A DNA stretch of 64,000 nucleotides from Sphaerisporangium rubeum (lineage in GTDB: Bacteria; Actinomycetota; Actinomycetes; Streptosporangiales; Streptosporangiaceae): positions 5,386,501 to 5,450,500 of the forward strand of contig NZ_JACHIU010000001.1 of the NCBI RefSeq assembly GCF_014207705.1. The letters are read 5' to 3'. A program made the position numbers and the translations under genes. Shown here in pieces: positions 1 through 64,000 of the stretch. The stretch's first letter is position 1. The number at the start of each line of letters is the position of its first letter. Under the pieces are notes generated by a model that saw nothing but the letters and a program-made list of their open reading frames with translations, made no database searches and was not told the origin of the DNA.

Positions 1-183
1 ACGACTGGCACGAGCGACCATGTGTGCCTACAGTCGCCGTGACCGGCCGGCGGGCAGCGCTCAGCAGCGCCGGAACCGGGCCGACACGTCAGGCTACCAC
101 CGCCGTGGAGGGCTTCGCCGCACAGCGCCACAGGGACCCGGCCACAGGACCCGGTTACCGGAACCGCGTCACAGGCGCCGGTG

Positions 184-1140
184 TCAGGACTCGCCGCCGG
201 TGAACCGGCGGGCCTGTGCGACGTCGCGGTGCATCTGCTCGATCAGCGCGTCGATGGAGTCGAACTTGACGGTGTCGCGCAGCCGCGCGCCGAAGTCCAC
301 GACGACGTGCACGCCGTACAGGTCGAGGTCGTCGCGGTCGAGCGCGTAGGCCTCGACGGTGCGCTCCACACCCTCGAAGGTCGGGTTGGTGCCGATCGAG
401 ATCGCCGCGGGCCACCGCTCCCCCTCGTACGGGGACGGCGACTGGGTGCACTCCAGCCATCCGACGTAGACGCCGTCGGCCGGGATGGCGGTGAACGACG
501 GCGACTCGACGTTGGCCGTGGGGTACCCGAGCAGGGAACGGCCGCGCTGGTGGCCGCGCACCACCACACCCTCGACCCGGTGGGGCCGGCCGAGCGCGTC
601 GGCCGCGCCGGCGACGTCGCCGGCGGCGAGCAGCTCGCGCACCAGGCTGGAGGAGATCGCCTCGCCGTCGCTGACCAGCGGCACGCTCTCGGCCACGAAA
701 TCGTACTTCTCGCCGAGCTCGCGCAGGGTCTCGACGTTTCCCGCCGCCTTGTGGCCGAAGCGGAAATTCTCCCCCACCACGACCCCGGCGGCGTGCAGGC
801 GGTCGACCAGGACGGCCTGCACGAACTCGTCGGGGGTCATGCGGGAGAACTCCAGCGTGAACGGCAGCACGCACACCGCGTCGACGCCGAGCGCGCCGAG
901 CAACTCGGTGCGGTGCCTGGCGGTGGTCAGCCGCGGCGGATGCGTGCCGGGCCGTACCACCTCATCCGGATGCGGATCAAAGGTGATCACGACCGAGGGC
1001 ACACCGATGCGCCGCGCCATGGCCACCGCGTGCGCGACCATGCGCTGATGGCCGCGGTGCACACCGTCGAACACCCCGATCGTGACGACGGACCTGCCCC
1101 AGTCCCCGGGCACGTCGTCGAGTCCGTGCCAACCCTGCAC
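184..1140 (-). CDS. ribF: Bifunctional riboflavin kinase / FAD synthetase RibF
   Basis: Makes FMN from riboflavin and then FAD from FMN, using ATP, in the cytosol. The N-terminal nucleotidyltransferase motif GVFDGVHRGH lies at residues 22-31, and the C-terminal flavokinase motif GYPTAN is near residue 205. The length of about 318 aa is normal for the family. The frame is open upstream to 1209, but I chose the GTG at 1140: it is preceded by AGGAACGAGG and gives the usual start, a few residues before the (W)GRSVVTIG strand. It sits at the downstream end of the rimP-to-truB block, as in other actinobacteria, where ribF often precedes rpsO; that gene would lie left of the window. Confident call. 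Confidence 0.95.
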   Translation of the reverse strand: MQGWHGLDDVPGDWGRSVVTIGVFDGVHRGHQRMVAHAVAMARRIGVPSVVITFDPHPDEVVRPGTHPPRLTTARHRTELLGALGVDAVCVLPFTLEFSRMTPDEFVQAVLVDRLHAAGVVVGENFRFGHKAAGNVETLRELGEKYDFVAESVPLVSDGEAISSSLVRELLAAGDVAGAADALGRPHRVEGVVVRGHQRGRSLLGYPTANVESPSFTAIPADGVYVGWLECTQSPSPYEGERWPAAISIGTNPTFEGVERTVEAYALDRDDLDLYGVHVVVDFGARLRDTVKFDSIDALIEQMHRDVAQARRFTGGES

Positions 1141-1275
1141 CTCGACCTCGTTCCTGTGCTGACGGCCGCGCTCACCGCCTTCAAGCCTGCCATGAGCGCC
1201 GGGTTCCATGCGCCCCCGGCACGAGGGTAGCCGAGCGGCCGCCTCCGCCGGTCATGGGGACGTGTTCTTGAGGGG

Positions 1276-2370
1276 TCACAGTGACGCCTTGAGGCCGGAG
1301 CCGCACAGGGGTGCCACGACGACCTCGCCGGGGGCCGTGCCGAGGCCGCTCACGGCGGCGTAGGCGACCGCGCCGGTGGGTTCCACCCACAGGCCGCGCG
1401 AGGCCAGCGCGGCGTGCGCGGCGGCGATCTCGTCCTCTGAGACGGTCACCACAGTGCCGCCGGTGTCGCGGACGATCTCCAGCACGCGCGGGCCGCGCAC
1501 GGGTGCGGCGATCGCGATGCCTTCGGCGGCCGTCCGGCCCGGCCGTACCGCGGTGACCTCGCGCGCGCCTGCGGTGTACGCCGCGGCCACCGGAGCGCAC
1601 CGCTCGGCCTGCACGGCGACGACGCGGGGGACGCGGTCCACGAGTCCGGCGTCGCGCAGCGCGGCGAACCCGAGGTAGGCGCCGATGACGAGGGTGCCGT
1701 TGCCGGCCGGCAGCACCAGCGTGTCCGGGGCCGTGCCGAGCCGCTCGAAGATCTCCAGCGCGTAGGTCTTGACGCCGTCGTGGAAGAACGGGTTGTACAC
1801 GTGGCTCGCGTAGAAGGCGCCGGTGCGCTCGACCCGCTCGGCCGCCGCCGTGGCGGTGTCCTCACGGGACCCCGGCACCACGGTGACCTCGGCGCCGTGG
1901 CCCGCGATCTGCTGGACCTTCTTGGCGCTGGTCCCCTCAGGCACGAAGATCTCGGCACGCAGGCCCGCTCTGGCCGCGTACGCCGCCATGGCCGTGCCGG
2001 CGTTGCCGCTGCTGTCGCACACCACGCGCTCGGCGCCGAGGAGCCTCGCCACGGTGGCGAGCGTCACCGCGCCTCTGTCCTTGAACGATCCGGTCGGCGA
2101 GGCGTACTCGACCTTGAGCAGCAGACCGGGGTCGCCGTCCGGTGAGGCCCTGATCAGCGGCGTCAGGCCCTCGCCGAGGGTGAGGCCGAGGGACGGGACG
2201 GCGAGCGCGTCCGCGTACCGCCACAGCCCCTCCTCGGTGGAACGCGGCCGCCAGGTGAAGGGGACGGCGGCGAGGTCGAGCGGGCCGCCGCAGTCGCACC
2301 GCCAGCGTGCCGCGTCCGGCACATAGGAGCGGCCACAGGCGCAGGTGTAGTGCGGGAGCGCGTCGCGCAT
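1276..2370 (-). CDS. Threonine synthase-like PLP-dependent lyase
   Basis: A fold-type II PLP enzyme resembling threonine synthase (O-phosphohomoserine to threonine). The N-terminus carries a ribbon-like CxC...CxC pair (Cys10, 12, 25, 27). The PLP lysine is Lys97 in GSFKDRG, and the phosphate-binding loop is SSGNAGTA. The ATG at 2370 was chosen over the longer frame because GGAAGG stands 9 nt upstream and the protein then begins just before the Cys ribbon. It lies between ribF and a divergent acyl-CoA dehydrogenase, away from any hom/thrB genes, so it may be a paralogue with another beta-eliminating activity rather than the main ThrC. Family confident, exact substrate not. Confidence 0.8.
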   Translation of the reverse strand: MRDALPHYTCACGRSYVPDAARWRCDCGGPLDLAAVPFTWRPRSTEEGLWRYADALAVPSLGLTLGEGLTPLIRASPDGDPGLLLKVEYASPTGSFKDRGAVTLATVARLLGAERVVCDSSGNAGTAMAAYAARAGLRAEIFVPEGTSAKKVQQIAGHGAEVTVVPGSREDTATAAAERVERTGAFYASHVYNPFFHDGVKTYALEIFERLGTAPDTLVLPAGNGTLVIGAYLGFAALRDAGLVDRVPRVVAVQAERCAPVAAAYTAGAREVTAVRPGRTAAEGIAIAAPVRGPRVLEIVRDTGGTVVTVSEDEIAAAHAALASRGLWVEPTGAVAYAAVSGLGTAPGEVVVAPLCGSGLKASL

Positions 2371-2519
2371 GCGGAAAGCCCTTCCTCGCCGAAGCCACGG
2401 GACGCGGACCACCCTAGGGGCCACCGGAGCCGAACATTCTTCCGGTGAGTCGGATATCGAAGGCTACTCGCGGGTAGCTATGTGGCGAGACACCGATGGC
2501 AGGACCCGTGGAGGTGGCG

Positions 2520-4388
2520 ATGAGCGACTACGACAAGGCGCGAGAGGTCGCCGAGCAGGCCCGCGAGCAGGAGTGGACGCGGCCCAGCTTCGGCAGGCAG
2601 CTGTTCCTCGGCGACTTCCGTCCCGACCTGGTGCACCCCGCGCCGAAGCTCAGCGAACGGGAGACCAAGAAAGGCGAGGAGTTCCTGGCGTCACTGCGCC
2701 GCTACCTGACCACACATGTGGACCCCCTGCAGATCGAACGGACCGCGCAGATCCCCGACGAGGTGATCAAGGGACTCGGCTCGATCGGCGCGTTCGGCAT
2801 GACCATCGACGAGGAGTACGGCGGGCTCGGGCTCAGCCACCTGTACTACACGCGAGCCCTGATGATGGCCGCCTCCTGCTCCCCCGCGCTCAGCGCGCTG
2901 CTGTCGGCCCACCAGTCCATCGGCGTGCCGCAGCCGCTGCGGCTGTTCGGCACACCCGAGCAGAAGCAGCGGTTCCTGCCGCGGTGCGCGCGCGGCGAGA
3001 TCTCCGCGTTCCTGCTGACCGAGCCGGACGTCGGGTCCGACCCGGCGCGGCTGGCCACCACCGCGGTACGCGACGGCGACTCGTACGTGCTCAACGGCGT
3101 CAAGCTGTGGACCACCAACGGCGTGGTCGCCGACCTGCTCGTCGTCATGGCCCGCACCGGCGCCAAGATCTCGGCGTTCGTCGTGGAGGCGGACTCCCCC
3201 GGCATCACGGTCGAGCACCGCAACGCGTTCATGGGCCTGCGTGGCATCGAGAACGGCGTCACCCGTCTCAGCGACGTCCGGGTCCCGGCCGAGAACCTGA
3301 TCGGCCGCGAGGGCCAGGGCCTGAAGATCGCGCTCACCACCTTGAACACCGGCCGCCTCTCACTGCCGGCGACCTGCGCCGGCGCCGCCAAGTGGGCCAC
3401 CAAGATCGCTCGCGAGTGGAGTGCCGCGCGCGTCCAGTGGGGCCACCCGATCGGCGAGCACGAGGCCGTGGCCGGCAAGATCGCCTTCATCGCCGCCACC
3501 GCGTACGCACTGGAGGCCGTCGTCGACCTCGCCAGCCGCATGGCCGACGACGAGACCAACGACATCCGCATCGAAGCGGCGCTCGCCAAGCTGTACGGCT
3601 CGGAGATGGCGTGGCGCGTGGCCGACGAACTGGTACAGATCCGCGGCGGCCGCGGCTACGAGACCGCCGAGTCCCTGCACGCACGCGGCGAACGCGGCGT
3701 CCCCGCCGAACAGGTCCTGCGCGACCTCCGCATCAACCGCATCTTCGAGGGCTCCACCGAGATCATGCACCTGCTGATCGCCCGCGAGGCCGTAGACGCA
3801 CACCTGTCCGTGGCCGGCGGCCTCATCGACCCCAAAGCCGACCTCAAGGCCAAAGGCAAGGCCCTGACCCAGGCGACAGCCTTCTACGCACGCTGGCTCC
3901 CGGCCCTCACCACCGGCCCCGGCCAGTTCCCCACGTCCTACCAGGCCTTCGGCACCCTGGCCCCCCACATGCGCTACGTGGAGCGCACCAGCCGCAAACT
4001 GGCCAGAGCCACGTTCTACGCCATGTCCCGCTGGCAGGGCCGCCTGGAACACAAACAAGCCTTCCTGTCCCGCATAGTCGACATAGGCGCCGAACTCTTC
4101 GCCATAACCGCCACCTGCGTCCGAGCCCAGGAAGACTCCCGCACCCACGGCCCGGCCCCGGTGGAACTGGCGGACGCCTTCTGCCACCAGTCCAGACTCC
4201 GCGCGGAAACCCTCCTGTCCCACCTGTGGACCAACTCCGACACCACCGACGTCCGCCTCTCCCGCCACATCCTGGAAGGCCGCCACACCTACGTCGAAGA
4301 CGGCGTGATAGACCCGTCCCTGGACGGCCCCTGGATCGCCCCCACCACCAACCCCACCGGCACCAACGTCCACCGCCCCATCCACTGA
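2520..4388 (+). CDS. Long-form acyl-CoA dehydrogenase (FadE type)
   Basis: FAD-dependent alpha,beta-dehydrogenation of acyl-CoA, the first step of beta-oxidation. Visible motifs are LTEPDVGSD (residues 166-174), KLWTTN (195-200) and RIFEGSTEI, whose Glu410 is in the place of the catalytic base. At 622 aa it is longer than the usual 380-400; about 190 residues follow the catalytic core, as in VLCAD-like enzymes. The ATG at 2520 was preferred to the one at 2496 because GGAGG precedes it by 5 nt. It is transcribed divergently from the threonine synthase-like gene. The last 110 codons use the rare Ile codon ATA four times, unlike the rest of the gene. Acyl chain specificity cannot be read from the sequence. 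Confidence 0.9.
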   Translation: MSDYDKAREVAEQAREQEWTRPSFGRQLFLGDFRPDLVHPAPKLSERETKKGEEFLASLRRYLTTHVDPLQIERTAQIPDEVIKGLGSIGAFGMTIDEEYGGLGLSHLYYTRALMMAASCSPALSALLSAHQSIGVPQPLRLFGTPEQKQRFLPRCARGEISAFLLTEPDVGSDPARLATTAVRDGDSYVLNGVKLWTTNGVVADLLVVMARTGAKISAFVVEADSPGITVEHRNAFMGLRGIENGVTRLSDVRVPAENLIGREGQGLKIALTTLNTGRLSLPATCAGAAKWATKIAREWSAARVQWGHPIGEHEAVAGKIAFIAATAYALEAVVDLASRMADDETNDIRIEAALAKLYGSEMAWRVADELVQIRGGRGYETAESLHARGERGVPAEQVLRDLRINRIFEGSTEIMHLLIAREAVDAHLSVAGGLIDPKADLKAKGKALTQATAFYARWLPALTTGPGQFPTSYQAFGTLAPHMRYVERTSRKLARATFYAMSRWQGRLEHKQAFLSRIVDIGAELFAITATCVRAQEDSRTHGPAPVELADAFCHQSRLRAETLLSHLWTNSDTTDVRLSRHILEGRHTYVEDGVIDPSLDGPWIAPTTNPTGTNVHRPIH

Positions 4389-4756
4389 ACGGCCCTGTTC
4401 TCACCCACCGCGAGCAACGGCAAGTACGGGTGGGGTTCCCAACACACACCAACGGACCGCGACCAGCATTCCGCCGGCAGAACCCCACCCACAACCCTCC
4501 GAAAACAACAGCCAAGCGAACGGACAAGCCCCTGAACGGCCCTGTCTTACCCGCCGGAAGCGACCAGAAGCGGGGCAAGCGACCGCAGAAGCGGGGCAGG
4601 GGTGCCGGGCTCCCTCCCGCCGGAGCTGACCGCAGGAGCGGGCCCGGACGCTCCCCTGGAGACGACGACCAGCAGGTTGGCAAAGGAACTCCCACCCGAA
4701 CACGGACCCACCCCGCACGGGTAAAAAAGGGCCGTCCGCGGTCTCAGCTCATGAGG
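4389..4756. other. Convergent intergenic region with repeats, no gene
   Basis: 368 bp between two converging genes (acyl-CoA dehydrogenase and truB). I see no credible ORF. It holds an 11-bp perfect inverted repeat (4428-4490), a repeated block TGAACGGCCCTGT that begins at the dehydrogenase stop and again near 4532, and a doubled AGAAGCGGGGCA near 4568 and 4588. On the minus strand a run of six T (around 4724-4729) lies just downstream of the truB stop and could help end truB transcription, although the hairpin before it is weak. Confidence 0.6.
4428..4490. repeat. 11-bp perfect inverted repeat, 41-nt loop
   Basis: GGGTGGGGTTC at 4428-4438 and GAACCCCACCC at 4480-4490. It lies about 40 bp after the stop of the acyl-CoA dehydrogenase. 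There is no T-tract, so a role as a simple intrinsic terminator is unproven; a stabilising 3' structure is possible. Confidence 0.5.
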
Positions 4757-5644
4757 TCAGACAAAGACCGCCAGAGGCCGTGCGGTGTGGCCGTGTTCCT
4801 CGACCAGGGCCAGGAGGGTGCCGTCGGGGGCGAAGACGCCGATGGGGCCCGCTCCTAGGCCGGGGGCCGGGAGGGGGGCGCCGTGGGAGATCTGTTTGGC
4901 TTGGGCTTCTGTGACGTTCAGGCGGGGGAAGGCGGCGGATACGGCTTCGGCTATGGGGAGGATGGTGCAGTCGGTGGTGAGCTGGTCGATGGTGCGGGCC
5001 AGTTGGAGGTCGTAGGGGCCCACTCTGGTGCGGCGCAGGGCGGTGAGGTGGCCGCCTACGTTCAGGGTGGCGCCTAGGTCGCGGGCCAGGGAGCGGATGT
5101 AGGTGCCGCTGGAGCAGCGGATGACGGCGTCCACGTCGATCATGTCGGCGGTGTGGCGGATGGCGGTGATGTCGAAGGAGTGGACGGTCACGGGGCGGGG
5201 CTTGAGTTCGACCTCCTCACCTGCTCTGGCGCGTTTGTAGGCGCGCTCGCCGTTGACCTTGATGGCGCTCACCTGTGGGGGGATCTGGGTGATGGGGCCG
5301 GTGAGCGTGGCGACCGCGGAGAGGATGACGGGGTCCGCCACATGAGCGGCCGAGCATTTCGCCAGGGGCTCGCCTTCGGCGTCGTCGGTCGTCGTGGTGG
5401 CCCCCAGGCGCATCGTGGCCTCGTAGACCTTTTCTGTGAGGGCGAGGTGGCCGAGGAGTCTTGTCGCCTTCTCGACGCCGACCACCAGCACGCCGGTGGC
5501 CATGGGGTCCAGCGTGCCGGCGTGGCCGACCCTGCGGGTGCCGGCGAGGCGGCGCAGTTTGCCGACCACGTCGTGGGACGTCCACCCGGCGGGCTTGTCC
5601 ACCACGATCAAGCCGCTCGGCGGCACCGGACGCGCGCTGGTCAT
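4757..5644 (-). CDS. truB: tRNA pseudouridine(55) synthase TruB
   Basis: Isomerises U55 to pseudouridine in the T-loop of tRNAs. The catalytic aspartate is Asp46 in GHAGTLDPMATG, preceded by the VVDKPAGWTS strand (residues 14-23). The frame is open to 5812, but the ATG at 5644 has AGGAG 8 nt upstream and starts the conserved domain correctly, giving 295 aa, the usual length. It belongs to the translation block, 178 bp downstream of nrnA. That gap holds an 8-bp inverted repeat CGGCGTCC/GGACGCCG (5709-5716 and 5733-5740) that may be an mRNA structure between the two genes. Confidence 0.95.
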   Translation of the reverse strand: MTSARPVPPSGLIVVDKPAGWTSHDVVGKLRRLAGTRRVGHAGTLDPMATGVLVVGVEKATRLLGHLALTEKVYEATMRLGATTTTDDAEGEPLAKCSAAHVADPVILSAVATLTGPITQIPPQVSAIKVNGERAYKRARAGEEVELKPRPVTVHSFDITAIRHTADMIDVDAVIRCSSGTYIRSLARDLGATLNVGGHLTALRRTRVGPYDLQLARTIDQLTTDCTILPIAEAVSAAFPRLNVTEAQAKQISHGAPLPAPGLGAGPIGVFAPDGTLLALVEEHGHTARPLAVFV

Positions 5645-5822
5645 CGTCGTTCGCTCCTGTGAGACGTCGTCAGGGGACGGAGGCAGGCCATAAGGCCGCG
5701 GGAACGGCCGGCGTCCGGCCGCCGTGGGGAGGGGACGCCGGTCGGCCACGAGGCGGTGGGAACAGCCGGTGCTCGGCTGCTGGGGCTTCGGGTCGGGACG
5801 GGGGCCGGCCACGGGACGGAGG

Positions 5823-6860
5823 TCAGGTGCAGCCCCGGGTGGTGCGGGGGCCGAGTTCGGCCACGACCTCGCGGAAGCGGGAGACGGTGCGGTCGGGGGG
5901 GTCGTGGGAGGTGTAGCCGGCGGCGAGGGTGTGGCCGCCGCCGCCTAGGTGGGTGCAGGCGCGGCCGACGTCGACGCCTCCCTTGGAGCGGGTGGAGACC
6001 TGCCAGGCTCCCTCGTCGTCTTCCTTGAGGACCATGGCGATGTCGGAGCCGTCGGTGCGGCGGACCACGTCGATGATGCCTTCGACCTCGTCGTACGGCA
6101 GGCAGTAGGCGGCGCGGTCGGCGCGGGGGACGAACGTCCACACCATGCCGAGGCCTCCGGCGGCGTCCTCGTCCAGTGCGCAGCGGTCCAGCGCGGCGCC
6201 GAGGACCTTGAGGTAGCCGAACGGTGAGCGGTCCCACAGTTCGCGGGCGATCTCGTCGGTGCGCAGGCCGGCGGCGACCAGGCGGGCCGCCATGTGGTGC
6301 ACGGCCGGGGTGGTGCAGGAGTGCCGGAAGGACCCGGTGTCGGTGACCAGGCCGGTGTACAGGCACGTGGCGACGTCGCGGCCGATCGGCAGGCCGAGGC
6401 GGCCGATGAGCTGCTCCACCAGGGTGGCGGTGGACGCCGCGGACGGGTCCACCAGTGACACGGTGCCGAAACCGGTGTTGGACGGGTGGTGGTCGATCAC
6501 GATCAGTTCGGCCGCCTTGCCGGCGTTCGGCGCGAGCAGGCCGAGCCGGTCCACCGTGGGGCAGTCGAAGCTGATCATCAGGTCGGGCTCGGCGGGGTAG
6601 CGGGACGGCGGCACGAGCAGTTCCTGGCCAGGCAGGAACCGCAGCAGCCGCGGCACCTCGAACCGCCGGTCGCCGAACGACGCCACGACACGCTTTCCCG
6701 CGCCACGAAGCGCCATGCCGAAGGCGAGCATCGAGCCGAGCGCGTCGCCGTCCGGGGAGATGTGGCACACCAGCGCCACGTCCCCGGCGTCGCCGATCAG
6801 CTCGACGGCCCGCTCCCAGCCGGCCGCCGGCATGGGGGTGCGGGGATCCGGGCCGTCCAT
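5823..6860 (-). CDS. nrnA: DHH-family phosphoesterase (NrnA-type oligoribonuclease / pAp phosphatase)
   Basis: Degrades short RNA oligonucleotides and, in characterised NrnA proteins, dephosphorylates pAp, in the cytosol. The first DHH motif is HISPDGD (residues 33-39), the signature DHHPS is near residue 122, and the C-terminal DHHA1 glycine-rich segment HLGGGGHTLAAGY is present. Length 345 aa. The start ATG overlaps the rbfA stop (TGATG), with a GTG one codon earlier as an alternative, so translation is probably coupled to rbfA; no clear Shine-Dalgarno site is seen. The order rbfA-nrnA-truB is the usual one in Gram-positive bacteria. Confidence 0.92.
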   Translation of the reverse strand: MDGPDPRTPMPAAGWERAVELIGDAGDVALVCHISPDGDALGSMLAFGMALRGAGKRVVASFGDRRFEVPRLLRFLPGQELLVPPSRYPAEPDLMISFDCPTVDRLGLLAPNAGKAAELIVIDHHPSNTGFGTVSLVDPSAASTATLVEQLIGRLGLPIGRDVATCLYTGLVTDTGSFRHSCTTPAVHHMAARLVAAGLRTDEIARELWDRSPFGYLKVLGAALDRCALDEDAAGGLGMVWTFVPRADRAAYCLPYDEVEGIIDVVRRTDGSDIAMVLKEDDEGAWQVSTRSKGGVDVGRACTHLGGGGHTLAAGYTSHDPPDRTVSRFREVVAELGPRTTRGCT

Positions 6861-7348
6861 CACGGCGCGGCCGGTCGTACGTGCGACGTCCCGGCCTCCT
6901 CCGTCAGGTCGTCGTCGGCGAAGTCGTCCTCGTCGTCGGGCTTGCGGTAGGGGTCCGCCTCGCCGGCGTGCACGGCGCCTTCCGCCTGCCTGGCGATCAG
7001 CTCGTCCCTGGCCCGAGCCTCGGCGAACAACTCGTCCATGTGGCGCGCGTTGTCGGGAAGGGGGTCGTGGCTGAAGGTCAGTGTCGGGGTGTGGCGCACA
7101 CCGGTCTGGCGGCCGACCTCCGACCTGATGATCCCCTTGGCGCTCTCCAGGGCCGCGGCGGTGTCGGCGCGCTCGGCCTCGGAGCCGAACACGGTGTAGA
7201 ACACCGTCGCGTCGCGGAGGTCGGCGGTGATCCGGGTGTCGGTCACCGTCACGAAGCCCAGACGCGGATCCTTGATCCGGCGTTCGAGCATCTCGGCGAC
7301 AACCTGCTGGATGCGGTCCGCAAGTTTGCGTGCGCGTGCTGCGTCCAC
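6860..7348 (-). CDS. rbfA: Ribosome-binding factor A
   Basis: Small KH-like protein that helps 30S subunit maturation by binding near helix 1 of 16S rRNA. The N-terminal [18 protein letters not shown] helix and the [13 protein letters not shown] strand are typical. The GTG start at 7348 has AGGGGGAG upstream. Its 162 aa exceed the usual 110-130 because of an acidic, charged tail rich in DDE after residue 120, which is common in actinobacteria. The stop overlaps the start of nrnA. It follows ylxP in the translation block after a gap containing a tandem decamer repeat. Confidence 0.95.
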
Positions 7349-7413
7349 GATCGCGCTCCCCCTCTATGCCCTCTTTACTCGCTTAACACGCTTAACGACC
7401 AGCGGGAGACCAG

Positions 7414-7453
7414 GCTTCCCGATGCTTCCCGATGCTTCCCGGTGCTTCCCGAT
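7414..7453. repeat. Tandem 10-bp repeat, four copies
   Basis: Four head-to-tail copies of CTTCCCGATG at 7414-7453, the third with one change (CTTCCCGGTG). It lies in the 110-bp gap between the ylxP stop and the rbfA start. Just beside it, near 7380-7397, CGCTTAAC also occurs twice. On the mRNA strand the decamer reads CATCGGGAAG. It probably arose by slippage; copy number may vary between strains. Confidence 0.85.
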
Positions 7454-7458
7454 GGTCC

Positions 7459-7758
7459 CTAATCCTCGTCTCCGTTGAAGAGCGACCGCCGTGCGGACAG
7501 CAGCTCGATCTCCGGCCGGGACGCGACCATCCGCTCGCATGCCTCCAGCACCTCACCGCAGTTGCCGGGGGAGGCCGAGACGACCGCCACGCCGATCTCG
7601 GCGCGGCGGTGCAGATCGAGATGCCCGGTCTCCGCCACGGCGACCGCCGGGAAACGGCGGCGCACCTCGGCGACGATCGGACGCACGACCGAGCGCTTCT
7701 GCTTCAGCGAACGGACGTCGCCGAGCAGGAGGTCCAAGGTCAGAGCACCTATGTACAT
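7459..7758 (-). CDS. ylxP: DUF503 / YlxP family protein
   Basis: Small conserved protein found between infB and rbfA in many Gram-positive genomes; its molecular role is unknown, but its location suggests ribosome biogenesis or translation. The family signature LTLDLLLGDVRSLKQKRS begins about residue 6, followed by VAETGHLDLHRRAEIGVAVVS. I chose the ATG at 7758 (MYIGAL...), which gives 99 aa as in the family. An upstream ATG at 7779 would add seven residues. Neither start has a strong Shine-Dalgarno site. Confidence 0.88.
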   Translation of the reverse strand: MYIGALTLDLLLGDVRSLKQKRSVVRPIVAEVRRRFPAVAVAETGHLDLHRRAEIGVAVVSASPGNCGEVLEACERMVASRPEIELLSARRSLFNGDED

Positions 7759-7843
7759 GGCGGTCGCCACGGACGTCATCGGCGGGTGTACGGCGTGGTG
7801 CCCGCGGGACGGACCCGCGGGCACCGGATGCCTCGGCCTCGCG

Positions 7844-11119
<3,276 letters not shown>

Positions 11120-11271
11120 TGCACTCCCTTACTCGGCCCGGGAGGCAGGTGCCGCCGGACCGTCGCTACGTGGACGTACTCATCGCCGCATGCTCATCAG
11201 GCGCTCATCGCTATCTGACCCGCCTATCGACTCGGCGTCCTACATGACAGTTGGTAACCATTCACCCGGTC

Positions 11272-11565
11272 CTACTCTGCGTCAACCCCCGCGAGATGAA
11301 CCCGCAGACAAGACATGTCGAGCGGCCCCGCGACACGGAACGAACGCGGGAACGCCCGGCGGCGTTCTGCGAGCTCAAGGCAGCGCGGGTCGGGATGCAC
11401 ATAAGCACCACGGCCCGGCGACCTGCCCTGGTGATCGGGGACGACTGCACCCTCGACCACCACCAGGCGGAGCAGCTCGGACTTTACCGTGCGAACCCGG
11501 CAGCCCACGCATGTTCTCAGCGGGGCCGCCCGGCCACCATGTTCAAGCTTACCTTGTGGAAGCAT
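11272..11565 (-). CDS. ylxR: YlxR family (DUF448) RNA-binding protein
   Basis: Small basic protein encoded between nusA and infB in most Gram-positive bacteria. The signature RTCVGCR is at residues 17-23, and [22 protein letters not shown] follows in two blocks. The only in-frame start is the ATG at 11565, which lies inside the end of nusA (17-bp overlap), so translation is probably coupled to nusA. Length 97 aa. Family members bind RNA and have been linked to RNase P in one species, but the role here is inferred from position only. Confidence 0.9.
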
Positions 11566-12562
11566 CGGCGGGGCCGACCGCGTCCCCCGCCGCCGTCGCC
11601 TGGGTATCGGGCCGGATGTCGATGCGCCATCCGGTGAGACGGGCGGCCAGTCGCGCGTTCTGGCCCTCTTTGCCGATCGCCAGCGAGAGCTGGTAGTCGG
11701 GAACCGTCACCCGGGCCACGCGAGCGTCGGGGTCGATCACTTCCACATGGGAAACCCTGGCCGGCGACAAAGCATTCCCGACGAACTCGGCGGGATCGTC
11801 GGACCAGTCGATGATGTCGATCTTCTCGCCGTGCAGCTCCGTCATCACGTTGCGCACGCGCGAGCCCATCGGGCCGATGCAGGCCCCCTTGGCGTTGACC
11901 CCGCCGCGCCGCGACCGCACCGCGATCTTGGTGCGGTGGCCGGCCTCGCGCGCGATGGCCGCGATCTCGACGGTGCCGTCGGCGATCTCGGGGACCTCCA
12001 GCGCGAACAACTTCTTGACCAGGTTGGGGTGGGTGCGCGACAGCGTGACCGACGGCCCCTTGTGCCCCTTCTTCACCTGGACCACGTAGCAGCGCAGCCG
12101 CTCGCCGTGGACGTACTCCTCACCGGGCACCTGCTCGTTGTGCGGCAGGATCGCCTCGATCTTGCCGAGGTCGACCAGGACGACGCGGGGGTCCTTGCCC
12201 TGCTGGATCACGCCGGCGACGAGCTCACCCTCACGGCTCGCGAACTCACCGAAGTTGATCTCGTCTTCGGCGTCCCGCAGCTGCTGGAGGATCACCTGCT
12301 TGGCGGTGGTCGCCGCGATGCGGCTGAAGTTGCCAGGCGTGTCGTCGTACTCGCGCAGCACCCGGCCCTCGTCGTCGAGCTCGGCGGCCCAGATGCTCAC
12401 GTGACCGGACCCGCGGTCCAGCTCCGCTCTCGCCTTGGCCGCCGCGCCTTCCGTGCGGAAGTACGCGATCAGCAAGGCGTCCTCGATGGCCTTGACCACC
12501 AGGTCGAAGGAGATGTCCTTCTCTCGCTCCAGGCTGCGCAGGACGCTCATGTCGATGTCCAC
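11549..12562 (-). CDS. nusA: Transcription termination/antitermination factor NusA
   Basis: RNA polymerase-associated factor that controls pausing, termination and rRNA antitermination. The N-terminal RNAP-binding domain ([12 protein letters not shown]) is followed by an S1 domain ([11 protein letters not shown]) and two KH domains ([40 protein letters not shown]). It lacks the acidic C-terminal repeats of the E. coli protein, as is usual in actinobacteria (337 aa). The GTG at 12562 was preferred to an inner ATG because GGGGGG stands 6 nt upstream. It starts 11 bp after rimP ends, and its 3' end overlaps ylxR. Confidence 0.96.
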
Positions 12563-12573
12563 AAGGATCCCCC

Positions 12574-13089
12574 CTAGCCCTCGCCGCCGTCGTCGCCGGC
12601 GTCTTCCTCGTCGAACCGGTCCTCGTCGTCGAGCCGGCGGAACTCCACTTGCACCCGCCCCTTACCGATCCGCTCCCACTCAAGCCGGCGCGAGGCGCCG
12701 TCGATCTCCAGCTCGACGCCGGAGTCGTCGGCCGACAACACACGGCCCTCGATCGAATCGCCGTCGCGCAGATCGGCTCTGACCAGCCGGCCGGTCGCCC
12801 TGCGCCAGTGGCGCGGCTCGGTCAGCGGCCGGTCGACACCAGGCGAGGTGACCTCCAGGACGTACGGGCTGCCACCCATCACGTCGGAGTCGTCGAGCGT
12901 CTTGGAGACGAGCTGGCTGACGTCGGCGACCTTGTCGAGGCTCACCCCGCCGTCGCCGTCCACGACGACTCTCAGGAGGCGTCGCCTGCCCGCGGGTGTG
13001 ATCGTGACGTCTTCGAGATCGAGACCCTCTGCGGCGGCGACGGGTGCCAGAAGCTTGATCAGGCGGTCACGTCGAGCATCGGCGCCCAT
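12574..13089 (-). CDS. rimP: Ribosome maturation factor RimP
   Basis: Needed for maturation of the 30S subunit. The typical [24 protein letters not shown] stretch (read here in two parts, [12 protein letters not shown] and RHWRRATGR) lies in the central region, and the [17 protein letters not shown] strand precedes it. The ATG at 13089 has GGGAGG 6 nt upstream; the longer frame to 13209 adds only non-conserved residues. 171 aa including an acidic tail. It is the first gene of the nusA-infB block, and the 187-bp gap to the divergent lipoprotein gene must hold its promoter, although I see no clear -35/-10 pair. Confidence 0.94.
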
Positions 13090-13276
13090 GCTGACCTCCC
13101 AGGTGAAATTGTCGGCCACCACGCATGGCGGCCGAAGGCGTACCTCGCCCCAACGGTTATCAAGCCTATCGACACCGGGACGTTGAAGGAGCGTCACTCG
13201 GCCACCCACCCGGTGCCGAGCCGTACGATGCTATGTGCGAGTCCAGGACCAGACGTCACCCTCGGGAGGCCGCACC

Positions 13277-13798
13277 GTGCCTCAGCGTGCCCTGACCCGG
13301 CGCGCCGTGCTGCGTGGCACCGCCGCCGGAGCGGCCGTCACGGTCGCCGCCGGCTGCTCGGCACCCGCGCCGGCGCCGCGTGAGCCCGCGCGTCCCGACC
13401 CGGAGACCGTGCTGCTGACCAAGGTCATCGCCGCCAAGGAGGAGATGGTGGCGCTGTACGGCCGCGCCGCCGAGCCCGGCACGGGCCTCGCCGCGCAGTT
13501 GCGGCCGTTCCAGCAGCGGCACGAGGCCCACCTGGCCGAGCTGCGCCGCCGCCTCCCTCCCCGTGCCACCGCACCGGCCTCCCCGTCGGGCCCACAGCCG
13601 TCGCCGGGTCCGTCGTCCCCCGGCGCGTCGCCGCCGGCGGAGAAGGTCTCCCTGGGCCGGCTGCGCCAGCTGGAGCGTGAGGCCGCCGCGACCCGTCCCC
13701 GCCAGATCGGCGGCGTGTCCGCCTCGCTGGCCCAGCTCCTGGCCTGCATCGGCGCCTGTGAGGCCGCGCACGCCGTGGCCCTGGCGAGGACGTCATGA
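13277..13798 (+). CDS. Probable Tat-exported lipoprotein, partner of DUF4439 protein
   Basis: The product begins with a twin-arginine signal (TRRAVLRG at residues 7-14), a short hydrophobic stretch and a lipobox AAGC with the modified Cys near residue 26. It should therefore be a membrane-anchored extracytoplasmic protein. The mature part is helical (KVIAAKEEMVALYGRAAEP; FQQRHEAHLAELRRRL), with a Pro/Ser-rich insertion in the middle. Helices of this kind with His and Glu recall ferritin-like bundles, but no metal site is certain. The GTG at 13277 has GGGAGG 7 nt upstream. Its stop overlaps the start of the DUF4439 gene (ATGA), so the two proteins are probably made together. Function unknown. 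Confidence 0.75.
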   Translation: MPQRALTRRAVLRGTAAGAAVTVAAGCSAPAPAPREPARPDPETVLLTKVIAAKEEMVALYGRAAEPGTGLAAQLRPFQQRHEAHLAELRRRLPPRATAPASPSGPQPSPGPSSPGASPPAEKVSLGRLRQLEREAAATRPRQIGGVSASLAQLLACIGACEAAHAVALARTS

Positions 13799-14268
13799 GC
13801 GATGCCGCCGCCGTGCTGAACAAGGTGCTCGACGCCGAGCACGCCGCCGTCTACGCCTACGGTGTGATCGGCGCGCGCGGCGCCTCCTCCCAGCGCTCCG
13901 CCGCCACCGCGGCCTTCAACGCGCACCGCGCACGGCGCGACCAGCTCCGCGGCCTCGTCACCGCGCGGAACGCCACCCCGTCGGAGGCCGCGCCGGGCTA
14001 CACCTTGCCGTTCCCCGTCGTCACCCCGGCCGACGCCGGCCGTCTCGCCGCGCACGTCGAGGACCGCGTCACCTCCGCCTACCTGGAGCTGGCCTCGGTG
14101 GACGAGCCGTCGCTGCGCCGCCTCGCGGCCCTCGCCATGCAGGAGTGCGCCGTCCGCGCCTACAGCTGGCGTCCCACCATCCAGCCGCTCCCCGGCTGGC
14201 CGGCCGGCCCGCCGACCCCTTCATCGGCCCGGCCGAGCACCTCTCCCCCGGTGTCCCTGAGCCAGTGA
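13795..14268 (+). CDS. Ferritin-like domain protein (DUF4439)
   Basis: A helical protein of 157 aa with the DUF4439 pattern: LNKVLDAEHAAVYAYGVIGAR at the N-terminus (given here as LDAEHAAVYAYG) and MQECAVRAYSWR near the end. The family is ferritin-like and is found next to rimP in many actinobacteria; its biochemical role is unknown. It overlaps the upstream lipoprotein gene by 4 bp. The Pro/Ser-rich tail after residue 140 is not conserved. A good hairpin terminator follows about 40 bp downstream. Confidence 0.85.
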   Translation: MSDAAAVLNKVLDAEHAAVYAYGVIGARGASSQRSAATAAFNAHRARRDQLRGLVTARNATPSEAAPGYTLPFPVVTPADAGRLAAHVEDRVTSAYLELASVDEPSLRRLAALAMQECAVRAYSWRPTIQPLPGWPAGPPTPSSARPSTSPPVSLSQ

Positions 14269-14306
14269 CGACCCGCCGATTTCCGCACCGTGCGCCGTAG
14301 GTGGTG

Positions 14307-14334
14307 AAAGTCCCCTATCTATAGGGACTTTTCG
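14307..14334 (+). terminator. Intrinsic terminator after the DUF4439 gene
   Basis: Eight-bp perfect stem AAAGTCCC (14307-14314) / GGGACTTT (14324-14331) with a 9-nt loop, running into TTTTC. The A-rich left arm means it could also work on the other strand. Confidence 0.75.
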
Positions 14335-14403
14335 GGATAGCTCCATGTTTGCAGTACGTGACACGGGTAGTTCGGGGTGACCGGATACCACGGAGGATCA
14401 CAA

Positions 14404-14595
14404 ATGGGCTGGACTTACCGGAAGTCGATAAAGATGGGGCCGTTCAGGCTCAACCTTTCGCGCGGCGGTGTCGGACACAGCTACGGCGGTCGTGGCTTCC
14501 GCGTCACCAAGACGGCCGACGGACGGCGGACGATCACCGTCAACCTGCCGGGTGGTCTGCACTGGAAGAAGACGATCGGCAGCAGCAGGCGCTGA
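14404..14595 (+). CDS. Small DUF4236 protein
   Basis: 63 aa starting MGWTYRKSIKMGPFRLNLS, the hallmark of DUF4236, a short beta-rich domain found in many bacteria and phages without known function. The ATG at 14404 has GGAGG 7-8 nt upstream; the longer frame to 14377 is not supported. Gly- and Arg-rich throughout (RGGVGHSYGGRGFRV). It stands alone between the DUF4439 terminator and proS, which runs the other way. Confidence 0.8.
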   Translation: MGWTYRKSIKMGPFRLNLSRGGVGHSYGGRGFRVTKTADGRRTITVNLPGGLHWKKTIGSSRR

Positions 14596-14700
14596 CCCCC
14601 ACGAGCCGACCGGCCGCCCGTCCTGCCCGGGCCGGCCGGTCCTTTCCTCCCCGCCCTGGCCGCCGGGTCGACCCGGCGGGGGGCGGGTCCAAAGGCAGGT

Positions 14701-16443
14701 TCAGGAAGAGACGGCCGCCAGCACCCGGCCGGCGGCCTCGGCGAGCGGGACCTCCTGCTTGTCGCCGGTGACGCGGTCGCGAAGCTCCGCGACCCCCTGG
14801 GCCAGGCCGCGGCCCACGATGAGGATGGTGGGGACGCCGAGCAGCTCGGCGTCCTTGAACTTCACGCCGGGAGAGACGCCGGGACGGTCGTCGACCAGGA
14901 CGCGGACCCCCTTGGCGGCCAGCTCCTCGGCGAGCCCCAGGGCCACCTCGATCTGGTTGTCCTTGCCGGTGCCGACGATGTGGACGTCGGCGGGGGCGAT
15001 CTCACGGGGCCAGACCAGGCCGAGCTCGTCGTGGCGCTGCTCGACGATCACGGCCACCGCGCGAGAGACGCCGACGCCGTAGGAACCCATGGTGACGCGG
15101 ATCGGCTTGCCGTCGGGACCGAGCGCGTCGAGGCCTGCCGCGTCGGCGTACTTGCGGCCGAGCTGGAAGATGTGGCCGATCTCGATGCCGCGGTCGATGG
15201 CGAGCGGGTTGCCGCACTGCGGGCAGGAGTCGCCGGCGCGGACCTCGGCGGCCTCGATGGTGCCGTCGGCCTCGAAGTCGCGGCCCGCGACGACGTGGGC
15301 CGCGTGCCTGCCGGGCTCGTTGGCGCCGGTCACCCAGGAGGAGCCCGCGACGACACGCGGGTCCACCAGGTAGCGGATGCCGAGCTCCTTGAGCACCTGG
15401 GGGCCGATGTACCCGCGCACCAGGCCGGGGTGGCGCTCGAAGTCGGCGGCCTCGAAGATCTCGGGAACGCCGGGGGACAGTGACGCCTCCAGCCGCTTGA
15501 AGTCGACCTCACGGTCCCCCGGCACCCCGACGACCAGCGTCTCGGGTTCCTTGACGCCGGGGGTGCGCACCTTGACGACGACGTTCTTGAGGGTGTCGGC
15601 GGCCGTGACGTCAAGACCGTGGTGCTCGTTGACGTACGCCACCAGCGACTCGATGGTCGGGGTGTCGGGGGTGTCGAGCACCCGGAGCGGCGGCTGCGTC
15701 GCGGTCACCGCCGGAGGCGCGGGGGTGACGACGGCCTCGGCGTTGGCGGCGTACCCGCAGACGCGGCACGCCACGAACGTGTCCTCGCCGTTCGGCGCGG
15801 GAGCGAGGAACTCCTCGGACGCCGAGCCACCCATGGCCCCCGACATGGCGAAGCAGATCTTGTACTCGATGCCGAGCCGGTCGAAGATCTTGATGTACGC
15901 CTCGCGGTGCTGCTCGTAGGACCGCTTGAGGCCGTCGTCGTCCAGGTCGAAGGAGTAGGAGTCCTTCATGACGAACTCGCGGCCCCGCAGGATGCCGGCC
16001 CTCGGCCGCGCCTCGTCGCGGTACTTCGTCTGGATCTGGTAGAGGGTGACCGGGTAGTCCTTGTAGGAGGAGTACTCACCCTTCACCATGTCGGTGAACA
16101 TCTCCTCGTGGGTGGGACCGAGGAGGTAGTCGGCACCCTTGCGGTCCTTGAGGCGGAACAGCGTGTCGCCGTACTCGGCCCACCTGCCGGTGGCCTCGTA
16201 GTACTCGCGGGGCAGCAGCGCGGGGAACAGCACCTCCTGGCCCCCCATGGCGTTCATCTCCTCGCGCACGACACGGGTGACGTTCTCCATGACGATCTTG
16301 CCGAGCGGCAGCCAGGAGTACACGCCGGGGGCGACGCGGCGGATGTAGCCGGCGCGGACGAGGAGCTTGTGGCTCGGCACCTCGGCGTCCGCCGGATCCT
16401 CACGCAGGGTGCGCAGGAACAGGGTGGACATACGCAGCAGCAC
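14701..16443 (-). CDS. proS: Prolyl-tRNA synthetase, bacterial type with editing domain
   Basis: Charges tRNA-Pro with proline. Class II motifs are present, including motif 2 [16 protein letters not shown] (visible near residues 140-155) and motif 3 with [13 protein letters not shown] near 460. The middle (about 220-390) is the INS editing domain that removes mischarged alanine. 580 aa, normal for the bacterial-type enzyme. The GTG at 16443 has AGGAG 5 nt upstream and was preferred to the ATG at 16431. In actinobacteria proS usually lies between the GNAT gene next to ispG and rimP; here rimP is close but the GNAT gene is 29.5 kb away. Confidence 0.96.
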
Positions 16444-16720
16444 GGCTACTCCTCGGTCGCGGGGGTCGTGGGAAGGGTTCGCGGCCTTCCGGCGGTTGAA
16501 ACCTACGGATGGTTCTCCAGGTTATCGAGTCCGAGGCGGTCGCCGTCCGCGTCGCGGGCCGCCGGAGCGGGACCCGAAGGAGAGAAGAAAGTAACGGTAC
16601 CGGATTATCTCGTCGCCTTCACGGCGCGCGACTGGCCGGGGAGGCCGGGGTGGACGACAATCTGCACAACGACCCCGCGGGGCAGGTGAACCCCGCGACA
16701 GGAGGCCGCAAGGAGGCCGC

Positions 16721-18052
16721 ATGCCACTGCGCGTGGCGGTCGTGGGATCCGGCCCAGCCGGCATCTACACGGCCGAGGCACTGACCAAGCAGGCGGGCGA
16801 GCCGGTCGAGATCGATGTGCTGGACCGGCTGCCCACGCCGTACGGACTGGTGAGGTACGGCGTCGCCCCCGACCACACGTCGATCAAGTCGATCGCCGGA
16901 TACCTGCGCCGGGTGCTCGAACTGCCCTCGGTGCGGTTCCTCGGGGGGGTGGAGCTCGGCAGGGACGTCTCGGCCGCCGACCTGGCCGCCTGCTACGACG
17001 CGGTGGTGTACTGCACCGGTGCCATGGTGGACCGGCGGCTCGGCATCCCCGGTGAGGACCTGCCGGGCAGCGTGGCCGCCACCGACTTCGTGAACTGGTA
17101 CTGCGGCCACCCCGACGTGCCGCCGGAGACGTTCTCGCTGGACAGCACGGACGTCGCGGTGATCGGCGTCGGCAACGTCGCGGTGGACGTGGTGCGGGTG
17201 CTGGCCCGGTCCGCCGACGAGCTGCGGGCCACCGACGTGCCGCAGGAGGTGCTCGACCGGCTGGCCAAGAGCCAGGTGCGCACACTGCACATGATCGGCA
17301 GGCGTGGGCCCGAGCACGCCAAGTTCACGCTCAAGGAGCTGCGTGAGCTCGGCGACCTGTCCAACTGTGATGTGTCGGTGCGGCACGACGAGGCCGGCGA
17401 CGGCGATGTGAGCGCGTTGTCGCGGCAGGTGCGCGGCAACGTCGAGGTGCTGCGGTCGTGGTGCGGCCGTACGCCGGCGGGCCGGCCGCGGCGCCTGGAC
17501 GTGCGGTTCTGGCTGCGTCCCGTGGAGATCCTCGGCACGATCCGCGTCGAGGGGCTGAAGCTGGAGCGCACCGCGCTGGTGGACGGCAGGGTCACCGGCA
17601 CCGGGGAGTTCGAGGTGGTCCCCGCCGGCATGGTGCTGCGCTCGGTGGGGTACCAGAGCGTGCCGCTGCCGGGGGTGCCGTTCGACGGCACGACCATGAC
17701 CGTGCCGAACGTCGCGGGCCGGGTCGGCGAGGGCCAGTACGTCGCGGGGTGGCTGAAGCGCGGGCCGAGCGGGGTGATCGGCACCAACAAGTCCGACGCG
17801 GCCGAGACCGTGCGCACCCTGCTCGCCGACCTCGCGGTCCGAGGCGAGCGTGCCGCGCCGCCGTCCCGGCTGGACGATGTGCTGGCCGCGCGGAGGGTCC
17901 ACCCGGTGACGTACGAGCAGTGGCTGTCCATCGAGGCCGCCGAGGCGGCGCTCGCGGTGGCGCTCGGCCGGGGCGAGCACGTCAAGCTGACCGGCCGCTC
18001 CGCCATGCTCGCCGCCTTCGGCCGCGCCGGGCTGCCGGGCCCCGCGCTCTGA
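16721..18052 (+). CDS. fprA: FprA-type NADPH-ferredoxin (adrenodoxin-like) reductase
   Basis: Flavoenzyme that passes electrons between NADPH and ferredoxins, for example those serving cytochromes P450. FAD-binding GSGPAG is at residues 9-14, and the second Rossmann motif GVGNVAVD at 149-156 binds NADP. The stretch DRLPTPYGLVRYGVAPDH (residues 35-52) is characteristic of the adrenodoxin reductase family. 443 aa. AGGAGG stands 4-5 nt before the ATG. No ferredoxin or P450 gene lies in this window, so its partner is elsewhere. It converges on the DUF6986 gene with only 29 bp between the stops. Confidence 0.9.
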   Translation: MPLRVAVVGSGPAGIYTAEALTKQAGEPVEIDVLDRLPTPYGLVRYGVAPDHTSIKSIAGYLRRVLELPSVRFLGGVELGRDVSAADLAACYDAVVYCTGAMVDRRLGIPGEDLPGSVAATDFVNWYCGHPDVPPETFSLDSTDVAVIGVGNVAVDVVRVLARSADELRATDVPQEVLDRLAKSQVRTLHMIGRRGPEHAKFTLKELRELGDLSNCDVSVRHDEAGDGDVSALSRQVRGNVEVLRSWCGRTPAGRPRRLDVRFWLRPVEILGTIRVEGLKLERTALVDGRVTGTGEFEVVPAGMVLRSVGYQSVPLPGVPFDGTTMTVPNVAGRVGEGQYVAGWLKRGPSGVIGTNKSDAAETVRTLLADLAVRGERAAPPSRLDDVLAARRVHPVTYEQWLSIEAAEAALAVALGRGEHVKLTGRSAMLAAFGRAGLPGPAL

Positions 18053-18081
18053 CCTGCGGGGCACATCAGGCGGCGGGGACG

Positions 18082-19281
18082 TCAGAGGCCCGTGTCGTCC
18101 GGTTCGGTGCCGTCCAGTGCCGACTCGGCGCGGTGCAGGGCCGCGGTGAGGGTCTTGACGGTGGCGGGCTCGTCGAGCACGCCACCCCCGGCCTCGCTCC
18201 TCGCCTGCCAGGCGGCGACCCGCGCGGCGTACGGCGCGTAGGTGGCGAGGTGGAAGGCGTACACGGTGGCGTAGCGGCTCACCAGGTGGGAGGGGTGCAT
18301 GTCCCAGCCCTGGTGGAAGCCGTTGCGCAGCGAGTGGCGCACCGTCGTGGCGTGCGCGCGCCACAAGGCGTGCACGTCGGCCGTGGCGTCCGAGGCCGGC
18401 GCGGCGGCCAGGGAGCCGTCCGACAACTCCACGCCGGTGCCGGCCAGCGTGGTGCGCATGACCTCACGCGCGTGGTCGCACACCGGGTGGTCGAGCCGCT
18501 GCTCGGCCGGCGGCAGCCCGCAGGCCGCGGTGTAGTCGAAGACCCCGAAGTGCGCCGCCGCGAGCCTCCCGCCGAGCGAGGCCACCAGGTCCGGTGAGCG
18601 CTGGAGGAACAGCACGGTCTGCGGCGCCTCGACCTGCATCTCGAACCGCAGCGCGCCGCCGCCGAGCGCGAGCCCGGCCTCGATCGCGGCGAGCCGGTCG
18701 GCGAACTGCCGCAGGTAGGCCTCCATCAGCACCTTGGGGAACGTCACGGTGAACCCCGGCGGCAGCCCGCCGGCCCGGTCCACGACCCCGGTGAGGAACA
18801 GGTCCAGGGTCCGCAGGGACCTGCCGGGGTCCCCGTCGGCGAACGACTTCACCCGCGGCCCCCAGCGGCGCGGCAGTGTGCCGTCCCCGTGGGCCGCGGC
18901 CACGGACTCCGCGGCGGCGACGGCGTGCGCGTCCTCCTCGGCGTCCGGCCGCACGCCGTAGCCGTCCTCGAAGTCGACGCGCAGGTCCTCGACGGGCTCG
19001 GCGGCCAGCTTGCGCGCCACGCGGTCGCGTATGTCGGCCGCGAGGTCGCGCGGCAGGCCGAACACCTCGGCCAGGGACGCGGCGGGCAGATGGCGCTCCA
19101 GCAGGACGAGCGCCGCGTCACCCCACTCCCGCGCGGTGCCGGGACCGAACGCGCCGGCCGGCACGTAGACCGTGTGCACCGGCTGCCACCCGGCAGGCGG
19201 GCCGGGGAAGCGCTCGGACTGCTCCCGGTACGCCGCCGCGAAGCCGGGGACGTCGTCGTGGCCGCCGAGTGTGGTGCGCAC
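18082..19281 (-). CDS. DUF6986 protein (HpcH/CitE-like TIM-barrel superfamily)
   Basis: 399 aa. Motifs LRVDFEDGYGVRPDAEED and RFEMQVEAPQTVLFLQ look like the acidic metal-binding strands of the phosphoenolpyruvate/pyruvate barrel superfamily, which includes citrate lyase beta and HpcH aldolases. Some relatives are named phosphoenolpyruvate kinase, without biochemical proof known to me. The GTG at 19281 lies 2 bp after the cutC stop, so the two genes are translationally linked; the longer open frame upstream is the shadow of cutC. Substrate unknown. Confidence 0.8.
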   Translation of the reverse strand: MRTTLGGHDDVPGFAAAYREQSERFPGPPAGWQPVHTVYVPAGAFGPGTAREWGDAALVLLERHLPAASLAEVFGLPRDLAADIRDRVARKLAAEPVEDLRVDFEDGYGVRPDAEEDAHAVAAAESVAAAHGDGTLPRRWGPRVKSFADGDPGRSLRTLDLFLTGVVDRAGGLPPGFTVTFPKVLMEAYLRQFADRLAAIEAGLALGGGALRFEMQVEAPQTVLFLQRSPDLVASLGGRLAAAHFGVFDYTAACGLPPAEQRLDHPVCDHAREVMRTTLAGTGVELSDGSLAAAPASDATADVHALWRAHATTVRHSLRNGFHQGWDMHPSHLVSRYATVYAFHLATYAPYAARVAAWQARSEAGGGVLDEPATVKTLTAALHRAESALDGTEPDDTGL

Positions 19282-19283
19282 GG

Positions 19284-19964
19284 TCAGACCGTGTCCACCA
19301 GGTCGCGCCACCGCCGCACACGTTCGCGATCGACCGGCGCGGACCACGACCCGCGCACGGCCCTGCCGACGTGGAAGGCGCGCACGCCGTAGTCGAGCAG
19401 CGGAGGCACCAGGTGCGGCTCCAGGCCGCCGCCGGCGAGGATCAGCGGCGCGTCCCCCGCCTCGGCACGGGCCCGCAGCACCGGCAGACCGCCGGCGATG
19501 CCGGAGGAGGAGCCCGAGGTGAGGACGGTGGCGAGGTTCGGCAGCAGACGGACGGCCCGCCAGCCCGCCTGCACGTCGGCCGCGTGGTCGACGGCGCGGT
19601 GGAACGTCCACGGCAGCGGCGTCACCGCGTGGATCAGCGCCTCGGTCGCGGCGAGGTCCACCGCGCCGGCGGCGTCGAGGAACCCGAAGACGAAACCGGC
19701 CGCGCCGGCGGAGGCGAGCGTACGCGCGGCGCGGCCGAGGCTTTCCAGCTCGTCCGGGGTGACCGTGTACCCGGAGTTGGACCGGAGCATCACCATCTGC
19801 GGCAGCGCGGACTGCTTGGTGATCGCTTCGACGGTCTCCGGCGCGGGGGTGAGCCCCCCCGCGGAGATGTCGGCCACGATCTCCAGGCGGTCCGCGCCGC
19901 CGTCTTCTGCGGCCACGGCGTCGCGCACGTCCAGCGCGATCACCTCAAGCAGCGATCCGGTCAT
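19284..19964 (-). CDS. cutC: CutC family protein
   Basis: TIM-barrel protein of 226 aa with the family features LEVIALDVRDAVAAEDGGADRLE (read as LEVIALDVRD and GGADRLE), the HRAVDH block near residue 120 and the ILAGGGLEP strand near 190. CutC was first tied to copper tolerance in E. coli, but that role is disputed and no copper ligand set is obvious here. The ATG at 19964 has only a weak ribosome site (GGACCC). First gene of a two-gene operon with DUF6986. Confidence 0.88.
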   Translation of the reverse strand: MTGSLLEVIALDVRDAVAAEDGGADRLEIVADISAGGLTPAPETVEAITKQSALPQMVMLRSNSGYTVTPDELESLGRAARTLASAGAAGFVFGFLDAAGAVDLAATEALIHAVTPLPWTFHRAVDHAADVQAGWRAVRLLPNLATVLTSGSSSGIAGGLPVLRARAEAGDAPLILAGGGLEPHLVPPLLDYGVRAFHVGRAVRGSWSAPVDRERVRRWRDLVDTV

Positions 19965-20072
19965 GGGTCCAGAGATTATCCGACCGTCCTGTCCGGGGTT
20001 GGACCGCTACCGGATAGAACCTGGCTGCTGTCCGGAGTTGCCACTTGGGACCGCATCTGACCATGGCCTCGC

Positions 20073-20702
20073 TCAGGCCGGTGAGTAGGACGGCTGAAGG
20101 ACCTGCGCCTCGGCGGCGACCCTGCTCCAGCGTGGCGCGGGCCCGGCCGTGCCGGTCAGGTCCGCGGGTCGCTGGAACAGCGCTCCGGAGGCACGGTGCG
20201 GCAGGTCCACAGTGCGCACGTGGCGGAAGCCGACCCGCCGGTAGTACCCCTGGAGCGCGGGGTTGTCCTTGGAGCAGTCCAGCCGTAGCCAGCCGAGCCC
20301 GGCGGCGGCCACGCGCAGCGCGGCCCAGTCGAGCAGCGTCTCGCCTAGACCGCGTCCCGCGAACGTCCGGCCCACCGCGAGCTTGTGCACGTACAGCGCG
20401 GACTCGGGGTGGTCGGCCGGGGTCCAGAACTCGGGGTCGGCGTGTCCGTCGAGGGCGAGCGTCGCGGCCGGCACGACGTTCCTGCCGCCGTCCTCGGCGC
20501 CGTCCAGGACGAACAGGGTGCCCGCGTCGATCAGCGGCTCGATCCGCGCGGCGGGGAAGCCGGCGGCCGGCCACTGCCGGATGCCGCGTCCGTTCAACCA
20601 GCCGGCCGCGTCGGCCAGCAGGCCGAGTACGCCGGGGAGGTCGGCGGGGGTGGCGGTACGGAGCGTGAGCGACCTGGCCTGCTGGAGGGTGTGGGGAGAC
20701 AT
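20073..20702 (-). CDS. GNAT family N-acetyltransferase
   Basis: Acetyl-CoA dependent acyltransferase of unknown substrate. The conserved parts are LTLRTATPADLPGVLGLL at the start, the acetyl-CoA loop VGRTFAGRGLGETLLDWA (Q/RxxGxG/A type) and the YYRRVGFRHV strand near the end. The ATG at 20702 has AGGAA 6-7 nt upstream and replaces an earlier in-frame ATG at 20759. 209 aa with an extra C-terminal tail of about 35 residues. It stands as a single gene between cutC and the GntR regulator, all on the minus strand. Confidence 0.85.
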   Translation of the reverse strand: MSPHTLQQARSLTLRTATPADLPGVLGLLADAAGWLNGRGIRQWPAAGFPAARIEPLIDAGTLFVLDGAEDGGRNVVPAATLALDGHADPEFWTPADHPESALYVHKLAVGRTFAGRGLGETLLDWAALRVAAAGLGWLRLDCSKDNPALQGYYRRVGFRHVRTVDLPHRASGALFQRPADLTGTAGPAPRWSRVAAEAQVLQPSYSPA

Positions 20703-20902
20703 GGAGAGTTCCTTTCGTGACCGTTGGTGTCGCCTCGAACACGGAACGTGCTCGAACAAGGCGTACGGTTTTCTCAGTCAAAGCCCGGGTGAAGTGCGGC
20801 CACCGCACGCGTCACTGGTGTGTCCGGCCACGGCGAGGCGCGGCGCGTCCGTGAAGAGGGGACCGGCCACCCCCACAGGGGCCGGTCGGGGCCGGGCTCA
20901 GG

Positions 20903-21652
20903 TCAGCTCAGCGCGAGCTCGTACCTGATCAGATGCTTGTCGGCGGGCAGGACCGAGACGGCGACCCTGACCGGCAGGTCGTCGGAGTCGAAACCGACTC
21001 GGACATATACGACAACAGGCGTACCAGGTTCAAGTTGCAGCCGCGCGGCCTCCTCAGGAGTCGGCATGCGCGCGGAGATGTCGTCGACGACCCGGACCTG
21101 CCGATGCCCCAGCTCCTCCAGCACGCGGTTGGCCCCGCGTGTGATGTCGGCGGGACGGGCGATCTCCGAGTCATGCACCAGCGTGTAGGGGAAGTAGGAG
21201 TCGTTGGTGTTGTAGGGCTGGTCGTCGACGAACCGCAGGCGCCGCCGTACCACGGCGACGGCGCGCTCCTCCAGCTGGAGCCGGGTGGCGATGTCCTCGG
21301 GTGGCTCGACGATGGAGACCTCGATCTCCTGGCTGGGCTTGCGGCCTTCCTTGCCGACCGCCTCGGCGAAGGCCTCCCTGCGCGCGGCACCCGGCGCGGC
21401 GTTCAACTCGTCCTGCGGACGCATGAGCAGCGCGCGGCGGTCGCGCACGAAGCTGCCGCGGCGGCGCATCCGGGTGATCAGGCCTTCGTTCTCCAGCTCG
21501 GCGAGCGCCAGGCGCACGGTGTTGCGGCTGACTTCGTGGCTGTCCATCAGGTCCATCTCCGTAGGCAGCTGAGCACCCGGCCCGAGCTCGCCGCTGTAGA
21601 TCGCCCTGCGCAGCTCGCCGGCCACCTGCTGATACAGCGTCGACCGTGCCAA
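20903..21652 (-). CDS. GntR family regulator, HutC subfamily (UTRA effector domain)
   Basis: Repressor-type regulator: N-terminal winged helix (YQQVAGELRRAIYSGELGPG; recognition part VSRNTVRLALAELENEGLI) and C-terminal UTRA ligand domain (about residues 90-245; PEEAARLQLEPGTPVVVYVR). 249 aa. The start appears to be TTG at 21652: an in-frame TGA lies two codons upstream, and the HTH begins immediately. AGGTGAG is only 2 nt before the TTG, too close for a normal site, so initiation may be weak or leaderless. It is divergent from the unknown gene at 21805, and the gap carries inverted TTTGTACC/GGTACAAA arms that may be its operator. Confidence 0.85.
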   Translation of the reverse strand: MARSTLYQQVAGELRRAIYSGELGPGAQLPTEMDLMDSHEVSRNTVRLALAELENEGLITRMRRRGSFVRDRRALLMRPQDELNAAPGAARREAFAEAVGKEGRKPSQEIEVSIVEPPEDIATRLQLEERAVAVVRRRLRFVDDQPYNTNDSYFPYTLVHDSEIARPADITRGANRVLEELGHRQVRVVDDISARMPTPEEAARLQLEPGTPVVVYVRVGFDSDDLPVRVAVSVLPADKHLIRYELALS

Positions 21653-21674
21653 ATCTCACCTACGGTTGCGTCCT

Positions 21675-21768
21675 TTTGTACCTACGAATCTAGACGATCT
21701 CGATCTGACAGCAAACAACCCCTTGACCCGGGACGCGCGGACCCGCATTATCCAAACGTTGGTACAAA
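21675..21768. promoter_or_regulatory. Possible GntR operator arms in divergent promoter region
   Basis: TTTGTACC (21675-21682) and GGTACAAA (21761-21768) are perfect inverted copies 78 bp apart, in the gap between the GntR gene and the divergent gene at 21805. The right arm continues as GTACAAATAC, itself a GTA...TAC dyad. HutC-type regulators often bind GT-n-AC dyads, so autoregulation is a fair inference. Confidence 0.4.
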
Positions 21769-21804
21769 TACATCAAAGAGAGTCGGCGAGGGGAGTGCGG
21801 GGCT

Positions 21805-22149
21805 GTGCTGGCGGTCCGGGCGGGAACGGCGTACCTGCCGTGGCACGATCCACGCGAGGCGACACGCCTACTGCGTTACGCGCTGCACCGTGAGGGGTTC
21901 ACGCACACGTACCAGAGCAGCGGCACCGGGATGTCCGTCCTGTCGGTGACCACCGAGTTGACCGTGTGGTGCAGGAAGGGTTCCTTCGTCTGGACCGAGG
22001 ACGGCCTCACCGTCACCCACCCGTCCGGCGACCCCGCCGGAGCGGCCCAGCTCATCAAGCGTCATCTCCGCAGGCCGGCCGAGGAGGACCCCCAGGACAC
22101 CTGGGTGGACGACTCCTCCGGACGGCCGCCTCAGAGCTCCGTGCGGTAA
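21805..22149 (+). CDS. Unknown protein divergent from GntR regulator
   Basis: 114 aa, no recognised family. The middle looks beta-rich (MSVLSVTTELTVWCRKGSFVW in two strands), with an acidic, polar tail (PAEEDPQDTWVDD). No signal peptide and no membrane segment. The GTG at 21805 has GGGGAG about 9 nt upstream. It shares a divergent promoter region with the GntR regulator and is followed by two strong hairpins. Its pairing with the regulator suggests joint control; beyond that no function can be stated. Confidence 0.65.
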   Translation: MLAVRAGTAYLPWHDPREATRLLRYALHREGFTHTYQSSGTGMSVLSVTTELTVWCRKGSFVWTEDGLTVTHPSGDPAGAAQLIKRHLRRPAEEDPQDTWVDDSSGRPPQSSVR

Positions 22150-22150
22150 A

Positions 22151-22192
22151 CGACCGCCAGGACCCCAACCCTCGCCGGGGTCCTGGCGGTCG
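22151..22192. terminator. 16-bp perfect hairpin, convergent terminator
   Basis: CGACCGCCAGGACCCC (22151-22166) pairs perfectly with GGGGTCCTGGCGGTCG (22177-22192) around a 10-nt loop, starting 1 bp after the stop of the unknown gene. No T-tract follows. It is the first of two hairpins that share arm sequence. Confidence 0.75.
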
Positions 22193-22200
22193 CGCCGGGG

Positions 22201-22248
22201 CGGAACGTGTCCTGGCGGGTCCCCCACGCCCGCCAGGACACGTTTCCG
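22201..22248. terminator. Second hairpin with shared arms
   Basis: Left arm 22201-22219 and right arm 22229-22248 pair over 19 bp with one bulged A around a 9-nt loop. The core GTCCTGGCGG is the same as in the hairpin at 22151, so arms of the two could pair with each other. It lies between converging genes (unknown gene and ATP-grasp gene). Confidence 0.7.
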
Positions 22249-22361
22249 TTATTTCGGCCGATCTCCACCATTCCCCGTGGCGACCCGCGCGGACACCCCG
22301 CCATCGCCAACCGGTATGACGGTCCGGCGTGTCGGCACACGCGGCCCTGCGGGGGCCGGCG

Positions 22362-23180
22362 TCACAGCAGGCGGAGCAGCGCGGCGGTCAGCCGGTCGGC
22401 CGAGCCCGGCGCGTGGGCCAGGTAGAGGTACGGCTCCACCAGCTCCAGCTCGATCACCGCCGGAGCGCCGTCCGGCAGGCGCACGAGGTCCACGCGCGCG
22501 TACAACGGGGGCCGCGCCACGGTGGCGAGGACCCGCGCGGCCAGGGCGAGCTGGTCGGCGTCAGGGTCGCGTGGCGATGTGCCGAGGTGTCTTCCCTCCG
22601 GCGCGACGGGGGTGAGCATGGGGGTACGGCGGCGCGCGTGGCTGAACTCGCCGCCGAAGTAGACCAGGGAGATCTCTCCCTCTGCCTCGACCATCGGCAG
22701 GTACGGCTGGACCATCGCCACCCGGCCCGCCGCGTTCAGCAGGCGGACGTGCCGCGCCGCCGTGTCGCGGCCGGCGGTGCGGATCGTGTCGCGGGCCCCG
22801 GCGGACACCGAAGGCTTGACGACGTACTCGGCGTGGTCCGGCAGCTCCACCGGCTCGCCTGGCCCGATCCACGCGGTGGGGACGGTCGGCACGCCGAGGT
22901 CGCGCAGGTAGGACTTGTCGGAGTTGCGGTCGAGCAGCGCCGCCGGGTTGAGCAGCCGCGTCACGCTCTCCGCCTCGCGGGCCCACGCCACGAACGCGTC
23001 ACGGCGGTAGACGTAGTCCCACGTCGAGCGCACCACCGCGGCGTCGAAACGCTCCCAGGCCACGGCGGGGTCGTCCCAGCGGACGGCCCGGCCGTCGATC
23101 CCGGCCCGTGACCAGGCCTCCAGCAGGACCGGCCGGTCGTCGTCCGGACCGTCGTAGGTGACATACGCGACCTTCAGCAC
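22362..23180 (-). CDS. ATP-grasp domain protein
   Basis: ATP-dependent carboxylate-amine/thiol ligase type. The N-terminal preATP-grasp part carries VVRSTWDYVYRRDAFVAW (residues about 49-66), typical of the RimK/DcsG-like group. The ATP-binding part has YVVKPSVSAGARDT and VQPYLPMVEAEGEISLVYF, and the metal-binding end is VIELELVEPYLYL, in which the usual Asn after Glu is replaced (E-L-E-L-V-E-P). 272 aa. The GTG at 23180 has GGGAGAG a few nt upstream; the longer frame is not supported. It is a single gene; no peptide or antibiotic biosynthesis gene lies next to it, so the substrate is unknown. Confidence 0.82.
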   Translation of the reverse strand: MLKVAYVTYDGPDDDRPVLLEAWSRAGIDGRAVRWDDPAVAWERFDAAVVRSTWDYVYRRDAFVAWAREAESVTRLLNPAALLDRNSDKSYLRDLGVPTVPTAWIGPGEPVELPDHAEYVVKPSVSAGARDTIRTAGRDTAARHVRLLNAAGRVAMVQPYLPMVEAEGEISLVYFGGEFSHARRRTPMLTPVAPEGRHLGTSPRDPDADQLALAARVLATVARPPLYARVDLVRLPDGAPAVIELELVEPYLYLAHAPGSADRLTAALLRLL

Positions 23181-23328
23181 GGCTCTCCCACTCAGTGATC
23201 TGTCAGCATCGTCAGCATCGTACGGACATGTCGGATACATGTGTATTCGTGGTCTATGCGGACCGAATGACCGGGTTCTTGGAAAGGCGGTGGTGTGGGT
23301 AGAAAACCGTCATGATGGGGGGGATGTC

Positions 23329-23703
23329 ATGAAGAACGTCGCCATGGTGGTCTCGCTGGCCGGCATCGCCCTGTCCGGCGCGTTCGGTACCGCGGCCCCC
23401 GCAGGGGGGCCGCCAGGCGCGGACGGGAGGATCTACGTCAGCCGCGAGCAGTACCGGGTGCTCCTGGCCCAGTGCCGGTACGCCGACACCCCGGTCATGC
23501 GCGCGGACTGCCGCACCCGCACCGAGCAGCGATACGCCGTCGGGACGCGGGCACTCGAATCCCTCGACTGCCGCACCTACTCCGGCGTGACCGTCTGCGG
23601 CGAACTCACCCTCAGCGTCCGCGAGCAGGCCTGCGTACGCCAGGCCGTGGCCAGGGGGCTCACCTCCCGCCGCGCCGAGGTCGAGTGCTACGCCTTCTAC
23701 TGA
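23329..23703 (+). CDS. Small secreted Cys-containing protein, unknown
   Basis: 124 aa with a clear signal peptide (MKNVAMVVSLAGIALSGAFG, cleavage probably after AAPAG or nearby). The mature chain has six cysteines (QCRY, DCRT, DCRT, VCGE, ACVR, ECYA), which could form three disulfides outside the cell. The ATG at 23329 follows a GGGGGGG run at 5 nt; the open frame upstream is not coding-like. No family recognised. It is divergent from the ATP-grasp gene and converges on the SDR gene with 24 bp between the stops. Confidence 0.7.
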   Translation: MKNVAMVVSLAGIALSGAFGTAAPAGGPPGADGRIYVSREQYRVLLAQCRYADTPVMRADCRTRTEQRYAVGTRALESLDCRTYSGVTVCGELTLSVREQACVRQAVARGLTSRRAEVECYAFY

Positions 23704-23727
23704 TCCGGCTACTGATCCGGCCGGCGA

Positions 23728-24636
23728 TCACCTGGTGCCGTACACCGGTTCGGCGATCGGGGCCTCGGCGATGAGCTTCGCGACCGCCACCCCCGCCTCC
23801 TCTGGACGCCACCGGGCTCCCTTGTCCACACCGGGACCGTGCCGCCAGCCGGTGGCCAGCGAGATCATGCCGCCTTCCAGCTCGAACACCCGTCCCGTCA
23901 CGTGCGCGGACTCCCGCGACCCCAGCCAGACGACGAGCGGGGCGACGTTCGCGGGGTCCATGACGTCGAACCCCGTCTCAGGCGGCGCCACCATGTCGGC
24001 GAACGCCTCCTCGGTGATACGGGTGCGCGCGGCCGGCGCGATCGCGTTGACCGTCACCCCGTACCGGCCGAGCTCGGCCGCGGCCGTGTGGGTGAGCGCG
24101 ACGATCCCCGCCTTCGCGGCGGCGTAGTTGCCCTGGCCGACGCTGCCGAGCAGCCCGGCGCCGGACGAGGTGTTGATCACCCGTGCGTCCACCGGGTCGC
24201 CGGCCTTGAAGCGCTCACGCCAGTACGCGGCGGCGTGCCGCAACGGCAGGAAGTGACCTTTGAGGTGGACCCGCACCACGTCGTCCCACTCGTCCTCGGT
24301 CATCGAGACGATCATGCGGTCCCTGACGTACCCCGCGTTGTTCACCAGCACGTCGAGACCGCCGAAGGCGCTCACGGCCGTCTTGACCAGCCGCGCCGCG
24401 CCGTCCCAGTCGGCCACGTCGTCGTGGTGCGCGACCGCCTCGCCGCCGAGGTCCCTGATCTCCTCGACCACCTCACGTGCGGGCTCCCCCGACCGGCCGC
24501 CGCCGTGGGGCCCGGTCCCGAGGTCGTTCACCACCACCTTGGCACCGTGACGCGCGAACTCCAGTGCGTGTGCCCGTCCGATCCCCCGGCCCGCTCCGGT
24601 CACCACGACGATCCGCCCCGCACAGATACCGCTCAT
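23728..24636 (-). CDS. SDR oxidoreductase, 3-hydroxyacyl-CoA dehydrogenase type
   Basis: NAD(P)-dependent short-chain dehydrogenase. TGAGRGIG at residues 13-20 binds the cofactor, LVNNAG follows at 97-102, and the catalytic Ser158, Tyr171 and Lys175 (YAAAK) are all present. At 302 aa it is longer than classic SDRs and resembles the group near steroid and lipid catabolic genes in mycobacteria (for example the Rv3548c type, from memory of that family). AAGAGGAA precedes the ATG by 6-7 nt. A 16-bp dyad and a GAAAGTTTCC site lie 30-60 bp upstream, so the gene is likely repressor-controlled. A KstR2-like regulator lies 3 kb away. Confidence 0.88.
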   Translation of the reverse strand: MSGICAGRIVVVTGAGRGIGRAHALEFARHGAKVVVNDLGTGPHGGGRSGEPAREVVEEIRDLGGEAVAHHDDVADWDGAARLVKTAVSAFGGLDVLVNNAGYVRDRMIVSMTEDEWDDVVRVHLKGHFLPLRHAAAYWRERFKAGDPVDARVINTSSGAGLLGSVGQGNYAAAKAGIVALTHTAAAELGRYGVTVNAIAPAARTRITEEAFADMVAPPETGFDVMDPANVAPLVVWLGSRESAHVTGRVFELEGGMISLATGWRHGPGVDKGARWRPEEAGVAVAKLIAEAPIAEPVYGTR

Positions 24637-24666
24637 TCACCGTTCCTCTTCCCCAAAAGATCGTGA

Positions 24667-24694
24667 GAAAGTTTCCCGATAAATCACGATTTAT
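24667..24694. promoter_or_regulatory. Two candidate operators upstream of the SDR gene
   Basis: ATAAATCACGATTTAT (24679-24694) is a dyad of two 7-bp arms around AC, a form typical of TetR/MarR sites. Immediately next to it, GAAAGTTTCC (24667-24676) repeats the core of the 19-bp palindrome found upstream of nagZ. Both lie 31-58 bp before the SDR start. Confidence 0.5.
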
Positions 24695-24763
24695 GCATGT
24701 GCAAGGAATGTGCCGAGGCCCGCGACCATCCCCGCCTGCCCGGCCCCGCCGGAAGAAGCCGGG

Positions 24764-26266
24764 TCAGGACCCGTCGAGAAGACCGGCCAGGACCTCCGCC
24801 GCGGCCTGGCCGCACACGCGGGCCGCGCCGTGGGTGGCGATGTGCACGGCGCCGAGGTCGGTGCGGCCCGGCAGGCCCATCTCCACGACGGCGGCGTCCG
24901 GCCGCGCGGCGAGCAGGCGGTCCAGCGCGCCGGCCAGCCAGGGGACCCGGTGCGCGTCCCTGACGACGATCACCAGCGGCCGGCCCGCGGCGGGGACGAG
25001 CGCGTCCCCGGCCGCGGCGGGGCCGAGCGCCGTCCAGTCGTCCTCCTCGAAGCGCGCGACCGAGGTGCCCGGCAGCAGCTTGGCGAGCGGCTCCCCCACT
25101 CCCCACGGTGTGTGCCGGTCGATGGCCAGGTTCATCACCGGCGCCAGCTCCACCACGTACGGCGCGACGCCACCCGGCGGGACGTCCCATCGCCGCCGGG
25201 TCACCCGTACGGCCCGCCGCGCCGCGACGAGCCCGAGCGACCGGCCGGGGACGGCCGTCGTGCGCGCCGCCTCGGCCCAGGCGGTCAGCTCCGCCGTGCG
25301 GCGGGCCGCGTCGGTCAGCCGCTCCTCGGTGAGCAGTCCCTCGGTGACCGCGTCGGCGACGGCCTCGCGGATGGCGACCACCACGTCCTCCCCCGCGTGC
25401 TCCCCGCCGACGCACACCAGGTCGGCCCCCGCCGCAACGGCGCGCGCGCTCGCCCCGCCGATGCCGTACCGGCCGGCCACCGCGGCCATCTCGATCGCGT
25501 CGGTGACGACGACGCCGCCGAAGCCCATCTCGTCGCGCAGCAACCCGGTCAGCACCGCGCGGCTCAGCGTGGCCGGCATGCCGGGATCGCAGGCCGCGAC
25601 CAGCAGGTGGCCCGTCATGATCATGCGCACGTCCGCCTCGACCGCCGCGCGGAACGGCCGCAGCTCCACCTCGCGCAGCCGTTCGGGGCTCGCCGGCAAC
25701 GTGGGGAGACCGTGGTGAGAGTCGATGCCGGTGTCGCCGTGTCCGGGGAAGTGCTTGGCGCACGCCGCGACCCCCGCCGCCTGGAGCCCCCGCACCCAGG
25801 CGGCGGTGTGCCGCGACACCAGCACGGGATCCGCGCCGAAGGACCGCAACCCGATCACCGGGTTGCGGGGATTGCTGTTGACGTCGGCGGACGGCGCGAA
25901 GTCGACGTTCACCCCGAGTGCCGCGAGGTCGGCGCCGAGCCCGCGCGCGATCTCCTCGGTGAGCGCGACGTCGTCCACCACGCCGAGCGCGTAGTTGCCC
26001 GGCCGTGAACTGCCGGTGCGGGCCTCGAGGCGGCTCACGTCACCGGTCTCCTCGTCCACGCCGATGACGGCGTCCGGCCGCTCGGCGCGCAGCGCGGCCG
26101 TCAGCTCGGTGACCTGTCCCGGGTCCGAGATGTTGCGGGAGAACAGCACCGCACCGGCGAGCCCCTCCCCGAGACGGCGGCGCAGCCACTCAGGCGGCGT
26201 CTCACCTTCGAACCCCGGCAACAGGACCGAATCGGCTAGACGCAGAAGCTCGGGGCTGCGCTTCAT
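24764..26266 (-). CDS. nagZ: Glycoside hydrolase family 3 beta-N-acetylhexosaminidase (NagZ type)
   Basis: Removes terminal N-acetylglucosamine, probably from peptidoglycan fragments. The GH3 loop KHFPGHGDTGIDSHHGLP (171-188) holds the catalytic His/Asp dyad typical of NagZ, and the nucleophile Asp256 lies in VVVTDAIEM. The C-terminal 150 residues form an extra domain that resembles the GH3 C-domain, so at 500 aa it is longer than the single-domain E. coli enzyme. No signal peptide is seen, so it is cytosolic unless the start is wrong. GAGGAGAG precedes the ATG at 26266. A perfect 19-bp palindrome lies about 60 bp upstream. No other cell-wall recycling gene is adjacent. Confidence 0.9.
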   Translation of the reverse strand: MKRSPELLRLADSVLLPGFEGETPPEWLRRRLGEGLAGAVLFSRNISDPGQVTELTAALRAERPDAVIGVDEETGDVSRLEARTGSSRPGNYALGVVDDVALTEEIARGLGADLAALGVNVDFAPSADVNSNPRNPVIGLRSFGADPVLVSRHTAAWVRGLQAAGVAACAKHFPGHGDTGIDSHHGLPTLPASPERLREVELRPFRAAVEADVRMIMTGHLLVAACDPGMPATLSRAVLTGLLRDEMGFGGVVVTDAIEMAAVAGRYGIGGASARAVAAGADLVCVGGEHAGEDVVVAIREAVADAVTEGLLTEERLTDAARRTAELTAWAEAARTTAVPGRSLGLVAARRAVRVTRRRWDVPPGGVAPYVVELAPVMNLAIDRHTPWGVGEPLAKLLPGTSVARFEEDDWTALGPAAAGDALVPAAGRPLVIVVRDAHRVPWLAGALDRLLAARPDAAVVEMGLPGRTDLGAVHIATHGAARVCGQAAAEVLAGLLDGS

Positions 26267-26324
26267 CACTCTCCTCGCCAGGTCGGGGCCGCCGGACTCG
26301 CCGGTGCGGGACGCACGCCAATCT

Positions 26325-26343
26325 AATAGGAAAGTTTCCTATT
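26325..26343. promoter_or_regulatory. Perfect 19-bp palindrome upstream of nagZ
   Basis: AATAGGAAAGTTTCCTATT reads as two 9-bp arms around a central G, 59 bp before the nagZ start. The sequence is AT-rich in a GC-rich genome. It looks like the operator of a homodimeric repressor; amino-sugar regulators of the RpiR/MurR type are possible, but no such gene is in this window. Confidence 0.6.
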
Positions 26344-26384
26344 TTCCATAGCGCCGACCATGGCGTCTCCCGGCGCGGCCGAAC

Positions 26385-27512
26385 TCACAGCCGCTCGATG
26401 ATGGTGACGGCCGCCTGGTCGAGTCCTGTGGACACCACCTGCAGGCCGTACCGGCCGTCCACGCGCTCCAGCTCGTGCAGCAGCGAGGTCAGCAGCCGCG
26501 CGCCGTGCGCGCCGAGCGGACGGCCGAGCGCGAGCGCGCCGCCGGAGGGGTTGACCCGCCGGGGATCGGCCCTGGTCTCCAGCAGCCACGCCATCGCGAG
26601 CGGCGCGTACGCCTCGTCGGCCTCCACGACGTCGATGTCGTCGAGCGTCAGCCCCGCGGCGCGCAGCGCGCGCACGGTGGCCGGGATCGGCGCGGCGAAC
26701 GGCGCGGCGGGATCGCCGCCTCGTGCGGACATGTGACGCAGCCGGGCCCTGGCGGTCAGCCCGTGCTCGCGCACCGCCTCCCGCGAGGCGATCATCACGA
26801 CCGCGGCGGCGTCGGCCGGCGGGGCCGTGAGCGCGGCCGTGGTGCGATCACCCTCACGGCGCGGCGCCACGGCCGCCAGCTTCTCGGCGGTGACGTCGCG
26901 GCGCGGCACCTCGTCCGACCGCATCCCGAGCGCAGGCACGATCTCGCGCGCGAAGCGGCCCTCGTCGGTGGCGGCGACCGCTCTGCGGTGCGACTCGATG
27001 AGGTACTCCTCCATGTCGCCCCTGGACAGTTCCCAGCGCCGCGCGACCAGCTCGGCGGCGCGCCACTCGGAGGTGTCCTTGCCGCGGTACCTGGCGGCCC
27101 AGCCCCTGGAGCCCGCGGCCGGCGAGGGCTCGTCCGTCCCCGCCGGGACGGCGCTCATGTTCTGCACGCCTCCGGCCACCACCAGGTGCGCGTCGCCGGC
27201 GCGCACCGCCTCGGCGGCGAAGCGCACCGCGCGCGAACCCGAACCCGCGCCGTGGTCCACGGTCACGCCGGGTACCGCCTCGGGTAACCCCGCCGCCAGC
27301 CAGGCGACGCGCGCGACGTTCCCGGCGCGCGGGCCCGCGGTGTCCGCGCCGCCGAGCACGACCTCGTCCACGGCCGCGGGATCGGCACCGGTACGATCCA
27401 TCAGCGCGCGCAGCACGTGGGCCGCGAGGTCGGCCGGGTGCACGGCCGAAAGCCCGCCGCCACGCCGGCCGGTGGGGGTGCGCACCGCGCCGACGATGTA
27501 CGCGTCCGTCAT
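26385..27512 (-). CDS. Thiolase-fold protein lacking the catalytic residues
   Basis: Overall a thiolase of the acetyl-CoA acetyltransferase kind (375 aa; starts YIVGAVRTPTGRRGGG; NPSGGALALG near the end). The catalytic positions are changed: the nucleophile Cys is Ala89 (HGAGSGSRA instead of the usual xxCGSGxQA), the active-site His is Arg331 (GRPLGAHGAR instead of GHPxGxxGxR), the NEAF motif reads DEAYA (299-303), and the final Cys is Ser361 (VVSTGLDQ). The gene is otherwise intact, so it is probably not a recent pseudogene. It may be a structural or regulatory partner, or have a new activity. GGAAGG precedes the start; a GTG one codon upstream is possible. It is divergent from the KstR2-like TetR and shares its operator region. 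Confidence 0.85.
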   Translation of the reverse strand: MTDAYIVGAVRTPTGRRGGGLSAVHPADLAAHVLRALMDRTGADPAAVDEVVLGGADTAGPRAGNVARVAWLAAGLPEAVPGVTVDHGAGSGSRAVRFAAEAVRAGDAHLVVAGGVQNMSAVPAGTDEPSPAAGSRGWAARYRGKDTSEWRAAELVARRWELSRGDMEEYLIESHRRAVAATDEGRFAREIVPALGMRSDEVPRRDVTAEKLAAVAPRREGDRTTAALTAPPADAAAVVMIASREAVREHGLTARARLRHMSARGGDPAAPFAAPIPATVRALRAAGLTLDDIDVVEADEAYAPLAMAWLLETRADPRRVNPSGGALALGRPLGAHGARLLTSLLHELERVDGRYGLQVVSTGLDQAAVTIIERL

Positions 27513-27579
27513 CACGCGCCGCCTTCCGGATCTTCCGGCCGCGCGGCGCGCGGCTCCACATATCGGTCAATATCAGCGT

Positions 27580-27593
27580 AACAAGCGCTTGGT
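27580..27593. promoter_or_regulatory. KstR2-type operator in thiolase/TetR divergent promoter
   Basis: AACAAGCGCTTGGT matches the published mycobacterial/rhodococcal KstR2 motif AnCAAGnnCTTGnT at every fixed position. It lies 68 bp before the thiolase-like start and 76 bp before the TetR start. A degenerate second copy, AACAAGCGATTGCG (27643-27656), sits just upstream of the TetR ribosome site. Confidence 0.8.
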
Positions 27594-27668
27594 AGCCTCT
27601 GATCCCGGGGATGAGCTGCCGCCTCTTCCCCGTCAACAGGCGAACAAGCGATTGCGTGGAGGCTCATA

Positions 27669-28391
27669 ATGGGGGACGTGAACACGCGAAAGAACGCCGG
27701 AGGCGCGGTCGCGGACACCGCCGATGCCACCTCTTCACCGGGGGCACCGAAGCGCCAGGGGGGCACCCGGCGTGCGGGGTCGAGCGGCTCCGCCTCCGAG
27801 CGCCGCGACCATCTGGTCAAGCTGGCCGCCGAGCTCTTCGCGCGCAAAGGCTTCCAGGCGACCACGGTACGCGAGATCGCCGACGAGGCGGGCATCCTTT
27901 CCGGCAGTCTCTATCACCATTTCGACTCCAAAGAGACCATCGTCGACGAGGTCCTGTCCACCTTCCTCAAGGACCTCATCGGCCGCTACCGCGCGGCGCT
28001 CGACGACAGCTCCGACGCGCGCACCGTGCTGTCCGAGATGGTGCGCATCGGCTTCAGCACGCTGGAGCCCCACCGCGCCGCCATCACCGTCATGCAGAAC
28101 GACTGGAACTACCTGCGCTCACTGCCAGGCGACCGGTTCGACTACCTCATCAAGGCCGAGGACGAGGTCGAGCGCATGTGGATCGAGCAGATCAAGCGCG
28201 GCCAGGCCGAGGGGCTGTTCCGGCCGGACGCCGACCCCAAGCTCACCTACCGCATGATCCGCGACACGATCTGGGTCGCGGTCCGCTGGTTCCGCCCCGG
28301 CGGACGCCTCAACACGGCCACGCTCGCCGAGCACTACATCACCGTCCTGTTCGACGGCCTCGGCACCGGCGAGCGCACCGGCCAGACCTGA
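27669..28391 (+). CDS. TetR family repressor, KstR2-like
   Basis: 240 aa. After a disordered N-terminal region of about 40 residues comes the TetR HTH (LAAELFARKGFQATTVREIA; AGILSGSLYHHFDSKETI), whose wording AGILSGSLYHHF is close to that of KstR2, the repressor of the late steroid (HIP) catabolic genes of actinobacteria. The ligand part (about 100-235) is helical. GGAGG stands 7 nt before the ATG. The perfect KstR2-type motif in its divergent promoter supports the assignment and autoregulation. Only two candidate lipid genes (SDR and thiolase-like) lie nearby, not a full HIP cluster. Assignment to the subfamily is an inference from motif and operator. Confidence 0.82.
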   Translation: MGDVNTRKNAGGAVADTADATSSPGAPKRQGGTRRAGSSGSASERRDHLVKLAAELFARKGFQATTVREIADEAGILSGSLYHHFDSKETIVDEVLSTFLKDLIGRYRAALDDSSDARTVLSEMVRIGFSTLEPHRAAITVMQNDWNYLRSLPGDRFDYLIKAEDEVERMWIEQIKRGQAEGLFRPDADPKLTYRMIRDTIWVAVRWFRPGGRLNTATLAEHYITVLFDGLGTGERTGQT

Positions 28392-28405
28392 TCAGATAGC
28401 CACAC

Positions 28406-28420
28406 TATCCAATTAGGATA
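28406..28420. promoter_or_regulatory. Dyad and -10-like element just before merR-type gene
   Basis: TATCCAATTAGGATA is a perfect inverted repeat (5-bp arms, 5-nt centre) ending 10 bp before the ATG at 28431. TAGGAT within it fits a -10 box; with no Shine-Dalgarno site, the mRNA may be leaderless. The regulator may bind its own promoter. Confidence 0.5.
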
Positions 28421-28430
28421 CGCTCGTCGT

Positions 28431-29063
28431 ATGCGCATCTCCGAACTGAGCGCCACCTCGGGGGTCCCGGTCCCCACGATCAAGTACTACCTGCGTGAGG
28501 GCCTGCTCCCCCACGGCACGCCGACGTCCGCCACCCGCGCCGAGTACGGCGAGGCGCACCTGCGCCGCCTGCGGCTCATCCGCGCGCTGCTGGAGGTCGG
28601 CGGCCTGTCCGTCGCGGCCATCGCCAAGATCGTCGCGGCGGTCGAGGACGAGACCGTGCCGGTGCACACGATGCTCGGCACCGCGCACTACGCGCTGGCA
28701 CCCGCCGTCGAGACCCCGGCGGACGACGAGGAGTTCGGCGCGGCCCTCGCGCGGGTCGACGACCTGATCGACGAGCTCGGCTGGCAGATCACCCCCGACG
28801 CGCCGACCCGCACCGAGCTCGCCTGGGTGCTCGCGCGCCTCAGCCGGCTCGGCCGTCCGGCGGACGACGAGGACCTGCGCCGCTACGCGGCCACCGTCAT
28901 GGAGCTGGTCACCATCCACGACATGACCAAGGTCTCCTTCGACGGCCCCAGGGAGGCCGCGGTGGAGTCCCTGGTCGTCGGCACGGTCCTCTACGGCAAG
29001 GTCTTCGACGTGCTGCGCAGGCTGGCCCACGAGTCGGCCTCCGCACAACTCCTCAACCTCTGA
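28431..29063 (+). CDS. MerR family transcriptional regulator
   Basis: 210 aa with an N-terminal MerR winged helix (RISELSATSGVPVPTIKYYLREGLL, here as ISELSATSGVP and TIKYYLREGLL; then YGEAHLRRLRLIRALLEVGG). The long C-terminal part (80-210) is helical and lacks a Cys metal site, so it probably senses an organic ligand or a protein. The ATG is fixed by the MRISELS start. It follows the TetR gene in the same direction after 39 bp but has its own dyad-containing promoter. Target genes are not evident. Confidence 0.85.
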   Translation: MRISELSATSGVPVPTIKYYLREGLLPHGTPTSATRAEYGEAHLRRLRLIRALLEVGGLSVAAIAKIVAAVEDETVPVHTMLGTAHYALAPAVETPADDEEFGAALARVDDLIDELGWQITPDAPTRTELAWVLARLSRLGRPADDEDLRRYAATVMELVTIHDMTKVSFDGPREAAVESLVVGTVLYGKVFDVLRRLAHESASAQLLNL

Positions 29064-29175
29064 CCCGGACACTCACCCCTGCGCCTGGCAAAAAGGGCAA
29101 AACCCCGGGATTCCACCAATAAGCCGTCATAAACCGCTCCGGTAGCAATCGTTGGCGCCTTCTGCAGCCCATTCC

Positions 29176-29192
29176 CCGCCGACAATCGGCGG
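29176..29192. repeat. Inverted repeat upstream of DUF6232 gene
   Basis: CCGCCGA-CAA-TCGGCGG, 7-bp perfect arms with a 3-nt centre, in the 245-bp gap between the MerR gene and the DUF6232 gene. No T-tract follows, so it is either a terminator stem for merR or an operator. Confidence 0.45.
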
Positions 29193-29308
29193 AAATCTAT
29201 GGTAACTATTACGATCATGAGCCTTGAGGTGCATAATCTCCCAATGTCCGGGAGCTTCGGGAGAAGGGCTCCTCGGCACCTGATCAGCGCTTCAGAAAAG
29301 AGCAGCCG

Positions 29309-29812
29309 ATGGTGGTTCAGGTCCGGATCAGCGAAGGCGTCCTGTGGGTCGGTGGCGAGGCCTATCCGCTGAGAAACATCGCGCACGTCGGACAGCGTGT
29401 ACTGGAGGTCAACAAGGGAGCCGCGTGGAAACGGTTCAGCATTCGGGTCCTGATCACATTGCTGGCCGGCTTGATTCTCTCGGCGTTCAGCGACACCCTC
29501 GCGCTCATCGTCATTCTCGGCGTGACGGCACTGCTGATCTGGCGCCTGGTCACGGTACTCAATCAGCCACCTCTCCACGGCCTGGTCATCAACACCTCCG
29601 GCACCCAGCGCGACGCCGTATGGAGCACCGCGGCCAGTGAGGTCGCGCATCTGGTCCACGAGATCACCAAGGCGATAGGTCACCCTGATTCCGCACAGAT
29701 GGTCATCAACGTCGCTCACGCCGTCCAGGGCGACTACATCCAGCAGTACGGATCGGGAAGCATCGGCAAGGCGCGCCATGACGGCTCCGGGGACATCTTG
29801 GCAGGCAAATGA
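29309..29812 (+). CDS. DUF6232-type membrane protein with C-terminal Gly/Gln motif
   Basis: 167 aa. N-terminal beta-type segment (VRISEGVLWVGGEAYPLRNI), then two membrane spans as a hairpin (about 46-60 and 63-81: VLITLLAGLILSAF and LALIVILGVTALLIW), then a soluble part. The last 25 residues contain QYGSGSIGKARHDGSGDI, which recurs in the next gene as QFGQGSIGKATHEGIGDI. DUF6232 has no known function. The region is clearly less GC-rich than its neighbours, and codon use differs, suggesting transfer. The ATG at 29309 has only a weak site (AAAAGAG). Its stop overlaps the next start. The shared motif suggests the two products touch each other. Confidence 0.75.
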   Translation: MVVQVRISEGVLWVGGEAYPLRNIAHVGQRVLEVNKGAAWKRFSIRVLITLLAGLILSAFSDTLALIVILGVTALLIWRLVTVLNQPPLHGLVINTSGTQRDAVWSTAASEVAHLVHEITKAIGHPDSAQMVINVAHAVQGDYIQQYGSGSIGKARHDGSGDILAGK

Positions 29813-30159
29813 TGAGCCGTGACCGTATCACCCAGTTCGGTCAGGGCAGCATAGGCAAGGCGACTCATGAAGGCATCGGCGACATCGTGGCTGGAGGAAA
29901 ATTCGCATCCGATCCAGAGCTGAGGTCCACCGCGCTCGAGAACCTGCTCCTGGCGATCGACGCACTGAGGAATCACCTGGACGACCACGATCAAGCCGAG
30001 GTCAACAAAGCGGTCGAACAGCTCCGACCGGACAGCACCGCTGTGGAACTCAGACAACCTCTGGGAAAAATCGCAGGAATCGCTACGGTTGTCGGAGATG
30101 TCGGAGTTCCTGTGATAAACGCGATAAAAGAGCTTCTGAGCCTATTTTCGAGTTCCTAG
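29809..30159 (+). CDS. Small protein sharing the Gly/Gln motif with the DUF6232 protein
   Basis: 116 aa, unknown family. The motif QFGQGSIGKATHEGIGDI is at residues 9-26, and the rest is helical (LENLLLAIDALRNHLDDHD; AEVNKAVEQLR), with a hydrophobic C-terminus (IATVVGDVGVPVINAIKELLSLF). It overlaps the DUF6232 gene by 4 bp (ATGA), with a second ATG one codon later. The DNA is only about half GC near the 3' end. The arrangement, a membrane protein with the motif last and a soluble partner with the motif first, recalls effector/receptor pairs joined by amyloid-like signalling motifs; that is an inference. Confidence 0.72.
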   Translation: MMSRDRITQFGQGSIGKATHEGIGDIVAGGKFASDPELRSTALENLLLAIDALRNHLDDHDQAEVNKAVEQLRPDSTAVELRQPLGKIAGIATVVGDVGVPVINAIKELLSLFSSS

Positions 30160-30206
30160 TCCGGCCAGGCCACCGGACGGCGCGGCCGTCGGGCCGGACC
30201 TCACCG

Positions 30207-30235
30207 AGCTCCCCGCCTGCAGGCGGGGAGCTTTC
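30207..30235 (+). terminator. Strong palindromic terminator after the two-gene cassette
   Basis: Two 13-bp arms, AGCTCCCCGCCTG (30207-30219) and CAGGCGGGGAGCT (30220-30232), are fully complementary, followed by TTCT. It lies about 47 bp after the second gene and right at the end of the convergent ThuA gene, so it can serve both strands. Confidence 0.75.
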
Positions 30236-30907
30236 TCAAGGTGAGACGGAGGTCGGCTTCCCGGTCAGCCAGGCGGTGGCGCGGCGGAGCATCTCGCGGT
30301 GAACGGGGCTCTCGTAGGAGCGCGAGTCGTGGCCCAGAGCGTCGTAGACGAGGCGTCCTCGCGGGAACTGACGGGTCCAGAACAGCGGCTGGCCCTGTGA
30401 GCTGGCCAGAGGACGGATGCCGGGGATGGTGGCGAGGTCGGTGTAGACCTCGTCGGTGAGGGTGAAGCCGGTCAAGCCGGAGATGATGGGGTCGTCGCCG
30501 TGCAGGTGAATCTCGGCGGGGCCGACCGGCGCGTGGTGGGACTTGCCCCAGCACCAGGCGGCGCCGACCATGTGGCGCCAGTACGGCCAGTCATCGAAGC
30601 ACATGGGTGCCGAGTGCATGGCCAGCACGCCGCCGCCACGCTCGATGTGGCCGAGCAGCGTGGCGCGCGCCACCGGAGGCAGCCGGAAGGCCGAGCCGCC
30701 CTGCGTGGCCGACCAGCCGCCGTCCATACAGCACCGGAGCGCGTTCACCGTGATCAGCTCGATATCAGGCGGCTCACGCAGCGCTCCCTCGATGTCCTCG
30801 GTGACGGTGGACTCCACACCTGCCTCGGCCATCACCTCGGCCAGGGCCGCCGAGGTGGCCGGGAAGTCATGAGCGACTCCTCCGGAAAGGATCAAGTTCC
30901 TCGCCAC
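30236..30907 (-). CDS. ThuA-like domain protein (glutamine amidotransferase-like fold)
   Basis: 223 aa with the ThuA/trehalose-utilisation fold: NLILSGGVAHDFPATSAAL at the start, the VLAMHSAPMCFDDWPYWRHMVG strand-turn (as VLAMHSAPMCFDDW) near residue 105, then HPVGPAEI-like and FPRGRLVYDALGHD elements. ThuA proteins act in sugar metabolism in some bacteria, but substrate and mechanism are poorly known, and the class I amidotransferase Cys is not in a normal nucleophile elbow here. The GTG at 30907 follows GGTGGGG; the much longer open frame to 31528 is a shadow of the divergent hydrolase gene. No sugar transport genes are adjacent. Confidence 0.78.
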   Translation of the reverse strand: MARNLILSGGVAHDFPATSAALAEVMAEAGVESTVTEDIEGALREPPDIELITVNALRCCMDGGWSATQGGSAFRLPPVARATLLGHIERGGGVLAMHSAPMCFDDWPYWRHMVGAAWCWGKSHHAPVGPAEIHLHGDDPIISGLTGFTLTDEVYTDLATIPGIRPLASSQGQPLFWTRQFPRGRLVYDALGHDSRSYESPVHREMLRRATAWLTGKPTSVSP

Positions 30908-31030
30908 GGGCCCCACCTCATCATGGTCCGGTCCCGATCGCCACACCCGTCTCACGGACCGGCACCCCCACCACCCAGGGTGTGGATTGTTAGGCTCACG
31001 AGAAGTGAACGCCTCGCCATGGAGGTCCCG

Positions 31031-32275
31031 ATGACCGGACAGGGACCCACGAAGGAACCGCCGGTGCAGGGGTACGCCGATTCTCGTTTCCTGCGCGTCC
31101 GCGACGCCTTCGAACACAACTTCGCGACCGGCGAGGAACTGGGTGCGGCGTTCGCCGTTTATCTCGACGGGGAACCGGTCGTGGACCTGTGGGGCGGCGT
31201 GGCGGACCGGCACACCGGCAGGCCGTGGCAGCGGGACACGCCTGTACTCACGTACTCGTGCACCAAGGCCATTACCGCGACGGTCCTGCTGCGGCTGGCC
31301 GAGCAGGGAGCTGTGGACGTCACCGCCCCTGTCGCCGAGGTCTGGCCGCAGTTCGCCGCCGCCGGCAAGAGCGGGGTGACCGTCGAGCACCTGCTCACTC
31401 ATCAGGCCGGCCTCCCTGTGCTGGAGCAGCCGGTGCCGCCGGAGGACTTCGGCGACCTGCCCGGCATCGCGGCCCGGCTCGCCGCGCAACCCCCGCTGTG
31501 GGCCCCGGGTACCGCGCACGGCTACCACGCTCTCACCTACGGCTTCCTGGTAGGTGAGGTCGTCCGCCGGGTCGCCGGCACGAGCGTCGGCGAGCTGGTC
31601 GCCGACGAGATCGCCGGTCCAGGCGGCCTGGAGATCTGGCTCGGCGCACCGGACGACGTCGTGTCACGCGCGGCCAGACTGTCGGCCGGCGACCGCTTCA
31701 CGCGTCCGGCGGCGAAAAGCCGCGTCCGCGGAGGCCCTATGGCCGTCTCAGAGGATCCAGGCCCGGGTGGTGACCCGCGGTATGCGGCGGCGCTGGCGGC
31801 GCTCGACACCGGCAGCCTCATGAACCGGGCCATGGGGAACCCGAACCCCAATCTGCTGAAGGGTGGCGCCAACCATCCGCTCGTCATGGCCGCGGGCTGG
31901 CCCGCCATGGGCCTTGTCACGACGGCACCCGGGCTCGCCGCCTTCTACCGGGATCTGGTGGCGGGAGAACTCCTCGGGCTCGGGACTCTGCGGGACGCGG
32001 TGCGGCGGAGGGTGCGGGGACCCGACCGGGTCTTGATGCTGGACAGTTCGTTCGGGCTCGGATACATGCGGCCCGCGCTCACCTATCCCGTTCCCGGCGC
32101 GGCCAGGGACACCGCGTTCGGTCACACCGGTCTTGGGGGGTCGCTCGGTCTCGGGGACACCAGGCACGGCCTCGGCATGGCCTACACCATGAACAGGCTT
32201 TCTCAGGTGATCACGGGTAGCATGCGCGCCTACAGACTGGTCGAGGCCGTTTACCGCAGTCTCGGCCGTGACTGA
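31031..32275 (+). CDS. Serine hydrolase, class C beta-lactamase / EstB-like family
   Basis: 414 aa. The nucleophile is in SCTK (YSCTKAITATVLLRLAEQG; SxxK motif), and the second motif is YHALTYGFLVGE, the form of YxN seen in EstB-like esterases rather than true AmpC enzymes. C-terminal GHTGLGGSLGLGDTRHG takes the place of the KTG triad. No signal peptide, so it is probably a cytosolic esterase or D-amino-ester hydrolase. GGAGGT stands 4-5 nt before the ATG at 31031, which sets the start; the large frame upstream is not coding. Divergent from the ThuA gene. Confidence 0.88.
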   Translation: MTGQGPTKEPPVQGYADSRFLRVRDAFEHNFATGEELGAAFAVYLDGEPVVDLWGGVADRHTGRPWQRDTPVLTYSCTKAITATVLLRLAEQGAVDVTAPVAEVWPQFAAAGKSGVTVEHLLTHQAGLPVLEQPVPPEDFGDLPGIAARLAAQPPLWAPGTAHGYHALTYGFLVGEVVRRVAGTSVGELVADEIAGPGGLEIWLGAPDDVVSRAARLSAGDRFTRPAAKSRVRGGPMAVSEDPGPGGDPRYAAALAALDTGSLMNRAMGNPNPNLLKGGANHPLVMAAGWPAMGLVTTAPGLAAFYRDLVAGELLGLGTLRDAVRRRVRGPDRVLMLDSSFGLGYMRPALTYPVPGAARDTAFGHTGLGGSLGLGDTRHGLGMAYTMNRLSQVITGSMRAYRLVEAVYRSLGRD

Positions 32276-32294
32276 CCGTGGAGGAGCACAAAAA

Positions 32295-32317
32295 ATACCG
32301 CCATAACCAGGTGGTAT
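32295..32317. promoter_or_regulatory. Imperfect dyad upstream of the kinase gene
   Basis: ATACCGCC (32295-32302) and GGTGGTAT (32310-32317) are inverted with one mismatch, 118 bp before the kinase start and 20 bp after the hydrolase stop. Possible operator; no further support. Confidence 0.3.
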
Positions 32318-32434
32318 GCCAATCCGACCTACCTTCTGTAACCGAATCGTCACCGGCCCGATCAGCTATTCCCGTGACAATCCGCCCATGCAATGAGACC
32401 TTCGTCTGGGAAGGCGACTGTCGAGGGGACGACG

Positions 32435-34816
32435 ATGAACTCCTGGTCCGTTCCGGGCTACCGGGAAGAACGCGTGCTCGGAACGGGTGGCAGCGGCAGG
32501 GTCGTGCTGGCCACCTACGAGGAGACCGGCGCACACGTCGCCATCAAGTACTTATCCGACGAGTTACGCTCCGACCCCCGTTTCCTCGCAGCCTTCCGCG
32601 ACGAAGCCCGCACGATGGTCGAGATCGACAACCCCAACATCGTGCGCTTCTACGAGTACGTCGAGAGCCCCTTCGGCGCCGCCATCGTGATGGAGCTCGT
32701 CGACGGCGTGGCCCTGCGCCGCGTCCTGCTGGAACACGGCTCCACCAGCCCCGAGGCCGCACTGGTCGTGCTCAAGGGCTCGCTGCTCGGCCTGTCCGCC
32801 GCGCACGCCGCGGGTATCGTGCACCGCGACTACAAACCCGAGAACGTCCTGGTCCAGGCGGACGGCGTCAGCAAGCTCGCCGACTTCGGCATCGCCACCC
32901 CGGCCGGCGTGCCGGGATCCCCGGCAGGCACCCCCACCTACATGGCCCCCGAGCAGTGGAACGGCGGCCCCGCGTCCCCCGCGACCGACGTCTACGCCGC
33001 CACCTGCGTCTTCTACGAGTGCCTCACCGGCCGCAAGCCCTACCGCGCCGACACCCCCGTCGCGCTGGCCCACCAGCACCTCAACGCCGGCATCCCCGTG
33101 GACGCCGTACCCGCCTCCGTGCGCACCCTGGTGGCCCGCGGCCTGGCCAAGCACCCCGCCGACCGGCCCGCCACGGCGCAGGCGTTCGTCGGCGAGCTGG
33201 AGACCGCCGCGCGCGCCGCGTACGGCCAGGACTGGGAGCAGCGCGGCCGGCGCCACCTCGCCGAGCTCGCGGCCCTGCTGGCCCTCGGCTTCCCCCTGGC
33301 GCGTCCCGCTCCCGACACCAGCACCAGCCTGGCCCGCACCGTCATCAGGAACCCCCTCAGGTACGCGCCGCGTGTGCTCGCCGGCACCGGCGTCATCACG
33401 GCCGGCGTCATCATCGCGGTGCTCGCCGCCAGCCGCGGCACCCCGGTGACGGGGGTGTCGCTCGCCACCTCACCCAAGCCGACCCCGGCCGTCGTCGAGA
33501 CCACCACAGATCCCGCCACGGAGCCTGCCGCCACCCCCACGGCGAGCTCCGGACCCACCCCGGCCGAGGCCGTCACGCCGGACCCCGGCGACGGCACCCC
33601 CGGCCCGTCCACGCCTCCCACGGCCCCCTCGACCGGCGGCCCGACAACCGGCCCCACCACGGGCCCCACCTCCGCGCCGTCCGCGACACCACCCGGCCCG
33701 TCACCCGGGCAGCTGCGGGTGAGCGGCCTCACCGTCGCGGGCTTCGACGGCAACGCCGCCACCGTGCGCCTGCGCGCGTCGACCGCGCAGAACGTCACCC
33801 TGACCGCGCGCTTCGCGCAGGGCTCGTCGAAGAGTTCGCTGAGCCCGGTCAGCACCCGCACCGTGGTGCTGACCGGCGCCACCACCTACTCGCGCGTCGT
33901 GGACGGCGGCTTCGCCGCCGCGCCGTGCGGCGCCACCGTCGTCCGCCAGGTCACGGTGTCCACGAGCCCGGGTGCCGCAGGAGGCTCGGCGGAGCGCACG
34001 ACCGAGGTCAAGGGCCCCGAGTGCCCGCCCCCCGCGGTCGAGAACGTCTCGGTCGACTGGAACGGCCGCAGCGCCGGCATCGGCGTGCGTGCCGCCGGCC
34101 CCGGCCCGGTGAAGGTCACGGTGGAGTTCACCCGCAGGGAGGGTGAGGCCGCGCCGCGCGTGGTCGACCAGGCCGCGCGCACTCTGACCGGCGACACCTC
34201 GTACGCGTTCAGCGTGTCAGGCGACTTCGGTGAGGTGGCCTGCGGCACGACCGCGACGCTCGGGGTGCGGGTGACGACCGACCGGCCCGCCGCCAACGGC
34301 ACGGTGGTCAAGGAGACCAAGGTGTCCGGGCCCAAGTGCGCTCCCCCGTCGGTCACCGTCACCGGGTTCGACGGCAGCACGCTCACCGTGCGGGTCACCA
34401 GCGCCACCAAGGACCCGGTCGCGCTGAGCGCGGCGATCACGCAGTCGGTCACCGCCGGCGAGCGCACCACCAAGCGTGAGGCGTCCCGCTCGGCCACGCT
34501 GTCCGGCGCGACCTCCTACACCCGTTCGTTCAGCGTGCGGTTCGCCGTGCCGTCGTGCGGCTACTCCGAGACCCGCCGGGTCACCGTGCGGGTCTCCTCC
34601 GGTCTCGGCTCCGGCAGCGACTCAGGGAGCTTCTCCCGGCGCGGCCCCGCGTGCCCCGACCCCGACCCCGAGCCGTCACCGCAGCCCACGCGCGAGCCCA
34701 CCAGGGAACCGTCGCCGGAACCCACCAGGGAGCCGACACGCAGCCCGAGCCCCGAAAGCGATGACGGACCGGTCCTGACCCTCAAACTGAAGGTCAAGCT
34801 CCAGCTCACCCAGTAG
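32435..34816 (+). CDS. Receptor-like Ser/Thr protein kinase with three extracellular 105-residue repeats
   Basis: 793 aa. Hanks-type kinase domain 1-265: GTGGSG loop (16-21), Lys38, HRDYKPEN (130-137), DFG (150-152), APE (171-173). One membrane span at about 314-333, then a Pro/Thr/Ser linker to about 425. The outer part has three beta-rich repeats whose cysteines fall at 498/530, 603/635 and 708/740: always 32 apart, and 105 residues from one repeat to the next. A Pro/Glu/Arg tail follows, ending in LTLKLKVKLQLTQ. These are not PASTA domains. The ATG at 32435 has GAGGGG upstream. Presumably it senses an outside ligand; the ligand is unknown. A glyoxalase-fold gene and an anti-sigma-like ATPase follow. 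Confidence 0.92.
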   Translation: MNSWSVPGYREERVLGTGGSGRVVLATYEETGAHVAIKYLSDELRSDPRFLAAFRDEARTMVEIDNPNIVRFYEYVESPFGAAIVMELVDGVALRRVLLEHGSTSPEAALVVLKGSLLGLSAAHAAGIVHRDYKPENVLVQADGVSKLADFGIATPAGVPGSPAGTPTYMAPEQWNGGPASPATDVYAATCVFYECLTGRKPYRADTPVALAHQHLNAGIPVDAVPASVRTLVARGLAKHPADRPATAQAFVGELETAARAAYGQDWEQRGRRHLAELAALLALGFPLARPAPDTSTSLARTVIRNPLRYAPRVLAGTGVITAGVIIAVLAASRGTPVTGVSLATSPKPTPAVVETTTDPATEPAATPTASSGPTPAEAVTPDPGDGTPGPSTPPTAPSTGGPTTGPTTGPTSAPSATPPGPSPGQLRVSGLTVAGFDGNAATVRLRASTAQNVTLTARFAQGSSKSSLSPVSTRTVVLTGATTYSRVVDGGFAAAPCGATVVRQVTVSTSPGAAGGSAERTTEVKGPECPPPAVENVSVDWNGRSAGIGVRAAGPGPVKVTVEFTRREGEAAPRVVDQAARTLTGDTSYAFSVSGDFGEVACGTTATLGVRVTTDRPAANGTVVKETKVSGPKCAPPSVTVTGFDGSTLTVRVTSATKDPVALSAAITQSVTAGERTTKREASRSATLSGATSYTRSFSVRFAVPSCGYSETRRVTVRVSSGLGSGSDSGSFSRRGPACPDPDPEPSPQPTREPTREPSPEPTREPTRSPSPESDDGPVLTLKLKVKLQLTQ

Positions 34817-34873
34817 GACCCACCACACGGACAAGCCCCCGCACCCGGCGGCGACCCCACGACGGAGGACAGT

Positions 34874-35236
34874 GTGCCGCAGCACGCTCAGAAGGTCGGC
34901 AACGTGCTCATCCCGGTCGACGATCTCGACAAGGCGATCGCCTTCTACGCCGAGACCCTCGGTCTCGCCGTGAAGTTCCGCGACGGCGACCGCTTCGCCG
35001 CGCTGGACGGCGGCGGGGTCACCGTGGCCCTGGTGGCCGGGCCCGAGCAGGTCGCGGGGGCGATCACCGCGCCGTCGTACAAGGTGGGTGACATCGAGGC
35101 CGCGGTGAGCGACCTCACCGCCGCCGGCGCCGAGCTGGTCGACGGCCCCGAGGCCGGGCCGCACGAGACCCGCGCGGTGCTGCGCGATCCCTCAGGCAAC
35201 GTCCTGGTGCTGTACTCCCCGCTGGCACCCGCGTGA
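34874..35236 (+). CDS. VOC (glyoxalase/bleomycin resistance) family protein
   Basis: 120 aa single VOC unit. NVLIPVDDLDKAIAFYAETLG opens the fold (as IPVDDLDKAIAFYAETLG), and DPSGNVLVLYSPL closes it, with the acidic metal ligand position replaced by the Leu of VLVLYS, so metal binding is doubtful. GTG start with GGAGG 5-6 nt upstream. It follows the kinase gene by 57 bp in the same direction and could be cotranscribed. Substrate unknown. Confidence 0.85.
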   Translation: MPQHAQKVGNVLIPVDDLDKAIAFYAETLGLAVKFRDGDRFAALDGGGVTVALVAGPEQVAGAITAPSYKVGDIEAAVSDLTAAGAELVDGPEAGPHETRAVLRDPSGNVLVLYSPLAPA

Positions 35237-35298
35237 CCGGGTGACCTCAGGCCGCGGACCGGTGGAGACCCGCGCGACGTCGTGGGCCGGCCCGCGGG

Positions 35299-35763
35299 TC
35301 AGGGGGAAGGCAGCGGGCCCGCGACCGGCCGGGGCCCGCCGACCGGCAGGGGACGCCGGCCCGGCGCCGCGTGCGCCAGGGAGAACCAGATCGTCTTGCC
35401 GGTGCCGGTCGCGACGGGGTCGACCCCCCAGCGGTCGGTGAGCGCGGCGACGATGCGCAGGCCCCGGCCGTGCTCGCGGTCGGTGCCGGCCTCGCGGATC
35501 CGCGGCCAGCCCGGGCCGCGGTCGGTCACCGCGCCGTACAGCACGCCGCCGGCCGCGCTCAGGGTGAGCAGGATCGGCGGGCCACCGTGGACGAGCGCGT
35601 TGCCGAGCAGTTCCGACACCACTAACACCACGTCGTCGACGAGGCCGGGCATCTGCCACCCGGTCAGCGTCTCGCGGACCAGCGTGCGGCACTTGGCCGT
35701 GACGCTCGGGTCGGCGGGCACCTCCCAGCGGACCTCACGTTGGCGGGGCGGAGTGCTGGTCAT
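35299..35763 (-). CDS. RsbW-like ATP-binding protein (anti-sigma-type kinase fold)
   Basis: 154 aa GHKL ATPase. N box SELLGNALVHGG, G1 box DRGPGWP and G2 GRGLRIVAALTDRWGV are present. Proteins of this type in actinomycetes phosphorylate anti-anti-sigma factors or bind sigma factors. The tail after residue 130 is Pro/Arg-rich. The ATG at 35763 (second of two adjacent ATGs) fits GGGAGA at 7 nt. Its 3' end meets the VOC gene, and an 8-bp inverted repeat GACCCGCG/CGCGGGTC (35267-35300) spans the junction. No sigma or STAS gene is next to it. Confidence 0.85.
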   Translation of the reverse strand: MTSTPPRQREVRWEVPADPSVTAKCRTLVRETLTGWQMPGLVDDVVLVVSELLGNALVHGGPPILLTLSAAGGVLYGAVTDRGPGWPRIREAGTDREHGRGLRIVAALTDRWGVDPVATGTGKTIWFSLAHAAPGRRPLPVGGPRPVAGPLPSP

Positions 35764-36065
35764 CATGATCTCCCGGGCCCTTTCACGCTCAGGACGGCTC
35801 GGCCGCATGACGGCCTTCCGTCACCGGGCGGCGTCGGCCCGGTGACGTGGCGGACCTTTACCTTCCGGTGCGTGGCGTGCGCGCCAACAGGCGCTCACGT
35901 GGGGTGCGTCTGTCACGCCGGGCCCCGTTCCGGCGTCCACACGGCCGGTCGTGACAGAAACCGGTGGTCTGATCGCCGATTAACGGCAACCCTCAGTAGC
36001 GAGCACGATCCTTTGGCTACTCTCGGTGTCGGCAGTACGCATCCACGGGGGTCGGAGGGTACGCG
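35764..36065. other. Divergent intergenic region
   Basis: 302 bp between the RsbW-like gene and the NsdA-like regulator, both reading outward. No convincing ORF. It holds an inverted AGTAGC (35995-36000) / GCTACT (36016-36021) with 15 bp between, 45-70 bp before the regulator start, a possible operator. Promoters for both genes must be here, but I cannot place boxes reliably. Confidence 0.5.
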
Positions 36066-37655
36066 ATGCCACGTAAGCCACGCAGTCTCAAAGAGGAGAT
36101 GGACCGCCTCACCGCCGAGCTCCGCGAACGCGGCGCGACGTGGACCGAGATCGCCGAGGAGTACCGCAGGCGCTTCCGCCTGAACGCCAGGCAGGCATTC
36201 CGCGAGGCGCACCGGTACACCCAGGAACGGGTCGTCGAGGAGTGGCGGGCACGCTGGCCCGCCGAGCCGTTCAGCGTGCGCAAGCTGGGCTCCTGGGAGG
36301 CCTGGCCCGGGGTCACCGGGAACGAGCCGCCGCTCGCGGGGCTGAACCGCCTGGCCCGCATCTACCGGTGCCGCACCTCCGACCTCGTGGACGGCGAGGA
36401 CCACACCGCCGCCGACGAGAACCTCGTGGTGACGCGCGGACGCGCGGCGCCGCCGGCTCTCACCGGCATTTCCTTCAGTGACATCAGGGGCGTCCTGCCG
36501 GGCGAGCCGCTCACCGGCGCGATGCCCCCAGGAGAACAGCGTGACCGGGAGTTCCAACAGCTCGTCCACGCATTCACGGATTGGGCAACCCAGATGAATC
36601 GACGTGACGTGCTCGCCCTGATCGGGGCGGCCGCCACCTCCGCATACGCCGCACCCTCGCTCGACCGGGCGAACGGCGAAGAGTCGCAGCGGCTCACGCT
36701 GGCGGCGGCGGACCCGAGCCGCGTGGACGACGCGACGGTCGGCCACATCGAGGCGGCGCTGCGCCACTGCATGCGCCAGGAGGACGCGCTCGGGCCGCAG
36801 GCCATCGTGGCCACCGTGCTGGCCCAGCAGCACCTCGTCACGTCGCTGCTGTCGGCGGGGGTGGACGACCGCATGCGCGGCAGGCTGCTGTCGCTGCTCG
36901 CCGACATCCGGCGGTGCGTCGCGTGGATGTTGTTCAACCTCAACGACTTCCGCGGCGCGGACTACTACTACGCGCAGGCGAGGAACGCCGCGCACCAGGG
37001 TGACGACGACGCGATGTGCAGCATGGTGCTGTCCAACTGGAGTCAGCTCGCCACCTGGCGCGGTGACCCGCGTCTCGGGGTGGAGCACGCGCTCGGCGCG
37101 TTCGCCTGGGGGCAGCGGGCCGGGAGCAAGATGCTGATGGCCTACGCGTGCGACGTCGGCGCGCGCGCGTACGCCGCGGTGGTGCGGCGTACGCACAAGA
37201 GCGAGCGGCGCAAGGACCAGGTGCGGTGCTTCCGCTCGATGGACCAGGCGCAGCGCGAGATGGCGAGCGCCGACGCGGACGACCCGGCGGCCGGGCTGGT
37301 CCCCTTCTACGGCGAGGGTCAGCACCTGTCGACCAGGGCCGGGTGCCTGCTCGACACCGGGGACCCGGCGCGGGCCCTCACCGTCGGGGCCGCCGCGGCG
37401 GAGGGGATCGACCCGTCGTTCGTCCGCAATGTGGCGTTCACCAGGCTGAAGACCGCGCAGGCGCATCTCGCGCTTCGCCAGATAGAGGAGGCGTGCGAGG
37501 AGCTCGGCGAGGCGGCGCGGCTGGCGCGCCACAACACCTCGCCGCGGCTGGTCCGTGCGGTCGTGGAGACCCGTGAGCAGCTCAGCCCGTGGCAGCGCAC
37601 CGGCAGTGTGGCGGCCCTCGACGAGCGGCTGCACGCGGTCCGCCTCATCGCCTGA
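36066..37655 (+). CDS. NsdA-like regulator with helical-repeat C-terminus
   Basis: 529 aa. The N-terminus is a DNA-binding-like helical unit (RGATWTEIAEEYRRRFRLNA), followed by the short MNRRDVLALIGAAA segment (about 178-191), typical of NsdA-like proteins, and then TPR-like helices (residues about 230-500). In Streptomyces, NsdA-type proteins restrain sporulation and antibiotic production; that role is inferred here only by family. The RRDV...AAATSAYAA part resembles a Tat signal but is internal, so export is unlikely. GGAGG stands 7-8 nt before the ATG. Monocistronic. Confidence 0.8.
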   Translation: MPRKPRSLKEEMDRLTAELRERGATWTEIAEEYRRRFRLNARQAFREAHRYTQERVVEEWRARWPAEPFSVRKLGSWEAWPGVTGNEPPLAGLNRLARIYRCRTSDLVDGEDHTAADENLVVTRGRAAPPALTGISFSDIRGVLPGEPLTGAMPPGEQRDREFQQLVHAFTDWATQMNRRDVLALIGAAATSAYAAPSLDRANGEESQRLTLAAADPSRVDDATVGHIEAALRHCMRQEDALGPQAIVATVLAQQHLVTSLLSAGVDDRMRGRLLSLLADIRRCVAWMLFNLNDFRGADYYYAQARNAAHQGDDDAMCSMVLSNWSQLATWRGDPRLGVEHALGAFAWGQRAGSKMLMAYACDVGARAYAAVVRRTHKSERRKDQVRCFRSMDQAQREMASADADDPAAGLVPFYGEGQHLSTRAGCLLDTGDPARALTVGAAAAEGIDPSFVRNVAFTRLKTAQAHLALRQIEEACEELGEAARLARHNTSPRLVRAVVETREQLSPWQRTGSVAALDERLHAVRLIA

Positions 37656-37781
37656 CCATCCGATTACCTGAGCGGTTTTCCCGGATTCGCCCTCTTATCC
37701 GGCCCTTATCTCGACTGGATAACTTTCCTGACACGGCGTGCTGATCGCGGGCCGCTCAGGGGGGAATCGGAGAGGGCGAGA

Positions 37782-39047
37782 ATGGGTCTCACATCGACAA
37801 CTCTGCTGATCGTGGTGATCGCGCTCGCGGTGGGTGGCCTCGCGGGCTCGGCCCTGTGGATCTGGCCGCGGCTCACTGCTCGCACCTTCGGCGCCGTCAT
37901 GGGACGCGCCGGGGTGCTCGCGGGCATGCAGGTGCTCACGCTCGCGGCGATCGGCCTGCTGGTCAACAACTATTTCGGCTTCTACGGCTCGTGGGACGAC
38001 CTGCTCGGCATCGGTTCCGCACAGGTGCCGGCCGTGCAGGAGGCCGGACCGGCCCCCGGCCGGGAGGTGCGGCCCGAGGACCCGGCACAGGATCAGGCGC
38101 GGGATCCGGCACAGGAGCGGATGCCGGATCGTCTGCAGGTACTCCGCACGGCCGACGTCCATATCAATGGAAATTTCCGGCAGTCCGCGGGCCAACTGAA
38201 AGAAGTGCTCATCGCCGGCGGATCGACGCGATTGAGCACCCTCGCCTATGTTTATCTCCCTCCGCAGTATTTTGCCGAAGAATACGCGCACACCCGGTTT
38301 CCTGTGATCGTCGGCCTGACCGGATATCCCGGGGACCCGCGCAACCTGATCAGCCGCATGAACATGCCGGCGGTCGCCGCGCACGCCATCGCGGAGGGCC
38401 GCATGCCGCCGACCGTGCTGGTGCTCACCCGGCCGACGGTCGCGCCGCCGCGTGACACCGAGTGCATGGACGTGCCACGTGGCCCGCAGGTGGAGACGTT
38501 CTTCACCAGGGACCTCAGGGAGGCGGTCACCCGGTCGCTGCGGGTCGCCGCCACGTCCGCCGGATGGGGGGTGCTCGGCGGATCCACCGGGGGCTACTGC
38601 GCGCTCAAGCTCACCATGCGTCACCCGGAGGCGTACTCCGCGGCCGTGTCGCTGTCGGGGTACTTCCAGCCGCCGGCGGACGCGACCACCGGTGACCTGT
38701 TCGGCGGCAGCGCGCGACTGCGCCGCGAGAACGACCTCATGTGGCGTCTCACCCACCTGCCGAGCCCGCCGGTGTCGGTCCTGGTGACGAGCAGCAAGCA
38801 GGGCGAGTCCAACTACCTGTCCACGCTCCGCTTCCTCGACACCGTCCGTCCTCCCATGCGTGCCGCGTCCCTGATCCTTCCGAGCGGCGGCCACAACTTC
38901 ACCACCTGGAGCCGTGAGCTCCCCCAGACCCTGCCGTGGCTCGCCAACCGCCTCACCGCACACGCCGGCCACCGCTCCGGCTCTCCGGCGGGCCCCGCGG
39001 TCCCCGAGCAGGCGCCGCCACCACGACGGCCGGGTCCGACGAGCTGA
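37782..39047 (+). CDS. Membrane-anchored esterase, antigen 85/esterase D-like
   Basis: 421 aa. Two N-terminal membrane spans (about 7-28 and 42-64), a charged Pro/Glu/Arg linker (90-118), and an alpha/beta hydrolase domain outside the cell. The nucleophile is Ser268 in GGSTGGY and the catalytic His is His371 in SGGHNFTTWSREL. The domain resembles the mycolyltransferase/esterase D group. Pro-rich tail. GAGGG precedes the ATG by a few nt. It probably acts on cell-envelope or outside esters; substrate unknown. Single gene. Confidence 0.85.
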   Translation: MGLTSTTLLIVVIALAVGGLAGSALWIWPRLTARTFGAVMGRAGVLAGMQVLTLAAIGLLVNNYFGFYGSWDDLLGIGSAQVPAVQEAGPAPGREVRPEDPAQDQARDPAQERMPDRLQVLRTADVHINGNFRQSAGQLKEVLIAGGSTRLSTLAYVYLPPQYFAEEYAHTRFPVIVGLTGYPGDPRNLISRMNMPAVAAHAIAEGRMPPTVLVLTRPTVAPPRDTECMDVPRGPQVETFFTRDLREAVTRSLRVAATSAGWGVLGGSTGGYCALKLTMRHPEAYSAAVSLSGYFQPPADATTGDLFGGSARLRRENDLMWRLTHLPSPPVSVLVTSSKQGESNYLSTLRFLDTVRPPMRAASLILPSGGHNFTTWSRELPQTLPWLANRLTAHAGHRSGSPAGPAVPEQAPPPRRPGPTS

Positions 39048-39244
39048 CGCGACCTGGGATGACGATCGTCCGCCTTGTCAGAAGATGTCCGGTTTAGTCA
39101 TGACTGGGTAAAATTTTCCACCCGACGGTGACGAGCGGCGCCGCGGCGCACCGGGCCGCGAACCCCGGCGGCACAGGGCTTCCCGGCCCCCCGCGCCTCG
39201 CACCACCCGCACCCCGGCGAGCCCATTCCCGACTTGGCACTCTT

Positions 39245-39271
39245 TTGACCTGCGCTTTTCCTGGCTAACGT
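39245..39271 (+). promoter_or_regulatory. Candidate promoter of the CHAP gene
   Basis: TTGACC (39245-39250) and TAACGT (39266-39271) with 15 bp between (17 if TTTTGA at 39243 is used as the -35). It would start the mRNA near 39278, giving a leader of about 65 nt to the GTG at 39345. The 297-bp gap between the esterase and this gene shows nothing else I can support, and no riboswitch was recognised. Confidence 0.4.
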
Positions 39272-39344
39272 GCCCTTCCAACCTGTTGTTCCCCCTGGCG
39301 CGGCCCCGGCGCCGGCAACACATGGAAGGATCCCTCGACTTCCC

Positions 39345-40046
39345 GTGTCACCAGAACTGCAAGAAATGATCAAGCTGCTCAAGTCCTACGTCGGGTACAG
39401 CGAGCAGGCAGGCGGCTACACCAAGTTCGGCGACTGGTACAACAGCGTCGAGTTCGACTCCGACTACTCCACCCAGCCCTGGTGCGACATGTTCCTGTCG
39501 TGGGCCGCGCACCAACTCGGCTACGACGAATGGTTCGGCCAGTTCGCGCACACCGTGGCCCACGCCGACTGGTTCATCGCGCAGGACGCCTTCGGCACCA
39601 CGCCGGAACAGGGAGCGGTGGTGTTCTTCGACTGGAGCGGCGGCGACAGCGTGGACGGCATCGACCACGTCGGCATGGTGATCGACGTGGACGGCGACAC
39701 CATCCACACCATCGAAGGCAACGTGGACGGGCAGTACGTCCGCGAGAAGACCCGCGACCAGAGCATCGTCGTCGGCTACGGCTACCCCGACAAGATCAAG
39801 GCGCGGCTCGAGGCCGAGACGATGGCCATCGCCCCCTCCCCGGCCCCCGGCGTGCTGAAGGCCGTGCACGCGACCTACACCCCCGCGACGCACACCGTCA
39901 TCGGCGCGGGCCCCTCCGGCGTCGCCGCCGCCGCGTACACCCCCGGCGCCGGCCAGGCGATCCCCGGTGGCGCCGCGCTGCTCATCGGCATCCTCATCGC
40001 CCTGCTGGCCGTCGCCGCCTGCCTCAAGGCCCACCTCACCCGGTGA
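39345..40046 (+). CDS. CHAP-domain protein with C-terminal membrane anchor
   Basis: About 233 aa. The CHAP (amidase/endopeptidase) domain fills 1-150: catalytic Cys47 (QPWCDMF), His108 (GIDHVG) and Glu124 (TIEGN). A linker rich in Ala/Pro/Thr follows, then one membrane span (about 209-226, AALLIGILIALLAVAACL) and a short basic end, KAHLTR. There is no signal peptide from this start or from the alternative GTG at 39270. I preferred 39345 because it starts the conserved SPELQEMIKLL helix, although GGAAGGA is rather far upstream. How the domain reaches the wall is unclear. Confidence 0.8.
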   Translation: MSPELQEMIKLLKSYVGYSEQAGGYTKFGDWYNSVEFDSDYSTQPWCDMFLSWAAHQLGYDEWFGQFAHTVAHADWFIAQDAFGTTPEQGAVVFFDWSGGDSVDGIDHVGMVIDVDGDTIHTIEGNVDGQYVREKTRDQSIVVGYGYPDKIKARLEAETMAIAPSPAPGVLKAVHATYTPATHTVIGAGPSGVAAAAYTPGAGQAIPGGAALLIGILIALLAVAACLKAHLTR

Positions 40047-40057
40047 TCTCCCCCGGC

Positions 40058-40092
40058 CTTCACCCCCCATGGCACGTCTTCACCCCCCATGG
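40058..40092. repeat. Tandem 15-bp repeat
   Basis: CTTCACCCCCCATGG at 40058-40072 and again at 40078-40092 (20-bp period), in the 81-bp gap between the convergent CHAP and XRE genes. Confidence 0.7.
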
Positions 40093-40127
40093 AAGGACCG
40101 GCCACGCGCCGCCGGCGCCTGCGGCCG

Positions 40128-40985
40128 TCACGCCATCTGGCCGGCCACCCGCGTGATCAGCGCGCGGGACTCCTCAGGGCCGAGCGCCTTGGCCCGCAGG
40201 TGGTCGAACAACCGGACGTAGGCGTCCTTGTCGGCCTGCTTCTCGAGGAACAGGCTTCCCTGCCGATACTCGATGTAGACCATGTCCCGGTCGCCGGCCT
40301 CGGGGAAGCCGAGCACGGTGAAGGCGCCGTGCATCCCCGGATGCGAGCCCGCGGCGAACGGCAGCACCTGGACGGTCGTCCCCGGCGTCCGTGACACCTT
40401 GACCAGGTGGCACAACTGCTCGCGCATCGTGTCCCGGCCGCCGACCTCACGCCACAGCACGGCTTCGTTCAGCACGGCGCACGTCGAAGGCGCGTCCGCG
40501 GCGGCGAGACGCTCCTGCCGCTTCGCGCGCACCGCCACGTGCCGCTCGACGTCCCGCTCCGCGACGGCCGGCGTCTCGGCGGCGAACAGCGCACGGGTGT
40601 ACGCCTCGGTCTGGAACAGTCCGCCGACGGTCTCCGACCGGTAGACGCTGATCGAGGATGCTTCCTCCTCAAGGCCGACGTAGACGTCGAAACCCGGGTG
40701 GAAGGTGTCAGCGTACTCGTGCCACCAGCCGCGTCTGCGGGCCTCGCGCGCGAGCGTCATCAACTCGTCCCGCGCCGCGCCGGTGACTCCGTACAGCTCA
40801 AGCAGCAGGGACACGTCCGCGGGCCTCGCGGCTGCCGAGCCGTTCTCGATCTTGGTGACGGTGGCAGGGGCACAGCCGACCCACTCCGCGACCTCCTCAC
40901 GCGTCCTGCCGGTGCCCTGCCGCAGCCGCCGCAGTTCCGCGGCCAATCTGCGGCGGCGCACCGTCGGGCTCGTTCTGCTTGCCAT
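40128..40985 (-). CDS. XRE family regulator with DUF5753 domain
   Basis: 285 aa. The helix-turn-helix is at about 14-65 (LRQGTGRTREEVAEWVGCAPATVTKIENG, here EEVAEWVGCAPATVTKIENG), and the DUF5753 domain fills the rest (LFQTEAYTRALF, VQVLPFAAGSHPG). This is a very common actinomycete type, usually next to a small DUF397 gene and an ATP-binding protein. The ATG at 40985 has AGGAGG 6 nt upstream. Divergent from the ATPase gene at 41181; no DUF397 gene is present on either side. Confidence 0.9.
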   Translation of the reverse strand: MASRTSPTVRRRRLAAELRRLRQGTGRTREEVAEWVGCAPATVTKIENGSAAARPADVSLLLELYGVTGAARDELMTLAREARRRGWWHEYADTFHPGFDVYVGLEEEASSISVYRSETVGGLFQTEAYTRALFAAETPAVAERDVERHVAVRAKRQERLAAADAPSTCAVLNEAVLWREVGGRDTMREQLCHLVKVSRTPGTTVQVLPFAAGSHPGMHGAFTVLGFPEAGDRDMVYIEYRQGSLFLEKQADKDAYVRLFDHLRAKALGPEESRALITRVAGQMA

Positions 40986-41180
40986 GATGGGCCTCCTGAA
41001 GGGGCGAACCGTCTCAAAGAACCAAGGAGCTCGGAACCGTTCCGACAGCACCGCCTTATATCCAGCGACACCACGGTCATCATCGCAAAGTAATCAGATG
41101 ACTGCGTAGAGTTTCGACCAATGGACGCTCCGCCGACGGTTCCACCGGCCGCCGGTGGAGACAAGAGAGCGAGGACGTCA

Positions 41181-41600
41181 ATGGCGACGGTTCAGCTGCT
41201 CGGAGACTTCACGTTTCCCGGCACCGTGAACGAGATCCCGCCGGCCCGCCGTGCGGTGCGCCGCGCCGCGGCGGCGCATCTGCGCGTGCCGGACACGACG
41301 CGCCGTCCGGTGCTCGACACGGTGGAACTACTCACCTGCGAGGTCATCACCAACGCGCTGCGCCATACCGTCTCCGGCCTCGACGGCGGCGAGGTCCGCC
41401 TCCGCGTGCTCGCCACGGAGAGCACCTTCCGCGTCGAGGTGCTCGACCAGGGTGCCATCGGCTCGATCCCCGAGATCTGCGCACCCGACCCCATGTCCGA
41501 ATGCGGCCGCGGCATGTTCCTGGTGGAGGCCCTCGCCAAGGAATGGGGTGCCACCCGCAACCGCACCGGCACCCGCACGTGGTTCGAGGTCCCCTTCTGA
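41181..41600 (+). CDS. GHKL ATP-binding protein paired with the XRE-DUF5753 regulator
   Basis: 139 aa RsbW-like ATPase: N box CEVITNALRHT, G1 region VLDQGAIGSIPEI with a degraded glycine pattern, and G2 GRGMFLVEALAKEWG. The ATG at 41181 (MATVQLLGDFTFPG) follows AGGA at 4-5 nt; the frame upstream is open but unlikely to be coding. This type of gene is the standard neighbour of XRE-DUF5753 regulators, where its partner role is not worked out. Confidence 0.85.
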   Translation: MATVQLLGDFTFPGTVNEIPPARRAVRRAAAAHLRVPDTTRRPVLDTVELLTCEVITNALRHTVSGLDGGEVRLRVLATESTFRVEVLDQGAIGSIPEICAPDPMSECGRGMFLVEALAKEWGATRNRTGTRTWFEVPF

Positions 41601-41857
41601 GGCCTGCGGGAACGGCCGGGAAGCCCGGTGGCGACGACCCGTCACCGATGCAGCGGACGGACGACCACATAGAAGGTAATAATCCGTATAGCCGACGGGG
41701 TGCATGAGCAGGGCACTATCCCGGAATCCAGGGATTGGCGTCACAAATGACACCCGATACCGTACGACGCGTGCCGGCAGAGATCGCCGCCCTGACGGGC
41801 CCGACCGAAGACGTCGCGGCCCGCCGGAGAACCACCGGCCGCGGGGGGCGATGAGCG

Positions 41858-44485
41858 GTGGTCGAGCACGGTTCCGGACGTCCCGCCATGCTCCGCGCCA
41901 TAGAGACGGCCCTGCTCAGCCCACCGGTCAGCATCCTGCTGCACGGTGAGGCCGGCATCGGCAAGACCCACCTGCTCGCCGAGGCCGAGACCCTCGCCGA
42001 AGGCATGGGATACCGGGTGCTGCACGGCCAGGCGCGCGACTTCGGCAGCGGTCTGGCGTACGCCTCGCTGACCGACGCGCTCGGCGCGCTGCACGACGAC
42101 CCTGACGCGCGCGAACCCCTCGGCGAACTGCTGGAGGCGATCGACAGGGCCGCGCTCGGCGCCGCCGGGTCGGCCCCCGCCGTGCGCACCGCCAAACTGC
42201 TCGAACGGCTGCCGGGCCGCACCCTGCTCGCCATCGACGACCTGCACCTGGCCGACGCCGACACGCTCGGCGTGCTGTCCTATCTGCCGCGCCGGGTGCG
42301 CGACCTCACGGTCGCCGGCACCGCGCGACGGCCGCCCGCCATGGACGCCGACCTCGTCCTGCGGCTGGAACCGCTGTCGCTCGGCGAGGTGACCACCCTG
42401 GTGACCGGCGTGCTCGGCCGCACGCCGAGCGAGTCGGTCGTGCGCCAGGTGCACAAGGCGAGCCGCGGCAACCCGTGGTTCGCGCGCGAGGCCGTGCTCA
42501 CCCTGGTACAGGGCGGCGCCGTACGCTCCGAGGACCCCGCGTCGCGGCGCGGCGCCATCCTCACCCGGCTGTTCCAGCGTGACAAAGGCGGCAGGAGCCT
42601 CGCGCGTGTGCTGGCCGCGCTGCGCCGCACCCGTCCCGCCGGGCCGGGTGACCTCGACGCGCTCGCCGAGGTGGCGGGTCTTCGCGCCGGCGAGGCCGAG
42701 CGCGCGTTCGACGGGCTGGTGCGCGACGGCATCGTCACGGCCACCGGCGACGGCGCCTTCGAGTTCGCGCACCCGCTCGTCGCCGAGGCCCTGTACGCCG
42801 ACCTCGGCCCGGCGGAGCGGCGCCGTGTGCACGCCAGGATCGCCGGACTCCTCGAACGCCGAGGCCTCGGCGGGACCCGTGGAGTGCTGGAGTGGGCCAC
42901 GCACATGGCGGCCGGCGGCCCGAGCTCCGAGGCGCTGGCCGCGACCCTGCGCGCGGCCGAGCTGACCCGCTGGACGGCGCCGCTGTCGGCCGGCCACTGG
43001 TACGGCAGAGCGGCCGAGCTCGCACCGCCGGAGGAACGCGGAGTGCTGCTGTCACGGGAAGCCGTGGCGTACTGGAAAGGGTCCCGGCCCAAGGACGCGC
43101 TGCGCGCCGGTCAGGAGGCGCTGGCGGTGCTCGCGCCTGGCCGCCGCCACACCAGGACCGCGCAGACCACGGTGAACGCCGCGCACTCCATGGGCCAGTA
43201 CGAACTGGCGGTGTCGATCGCCGCGGCGCAGCTCCCCGCGGCCGACGACCGTACGGCGCTGCTCGCGCAGCAGGCCGTCATCAGCACCCAGCTCGGCCTG
43301 GACGCCACCGAACTCGCCGCCGAGGCGTGGCGCGCACTGCCGGCGTGCCCTCCCCAGGACCTGGTGATCGCACTGAGCGCGCTCGCCGGCACCGCGCTCA
43401 TCAACGGACGCTGGGAGGAGACCGAGCGCGCGCTCGACACGATGCTGTCGGCCGCCGCCGCGCTGCCGCCGGCCGCGCGGCTGTCCGCTCTGGAGTCCGC
43501 CGCGCACCTGCTCACCGCCGGCGGTGTGCGTGGCCGCGCACTCGACCTGCTCGCGCAGGCCGAGGCCATCTACCGGGGGCTCGGCTGGCACGACATCGCG
43601 GGACTACACGTGCGCACCATGGCGGTGGTGCGGCGCCTCGGCGGCGACTGGGAGCAGGCGCTGCGCGACATCCGTTCCGACGCCGTCGCGCTCGCCGAGG
43701 CGGGGCTGTGGGAGAACCTCGCGCTGCTGCGCAACATCGAACTGGAGATCCTGCTCGAACAGGGCCGCTACGACGAGGCGGAACGGCTGCTCGCCGACCC
43801 TCCGCCGGGGTGCGTGCTCCAGCTCTCCCTGCGCGCCGTCTTCCGCGCCAGGTGCGCCGTCGGCCGCGGCGACCGTGTCACCGCCGCGCGCCTGCTGGAC
43901 GAGGCGATCGCCACCGGCCCGCCTGACGTGCTCCACCGCGCGTACGGCACCAGGGTCATCATGCACGCCGTCGCCGGGGAGATCGGCCACGCGCAGGAGG
44001 CGGCCACCGCGCTCGACGAGGTGGCCAAGACCGGCACCCCGCGTGCGCGCCTGGTCGCCGACCTGGCGGTCGCCGCCGCCTTCCAGGACCGGGACCGCGC
44101 GGAGTCCGCGCTGGAGGCGGCACGAGCGGACGGCCTGCGGTTCGAGGAGGCCCGCGCGCGCCTGATCCTCGGCCACTTCGGTGACGCGTCCCACATCGTC
44201 CGCGCTCACACGCTCTTCACCGAGCTCGGCGCCACCCCGTGGCTCACCCGCGCCGCCGCCGCGCTGAAGGTCGCGGGCCTCGCGCCTGCCACCGTGGCGC
44301 CGCTGACCCCCGCGGACCGCCGCGTCATCGAACTCGTGGCCGCCGGCATGTCCAACCCCGAGATCGCCGAGGAACTCCACTACAGCCGCAAGACCGTCGA
44401 GGTCTACCTGACCCGCATCTACGCCAAAACCGGGCTGCGCTCGCGGGTGGAACTCGCGCTGGCCCACGAACGCGGCGAGGTGTGA
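41858..44485 (+). CDS. LAL-type LuxR family ATP-dependent regulator
   Basis: 875 aa. N-terminal AAA-like ATPase: Walker A GEAGIGKTH (30-38) and Walker B LLAIDDLHLAD near 130. A long helical TPR-like middle follows, and then a C-terminal LuxR HTH (about 815-870: PADRRVIELVAAGMSNPEIAEELHYSRKTVEVYLTRIYAKTG, core NPEIAEELHYSRKTVEVYL). These large regulators usually activate pathway genes. The GTG at 41858 has GGGGGG about 9 nt upstream. The next gene, an MBL hydrolase, has a LuxR-type palindrome in its promoter and is the likely target. Confidence 0.92.
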   Translation: MVEHGSGRPAMLRAIETALLSPPVSILLHGEAGIGKTHLLAEAETLAEGMGYRVLHGQARDFGSGLAYASLTDALGALHDDPDAREPLGELLEAIDRAALGAAGSAPAVRTAKLLERLPGRTLLAIDDLHLADADTLGVLSYLPRRVRDLTVAGTARRPPAMDADLVLRLEPLSLGEVTTLVTGVLGRTPSESVVRQVHKASRGNPWFAREAVLTLVQGGAVRSEDPASRRGAILTRLFQRDKGGRSLARVLAALRRTRPAGPGDLDALAEVAGLRAGEAERAFDGLVRDGIVTATGDGAFEFAHPLVAEALYADLGPAERRRVHARIAGLLERRGLGGTRGVLEWATHMAAGGPSSEALAATLRAAELTRWTAPLSAGHWYGRAAELAPPEERGVLLSREAVAYWKGSRPKDALRAGQEALAVLAPGRRHTRTAQTTVNAAHSMGQYELAVSIAAAQLPAADDRTALLAQQAVISTQLGLDATELAAEAWRALPACPPQDLVIALSALAGTALINGRWEETERALDTMLSAAAALPPAARLSALESAAHLLTAGGVRGRALDLLAQAEAIYRGLGWHDIAGLHVRTMAVVRRLGGDWEQALRDIRSDAVALAEAGLWENLALLRNIELEILLEQGRYDEAERLLADPPPGCVLQLSLRAVFRARCAVGRGDRVTAARLLDEAIATGPPDVLHRAYGTRVIMHAVAGEIGHAQEAATALDEVAKTGTPRARLVADLAVAAAFQDRDRAESALEAARADGLRFEEARARLILGHFGDASHIVRAHTLFTELGATPWLTRAAAALKVAGLAPATVAPLTPADRRVIELVAAGMSNPEIAEELHYSRKTVEVYLTRIYAKTGLRSRVELALAHERGEV

Positions 44486-44545
44486 CCCGCGGCCACGCCG
44501 GTGGCGGCCGGTCCTGTCCTCGCGTGCCGGCCGTGCGCGGCAGCT

Positions 44546-44561
44546 GTAGGGAACTCCCTAC
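44546..44561. promoter_or_regulatory. LuxR-type palindrome before the MBL gene
   Basis: GTAGGGAACTCCCTAC: 7-bp arms around AC, 36 bp before the MBL start. It matches 13 of 16 positions of the site CTVGGGAWWTCCCBAG described for the LuxR-type activator PimM. The LuxR regulator encoded just upstream is the natural candidate to bind here. Confidence 0.6.
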
Positions 44562-44597
44562 TGACGGCGGGGGGCCGTTCCGCGACAGGGTGGAGGC

Positions 44598-45920
44598 ATG
44601 ACATCGCCGATCCTCGACCTCGCGGACGACGTCTGGCGCGGGTCGGTGTCACCGAGGGAGATGCCGCTGCGCGACCTGCGCTCGAGGGGGGCACAGGAGG
44701 TGGCGGAAGGTGTGGTCATGTGGCCCGCCTTCGGCAACGTCTACGGCGTCAGGGGCGAGGGCGGCCTGGCTCTGTTCGACACGGGGAACGTCGTGGACGC
44801 GCCGAACGCGCACACGGCGATCCGGGGGTGGTCGGACGAGCCGGTCCGCTACGCGATCTTCTCGCACGGGCACTTCGACCACGTGGCGGGGATGGCGCCG
44901 TTCGACGCCGACCCCGGTCCACGGCCGAACGTCATCGCGCACGAGAACGTCGCCGCGCGTTTCGCCAGGTACGCCAGGACGGCCGGGTACAACACGATCA
45001 TCAACCAGCGCCAGTTCGGCTTCAGCACCCTGGCCTGGCCCACGACGTACCGCAACCCCGACCTGACCTACCGGGACCGGCTGGCCGTCACGCTCGGCGA
45101 CGTGACCGTCGAGATGCGCCACGCCAGAGGTGAGACCGACGACGCCACGTGGGCCTACCTGCCGGAACGCGGGGTGCTGTTCACCGGCGACCTGTTCGTG
45201 TGGGTCACGCCGAACTCCGGCAACCCGCAGAAGGTACAGCGGTACCCCGACGAGTGGGCCGCCGCGCTGCGTGCCATGGCGGCCGTGGACGCCGAGGTGC
45301 TGCTCCCCGGCCACGGCCTTCCCGTGGTCGGGGCCGCCAGGGTACGGCAGGCACTGATCGACACCGCCGACTACCTGGACAGCCTGGTGGACCAGACGCT
45401 GGACCTGATGAACGCCGGAGCCCGCCTCGACGAGATCCTGCGCACCGTGAAGCCCCCCGAGGAACTGGCCTGCCGCACCTACCTCCAGCCGTACTACGAC
45501 GAACCGGAGTTCGTCGTCCGCAACATCTGGCGCCTGTACGGCGGCTGGCACGACGGAAACCCGGCCCACCTCAAGCCCCCGTCCGACACGGTGCTCGCCA
45601 CCGCACTCGCCGACCTGGCCGGCGGCGCACGTCCCATGGCGGCCCGCGCCGCGCTCGCCGCCGCCGACGGCGACCTGCGCCTGGCCTGCCAGCTCGCCGA
45701 GTTCGCCACGCAGGCCGACCCCGCCGACCCCCAGGTCCACGAGGTCCGCGCGCGCGTCTACATGCTGCGCGTCCAGCAGGAAACCTCGATGATCTCCAGG
45801 ACGCTCTTCACCTGGGCCGCCGCCGAGTCCCGCAGCGCCACCACCCAGGCCGACCTTCTGGACGTCTACCAGGAGCTGGCCGCCGGCGAGCTCTGGTGGC
45901 TCCCCCCGTCCGACTCGTGA
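44598..45920 (+). CDS. Metallo-beta-lactamase-fold hydrolase, alkylsulfatase-like
   Basis: 440 aa. The zinc motif is HGHFDH (His90, His92, Asp94, His95), with later ligands in HARGETDD, FTGD and LPGHG. The C-terminal helical part (about 265-390: YLDSLVDQTLDLMNAG, LYGGWHDGNPAHL) is the dimerisation domain of SdsA1-type alkylsulfatases. The family's sterol-carrier-like end domain is short or absent. No signal peptide. The ATG is set by GGTGGAGG upstream. Probably activated by the LAL regulator next to it; the substrate (alkyl sulfate or other ester) is not certain. Confidence 0.88.
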   Translation: MTSPILDLADDVWRGSVSPREMPLRDLRSRGAQEVAEGVVMWPAFGNVYGVRGEGGLALFDTGNVVDAPNAHTAIRGWSDEPVRYAIFSHGHFDHVAGMAPFDADPGPRPNVIAHENVAARFARYARTAGYNTIINQRQFGFSTLAWPTTYRNPDLTYRDRLAVTLGDVTVEMRHARGETDDATWAYLPERGVLFTGDLFVWVTPNSGNPQKVQRYPDEWAAALRAMAAVDAEVLLPGHGLPVVGAARVRQALIDTADYLDSLVDQTLDLMNAGARLDEILRTVKPPEELACRTYLQPYYDEPEFVVRNIWRLYGGWHDGNPAHLKPPSDTVLATALADLAGGARPMAARAALAAADGDLRLACQLAEFATQADPADPQVHEVRARVYMLRVQQETSMISRTLFTWAAAESRSATTQADLLDVYQELAAGELWWLPPSDS

Positions 45921-45956
45921 CCCGCCGGCACGCCGGGCAGGAATCGAGCACCCGGC

Positions 45957-46799
45957 TCAGAAGAGGACGGACATGAACGTGTCGACCTCGCGGAAGCCGG
46001 CGCGGCGGTAGGCGGCGCGGGCCGGGGTGTTGAAGTCGTTCACGTAGAGGGAGACGGTCGGGGCGAAGTGGCGCAGGGTGAGGTCGACGATGGCGGCCAT
46101 GCCGGCGACGGCGTGGCCGCGGCCGCGGTGGTCGGGGTGCACCCAGACACCCTGGATCTGGCAGGCCTGCGGGGTGACGGCACCCACCTCGGCCTTGAAG
46201 ATCACTTTGCCGTCCTCGATGCGGGCGAACGACCGGCCGATGCGGATCAGCTCGGCCACGCGGGAACGGTACAGTGCGCCGCCGTCACCGAGATCCGGCG
46301 AGATGCCGACCTCCTCGGTGAACATGGCAACGCAGGCGGGGAGCAGCGTGGCGAACTCGTCCGGCCTGACCTGTCGCACCAGCGGATCCGCCGGGACCGG
46401 TGACGGCGCCGACGTCGCCATGACAGGCTGGGCCCAGCGGATGGCGCGTGCGGCCCCCCAGTAGGGCTCCAGCCGTTCCCAGAGCTTCTCCACCGCGTCG
46501 GCCGGCCCCACGATGGACGAGCAGCGCCGCCCCTGCCTGCGCGCACGCTCGGCGAACGCCTGGACCGCCTCGGCTCCAGCGTTGACCGGCACGAGGTTGG
46601 CGCCGGCGTAACAGAGTGAGGTCAACCCGCCACGCGGGCCCACCCCCCACATCTGACCGCCGAGCCGCGCCGGATTGAGCCCGACGGACCGCACCCGGGA
46701 GGCGACGAAGACGTTGGCGACGGGATCGGTGTCGAGGAGCGCGAGCACCTCTTCACGATCGTGATCGTCGAGCACGCGCGACGCCGATGTACGCAGCAT
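45957..46799 (-). CDS. GNAT acetyltransferase with N-terminal DUF4081
   Basis: 280 aa. N-terminal DUF4081 part (RVLDDHDREEVLALLDTDPVANVFV, read as EEVLALLDTDPVANVFV) and C-terminal GNAT domain with the acetyl-CoA loop VHPDHRGRGHAVAGM and the YVNDFNTPARAAYRRAGF end strand. In actinobacteria this gene normally follows ispG and precedes proS; here it keeps the same strand, but 3.5 kb separates it from ispG and nearly 30 kb from proS. Start at the ATG 46799 (a GTG lies one codon upstream). Substrate unknown. Confidence 0.87.
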   Translation of the reverse strand: MLRTSASRVLDDHDREEVLALLDTDPVANVFVASRVRSVGLNPARLGGQMWGVGPRGGLTSLCYAGANLVPVNAGAEAVQAFAERARRQGRRCSSIVGPADAVEKLWERLEPYWGAARAIRWAQPVMATSAPSPVPADPLVRQVRPDEFATLLPACVAMFTEEVGISPDLGDGGALYRSRVAELIRIGRSFARIEDGKVIFKAEVGAVTPQACQIQGVWVHPDHRGRGHAVAGMAAIVDLTLRHFAPTVSLYVNDFNTPARAAYRRAGFREVDTFMSVLF

Positions 46800-46906
46800 C
46801 ACGCGCCCAGCCTACGCGACCTTCTTGATTTTTGAACGAACCGACCCCGCCCCCCTCCCATTACGATCCGGCCTTGATTTATCCCTCACCCACCGGGCTT
46901 CTCTCT

Positions 46907-46997
46907 CTTCACCCCTCACCCGTACGGGACCGCGAGCGTCCTTTGCGACAGCCGCAGAGGGCTGCCGCTTCACCCCTCACCCGTACGGGACCGCGAG
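46907..46997. repeat. Perfect 30-bp direct repeat, 61-bp period
   Basis: 46907-46936 is identical to 46968-46997 (both begin CTTCACCCCTCACCC and end GGGACCGCGAG). It lies between the GNAT gene and the alpha/beta hydrolase. The second copy runs into a 14-bp hairpin. Confidence 0.85.
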
Positions 46998-47016
46998 GCC
47001 GAGGCCTCGCGGTCCC
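46987..47016 (-). terminator. 14-bp perfect hairpin downstream of the alpha/beta hydrolase
   Basis: GGGACCGCGAGGCC (46987-47000) pairs with GGCCTCGCGGTCCC (47003-47016) around 2 nt, 10 bp after the hydrolase stop on the minus strand. No T-tract, as is frequent in high-GC actinobacteria. Confidence 0.65.
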
Positions 47017-47025
47017 GGAAGCGGG

Positions 47026-48621
47026 TCAGGCTCCTCGGAGACCCGAAGGCATGAGGCGCAGGAGGGACTTGCTCGGCCCGGTCCCGGCGGCAAGGGCCGG
47101 AGGGATGGGACGCGGGCCCGGGGCGGCCGGGCAGGTGGCGTCGGCGCCGCGGGTGCGGGAGCGGGACGCGGGGCCCGGGAGGGTGGTGTCGCGCAGGTAG
47201 GCGGCCAGGTGTTCGTCGACGCAGGCGTTGGCTCCGAGGGACACGCCGTGGTTGCCGCCGCCTTCGACGACGAGGCGGGAGGTGGGGAAGCGGTCGCGGA
47301 CCCGGAGCGCGCCTCCGAACGGGGTGGCCGCGTCGTGGCGGGACTGCACCAGCAGTATGGGTGGCAGGCCGGCGACGTGGCCGACGCGCACCGGAGTGCC
47401 GCCGCGCTGGGGCCAGAAGGCGCACGGAGCGTTGTACCACGCGTTGGCCCAGGCCATGAACGGCGCCTTGGCGTTCACCTCGGTGGTGTCGGTCACCCAG
47501 CGCGACCAGTCGCGCGGCCACTCGGCGTCGCGGCACTGCACCGCGAGATACACCGCGTAGTTGTTCTCCGCGGCGGCGTCGTGATCGACGTGCCGCTGGT
47601 AGGCGCGCACGAGCCCGAGTGCCCGGCCGTCGCGCACATAGGAGGCGAAGGCCGACGCGAAGGCCGGCCAGACCATGTCGGTGTAGCCGCCGACGGTGAA
47701 GATGTCGTCGAGCTCGCTCGGGCCGATGACCCCGCCGGCCGGCTTGGTCGCCAGCTTGGCCCGCATGCCGTACCAGGCTGTGGAGACCTTGGCCTCGCTG
47801 CGGCCGAGGTGGTAGACGTCGTGGTGGCGGGCCACCCAGGCCAGGAAGTCGCGATGGCGCTGGTCGAAGGCGTGGTCCTGCGCGATGTTGGAGTCGTACC
47901 AGACCCCTTGCGGGTCGACCACGCTGTCGAGCACCAGCCGCTTGACCCGTTGGGGGAACAGCGTGGCGTAGACGGCGCCGAGGTAGGTGCCGTAGGAGTA
48001 ACCGAGGTAACTGATCTTTTCCTCGCCGAGCGCGCGCCGGATGACGTCCATGTCCCTGGCGGAGTTCTCGGTGGTCATGTACGGCAGCAGCCAGCCCCAC
48101 CTGGCGCCGCACGCGGCGGCGTACTCCTTGGCCTTGGCGAGCAGCGGGCCCTGGGCCGCCGTGTTCCTCGGCACCTGGTCGAGGCGCGGCGTCGCGAAGA
48201 GCTTCTTGTAGTCGACACAGCTCAGCGCGGGCTCGCTCTGACCGACGCCGCGCGGGTCGAAGCCGATGACGTCGTAGCGCGCCGCGACGTCCCTCGGCAG
48301 GGCCGCGGCGACGTACCTGGCGAGGGTGATGCCGGATGCGCCGGGGCCGCCGGGGTTGACGAGCAGCACGCCGAGGTGTGCGGCCGTGCCGGACGCGACA
48401 CCCTTGACGCGGTTGATCGCCAAGGACAGGGAAGGCCCGTCGGGCCTGGTGTGATCGAGCGGCACGCGCACCATCGCGCACTCGACCGCCGCCACCTTGA
48501 CCCCCGGACACGCACCCCACGAGACGCCGTCCCCCGGCCGCGTGGCCTGAGCCCGCGCCCCGCCGGTGAGCCCGCCGAGCAGCAGCGCCACACCGGCCAC
48601 GACACCGATAACCCGCTTCAC
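47026..48621 (-). CDS. Secreted alpha/beta hydrolase, tripeptidyl aminopeptidase (SlpD/TAP) type
   Basis: 531 aa with a signal peptide (MKRVIGVVAGVALLLGGLTG, cut after ARA). The oxyanion stretch NPGGPGASG (89-97) precedes the nucleophile Ser209 in GYSYGTYLG. The C-terminal TAP-like part has LPPILLVQSRHDAATPF (acid Asp) and EGGGNHGVSL (His). It is typical of Streptomyces-type secreted tripeptidyl aminopeptidases. The GTG at 48621 has GGGGAG 6 nt upstream. The tail after about 480 is Arg/Pro-rich and not conserved. It probably acts on extracellular peptides. Single gene with a possible operator upstream. Confidence 0.9.
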   Translation of the reverse strand: MKRVIGVVAGVALLLGGLTGGARAQATRPGDGVSWGACPGVKVAAVECAMVRVPLDHTRPDGPSLSLAINRVKGVASGTAAHLGVLLVNPGGPGASGITLARYVAAALPRDVAARYDVIGFDPRGVGQSEPALSCVDYKKLFATPRLDQVPRNTAAQGPLLAKAKEYAAACGARWGWLLPYMTTENSARDMDVIRRALGEEKISYLGYSYGTYLGAVYATLFPQRVKRLVLDSVVDPQGVWYDSNIAQDHAFDQRHRDFLAWVARHHDVYHLGRSEAKVSTAWYGMRAKLATKPAGGVIGPSELDDIFTVGGYTDMVWPAFASAFASYVRDGRALGLVRAYQRHVDHDAAAENNYAVYLAVQCRDAEWPRDWSRWVTDTTEVNAKAPFMAWANAWYNAPCAFWPQRGGTPVRVGHVAGLPPILLVQSRHDAATPFGGALRVRDRFPTSRLVVEGGGNHGVSLGANACVDEHLAAYLRDTTLPGPASRSRTRGADATCPAAPGPRPIPPALAAGTGPSKSLLRLMPSGLRGA

Positions 48622-48689
48622 CCGTCACTCCCCCACCGCCGCCGGCACCCCGCAGAGGCCTGCCGACCGGCATCGATCCATCACAGCGT

Positions 48690-48711
48690 CTTGTAGTCAT
48701 ACGACCACAAG
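48690..48711. promoter_or_regulatory. Dyad upstream of the secreted hydrolase
   Basis: CTTGTAGTC-ATAC-GACCACAAG: 9-bp arms with one mismatch, 69 bp before the hydrolase start. Plausible operator; binder unknown. Confidence 0.4.
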
Positions 48712-48840
48712 GAGTAGTGACGGCTACGCTATCACCGGCCCCGGCCTGCTCAGGCCGACCTGTGGACAGGCGGCGGGGTGCGGCCGCATCCGGCCAGGCA
48801 GGTCGGACGAGACCGGGAAAGAGTCAGGCGGGCCGGAGGG

Positions 48841-49950
48841 TCAGAGCGTGGCGCGCTGGAGCGCGACCATGGCGGCGTCGTCGCCGAGTGTGCCCCCGAC
48901 GTACGCCAGCAGGTCGGCGCGCACGTGGTCGAGCAGGTCCGCGGGCCCGTCTCCCTGCCACTTGGCGACCCGCTCGGCCAGGGGATAGAACATGCCGGCC
49001 GGGTCGCGGGCCTCCACGACCCCGTCGGTGTACAGCAGCAGCGTGTCCCCCTGTTCGAAGGGGAACATCGCCACCTGGCACGACAGGTGCGACAGCTCAC
49101 CGAGACCGAGGGGGACGGTCGGCCGCGACACGCCGAGGTAGGTGATCTCGCCGGGACGCAGGAGCAGCGGCGGCGGATGACCACAGTTGATCATGTACAG
49201 GACGGGCCGCTCGTCCGGCACCTCGAGCACCGCCGCCGTGATGAAGTTCTCGATCACGTCGGGGCACTGCGTGACGCGCTCGGCGTGCTCGGCCGCGACG
49301 CTCTCCTCCAGATGCGACACGACCTCGGCCAGCGTCCGCCGCCGCCGCGCGGCCTCACGGAACGCGCCGAGGAACTGGGCCGCGTCCGCCACCGACATCA
49401 TCCCCTTGCCCCGCACGTCCCCGATCACCAGCCGTATCCCGGAGGGGGTCCGGACCGCGGCGTACAGATCTCCCCCGATCTGGGCCTCCTCCTCGGCCGC
49501 CAGGTAGATCGAGGCCACCCGCAGCGGTCCGAGCCGGTCCGGCAGCGGCCGCAGCAGTGCGTGCTGCGCGGCCTCCGACACCGACCGCACCCGGATCAGC
49601 TCCTGTTTGTGCCGGTCGCGTACGTAGGAGTACACGACGAGGAACACCGTCACCACGATCAGCGCCAGCAGCTCTCCTCGCGTCATGAGCGTGCCGATGA
49701 GGTTGTTGAGCAGGTCGAGCATCAGGTGGGCCACGATGGCCAGACCGCCGACCAGCGCGGTGAGCCGCGGACCGGCGAACGACGCGGTGATCGCCGGTGC
49801 CGTCACCAGCAGTGATGTCAGGCGCACCTCACGCGGCGTCACCAGCTCCAGCACGGTGATCAACAGGATCAGCGCGAGCGGGATCACCACCAGAGCGTGG
49901 CTCGACCGCCACACCGGGTGCTTGCCTGGCATGCGAACCCGGGGCCGCAC
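48841..49950 (-). CDS. Membrane PP2C-type (SpoIIE-like) protein phosphatase
   Basis: 369 aa. Several membrane spans lie in the first 105 residues (VVIPLALILLITVLEL, LLVTAPAITASF, VGGLAIVAHLMLDLL, LLALIVVTVFLVVYSYV). The cytosolic SpoIIE/PP2C domain follows, with IGGDLYAAV, VIGDVRGKGMMS and the metal Asp set ending LYTDGVVEARD and LGDDAAMVAL. Such proteins dephosphorylate anti-anti-sigma factors. The GTG at 49950 lies very close to AGGAAAG; the ATG at 49932 is a possible alternative start. The RsbW-like proteins elsewhere in the window could act in the same kind of switch, but no STAS partner is seen here. Confidence 0.88.
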   Translation of the reverse strand: MRPRVRMPGKHPVWRSSHALVVIPLALILLITVLELVTPREVRLTSLLVTAPAITASFAGPRLTALVGGLAIVAHLMLDLLNNLIGTLMTRGELLALIVVTVFLVVYSYVRDRHKQELIRVRSVSEAAQHALLRPLPDRLGPLRVASIYLAAEEEAQIGGDLYAAVRTPSGIRLVIGDVRGKGMMSVADAAQFLGAFREAARRRRTLAEVVSHLEESVAAEHAERVTQCPDVIENFITAAVLEVPDERPVLYMINCGHPPPLLLRPGEITYLGVSRPTVPLGLGELSHLSCQVAMFPFEQGDTLLLYTDGVVEARDPAGMFYPLAERVAKWQGDGPADLLDHVRADLLAYVGGTLGDDAAMVALQRATL

Positions 49951-50254
49951 CTTTCCTGCTTACACCCCCCGCATGTCGCGCAGGAAGACCGTTTCCGCCA
50001 AATCGGTCAAAGTGCACGAAACGCACATAACACGACAGAGGGTATGCGACTGCGACCATAGCCGTCAGTACAGGGGCACGGCGGGTGTCCGATGCCGGGG
50101 ACCCATCCCCGTACGCGGCGTGTTCTCCGCTCCGATCGGCCACCTCCGGCCGGCGGACGGCACGCGCACGAGTGGACCGTCTGCGGCCATGGCCGGCGAC
50201 GACCTGAGGGCCCGGACCGGCCACCGCCGGTGATCGGAAAGCCGGCTCAGCGGG
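49951..50254. other. Intergenic region between phosphatase and ispG
   Basis: 304 bp. No ORF I would support. A small dyad GGGGA-CCCA-TCCCC lies at 50097-50110. On the minus strand a TTGACC near 50005-50010 could be the -35 box of the phosphatase gene, but I cannot place a good -10. Confidence 0.45.
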
Positions 50255-51418
50255 TCAACTGACGACGACCTGGGGGCCGGGGCCGTCCTCGGTGTCCAGG
50301 TCGGTACCCATCTCGTCGGCGAGGCGCATGGCCTCCTCGATGAGGGTCTCCACGATCTGGGACTCGGGGACGGTCTTGACGACCTTTCCCTTGACGAAGA
50401 TCTGGCCCTTGCCGTTACCGGACGCGACGCCGAGGTCGGCCTCGCGGGCCTCGCCGGGACCGTTGACGACACAGCCCATGACGGCGACGCGCAGCGGCAC
50501 CGGCAGGCCGTCCAGGCCCGCTTGGACGCGCTGGGCCAAGGTGTACACGTCGACCTGCGCGCGGCCGCACGAGGGGCAGGACACGATCTCCAGGCCGCGC
50601 TTGCGGAGGTTGAGGGACTCAAGGATCGCGATGCCGACCTTGACCTCCTCGACCGGCGGGGCCGACAGCGACACCCTGATGGTGTCGCCGATGCCCTCGG
50701 CGAGCAGCGCGCCGAACGCCACGGCTGACTTGACCGTGCCCTGGAACGCGGGCCCGGCCTCGGTGACCCCGAGGTGCAGGGGGTAGTCGCAGCGCGCGGC
50801 CAGCAGGCGGTAGGCCTGGACCATGACCACGGGGTCGTGGTGCTTGACGGAGATCTTGAGGTCGGTGAAGCCGTGCTCCTCGAACAGCGAGCACTCCCAC
50901 AACGCCGACTCCACCAGCGCCTCGGGGGTGGCCTTGCCGTACTTGGCCATGAGCCGCTCGTCCAGCGACCCGGCGTTGACGCCGATGCGGATCGGCACAC
51001 CGGCCTGGCCGGCCTCGCGCGCGATCTCGGCGACCTTGTCGTCGAACCGCTTGATGTTGCCGGGGTTGACCCGGACCGCCGCGCACCCGGCCTCGATGGC
51101 CTGGAAGACGTACCGCGGCTGGAAGTGGATGTCGGCGATCACCGGGATCTGCGACTTGCGCGCGATGATCGGCAGCGCCTCGGCGTCGTCGTTGGACGGC
51201 ACGGCGACCCGCACGATCTGGCAGCCGGAGGCGGTCAGCTCCGCGATCTGCTGCAACGTGGCGTTGACGTCGGCGGTCACCGTGGTGGTCATCGACTGCA
51301 CCGACACCGGCGCGTCACCGCCGACGGGCACCGAGCCCACCATGATCTGCCGGGTGACCCGCCGCTCGGCGATCGGCTTGGTCCGGATCGACGGAATCCC
51401 CAGATCAACAGATGTCAT
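50255..51418 (-). CDS. ispG: 4-hydroxy-3-methylbut-2-en-1-yl diphosphate synthase (flavodoxin)
   Basis: Sixth step of the MEP isoprenoid pathway: MEcPP to HMBPP on a 4Fe-4S cluster. The TIM barrel starts [19 protein letters not shown] (as [17 protein letters not shown]), and the cluster Cys residues are in SCPSCGR and [10 protein letters not shown]. 387 aa. The ATG at 51418 ([10 protein letters not shown]) matches family starts and follows GGAAA; a GTG at 51448 is possible. It lies 145 bp after dxr on the same strand, without the M50 metalloprotease gene that usually stands between them. Confidence 0.95.
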
Positions 51419-51562
51419 ATTTTCCAGCACCTTGGTGTTCGGCGACACGCTGAGACGTCCCCAGTCTAGGTACCCCACCGGACCGGACGACGCCGGAACC
51501 CCGCCGACCCGGCCGATTCAGGCCACCGCGCGCTCCCGGCGGCACGGCCCGCGCACGCTCGC

Positions 51563-52774
51563 TCACGGCACCACCAGTTCACCGGCACGGGCCCGTGCCC
51601 AGGCGTCCGCCGCGAGCACCTCGGCGACCGAGTCGGCGGGGGTGACCGTGTGCTCCCCCACGACCGCCGCCACGGTGTCCACGATGCCGGTGAACGGCAG
51701 CCGGCCGGCGAGGAACGCCGCGACGCACACCTCGTTGGCCGCGTTGTACACGGCAGGCGCGGTGCCTCCCTGGGTGCCGACGTGCCGCGCGAGCGCGACG
51801 GAGGGGAACGCCTCCTCGTCCAGCGGCTCGAACGTCCAGGTGTGCGCGACGGTCCAGTCGACCGGCCGCGCCGCTCCGGCGACGCGCTCGGGCCAGCCGA
51901 GGGTGAGCGAGATCGGCAGCCGCATGTCCGGCGGGCTCGCCTGCGCCACGGTGGAGCCGTCGACGAACTCGACCATGGAGTGGATCACCGACTGCGGGTG
52001 GACGACCACGGTGATGCGGTCGAAGGGGATGTCGAACAGCAGGCTGGCCTCGATGACCTCAAGGCCCTTGTTGACCAGCGTCGCGGAGTTCAGCGTGATC
52101 ATCGTGCCCATGTCCCACGTGGGGTGGCGCAGCGCCTGCTCGGGGGTCACGTCGGCGAGCTCCTCACGCCTGCGGCCGCGGAACGGCCCCCCGCTCGCGG
52201 TGACGACGAGCCGCCGCACCGCCTCGGGGTCGTAGCCGGCCGGCCCGGAGGCCCACAGGCACTGAGCGAGCGCGGAGTGCTCGGAGTCGACCGGCAGCAG
52301 GCGTCCCGGCCCCGCGAGCCGCTTCACCAGCGGTCCGCCGATGATCAGCGACTCCTTGTTGGCCAGCGCGAGCACCCGTCCCGCTTCGAGCGCCGCGAGC
52401 GTGGAGGTGAGCCCGACCGCTCCGGTGATGCCGTTCAGCACGACGTCACAGGGCCACGCGGCGACCTCTGCGACCCCCTCGGCCCCGGCGAGCACCCGCA
52501 CCGACCCCCCGACCGCGTCGCGCACGGCCGCCACGCATCCCTCGTCGGCGACGGCGACCACCTCGGGACGGAACCGCTCCACCTGCCGGGCCAGCAGCTC
52601 GGTCCGGCCGCCACCGGCGACGAGCCCGGCGACGCGGAACCGCTCGGGCTCGCGCGCGATGACGTCGAGCGCCTGCGTGCCGATGGAACCGGTGGAGCCG
52701 AGCACGACGACGGCTCTCGGACCGGAGGGGACGGCACCGGCGAGCGCGCCGGGTGCGGCGAGTGGCGTCTGCAT
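51563..52774 (-). CDS. dxr: 1-deoxy-D-xylulose-5-phosphate reductoisomerase
   Basis: Second step of the MEP pathway: DXP to MEP with NADPH. The NADPH motif [16 protein letters not shown] lies near residues 22-37, [13 protein letters not shown] is in the middle, and [14 protein letters not shown] is the metal/substrate loop. 403 aa. ATG at 52774; another in-frame ATG three codons upstream is possible, and neither has a strong ribosome site. The open frame continues far upstream but is not coding-like. Forms the MEP pair with ispG. Confidence 0.95.
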
Positions 52775-53105
52775 GCCACCCATTATCCCGTCAGGCCCGC
52801 CGTGCCGTCCCGTCCAGGAGCGGCACCCCACCGATTCCCTTAGCCCCGTCCGCGTGCGGCCCCGCCGGTACGCGTCCGCGTCACCACAGCGACGGGTGAG
52901 AAACCAGCAGATAAATGCCCGAATCCCGTCATATCCGTCTCGGCGAATCACGAGAAATGCGGCGATAGACCCAACTACGGTCCCCCGACAGGACATGGCC
53001 CCGACCCCACCCCCGGGACCGGCACGGGACGACGTGCCGTGCGCGCCGACGCGCGCACGCGCGAACACGTCCCCGCCGAGCAAACCCCACAGCACGGAGG
53101 ACCGA
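52775..53105. other. Divergent intergenic region dxr / protease
   Basis: 331 bp between dxr and the first protease gene. No ORF supported. An inverted TCTCG (52938-52942) / CGAGA (52951-52955) and a stretch of alternating GC near 53041-53065 are the only structures seen. Promoters for both genes are expected here. Confidence 0.5.
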
Positions 53106-54218
53106 ATGCACCCGAAGACTCGACGCCTGCTCCCCGTCGCCGCCGTCGTACCGATCGCGGCCGCAGGCGTCCTGCTGACCGCCCCCGCCTCCGGTGACAG
53201 CGCGGCCAGGCCGGCCCTTCCCCGCCCCATCGTCCACGACGCCGCGGACACCAAGGTGGAGCAGCGGGACGTCAAGCACTACTGGACCGCCGCCAAGATG
53301 GCCGCCGCCAAGCCGCTGATCCTCACCAGGAACCGCAACGGCCGCACCACCGCCGCGCCGAGCACCGGCGGCAAGGCCGTCATGATCAAGCCGGTGGCCC
53401 CGGCCGCCGTACGCCGCGCCGCGGCCGCCGCCGACGAGCCGACCCCGGCCCCCTCCCCCAGCGAGTCACCCACCGCGACCCCCACACCGTCCCCCAGTCC
53501 GTCCCCGTCGGCCCCCCTGCTCGCCTCACGCTCCTCAGGCGGCGCCCCCTGGACCGGCGGCGGCGCCATCGTGCGCACCGAGGGACGGGTGTTCTTCACC
53601 TACCAGGGCCGTACGGCGTCGTGCTCGGGCACCGCGGTGAGCAGCGCCAACAAGAGCGTCGTCGTCACCGCCGGCCACTGCGTCAAGCTCGGCGGCGCCT
53701 TCCACACCAACTGGGTCTTCGTCCCCGGCTACAACGCCGGCAGCCGCCCCCACGGCACGTGGGTGGCCACCAGCCTGCTCACCACGCCGCAGTGGAACTC
53801 CAGTGAGGACATGAACTACGACATGGCCGCGGCCGTCGTCGCACCCCTCGACGGCAAGCGCCTGGTGGACGTGGTCGGCGGCCAGGGTGTGGCGTTCAAC
53901 CAGGGCCGCAGGAAGCAGATGTACGCCTTCGGCTACCCGGCGGCCAGCCCCTACGACGGCTCCCGGCTGACCTACTGCAGCGGCAGGGCCTTCGACGACT
54001 TCCTGTTGTCCAGCGACCACGGGCTCACGTGCGACATGACGGGTGGCTCCAGCGGCGGCGGGTGGTTCGTCAACTTCAACGAGAGCACCGGCACCGGCAC
54101 GGTCAACTCGGTGAACAGCTTCAAGTACAACTTCGCGTCCTACTGGATGTTCGGCCCCTACTTCGGCAACGAGGCGCAGGCCGTCTACAACGCCGCGCAG
54201 AACGAGAACGTCACCTGA
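53106..54218 (+). CDS. Secreted trypsin-like serine protease, first of a tandem pair
   Basis: 370 aa. Signal peptide ([21 protein letters not shown]; cleavage around ASG-DS), a pro-region, a Ser/Pro/Thr-rich linker (112-136), then a chymotrypsin-fold domain with His191 (TAGHC), Asp239 (NYDMAAAVV) and Ser316 (GGSSGGG). Cysteines 173/192 and 291/309 form the two expected disulfides. Closest in style to glutamyl-endopeptidase-like S1 proteins. GGAGG stands 5-6 nt before the ATG. The next gene is a paralogue 60 bp downstream. Specificity not readable. Confidence 0.9.
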
Positions 54219-54278
54219 CCCTGCGGATTTACCGAAAGCGTCGGCGTGGACACTCTCGGTAGTCCAGACTCGGGAGCC

Positions 54279-55259
54279 ATGACCCCGATCCTTCCGCTGA
54301 TCTCCACCGTGCCGCTCGTCGCCGGGCTGCTGGCGGCCGTCCCCGCGGATCAGGACCCGGCCCTCCACGGCGGCGGCACCGGCCGGGGGGCCGGCCAGGT
54401 GGCTCCCCGGCGTGTGGTGGCCGAGCACACCGCGGCCGCCACGACCGCCGACCTGCGCCGCGCTCTCGGTTACTGGACCCCCGAGCGCATGGCCCGCGCG
54501 CTCCCCGCCACTCTGCTCGACGTGCCACGCGCGGCGCTGCTGCCGCCGGCGCCGCCGCGGCGCCTGGCCAAGCCGGTGACCAAAGGGTCGCGCTGGGCCG
54601 CCGGCGGAGCGGTGTCGCGCACCACGGGGCGGGTCTTCCTCACGATGCGCGGCTCCGACTACGTCTGCTCGGCCGGAGCGGTGCGCAGCCGCAACATGGA
54701 TGTCGTCGTCACCGCCGGCCACTGCGTCAAGGACGGCACGGGTGCGTGGGCACGCAACTGGACGTTCGTCCCCGGGTACGACGAGGGGCGGCGGCCGTAC
54801 GGCGCCTTCACCGCGCGCCGCATGTTCGTCCCCGAGCCATGGTCGGCCAAGGCCGACGACAGTTACGACCTCGCCATGGTGGCCGTCGCGCCGTCGGAGG
54901 GGCGGCACCTCGCCGAGGTGGTCGGCGGCCAGGACATCGCGTTCAACCGGCCGCGCGGCACCCGCACGTTCGGGTTCGGCTTCCCCGCCGACGCGCCGTA
55001 CGACGGCCGGCATCTGGTCTACTGCGCGGGCGACCCGCACGCGGACCCCCACCGGCAGACCCGTGACCAAGGCATCCGCTGCGACCTGACCGCCGGGTCG
55101 AGCGGCGGTCCCTGGCTCAGCTCCTTCGATCCCGCCACCGGCAGAGGCGTGGTGACATCGGTCAGCAGCTTCAAGTACAGCGACGACGCCACCACCATGT
55201 ACGGCCCCTACTTCGGCGACCACGCGAGCAAACTGTTCGAGGCGGCCCAGAGTGCCTGA
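54279..55259 (+). CDS. Secreted trypsin-like serine protease, second of a tandem pair
   Basis: About 326 aa, same plan as the gene before it but with a shorter pro-region and no Ser/Pro linker. Triad His148 (TAGHC), Asp197 (SYDLAMVAV), Ser275 (GSSGGPW). The stretches FVPGYxxGxRPxG, VVGGQxxAFN and YDGxxLxYC are shared with the first protease, and both end near KY..YGPYFG, so the pair arose by duplication. The start is uncertain: the ATG at 54279 gives the hydrophobic leader PLISTVPLVAGLLAAV; a GTG at 54246 is possible. The leader lacks basic residues, so export is probable rather than sure. Confidence 0.85.
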   Translation: MTPILPLISTVPLVAGLLAAVPADQDPALHGGGTGRGAGQVAPRRVVAEHTAAATTADLRRALGYWTPERMARALPATLLDVPRAALLPPAPPRRLAKPVTKGSRWAAGGAVSRTTGRVFLTMRGSDYVCSAGAVRSRNMDVVVTAGHCVKDGTGAWARNWTFVPGYDEGRRPYGAFTARRMFVPEPWSAKADDSYDLAMVAVAPSEGRHLAEVVGGQDIAFNRPRGTRTFGFGFPADAPYDGRHLVYCAGDPHADPHRQTRDQGIRCDLTAGSSGGPWLSSFDPATGRGVVTSVSSFKYSDDATTMYGPYFGDHASKLFEAAQSA

Positions 55260-55344
55260 GCCACCCCCCACCGCACCTGTGCTCATCGGAACCGTGCGGC
55301 CACGCGGCCGCCGGGTCCTGCCGCAGGAGCCGGCACGCGGGTCC

Positions 55345-56772
55345 CTACAAGGCCAGCCCGGTGAGCACCATCACCTTCTCGTAGGTGTAGTCCTCCATGG
55401 CCGACCGCAGCCCCTCGCGTCCGACACCCGACTCCTTCAAGCCGCCGTACGGCATCTGGTCGGCCCGGTACGACGGCACGTCCCCGATGATCACCCCGCC
55501 GACCTCCAGCTCCTTGGCCGCACGGAAGGCCACCCCGATGTCCCGGGTGAACACCCCCGCCTGCAGGCCGTACCTCGAGTCGTTGGCCGTCGCGAGCGCC
55601 TCGTCCACCGAGGCCACCGGCTGGAGCACCATCACCGGCCCGAAGACCTCCTCGCACACCACCTTGGCGTCCGCCGGCACGTCGGCGAGCACGGCGGGAG
55701 CGAGCGTCGCGCCGTCCCTGCCGCCGCCGGTGAGCACCCGCGCGCCGCCGGCCACGGCCTCGGCGATCCACCGCTCCACCCGCTCGGCCGCCTCGACCGA
55801 CACCAGCGGCCCCACCTGCGTCTTGTCGTCGGCCGGGTCACCGACCACCAGGCTCTCCACCGCCGCGACCAGCTTGGCGGTGAACTCCTCGCGCACCGGC
55901 TCCTCCACGATCACCCGCTGCACGGCGATGCAGCTCTGGCCCGCCTGGTAGTTCGAGAACAGCGCGATCCGGGTCGCGGCCCAGTCGAGGTCGGCGTCGG
56001 CGAGCACCACCGCCGCGGCGTTGCCGCCGAGTTCCAGGGTGACGTGCTTGCGCGGCACCTGGTCCTTCAGTGCGAAGCCGACCGGCCCGGACCCGGTGAA
56101 GGACACCACCGGCAGCCGCGGGTCGTCCACGAGCGCTCCGGCCCGGTCGTTCGGCACCGGCAGGATCGAGAACATCCCGGCGGGCAGGCCGGTCTCGGCG
56201 AGCAGTTCGCCGAGCAGCAGCGCCGACAGCGGCGTGGCAGGCGCGGGCTTGACCACCACGGGAGCGCCGACCGCGATGGCCGGGGCCACCTTGTGCGCCA
56301 CCAGGTTGAGCGGGAAGTTGAACGGCGTGATGGCCAGCACGGGCCCGTACGGCTGCCGCGACACGTAGGCGAGCCGGCCGGCCGCGGCGGGCTCGGTGTC
56401 CAGCCGCTGCGCGACCCCGCTGAACCTGCGGGTCTCCTCGGCGGCGAACCGGAACGTCGACACCGCGCGGGCCACCTCGCCGCGGGCCCAGAAGATCGGC
56501 TTGCCGTTCTCCGCGCTGATCAGCCTCGCGATCTCCTCGGCGCGCTCGGCCAGCCGCCGCGAGACCTGGGCCAGCGCCTCGGCTCGCACGTGGATCGGCA
56601 GGCCGGCGGCCTCCTTGCGCACGGCGTGCGCGGCGGCCACCGCCTCCTCCACCTGTCCGGCGGCCGGCACCGACGCGACGCCGACGACCCGGCCGTCGTG
56701 CGGGTTGGTCACCGTGAGTTCGGCGTCACCGGTCGCAGGCGACCCGGCGAGCCAGAAGGGGCTTACGTCCAT
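55345..56772 (-). CDS. NAD(P)-dependent aldehyde dehydrogenase
   Basis: 475 aa ALDH. Catalytic Cys281 (AGQSCIAVQ), general base Glu247 (TLELGGN), and the cofactor region ITPFNFPLNLVAHKVAPAI (148-166, in part). The ITPFNFPLN form and the overall length fit succinate-semialdehyde or glyceraldehyde-type dehydrogenases; the exact aldehyde is not certain. It starts at the ATG 56772 (MDVSPFWLAG), with a GTG 39 bp upstream as an alternative. It lies close to gabT and mmsA, so oxidation of an amino-acid-derived semialdehyde is a reasonable inference. Confidence 0.88.
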   Translation of the reverse strand: MDVSPFWLAGSPATGDAELTVTNPHDGRVVGVASVPAAGQVEEAVAAAHAVRKEAAGLPIHVRAEALAQVSRRLAERAEEIARLISAENGKPIFWARGEVARAVSTFRFAAEETRRFSGVAQRLDTEPAAAGRLAYVSRQPYGPVLAITPFNFPLNLVAHKVAPAIAVGAPVVVKPAPATPLSALLLGELLAETGLPAGMFSILPVPNDRAGALVDDPRLPVVSFTGSGPVGFALKDQVPRKHVTLELGGNAAAVVLADADLDWAATRIALFSNYQAGQSCIAVQRVIVEEPVREEFTAKLVAAVESLVVGDPADDKTQVGPLVSVEAAERVERWIAEAVAGGARVLTGGGRDGATLAPAVLADVPADAKVVCEEVFGPVMVLQPVASVDEALATANDSRYGLQAGVFTRDIGVAFRAAKELEVGGVIIGDVPSYRADQMPYGGLKESGVGREGLRSAMEDYTYEKVMVLTGLAL

Positions 56773-56998
56773 GCTTCCGACCGTATGCCAGGACGCTTGA
56801 GGCGGTGCCACTCCAGTGCGGACAAGCTCCGCAGGCGACCGCTACAACGCGCATAAGGCATCCTCTTTCCCTTTTTTGTAACAGACATGCCGCGAATTGT
56901 GGATGATTCATTGCTGAGCGGTTTGAAGCTCTTGTCGCTTGGTTAAGTCACCATGCGGGTCCGCGCGGGACCCTCGTGGAGAAGGGGTCAGGTCTCTC

Positions 56999-57646
56999 AT
57001 GGGTACGCCGGCGCCGCCGCTCGGTCTTCAAGGTGCGTACTCGGCGGCGGGCCAGACCTCGCAGGACGAGTTGCGTGGCCGTCTCATCGCGGTGGCGGGC
57101 CAGCTTCTGCTCACGCACGGCGCCGACAGCCTGACCGTCCGCAGGATCGCCGCCGAGGCCGGATGCTCGACCACGATGGTGTACACGATGTTCGGCAACA
57201 AGGAAGGCCTGGCCGAGGCGATCTACCTGGAGGGCTTCGAGCGGTTCCGCCGCAGGCTGGCCGCCGTGCCACGCCATCCGGATCCGCTGACCTACCTCGC
57301 CTCGCTCGGCCCGGCGTACCGCGAGGCGTGCCTGGCCGAGCCGGGTTTCTACAGCGTGATGTTCGAGAAGGCCATCCCCGGCTTCGAGCCGAGCGAGCGC
57401 GCGCGCACGCTGGCGCGCGCGGCGGTCAACATCTTGGATCGCGCCATCGCCGACTGCATCACCGCCGGGTACATGGTGCCGACGCAGCCTCGCAAGATCG
57501 CCGACTGCCTGTGGGCGGCGGCGCAGGGGGCGGTGAGCCTGGAGCGGGCCGGTCATCTGCGTGACGACCAGGTCTACCAGTCGGTCACCCTGGCCGCCAT
57601 CAGCCGTTATCTCGTCTACAAGGACGCGCTGCCGGTCTCGCTGTGA
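56999..57646 (+). CDS. TetR family regulator (WHG domain)
   Basis: 215 aa. TetR HTH near 25-70 (LIAVAGQLLLTHGADSLTVR; AGCSTTMVYTMFGNKEGL) and a C-terminal domain of the WHG kind (LASLGPAYREACLAEPGFY). ATG at 56999 with GGGGTCAGG upstream. It lies between the divergent ALDH gene and the convergent PucR gene, whose coding ends overlap by 31 bp. It may control the ALDH gene; no clear dyad was found in the 226-bp gap. Confidence 0.85.
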   Translation: MGTPAPPLGLQGAYSAAGQTSQDELRGRLIAVAGQLLLTHGADSLTVRRIAAEAGCSTTMVYTMFGNKEGLAEAIYLEGFERFRRRLAAVPRHPDPLTYLASLGPAYREACLAEPGFYSVMFEKAIPGFEPSERARTLARAAVNILDRAIADCITAGYMVPTQPRKIADCLWAAAQGAVSLERAGHLRDDQVYQSVTLAAISRYLVYKDALPVSL

Positions 57647-59097
57647 CGTCCGGTGTGCGAGCGGGCCGACAGCGCCACCCACAGTTCGGCGCGCACCGCG
57701 GGATCGTCCAGGTCGCGGCCGAGCAGTTCGCCGACGCGGCGCATGCGGTACCTCAGGGTGTGGCGGTGCACCCCGAGTCGTTGCGCGGCGGCGTCCCAGT
57801 GTCCGTTGCAGGCGAGGTAGGCGCGCAGCGACTCCACCAGGTCGGCCCGTGAGCCGTAGTCCCGCAAGGGTGCGAGCAGCGAGGCGGCGAAACCGGACAG
57901 CAGCCCGGGGTCGAGCAGCGACAGCAGCCCTTGGCCGGCGAGGTCGGCGAACCGGGTCACGGGGTCCGCCGAGCCGAGGGCCAGCCTGGCCTGGTCCAGT
58001 CCGGTGGCCAGTTCCCCGGTCGGCACCGGCGCGCTCACCCCCGCACGGCCGTGGGTCCCGGCGATCGCGGCGGCCCGCTCGGCCTCGCTCGCCGGGACGA
58101 GCGCCGCCACCAGGTCGCCGAACGGAGCGGTGAAACCGGGCAGCGCGTCGTACAGGGCCTCGGCGTCCGCCGGGTCGCACGCCAGCACCACGACCGGGCC
58201 GGACGGCGGTGCGTCGCCGAGTGCCGCGACGGCCCGTTCCGCCGCCTCGTGTCTTCCCGCGAGCAGCAGTTCCAGCACGGCGGCACGCACCTGGCGGGCC
58301 GCGGCGAGCTGGTCACGGCCCCGTACCAGGGACAAGGCGAGCAGCGATCCGGCGGTGTTCACGATGGTGTGCGCCACCGGCGTGAACGGCCGGTCCGCGC
58401 CGGCGGCGAAGAACCCGCGCAGGCGCTCGCGTTCCCCGAGCGGCCGTACGACGACGTGCCGCGCGGGCCCGGACAGCGCGAGGCTCGATGGCGCTCGGGG
58501 GGAACGCAGCCTGGCGACCTCGGCCTGGACCAGTCCGGTCCCCGCGTCGGCCCCGTCGCCGGCGAGGTGCCGCGGCTCGCCGTCCGGGCCGAGCAATACG
58601 GCCCAGCCGTGGATCTCCCTGGCGAGGCTGTCGATCACCGCGGCCACGCCGCCGGGCCGCAGCGCCGCGCGGGTGAGGCGTTCCTGCGCGGCGAACGCGC
58701 TGCTCAGCTCCTCGTACCGCTCCGCGGCCAGCAGGTCACTGACGGCCTTGCCGATCGCGATGAACGGCGTCTGCCTCGGCACCTCGACCAGCGGCAGCCC
58801 GGCACGCGCCGCCGCGGCGACGAACTCCTCCGGCACGTCGTCGTGGCCGAGTCCCACCCCGAAGCCGAGCCCCGCGGCGCCGCGCTCGACCAGCCGGGTG
58901 ACGTACGGCCCGGCGTCCGGCGGCGTGAGCCGCATGCCGGTGGTGAGGACCAGCTCGCCGCCTTCCAGGAAGGGGGTGGGGTCCTCCAGCTCGCTCACCG
59001 CGACCCAGCGCACCGGCCGGTCCAGGTCCGCCGCTCCGGCGAGGACCCGCAGCCGCAGCGAGGTGATCGCCACCACGCGCCGCAGGGTCGGCGCCAT
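57616..59097 (-). CDS. PucR family transcriptional regulator
   Basis: 494 aa. The N-terminal purine-catabolism/PucR domain (LAGAADLDRPVRWVAVSELEDP, core DRPVRWVAVSELEDP) is followed by a GGDEF-like middle part and a C-terminal PucR-type HTH (LRAYLACNGHWDAAAQRLGVHRHTLRYRMRRVGELLG, core AAAQRLGVHRHTLRYRMRR). The ATG at 59097 has GGAGG 6 nt upstream; the much longer frame to 60717 is the antisense of gabT. PucR-type activators beside gabT genes are known to control GABA use. The 105-bp divergent gap carries a nested dyad. The 3' end overlaps the TetR gene by 31 bp. Confidence 0.9.
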   Translation of the reverse strand: MAPTLRRVVAITSLRLRVLAGAADLDRPVRWVAVSELEDPTPFLEGGELVLTTGMRLTPPDAGPYVTRLVERGAAGLGFGVGLGHDDVPEEFVAAAARAGLPLVEVPRQTPFIAIGKAVSDLLAAERYEELSSAFAAQERLTRAALRPGGVAAVIDSLAREIHGWAVLLGPDGEPRHLAGDGADAGTGLVQAEVARLRSPRAPSSLALSGPARHVVVRPLGERERLRGFFAAGADRPFTPVAHTIVNTAGSLLALSLVRGRDQLAAARQVRAAVLELLLAGRHEAAERAVAALGDAPPSGPVVVLACDPADAEALYDALPGFTAPFGDLVAALVPASEAERAAAIAGTHGRAGVSAPVPTGELATGLDQARLALGSADPVTRFADLAGQGLLSLLDPGLLSGFAASLLAPLRDYGSRADLVESLRAYLACNGHWDAAAQRLGVHRHTLRYRMRRVGELLGRDLDDPAVRAELWVALSARSHTGRHSETGSASL

Positions 59098-59121
59098 CGC
59101 GAACCTCCCCGGCGTCGTTGT

Positions 59122-59146
59122 ACATCCTGGACAAACGGGATGTCCA
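59122..59146. promoter_or_regulatory. Nested dyad between pucR-type gene and gabT
   Basis: TGGACA (59128-59133) / TGTCCA (59141-59146) with a 7-nt centre, interlaced with ACATCC (59122-59127) / GGATGT (59138-59143). It lies in the centre of the 105-bp divergent promoter and is a good candidate site for the PucR-type regulator. Confidence 0.55.
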
Positions 59147-59202
59147 TATTGTGCCATGTCGCCGGGTCGGCATCGGGGACCGGCCGCCGTACCGTCGAAA
59201 GC

Positions 59203-60564
59203 ATGAGCATCGAGCAGCCCATCACCCAGGGCGGGCCCTCCCTGCCGCAGGAACGGCGTCTGGTCACGGCCATCCCGGGACCGCGTTCGCAGGAGATGTT
59301 CGCGCGTAAGCGCGCGGCCGTCCCGCCGGGTATCGGCACCACGCTGCCGGTCTTCGTCACGCACGCCGGCGGCGGGGTCGTGGTGGACGCCGACGGCAAC
59401 TCGCTGATCGACTTCGGCTCCGGCATCGCCGTGACCACCGTCGGCAACGCCGCGCCGCGCGTGGTGGAGCGGGTACGCCGGCAGGTCGGCGACTTCACCC
59501 ATACGTGCTTCATGGTCACGCCGTACGAGTCGTACGTCGAGGTGTGCGAGCGGCTGAACGCGCTCACGCCTGGCGACCACGAGAAGCGGTCGTTCCTGGT
59601 GAACTCCGGCGCCGAGGCGGTGGAGAACGCCGTGAAGGTGGCGAGGCTCGCGACGGGCCGCCAGGCCGTCGTGGTGTTCGACCACGGCTACCACGGTCGC
59701 ACGCTGCTCACCATGACGCTGACGGCCAAGAACATGCCGTACAAGCAGGGCTTCGGGCCGTACGCGCCTGAGGTGTACCGCATGCCGATGGCGTACCCGT
59801 TCCGCTGGCCCACCGGCCCCGGCACCTGCGCGGACGAGGCGCTCGCGCAGGTGACCGAAGCGATCGACAAGCAGATCGGCGCGCACAACGTCGCCGCCAT
59901 CGTGATCGAGCCGATCCAGGGTGAGGGCGGCTTCATCGAGCCGGCCAGGGGTTTCCTCCCGGGTCTGCTGGAGTACTCGCGGGCCAACGGCATCGTGTTC
60001 GTCGCCGACGAGGTGCAGACCGGCTTCGCGCGCACCGGCCACATGTTCGCCTGCGAGGACGAAGGTGTGGTACCCGACATGATCTGCACGGCCAAGGGCA
60101 TCGCCGGCGGCCTGCCGCTCGCGGCGGTCACCGGCAGGGCCGAGTTGCTGGACGCGGTGCACGCCGGCGGGCTCGGCGGCACGTACGGCGGCAACCCGCT
60201 GGCGTGCGAGGCGGCGCTCGCGGTGCTGGAGACCATCGAGGCGGACGGCCTGGTGGAGCGGGCCAGGCGGATCGGCGACCTGATGCTGCCGCGGCTGCGC
60301 GCGCTGGCGGCGCGGCACGGCGTGGTCGGCGACGTGCGGGGCCGAGGCGCGATGACGGCCATCGAGCTGGTCGTCCCCGGCACCACCGAGCCCGATCCCG
60401 TGGTGACCGGCGAGGTGGCGCGGCGCTGCCACGCCGAGGGGCTGGTGGTGCTGACCGCCGGGACGTACGGCAACGTGTTGCGCTTCCTGCCGCCGCTGTC
60501 CATCTCGGACGAACTCCTGGACGAGGGGCTTTCTATCCTGGAGAAGGCACTTTCGTCCGTTTAG
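59203..60564 (+). CDS. gabT: 4-aminobutyrate (GABA) aminotransferase
   Basis: Class III PLP transaminase that converts GABA and 2-oxoglutarate to succinate semialdehyde and glutamate. PLP Lys298 (TAKGIAGG), Asp269 (VADEVQTGFARTG), and NSGAEAVENAVK at 134-145. 453 aa, usual length. ATG at 59203; the ribosome site is poor (GAAAG), and the start may be close to the mRNA 5' end. Divergent from the PucR-type regulator and followed by a clear terminator. A nearby ALDH gene could supply the next step. Confidence 0.93.
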   Translation: MSIEQPITQGGPSLPQERRLVTAIPGPRSQEMFARKRAAVPPGIGTTLPVFVTHAGGGVVVDADGNSLIDFGSGIAVTTVGNAAPRVVERVRRQVGDFTHTCFMVTPYESYVEVCERLNALTPGDHEKRSFLVNSGAEAVENAVKVARLATGRQAVVVFDHGYHGRTLLTMTLTAKNMPYKQGFGPYAPEVYRMPMAYPFRWPTGPGTCADEALAQVTEAIDKQIGAHNVAAIVIEPIQGEGGFIEPARGFLPGLLEYSRANGIVFVADEVQTGFARTGHMFACEDEGVVPDMICTAKGIAGGLPLAAVTGRAELLDAVHAGGLGGTYGGNPLACEAALAVLETIEADGLVERARRIGDLMLPRLRALAARHGVVGDVRGRGAMTAIELVVPGTTEPDPVVTGEVARRCHAEGLVVLTAGTYGNVLRFLPPLSISDELLDEGLSILEKALSSV

Positions 60565-60576
60565 TCGTTCCACGGA

Positions 60577-60609
60577 GGGGCACCCGGCTTGCTGCTGGGT
60601 GCCCCTTTT
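60577..60609 (+). terminator. Intrinsic terminator of gabT
   Basis: GGGGCACCC (60577-60585) / GGGTGCCCC (60597-60605), 9-bp perfect stem with an 11-nt loop, followed by TTTTGT; 12 bp after the gabT stop. Confidence 0.9.
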
Positions 60610-60731
60610 GTCGTCCGCTGCCGGACACCATGCCGGCGATTTAACCGCTCCTTGGCATTCATCTGGCCGATCACGGCCGGTAGTCCGGTTATAACGGTTC
60701 GCGTACGAGGCGTCCACACCACTGGAGCGTG

Positions 60732-60977
60732 ATGAGCTGCGACCCGGCCGCGGCCCGCCGAACCCCGACCTTCGACCCCGCCGACCTCACCGTCCCGCAG
60801 CGCGACGGCGACGCCTGCGTGGTCTGCCACAAGAAGTGGCCGCGTCCTCGGGTGAGGGCCGGCCGCCTGCCTGACGGCTCCCCCGTGATGGCCTGCGAGG
60901 ACTGCGCCAAGGCTCTCCCGGCCACCGCCTCCTCTCCCCGCCGCGACCCCCGTTCCCGGCGCGCCACGGCCCCCTGA
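60732..60977 (+). CDS. Small four-Cys protein, possible zinc ribbon
   Basis: 81 aa. The cysteines CVVCHKKWPRP and MACEDCAKAL (CxxC...CxxC, about 30 apart) suggest a zinc ribbon; the rest is basic and probably disordered. No family recognised. ATG at 60732, just after a GTG, with GGAG 4-5 nt upstream. It converges on the lipoprotein gene with only 4 bp between the stops. Function unknown; nucleic-acid binding would be a guess. Confidence 0.6.
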   Translation: MSCDPAAARRTPTFDPADLTVPQRDGDACVVCHKKWPRPRVRAGRLPDGSPVMACEDCAKALPATASSPRRDPRSRRATAP

Positions 60978-60981
60978 CGGG

Positions 60982-62256
60982 TCAGCCCGCCACGAGATCG
61001 CGCCAGCGGGTCACCCATTCGGTGTAGTCGGTGCAGCCGCCGTCCTCGCCACAGGCACGGGAGGGACGGACGGCGAACCGGACCTTCTTCAGCCAGCCCG
61101 TGTCGGTCATGCGGTAGGCGTAGCAGACACGGGCCGCGCGGCCGGTGCACGCCTTCTCGTTCGCGGGGGCGAGGCCCGTCCACTCGGCGGCCTGCCGCTG
61201 CGCGTCCTTGCCGCCGATCCAGTCGAGCCAGCGGTAGGCGCAGTTGGGGCTGGCGGGCCGTGCGGCCAGCATCCAGTTGTCGACCCAGCCGGTGGTCTCG
61301 CCGTCCTGCACGGCGCGCACCTTGCGTCCGGCGCGGCGCAGCAGGTCCTGCTGATAAGGGACGGTACGCGCCAGGCGTGCCGCGCCACCGGCGAGCCCCT
61401 GGAGCGGCTCGATGAGCTCCTCCCAGTAGGTGTGCTCCGCGCGCCGCTCGGCGAGCAGCGCCACGGCGGCGTCGAGCTGGTCCGGGGTGAGCGCGAACGG
61501 GTCGCCGACGCCGAGCGAGGGACGGGTCAGGCGCAGCGCGAGCGCGGCGTCCGCGATGGACAACGGGCCGTCCGGCAGCGTGACCGCGCCGGGCTCCTTG
61601 TAGAGGGACGCGGCGTCCAGTCCGCGCACGTCACCGGTGGTGAGGGTCGCGTACCACCCCCACAGGTACGGCACCCCGTACACCTCGTGCTCCGCGCCGT
61701 CCCCCGGTGCGGCCGGCCGCAGCTCACGGAGCCACTCGGGGATGTCGTCGTAGTGGGTGAGCAGGGACGTGTTGATCGGTGCGGCCCTGCGCTCGGCGAC
61801 GAGCCGGCCGGCGACATCGGGTGGCGCGGCGATCGCGTCGTACGGCACGCGGCGGGCCATGGCGTCCATCTCCGCGGGTGCCGGCGGATAGCGCAGGTTG
61901 ACCTTGCACCCGCTCTCGCTCTCGAACCCCTTCACCCAGTTGACCGCCGGGTCGTACCCGCCGTACTCGGCGTACCCGCGCGGCGCGAGCACCGTGAGCG
62001 ACCCCTCACCCGGCCCGAGCGCCTTCGGCGACGGCGACGGCGAGAGCGAGGCGCTGACGGACGGCGTCGCCGTACCGGGCCCGGACGGCCCAGGCGTCCC
62101 GGACGGCGCGGACGGCGCGGACGGCGCGGCACCGGCCTCCTGCGCGGAGTGCGCGCGGACCGCGACACCGGTGGAACCCGCCGGAGCCGCGCAGCCCGCC
62201 ACGCAGGCCGCCACCGCCGCGACCAGGGCCGTCGCGGCGGAACGCCACCGCCTCAC
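60982..62256 (-). CDS. Orphan solute-binding lipoprotein (polyamine PotD-like)
   Basis: 424 aa. Lipoprotein signal with Cys22 (CVAGCAAP), then a disordered Ser/Pro/Gly linker to about 80, then a type 2 periplasmic-binding fold resembling the spermidine/putrescine group (LTVLAPRGYAEYGGYDPAV, GWVDNWMLAARPASPN). The end carries four extra Cys (CAYR, CTGR, CYAY, CGEDGGC). GTG start at 62256 with GGGGGTGG upstream but somewhat far. No permease or ATPase gene is adjacent, which is unusual for this family. Its place among GABA/beta-alanine genes suggests polyamine or GABA uptake; that is an inference. Confidence 0.8.
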   Translation of the reverse strand: MRRWRSAATALVAAVAACVAGCAAPAGSTGVAVRAHSAQEAGAAPSAPSAPSGTPGPSGPGTATPSVSASLSPSPSPKALGPGEGSLTVLAPRGYAEYGGYDPAVNWVKGFESESGCKVNLRYPPAPAEMDAMARRVPYDAIAAPPDVAGRLVAERRAAPINTSLLTHYDDIPEWLRELRPAAPGDGAEHEVYGVPYLWGWYATLTTGDVRGLDAASLYKEPGAVTLPDGPLSIADAALALRLTRPSLGVGDPFALTPDQLDAAVALLAERRAEHTYWEELIEPLQGLAGGAARLARTVPYQQDLLRRAGRKVRAVQDGETTGWVDNWMLAARPASPNCAYRWLDWIGGKDAQRQAAEWTGLAPANEKACTGRAARVCYAYRMTDTGWLKKVRFAVRPSRACGEDGGCTDYTEWVTRWRDLVAG

Positions 62257-62325
62257 CTGTGCGCCACCCCCTAGCTCCTCACGCTGCTCGCAGCCTATCG
62301 GCCACGGCGGGGCAGGGGGCCGTAC

Positions 62326-63831
62326 CTAGCCGTTGGTGGGGAATCCGAGGTTCACCCCGCCGTGGCCCGGGTCCGGCCAGCGGGACGTCACGACCTTGCC
62401 GCGCGTGTAGAAGTGCACCCCCTCGGTGCCGTGCACGTGGGTGTCGCCGAACAGCGACGACTTCCACCCGCCGAAGCTGTAGTAGGCCATCGGCACGGGG
62501 ATCGGCACGTTGACGCCGATCATGCCGACCTCGACCTCGTTCTGGAAGCGCCGGGCCGCGCCGCCGTCGTTGGTGAACACCGCCGTGCCGTTGCCGTACT
62601 CGGTCTCGTTGATGATCCGCAGGCCCTCCTCGTACGAGCCGACCCGCACCACCGACAGCACCGGCCCGAAGATCTCCTCGCGGTGCGCGGTGGAGCCCGG
62701 CCGCACGTGGTCGATCACCGTGGGGCCGAGCCAGAATCCCGGAGTGCCGGACGCCGTGCCGCCGCCGCGGACCGGTGTCTCACGACCGTCCACCACGAGC
62801 TTGGCCCCCTCGGCGAGCGCGACGTCGATGTAGGACGCCACCTTGTCGCGGTGCGGCCCGGTGACCAGCGGCCCCATGTCCGACTCGGGGTCGTCGCCGG
62901 GACCGACGGTCAGCCCCTCGACCCGTTCCACGATCCTGTCCACCAGCGTGTCGCCGACCGGGTCCACGGCGAGCACGACGGAGATCGCCATGCAACGTTC
63001 CCCCGCCGAGCCGAACCCGGCGTTCACCGCGGCGTCGGCCACGAGGTCCAGGTCGGCGTCCGGCAGCACGAGCATGTGGTTCTTCGCGCCGCCGAGCGCC
63101 TGCACCCGCTTACCGGCGGCCGTGCCGGTCGTGTACACGTACCGCGCGATCGGGGTGGAACCGACGAACGACACCGCGCGCACGTCCGGGTGCGCCAGCA
63201 GCCCGTCCACCGCCGCCTTGTCCCCCTGCACGACGTTGAACACGCCGTCCGGCAGGCCCGCCTCCTGCCACAATCTCGCCATCAGCAGCGACGCCGAGGG
63301 GTCGCGCTCGGACGGTTTCAGCACGAACGTGTTGCCGCAGGCGATGGCGAGGGGGAACATCCACATCGGCACCATCACCGGGAAGTTGAACGGCGTGATC
63401 CCCGCCACCACACCGAGCGGCTGGCGGATGGAGAAGGAGTCCACACCGGTGGAGACGTTCTCGGAGAAACCCCCCTTGAGCAGGTGCGGGATGCCGCAGG
63501 CGAACTCCACCACCTCAAGACCGCGCGCGACCTCGCCGAGCGCGTCCGAGCGCACCTTGCCGTGCTCGGCGCTGATCAGCCCGGCGAGCTCGTCGCGGTG
63601 CCGGTCCACCAGCTCGCGGAACGCGAACAGCACCTTGGAGCGCCGGGACAGCGAGGCGTCACGCCAGGCGGGGAACGCCGCACGCGCGGCGGTCACCGCG
63701 GCGTCCACCTCGGCGGCGTCCGCCAGGCCGACATGTCCGGTGACCTCCCCGGTGGCCGGATCGAAGATCTCGGTCCGCCGGCCCTCGCCGTGGACCTCCG
63801 CTCCACCGATCCAGTGGCCGGCCTTCTTCAT
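62326..63831 (-). CDS. mmsA: Methylmalonate-semialdehyde dehydrogenase (acylating)
   Basis: Oxidises methylmalonate or malonate semialdehyde to propionyl-CoA or acetyl-CoA with CoA and NAD. 501 aa. Catalytic Cys280 in GSAGERCMA; the usual ALDH Glu is replaced (ALGGAKNH), as is normal for MmsA. ITPFNFPVMVPMWMFPLA (145-162) is characteristic of the family. AGGAGG stands 7 nt before the ATG, which overlaps the upstream aminotransferase stop (ATGA). Together they form an operon for valine or beta-alanine breakdown. Confidence 0.95.
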   Translation of the reverse strand: MKKAGHWIGGAEVHGEGRRTEIFDPATGEVTGHVGLADAAEVDAAVTAARAAFPAWRDASLSRRSKVLFAFRELVDRHRDELAGLISAEHGKVRSDALGEVARGLEVVEFACGIPHLLKGGFSENVSTGVDSFSIRQPLGVVAGITPFNFPVMVPMWMFPLAIACGNTFVLKPSERDPSASLLMARLWQEAGLPDGVFNVVQGDKAAVDGLLAHPDVRAVSFVGSTPIARYVYTTGTAAGKRVQALGGAKNHMLVLPDADLDLVADAAVNAGFGSAGERCMAISVVLAVDPVGDTLVDRIVERVEGLTVGPGDDPESDMGPLVTGPHRDKVASYIDVALAEGAKLVVDGRETPVRGGGTASGTPGFWLGPTVIDHVRPGSTAHREEIFGPVLSVVRVGSYEEGLRIINETEYGNGTAVFTNDGGAARRFQNEVEVGMIGVNVPIPVPMAYYSFGGWKSSLFGDTHVHGTEGVHFYTRGKVVTSRWPDPGHGGVNLGFPTNG

Positions 63832-64000
63832 CCCGTCGCCTCCTCGTTGACGGTCTCCAGCGCGGCGACGAGGAGGCCGAGCCCTTCGCGCGCCTCGTCG
63901 TCGGTGAGCGTGAGCGGCGGCGCCACACGCAGCGCGTGGCCGTACAGGCCGCCCTTGCCGACGAGCAGGCCGAGCTTCCGGGTCTCCTCCAGCACCCGGC
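63828..64000 (-). CDS. Class III aminotransferase, 3' end only
   Basis: Partial: the last 56 codons of a gene that enters from the right edge. The fragment reads ...GLLVGKGGLYGHALRVAPPL and ends near LETVNEEATG, the normal C-terminus of omega-amino acid/aspartate-family transaminases. The stop overlaps the mmsA start by 4 bp. With mmsA it suggests conversion of beta-alanine or 3-aminoisobutyrate to the semialdehyde and then to acyl-CoA. The active-site lysine is outside the window. Confidence 0.8.
   Translation of the reverse strand, partial: RVLEETRKLGLLVGKGGLYGHALRVAPPLTLTDDEAREGLGLLVAALETVNEEATG

Follow-up and report, generated by a model that had tools for sequence, protein, structure and literature searches.

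Within a 64,000-nucleotide stretch of the Sphaerisporangium rubeum genome (the window), we identified an intact gene predicted from its sequence to encode a degenerate thiolase of the FadA6 type, from the steroid C/D-ring (HIP) pathway, in which the catalytic residues have been replaced; purifying selection nevertheless acts on the coding sequence, which is not simply decaying. Loss of catalytic residues combined with purifying selection on the coding sequence defines a pseudoenzyme, and both were found here. With moderate confidence, we propose that a FadA6-type enzyme has lost its partners and its catalysis, and that its scaffold has been kept by purifying selection for a non-catalytic job. 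FadA6 is the beta-ketoacyl-CoA thiolase of the KstR2 regulon acting in HIP catabolism (Rv3556c in Mycobacterium tuberculosis), and to call the genes described below acetyl-CoA acetyltransferases, for example, would mislabel them.

An intact thiolase gene without catalytic residues

The gene is a single unbroken frame of 375 codons and a stop (Table 1), and both Thiolase_N and Thiolase_C of Pfam are accommodated over the full length of its product. At the catalytic positions the protein reads VDHGA(89)GSGS in the Cys loop, D(299)EAYA at the equivalent of NEAF, GR(331)PLG at GHP and VVS(361)TGLD at CxGGG. Among the features of a competent thiolase the full-length domains are present, and Cys89, the Asn, the His and the C-terminal Cys are all missing. 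The preliminary description of this DNA had reported Ala89, Arg331, Ser361 and DEAYA in a full-length gene with thiolase fold signatures, lying under a KstR2-type operator and close to an SDR; translation and alignment bear out every replacement, the domains run end to end, and both the operator and the SDR, which is of PRK07791 type with a YAAAK motif, proved to be real. The best curated family (NCBIfam) was PRK07801, for which the window thiolase scores 479 bits, below the equivalog cut-off of 591, and canonical relatives score 676-694. The protein is 60-65% identical to canonical FadA6-type members of the same GTDB family, and the host genome also possesses a canonical relative (C1:1407423-1408562) with 55% identity to it. 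A search of PHROGs gave no match.

Table 1. Features of the thiolase locus, in window coordinates.
Feature	Position	Strand	Remarks
SDR of PRK07791 type	23728..24636	-	YAAAK catalytic motif kept; possibly same operon
GH3-family glycosidase, beta-N-acetylhexosaminidase-like	24764..26266	-	Next gene downstream of thiolase; possibly same operon
Putative pseudo-thiolase, degenerate FadA6-type, 375 aa	26385..27512	-	Thiolase_N and Thiolase_C over whole length
Codon 361, C-terminal Cys of CxGGG to Ser	26430..26432	-	Alignment
Codon 331, His of GHP to Arg	26520..26522	-	Alignment
Codon 299, Asn of NEAF to Asp	26616..26618	-	Alignment; Asp in 5/5 dead genes
Codon 89, nucleophile Cys to Ala	27246..27248	-	Alignment
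Predicted KstR2-type operator AACAAGCGCTTGGT	27580..27593	.	68 bp upstream of thiolase start; 89 to 76 bp before TetR start
Second, imperfect operator-like site AACAAGCGATTGCG	27643..27656	+	At -26 of TetR
Divergent TetR regulator, KstR2-like, 240 aa	27669..28391	+	PDB KstR2 4w1u/4w97 among best matches

Dead and canonical thiolases within the genus

Comparison of 11 genomes (G000, the host, to G010) of the soil actinomycete genus Sphaerisporangium identified intact dead thiolase genes of 371-380 codons in five (G000, G002, G006, G007 and G009), canonical copies in three (G003, G008 and G010), and neither a canonical FadA6 nor a dead version in the other three. The four sister dead genes are 59-61% identical to the window gene, and when 343 genomes of the GTDB family were searched with a profile built from the five dead sequences, the same five ranked top, above all canonical ones. 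Cys, Asn, His and Cys occupy the four catalytic positions in 145 of 153 aligned loci, a set representing the fetched part of the family matches, with two dead-gene species and some of the canonical genes entered twice; the replacements at these positions are therefore not attributable to chance. The exceptions comprise the five Sphaerisporangium genes (two fetched twice) and one His-to-Pro case. The latter, locus L084 of another genus (G072:C10:96607-97755), is a canonical FadA6-type thiolase in which the catalytic His is the sole change (GPPLG), possibly representing a separate early inactivation or a sequencing error.

The orthologues do not keep the Ala, Arg and Ser of the window protein. 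The four sister genes have Ala or Gly at position 89, His or Asp at position 331 and Gly or Ala at position 361, and the frame is unbroken in all five species, which together with the differing replacements rules out a sequencing error or mis-called frame. The check for orthologues restoring Cys and His found canonical catalytic residues in the sister species that keep the pathway. The preliminary description had spoken of a conserved dead paralogue; the dead thiolase is indeed conserved and no recent pseudogene, but it is a lineage-specific version of FadA6 at the original locus and no side paralogue.

Purifying selection on the dead genes

Using codon models (our own script, GY94 type, F3x4), we estimated ω at 0.049 on active branches vs 0.132 in the dead clade (about 0.12-0.13), a gain of 30 lnL over a single ratio, and fixing ω = 1 for the dead clade was 233 lnL worse. 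On an alternative tree ω = 1 was likewise rejected for the dead lineages (ΔlnL 38, 25 and 96). Neighbouring genes of the same genomes (ω of 0.057 for TetR, 0.074 for GH3 and 0.046 for SDR) show no relaxation comparable to the 2.4- to 3.6-fold higher ω of the dead thiolase lineages over the active ones. On the stem branch of the dead clade ω is near 1 (2ΔlnL 6.3), an estimate that presupposes one common inactivation. The close pair G007/G009 also gives ω of about 0.1: its thiolase genes differ at 28 codons synonymously and at 19 in the amino acid, whereas neutral evolution at the base-specific rates of four-fold sites in this region would give ~167 amino-acid changes. The resulting ratio of observed to expected amino-acid change, 0.11, compares with 0.06 for SDR, 0.08 for TetR and 0.15 for GH3. 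As high G+C makes stop codons rare, open frames alone are weak evidence, and the argument rests on these rate tests; codon models on two trees and the G007/G009 count rule out a neutral pseudogene.

A selected gene may nonetheless be on its way out, the pathway having been lost and the thiolase left under weakened constraint, as would apply to those relatives (G005, G001 and G004) that have already lost it. We regard this as unlikely, if the most serious of the rival readings. The faster evolution of the dead lineages, replacements that differ by lineage, the disappearance of the thiolase from three genus members, and a drift of the first two codon positions towards G+C (0.80/0.57-0.61 in dead thiolases vs about 0.72/0.52), itself indicative of constraint relaxing under G+C pressure, are all consistent with it. 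Conversely, five frames have stayed intact over long branches, ω = 1 was rejected on the dead lineages tested, and the constraint measured in G007/G009 resembles that of neighbouring genes.

Whether inactivation occurred once or several times differs with the data used. The tree from all columns groups the five dead genes in one clade (support 99/98), whereas removal of active-site columns dissolves the clade without rejecting it (AU p 0.09); with all codons, a three-origin tree is 73 lnL worse. In a tree of six housekeeping proteins G000 pairs with G002 (96/96 on DNA) and G006 joins G007 and G009; a clade of the five is neither recovered nor rejected (AU p 0.23). Owing to its long branches, the thiolase tree alone is untrustworthy.

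Loss of a pathway marker and variation at the locus

As a marker of the HIP pathway we searched the 11 genomes for IpdA alone, with the G010 protein as query. Strong matches were found in G003, G008 and G010, exactly the genomes with canonical FadA6, and no match in any of the five dead-thiolase genomes, the host included. The thiolase gene of G008 and G010 sits among homologues of IpdA, IpdB and IpdC, accompanied in G008 by an EchA20-like gene and SDRs; the family names around these two thiolases are partly our own assignment from a published KstR2-regulon table (PMC5380842). The presence of the pathway cannot be read from an operator plus one pathway gene.

At the window locus the thiolase, GH3 and SDR genes may be co-transcribed. 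We take the SDR to be Rv3548c-like. The GH3 gene lies between thiolase and SDR, and occurs near the thiolase in active (G008 and G010) and dead genomes alike. Other genus members vary in what they retain: G005 keeps SDR, GH3 and TetR and lacks the thiolase, G001 and G004 keep TetR alone, and G003 keeps SDR and TetR, with its canonical thiolase elsewhere in the genome. Since G005, G001 and G004 are without the thiolase, its role is dispensable within the genus. Further along the window, the product of 22362-23180 (minus strand) gave a sub-cut-off match to DcsG, a D-cycloserine synthetase (230 vs 360 bits), and homologues of it occur close to the TetR locus in several genomes of the genus.

The TetR regulator and its operator

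The predicted operator AACAAGCGCTTGGT fits the published KstR2 consensus AnCAAGnnCTTGnT (PMC3068626) exactly and stands beside a KstR2-like TetR, the arrangement sought as a mark of the KstR2 regulon. The TetR gene was found in all 11 genomes, with 79-89% identity between the window copy and each of the other ten, and nine of the 11 carry the operator in the corresponding position with no more than one mismatch. A site resembling AACAAGCGATTGCG just before the TetR start is recognisable by eye in most of them. A KstR family search gave a sub-cut-off match in every genome. G003 possesses two KstR2-like regulators: L127 (G003:C2), the 240-aa genus form beside an SDR, and L037 (G003:C50), a shorter regulator beside canonical FadA6 and HIP genes that is 39% identical to the window TetR.

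The adjoining regulator and operator would suit a protein that senses acyl-CoA or HIP-CoA by binding it and acts on the divergent TetR or on other partners, and a catalytically silent thiolase-like protein, MsTLP1, does bind CoA weakly (Kd 0.6 mM; PMC3406046). However, TetR and operator persist in G003, where the locus holds no thiolase, and, with one mismatch, in G001, so that the operator is no evidence for the thiolase, and the case that it regulates the thiolase is weakened. Its survival would be explained by autoregulation of the TetR.

Changes across the fold and the active site

We identified 232 positions conserved in 36 active relatives, of which 130 are unchanged in every member of the dead set. 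Three or more of the dead proteins have lost the conserved residue at 30/72 active-site and substrate-loop positions vs 16/160 elsewhere (Fisher p 8e-8), an enrichment that may be favoured by the choice of the active-site set, which comprises known thiolase motif and loop segments with their neighbours and was drawn up with the alignment in view. From active to dead lineages ω rises from 0.036 to 0.129 in active-site segments and from 0.051 to 0.123 outside them; constraint on the protein has therefore eased along its whole length, with the greatest change at the active site, and losses confined to the pocket are ruled out. Conserved residues of the substrate and CoA loops (117-150, 231-233, 271-277 and 331-336) have been lost, and these loops differ between species. 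Only four residues, E50, N65, D299 and L327, combine invariance among the dead proteins with rarity among active ones. An AlphaFold2 model built with 36 sequences (pLDDT 91.2, pTM 0.92) matched PDB thiolases in Foldseek at a TM of about 0.9; guided as it is by active relatives, the prediction is compatible with a thiolase fold and no proof of folding.

These patterns bear on two functions offered by the preliminary description, a CoA-ester sensor and a different reaction, both of which are weakened by the degradation of substrate-binding positions alongside the catalytic ones and in a different way in each lineage. The loss of loop residues that would hold a ligand leaves sensing of a CoA ester improbable. 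A remodelled active site catalysing a different reaction, of the kind known from Ltp2 and Sal, aldolases with a thiolase fold, we consider slightly more improbable still: thiolase folds have changed chemistry before (PMC12329534), and Asp replaces Asn299 in all five dead proteins, but apart from Asp299 no new residue is common at catalytic positions, and the Ltp2/Sal motif YDHF/YDCY is absent. Both readings are the weaker because no new set of pocket residues is conserved.

A proposed non-catalytic role for the retained scaffold

For the origin of the putative pseudo-thiolase, we envisage that in part of the genus Sphaerisporangium a FadA6-type thiolase would have lost its pathway partners, as tested for IpdA, and in the same genomes its catalytic residues, while purifying selection would have retained the folded protein for a task in which its scaffold matters and its chemistry does not. 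This task may be protein-protein interaction, in which a non-catalytic dimer or tetramer of thiolase fold, alone or mixed with active thiolases of the cell, would act as a partner protein and might serve the SDR and GH3 proteins encoded in the same run of genes. We infer such a partner role, with a probably oligomeric and inactive protein, to be the most likely, since what survives is the scaffold, whereas the positions for catalysis and substrate have decayed with no new pattern in common. More tentatively, the pathway enzyme may have been stripped of its chemistry after loss of the pathway and captured as a non-catalytic part of a leftover TetR-thiolase-GH3-SDR locus. Pseudoenzymes are usually recognised long after their origin. 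If our reading is correct, these genomes would hold a natural record of the birth of one, with a series within one genus from enzyme with pathway, through dead but selected protein, to deleted gene, and with a retained inactive enzyme directly comparable with its active sister.

Comparison with known systems

FadA6 itself is the best family match, and the pathway-bearing sisters G008 and G010 carry it at the same locus with a KstR2-type operator. The window gene differs from it in lacking the catalytic residues, in its score (479 vs 591 bits) and in the absence of IpdA from its genome; additionally, the covering-loop region is shortened in four of the five dead proteins. KS-beta, the chain-length factor of type II polyketide synthases, is a Cys-less protein illustrating an idea relevant to the present case: a copy without activity is retained as the partner of an active enzyme. 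The same idea applies to BbsCD of toluene degradation, an SDR described as having a pseudoenzyme subunit where it is cited in PMC10818641; BbsCD is no thiolase, however, and the partner of the window protein is putative.

Among thiolase-fold proteins, TLP1 of Mycobacterium smegmatis likewise lacks the catalytic Cys and has no detectable thiolase activity, but has YSCF as its motif and a further domain at the C terminus (PMC3406046), whereas the window protein has DEAYA and its thiolase domains fill the 375 aa. Ltp2 and Sal, aldolases of steroid catabolism, resemble it in combining a thiolase fold with catalytic residues differing from those of thiolases (PMC12329534). They differ from it in having YDHF/YDCY at the position of DEAYA, and a DUF35 partner of the Ltp2/Sal kind was not found among the neighbouring genes of the locus scanned with Pfam.
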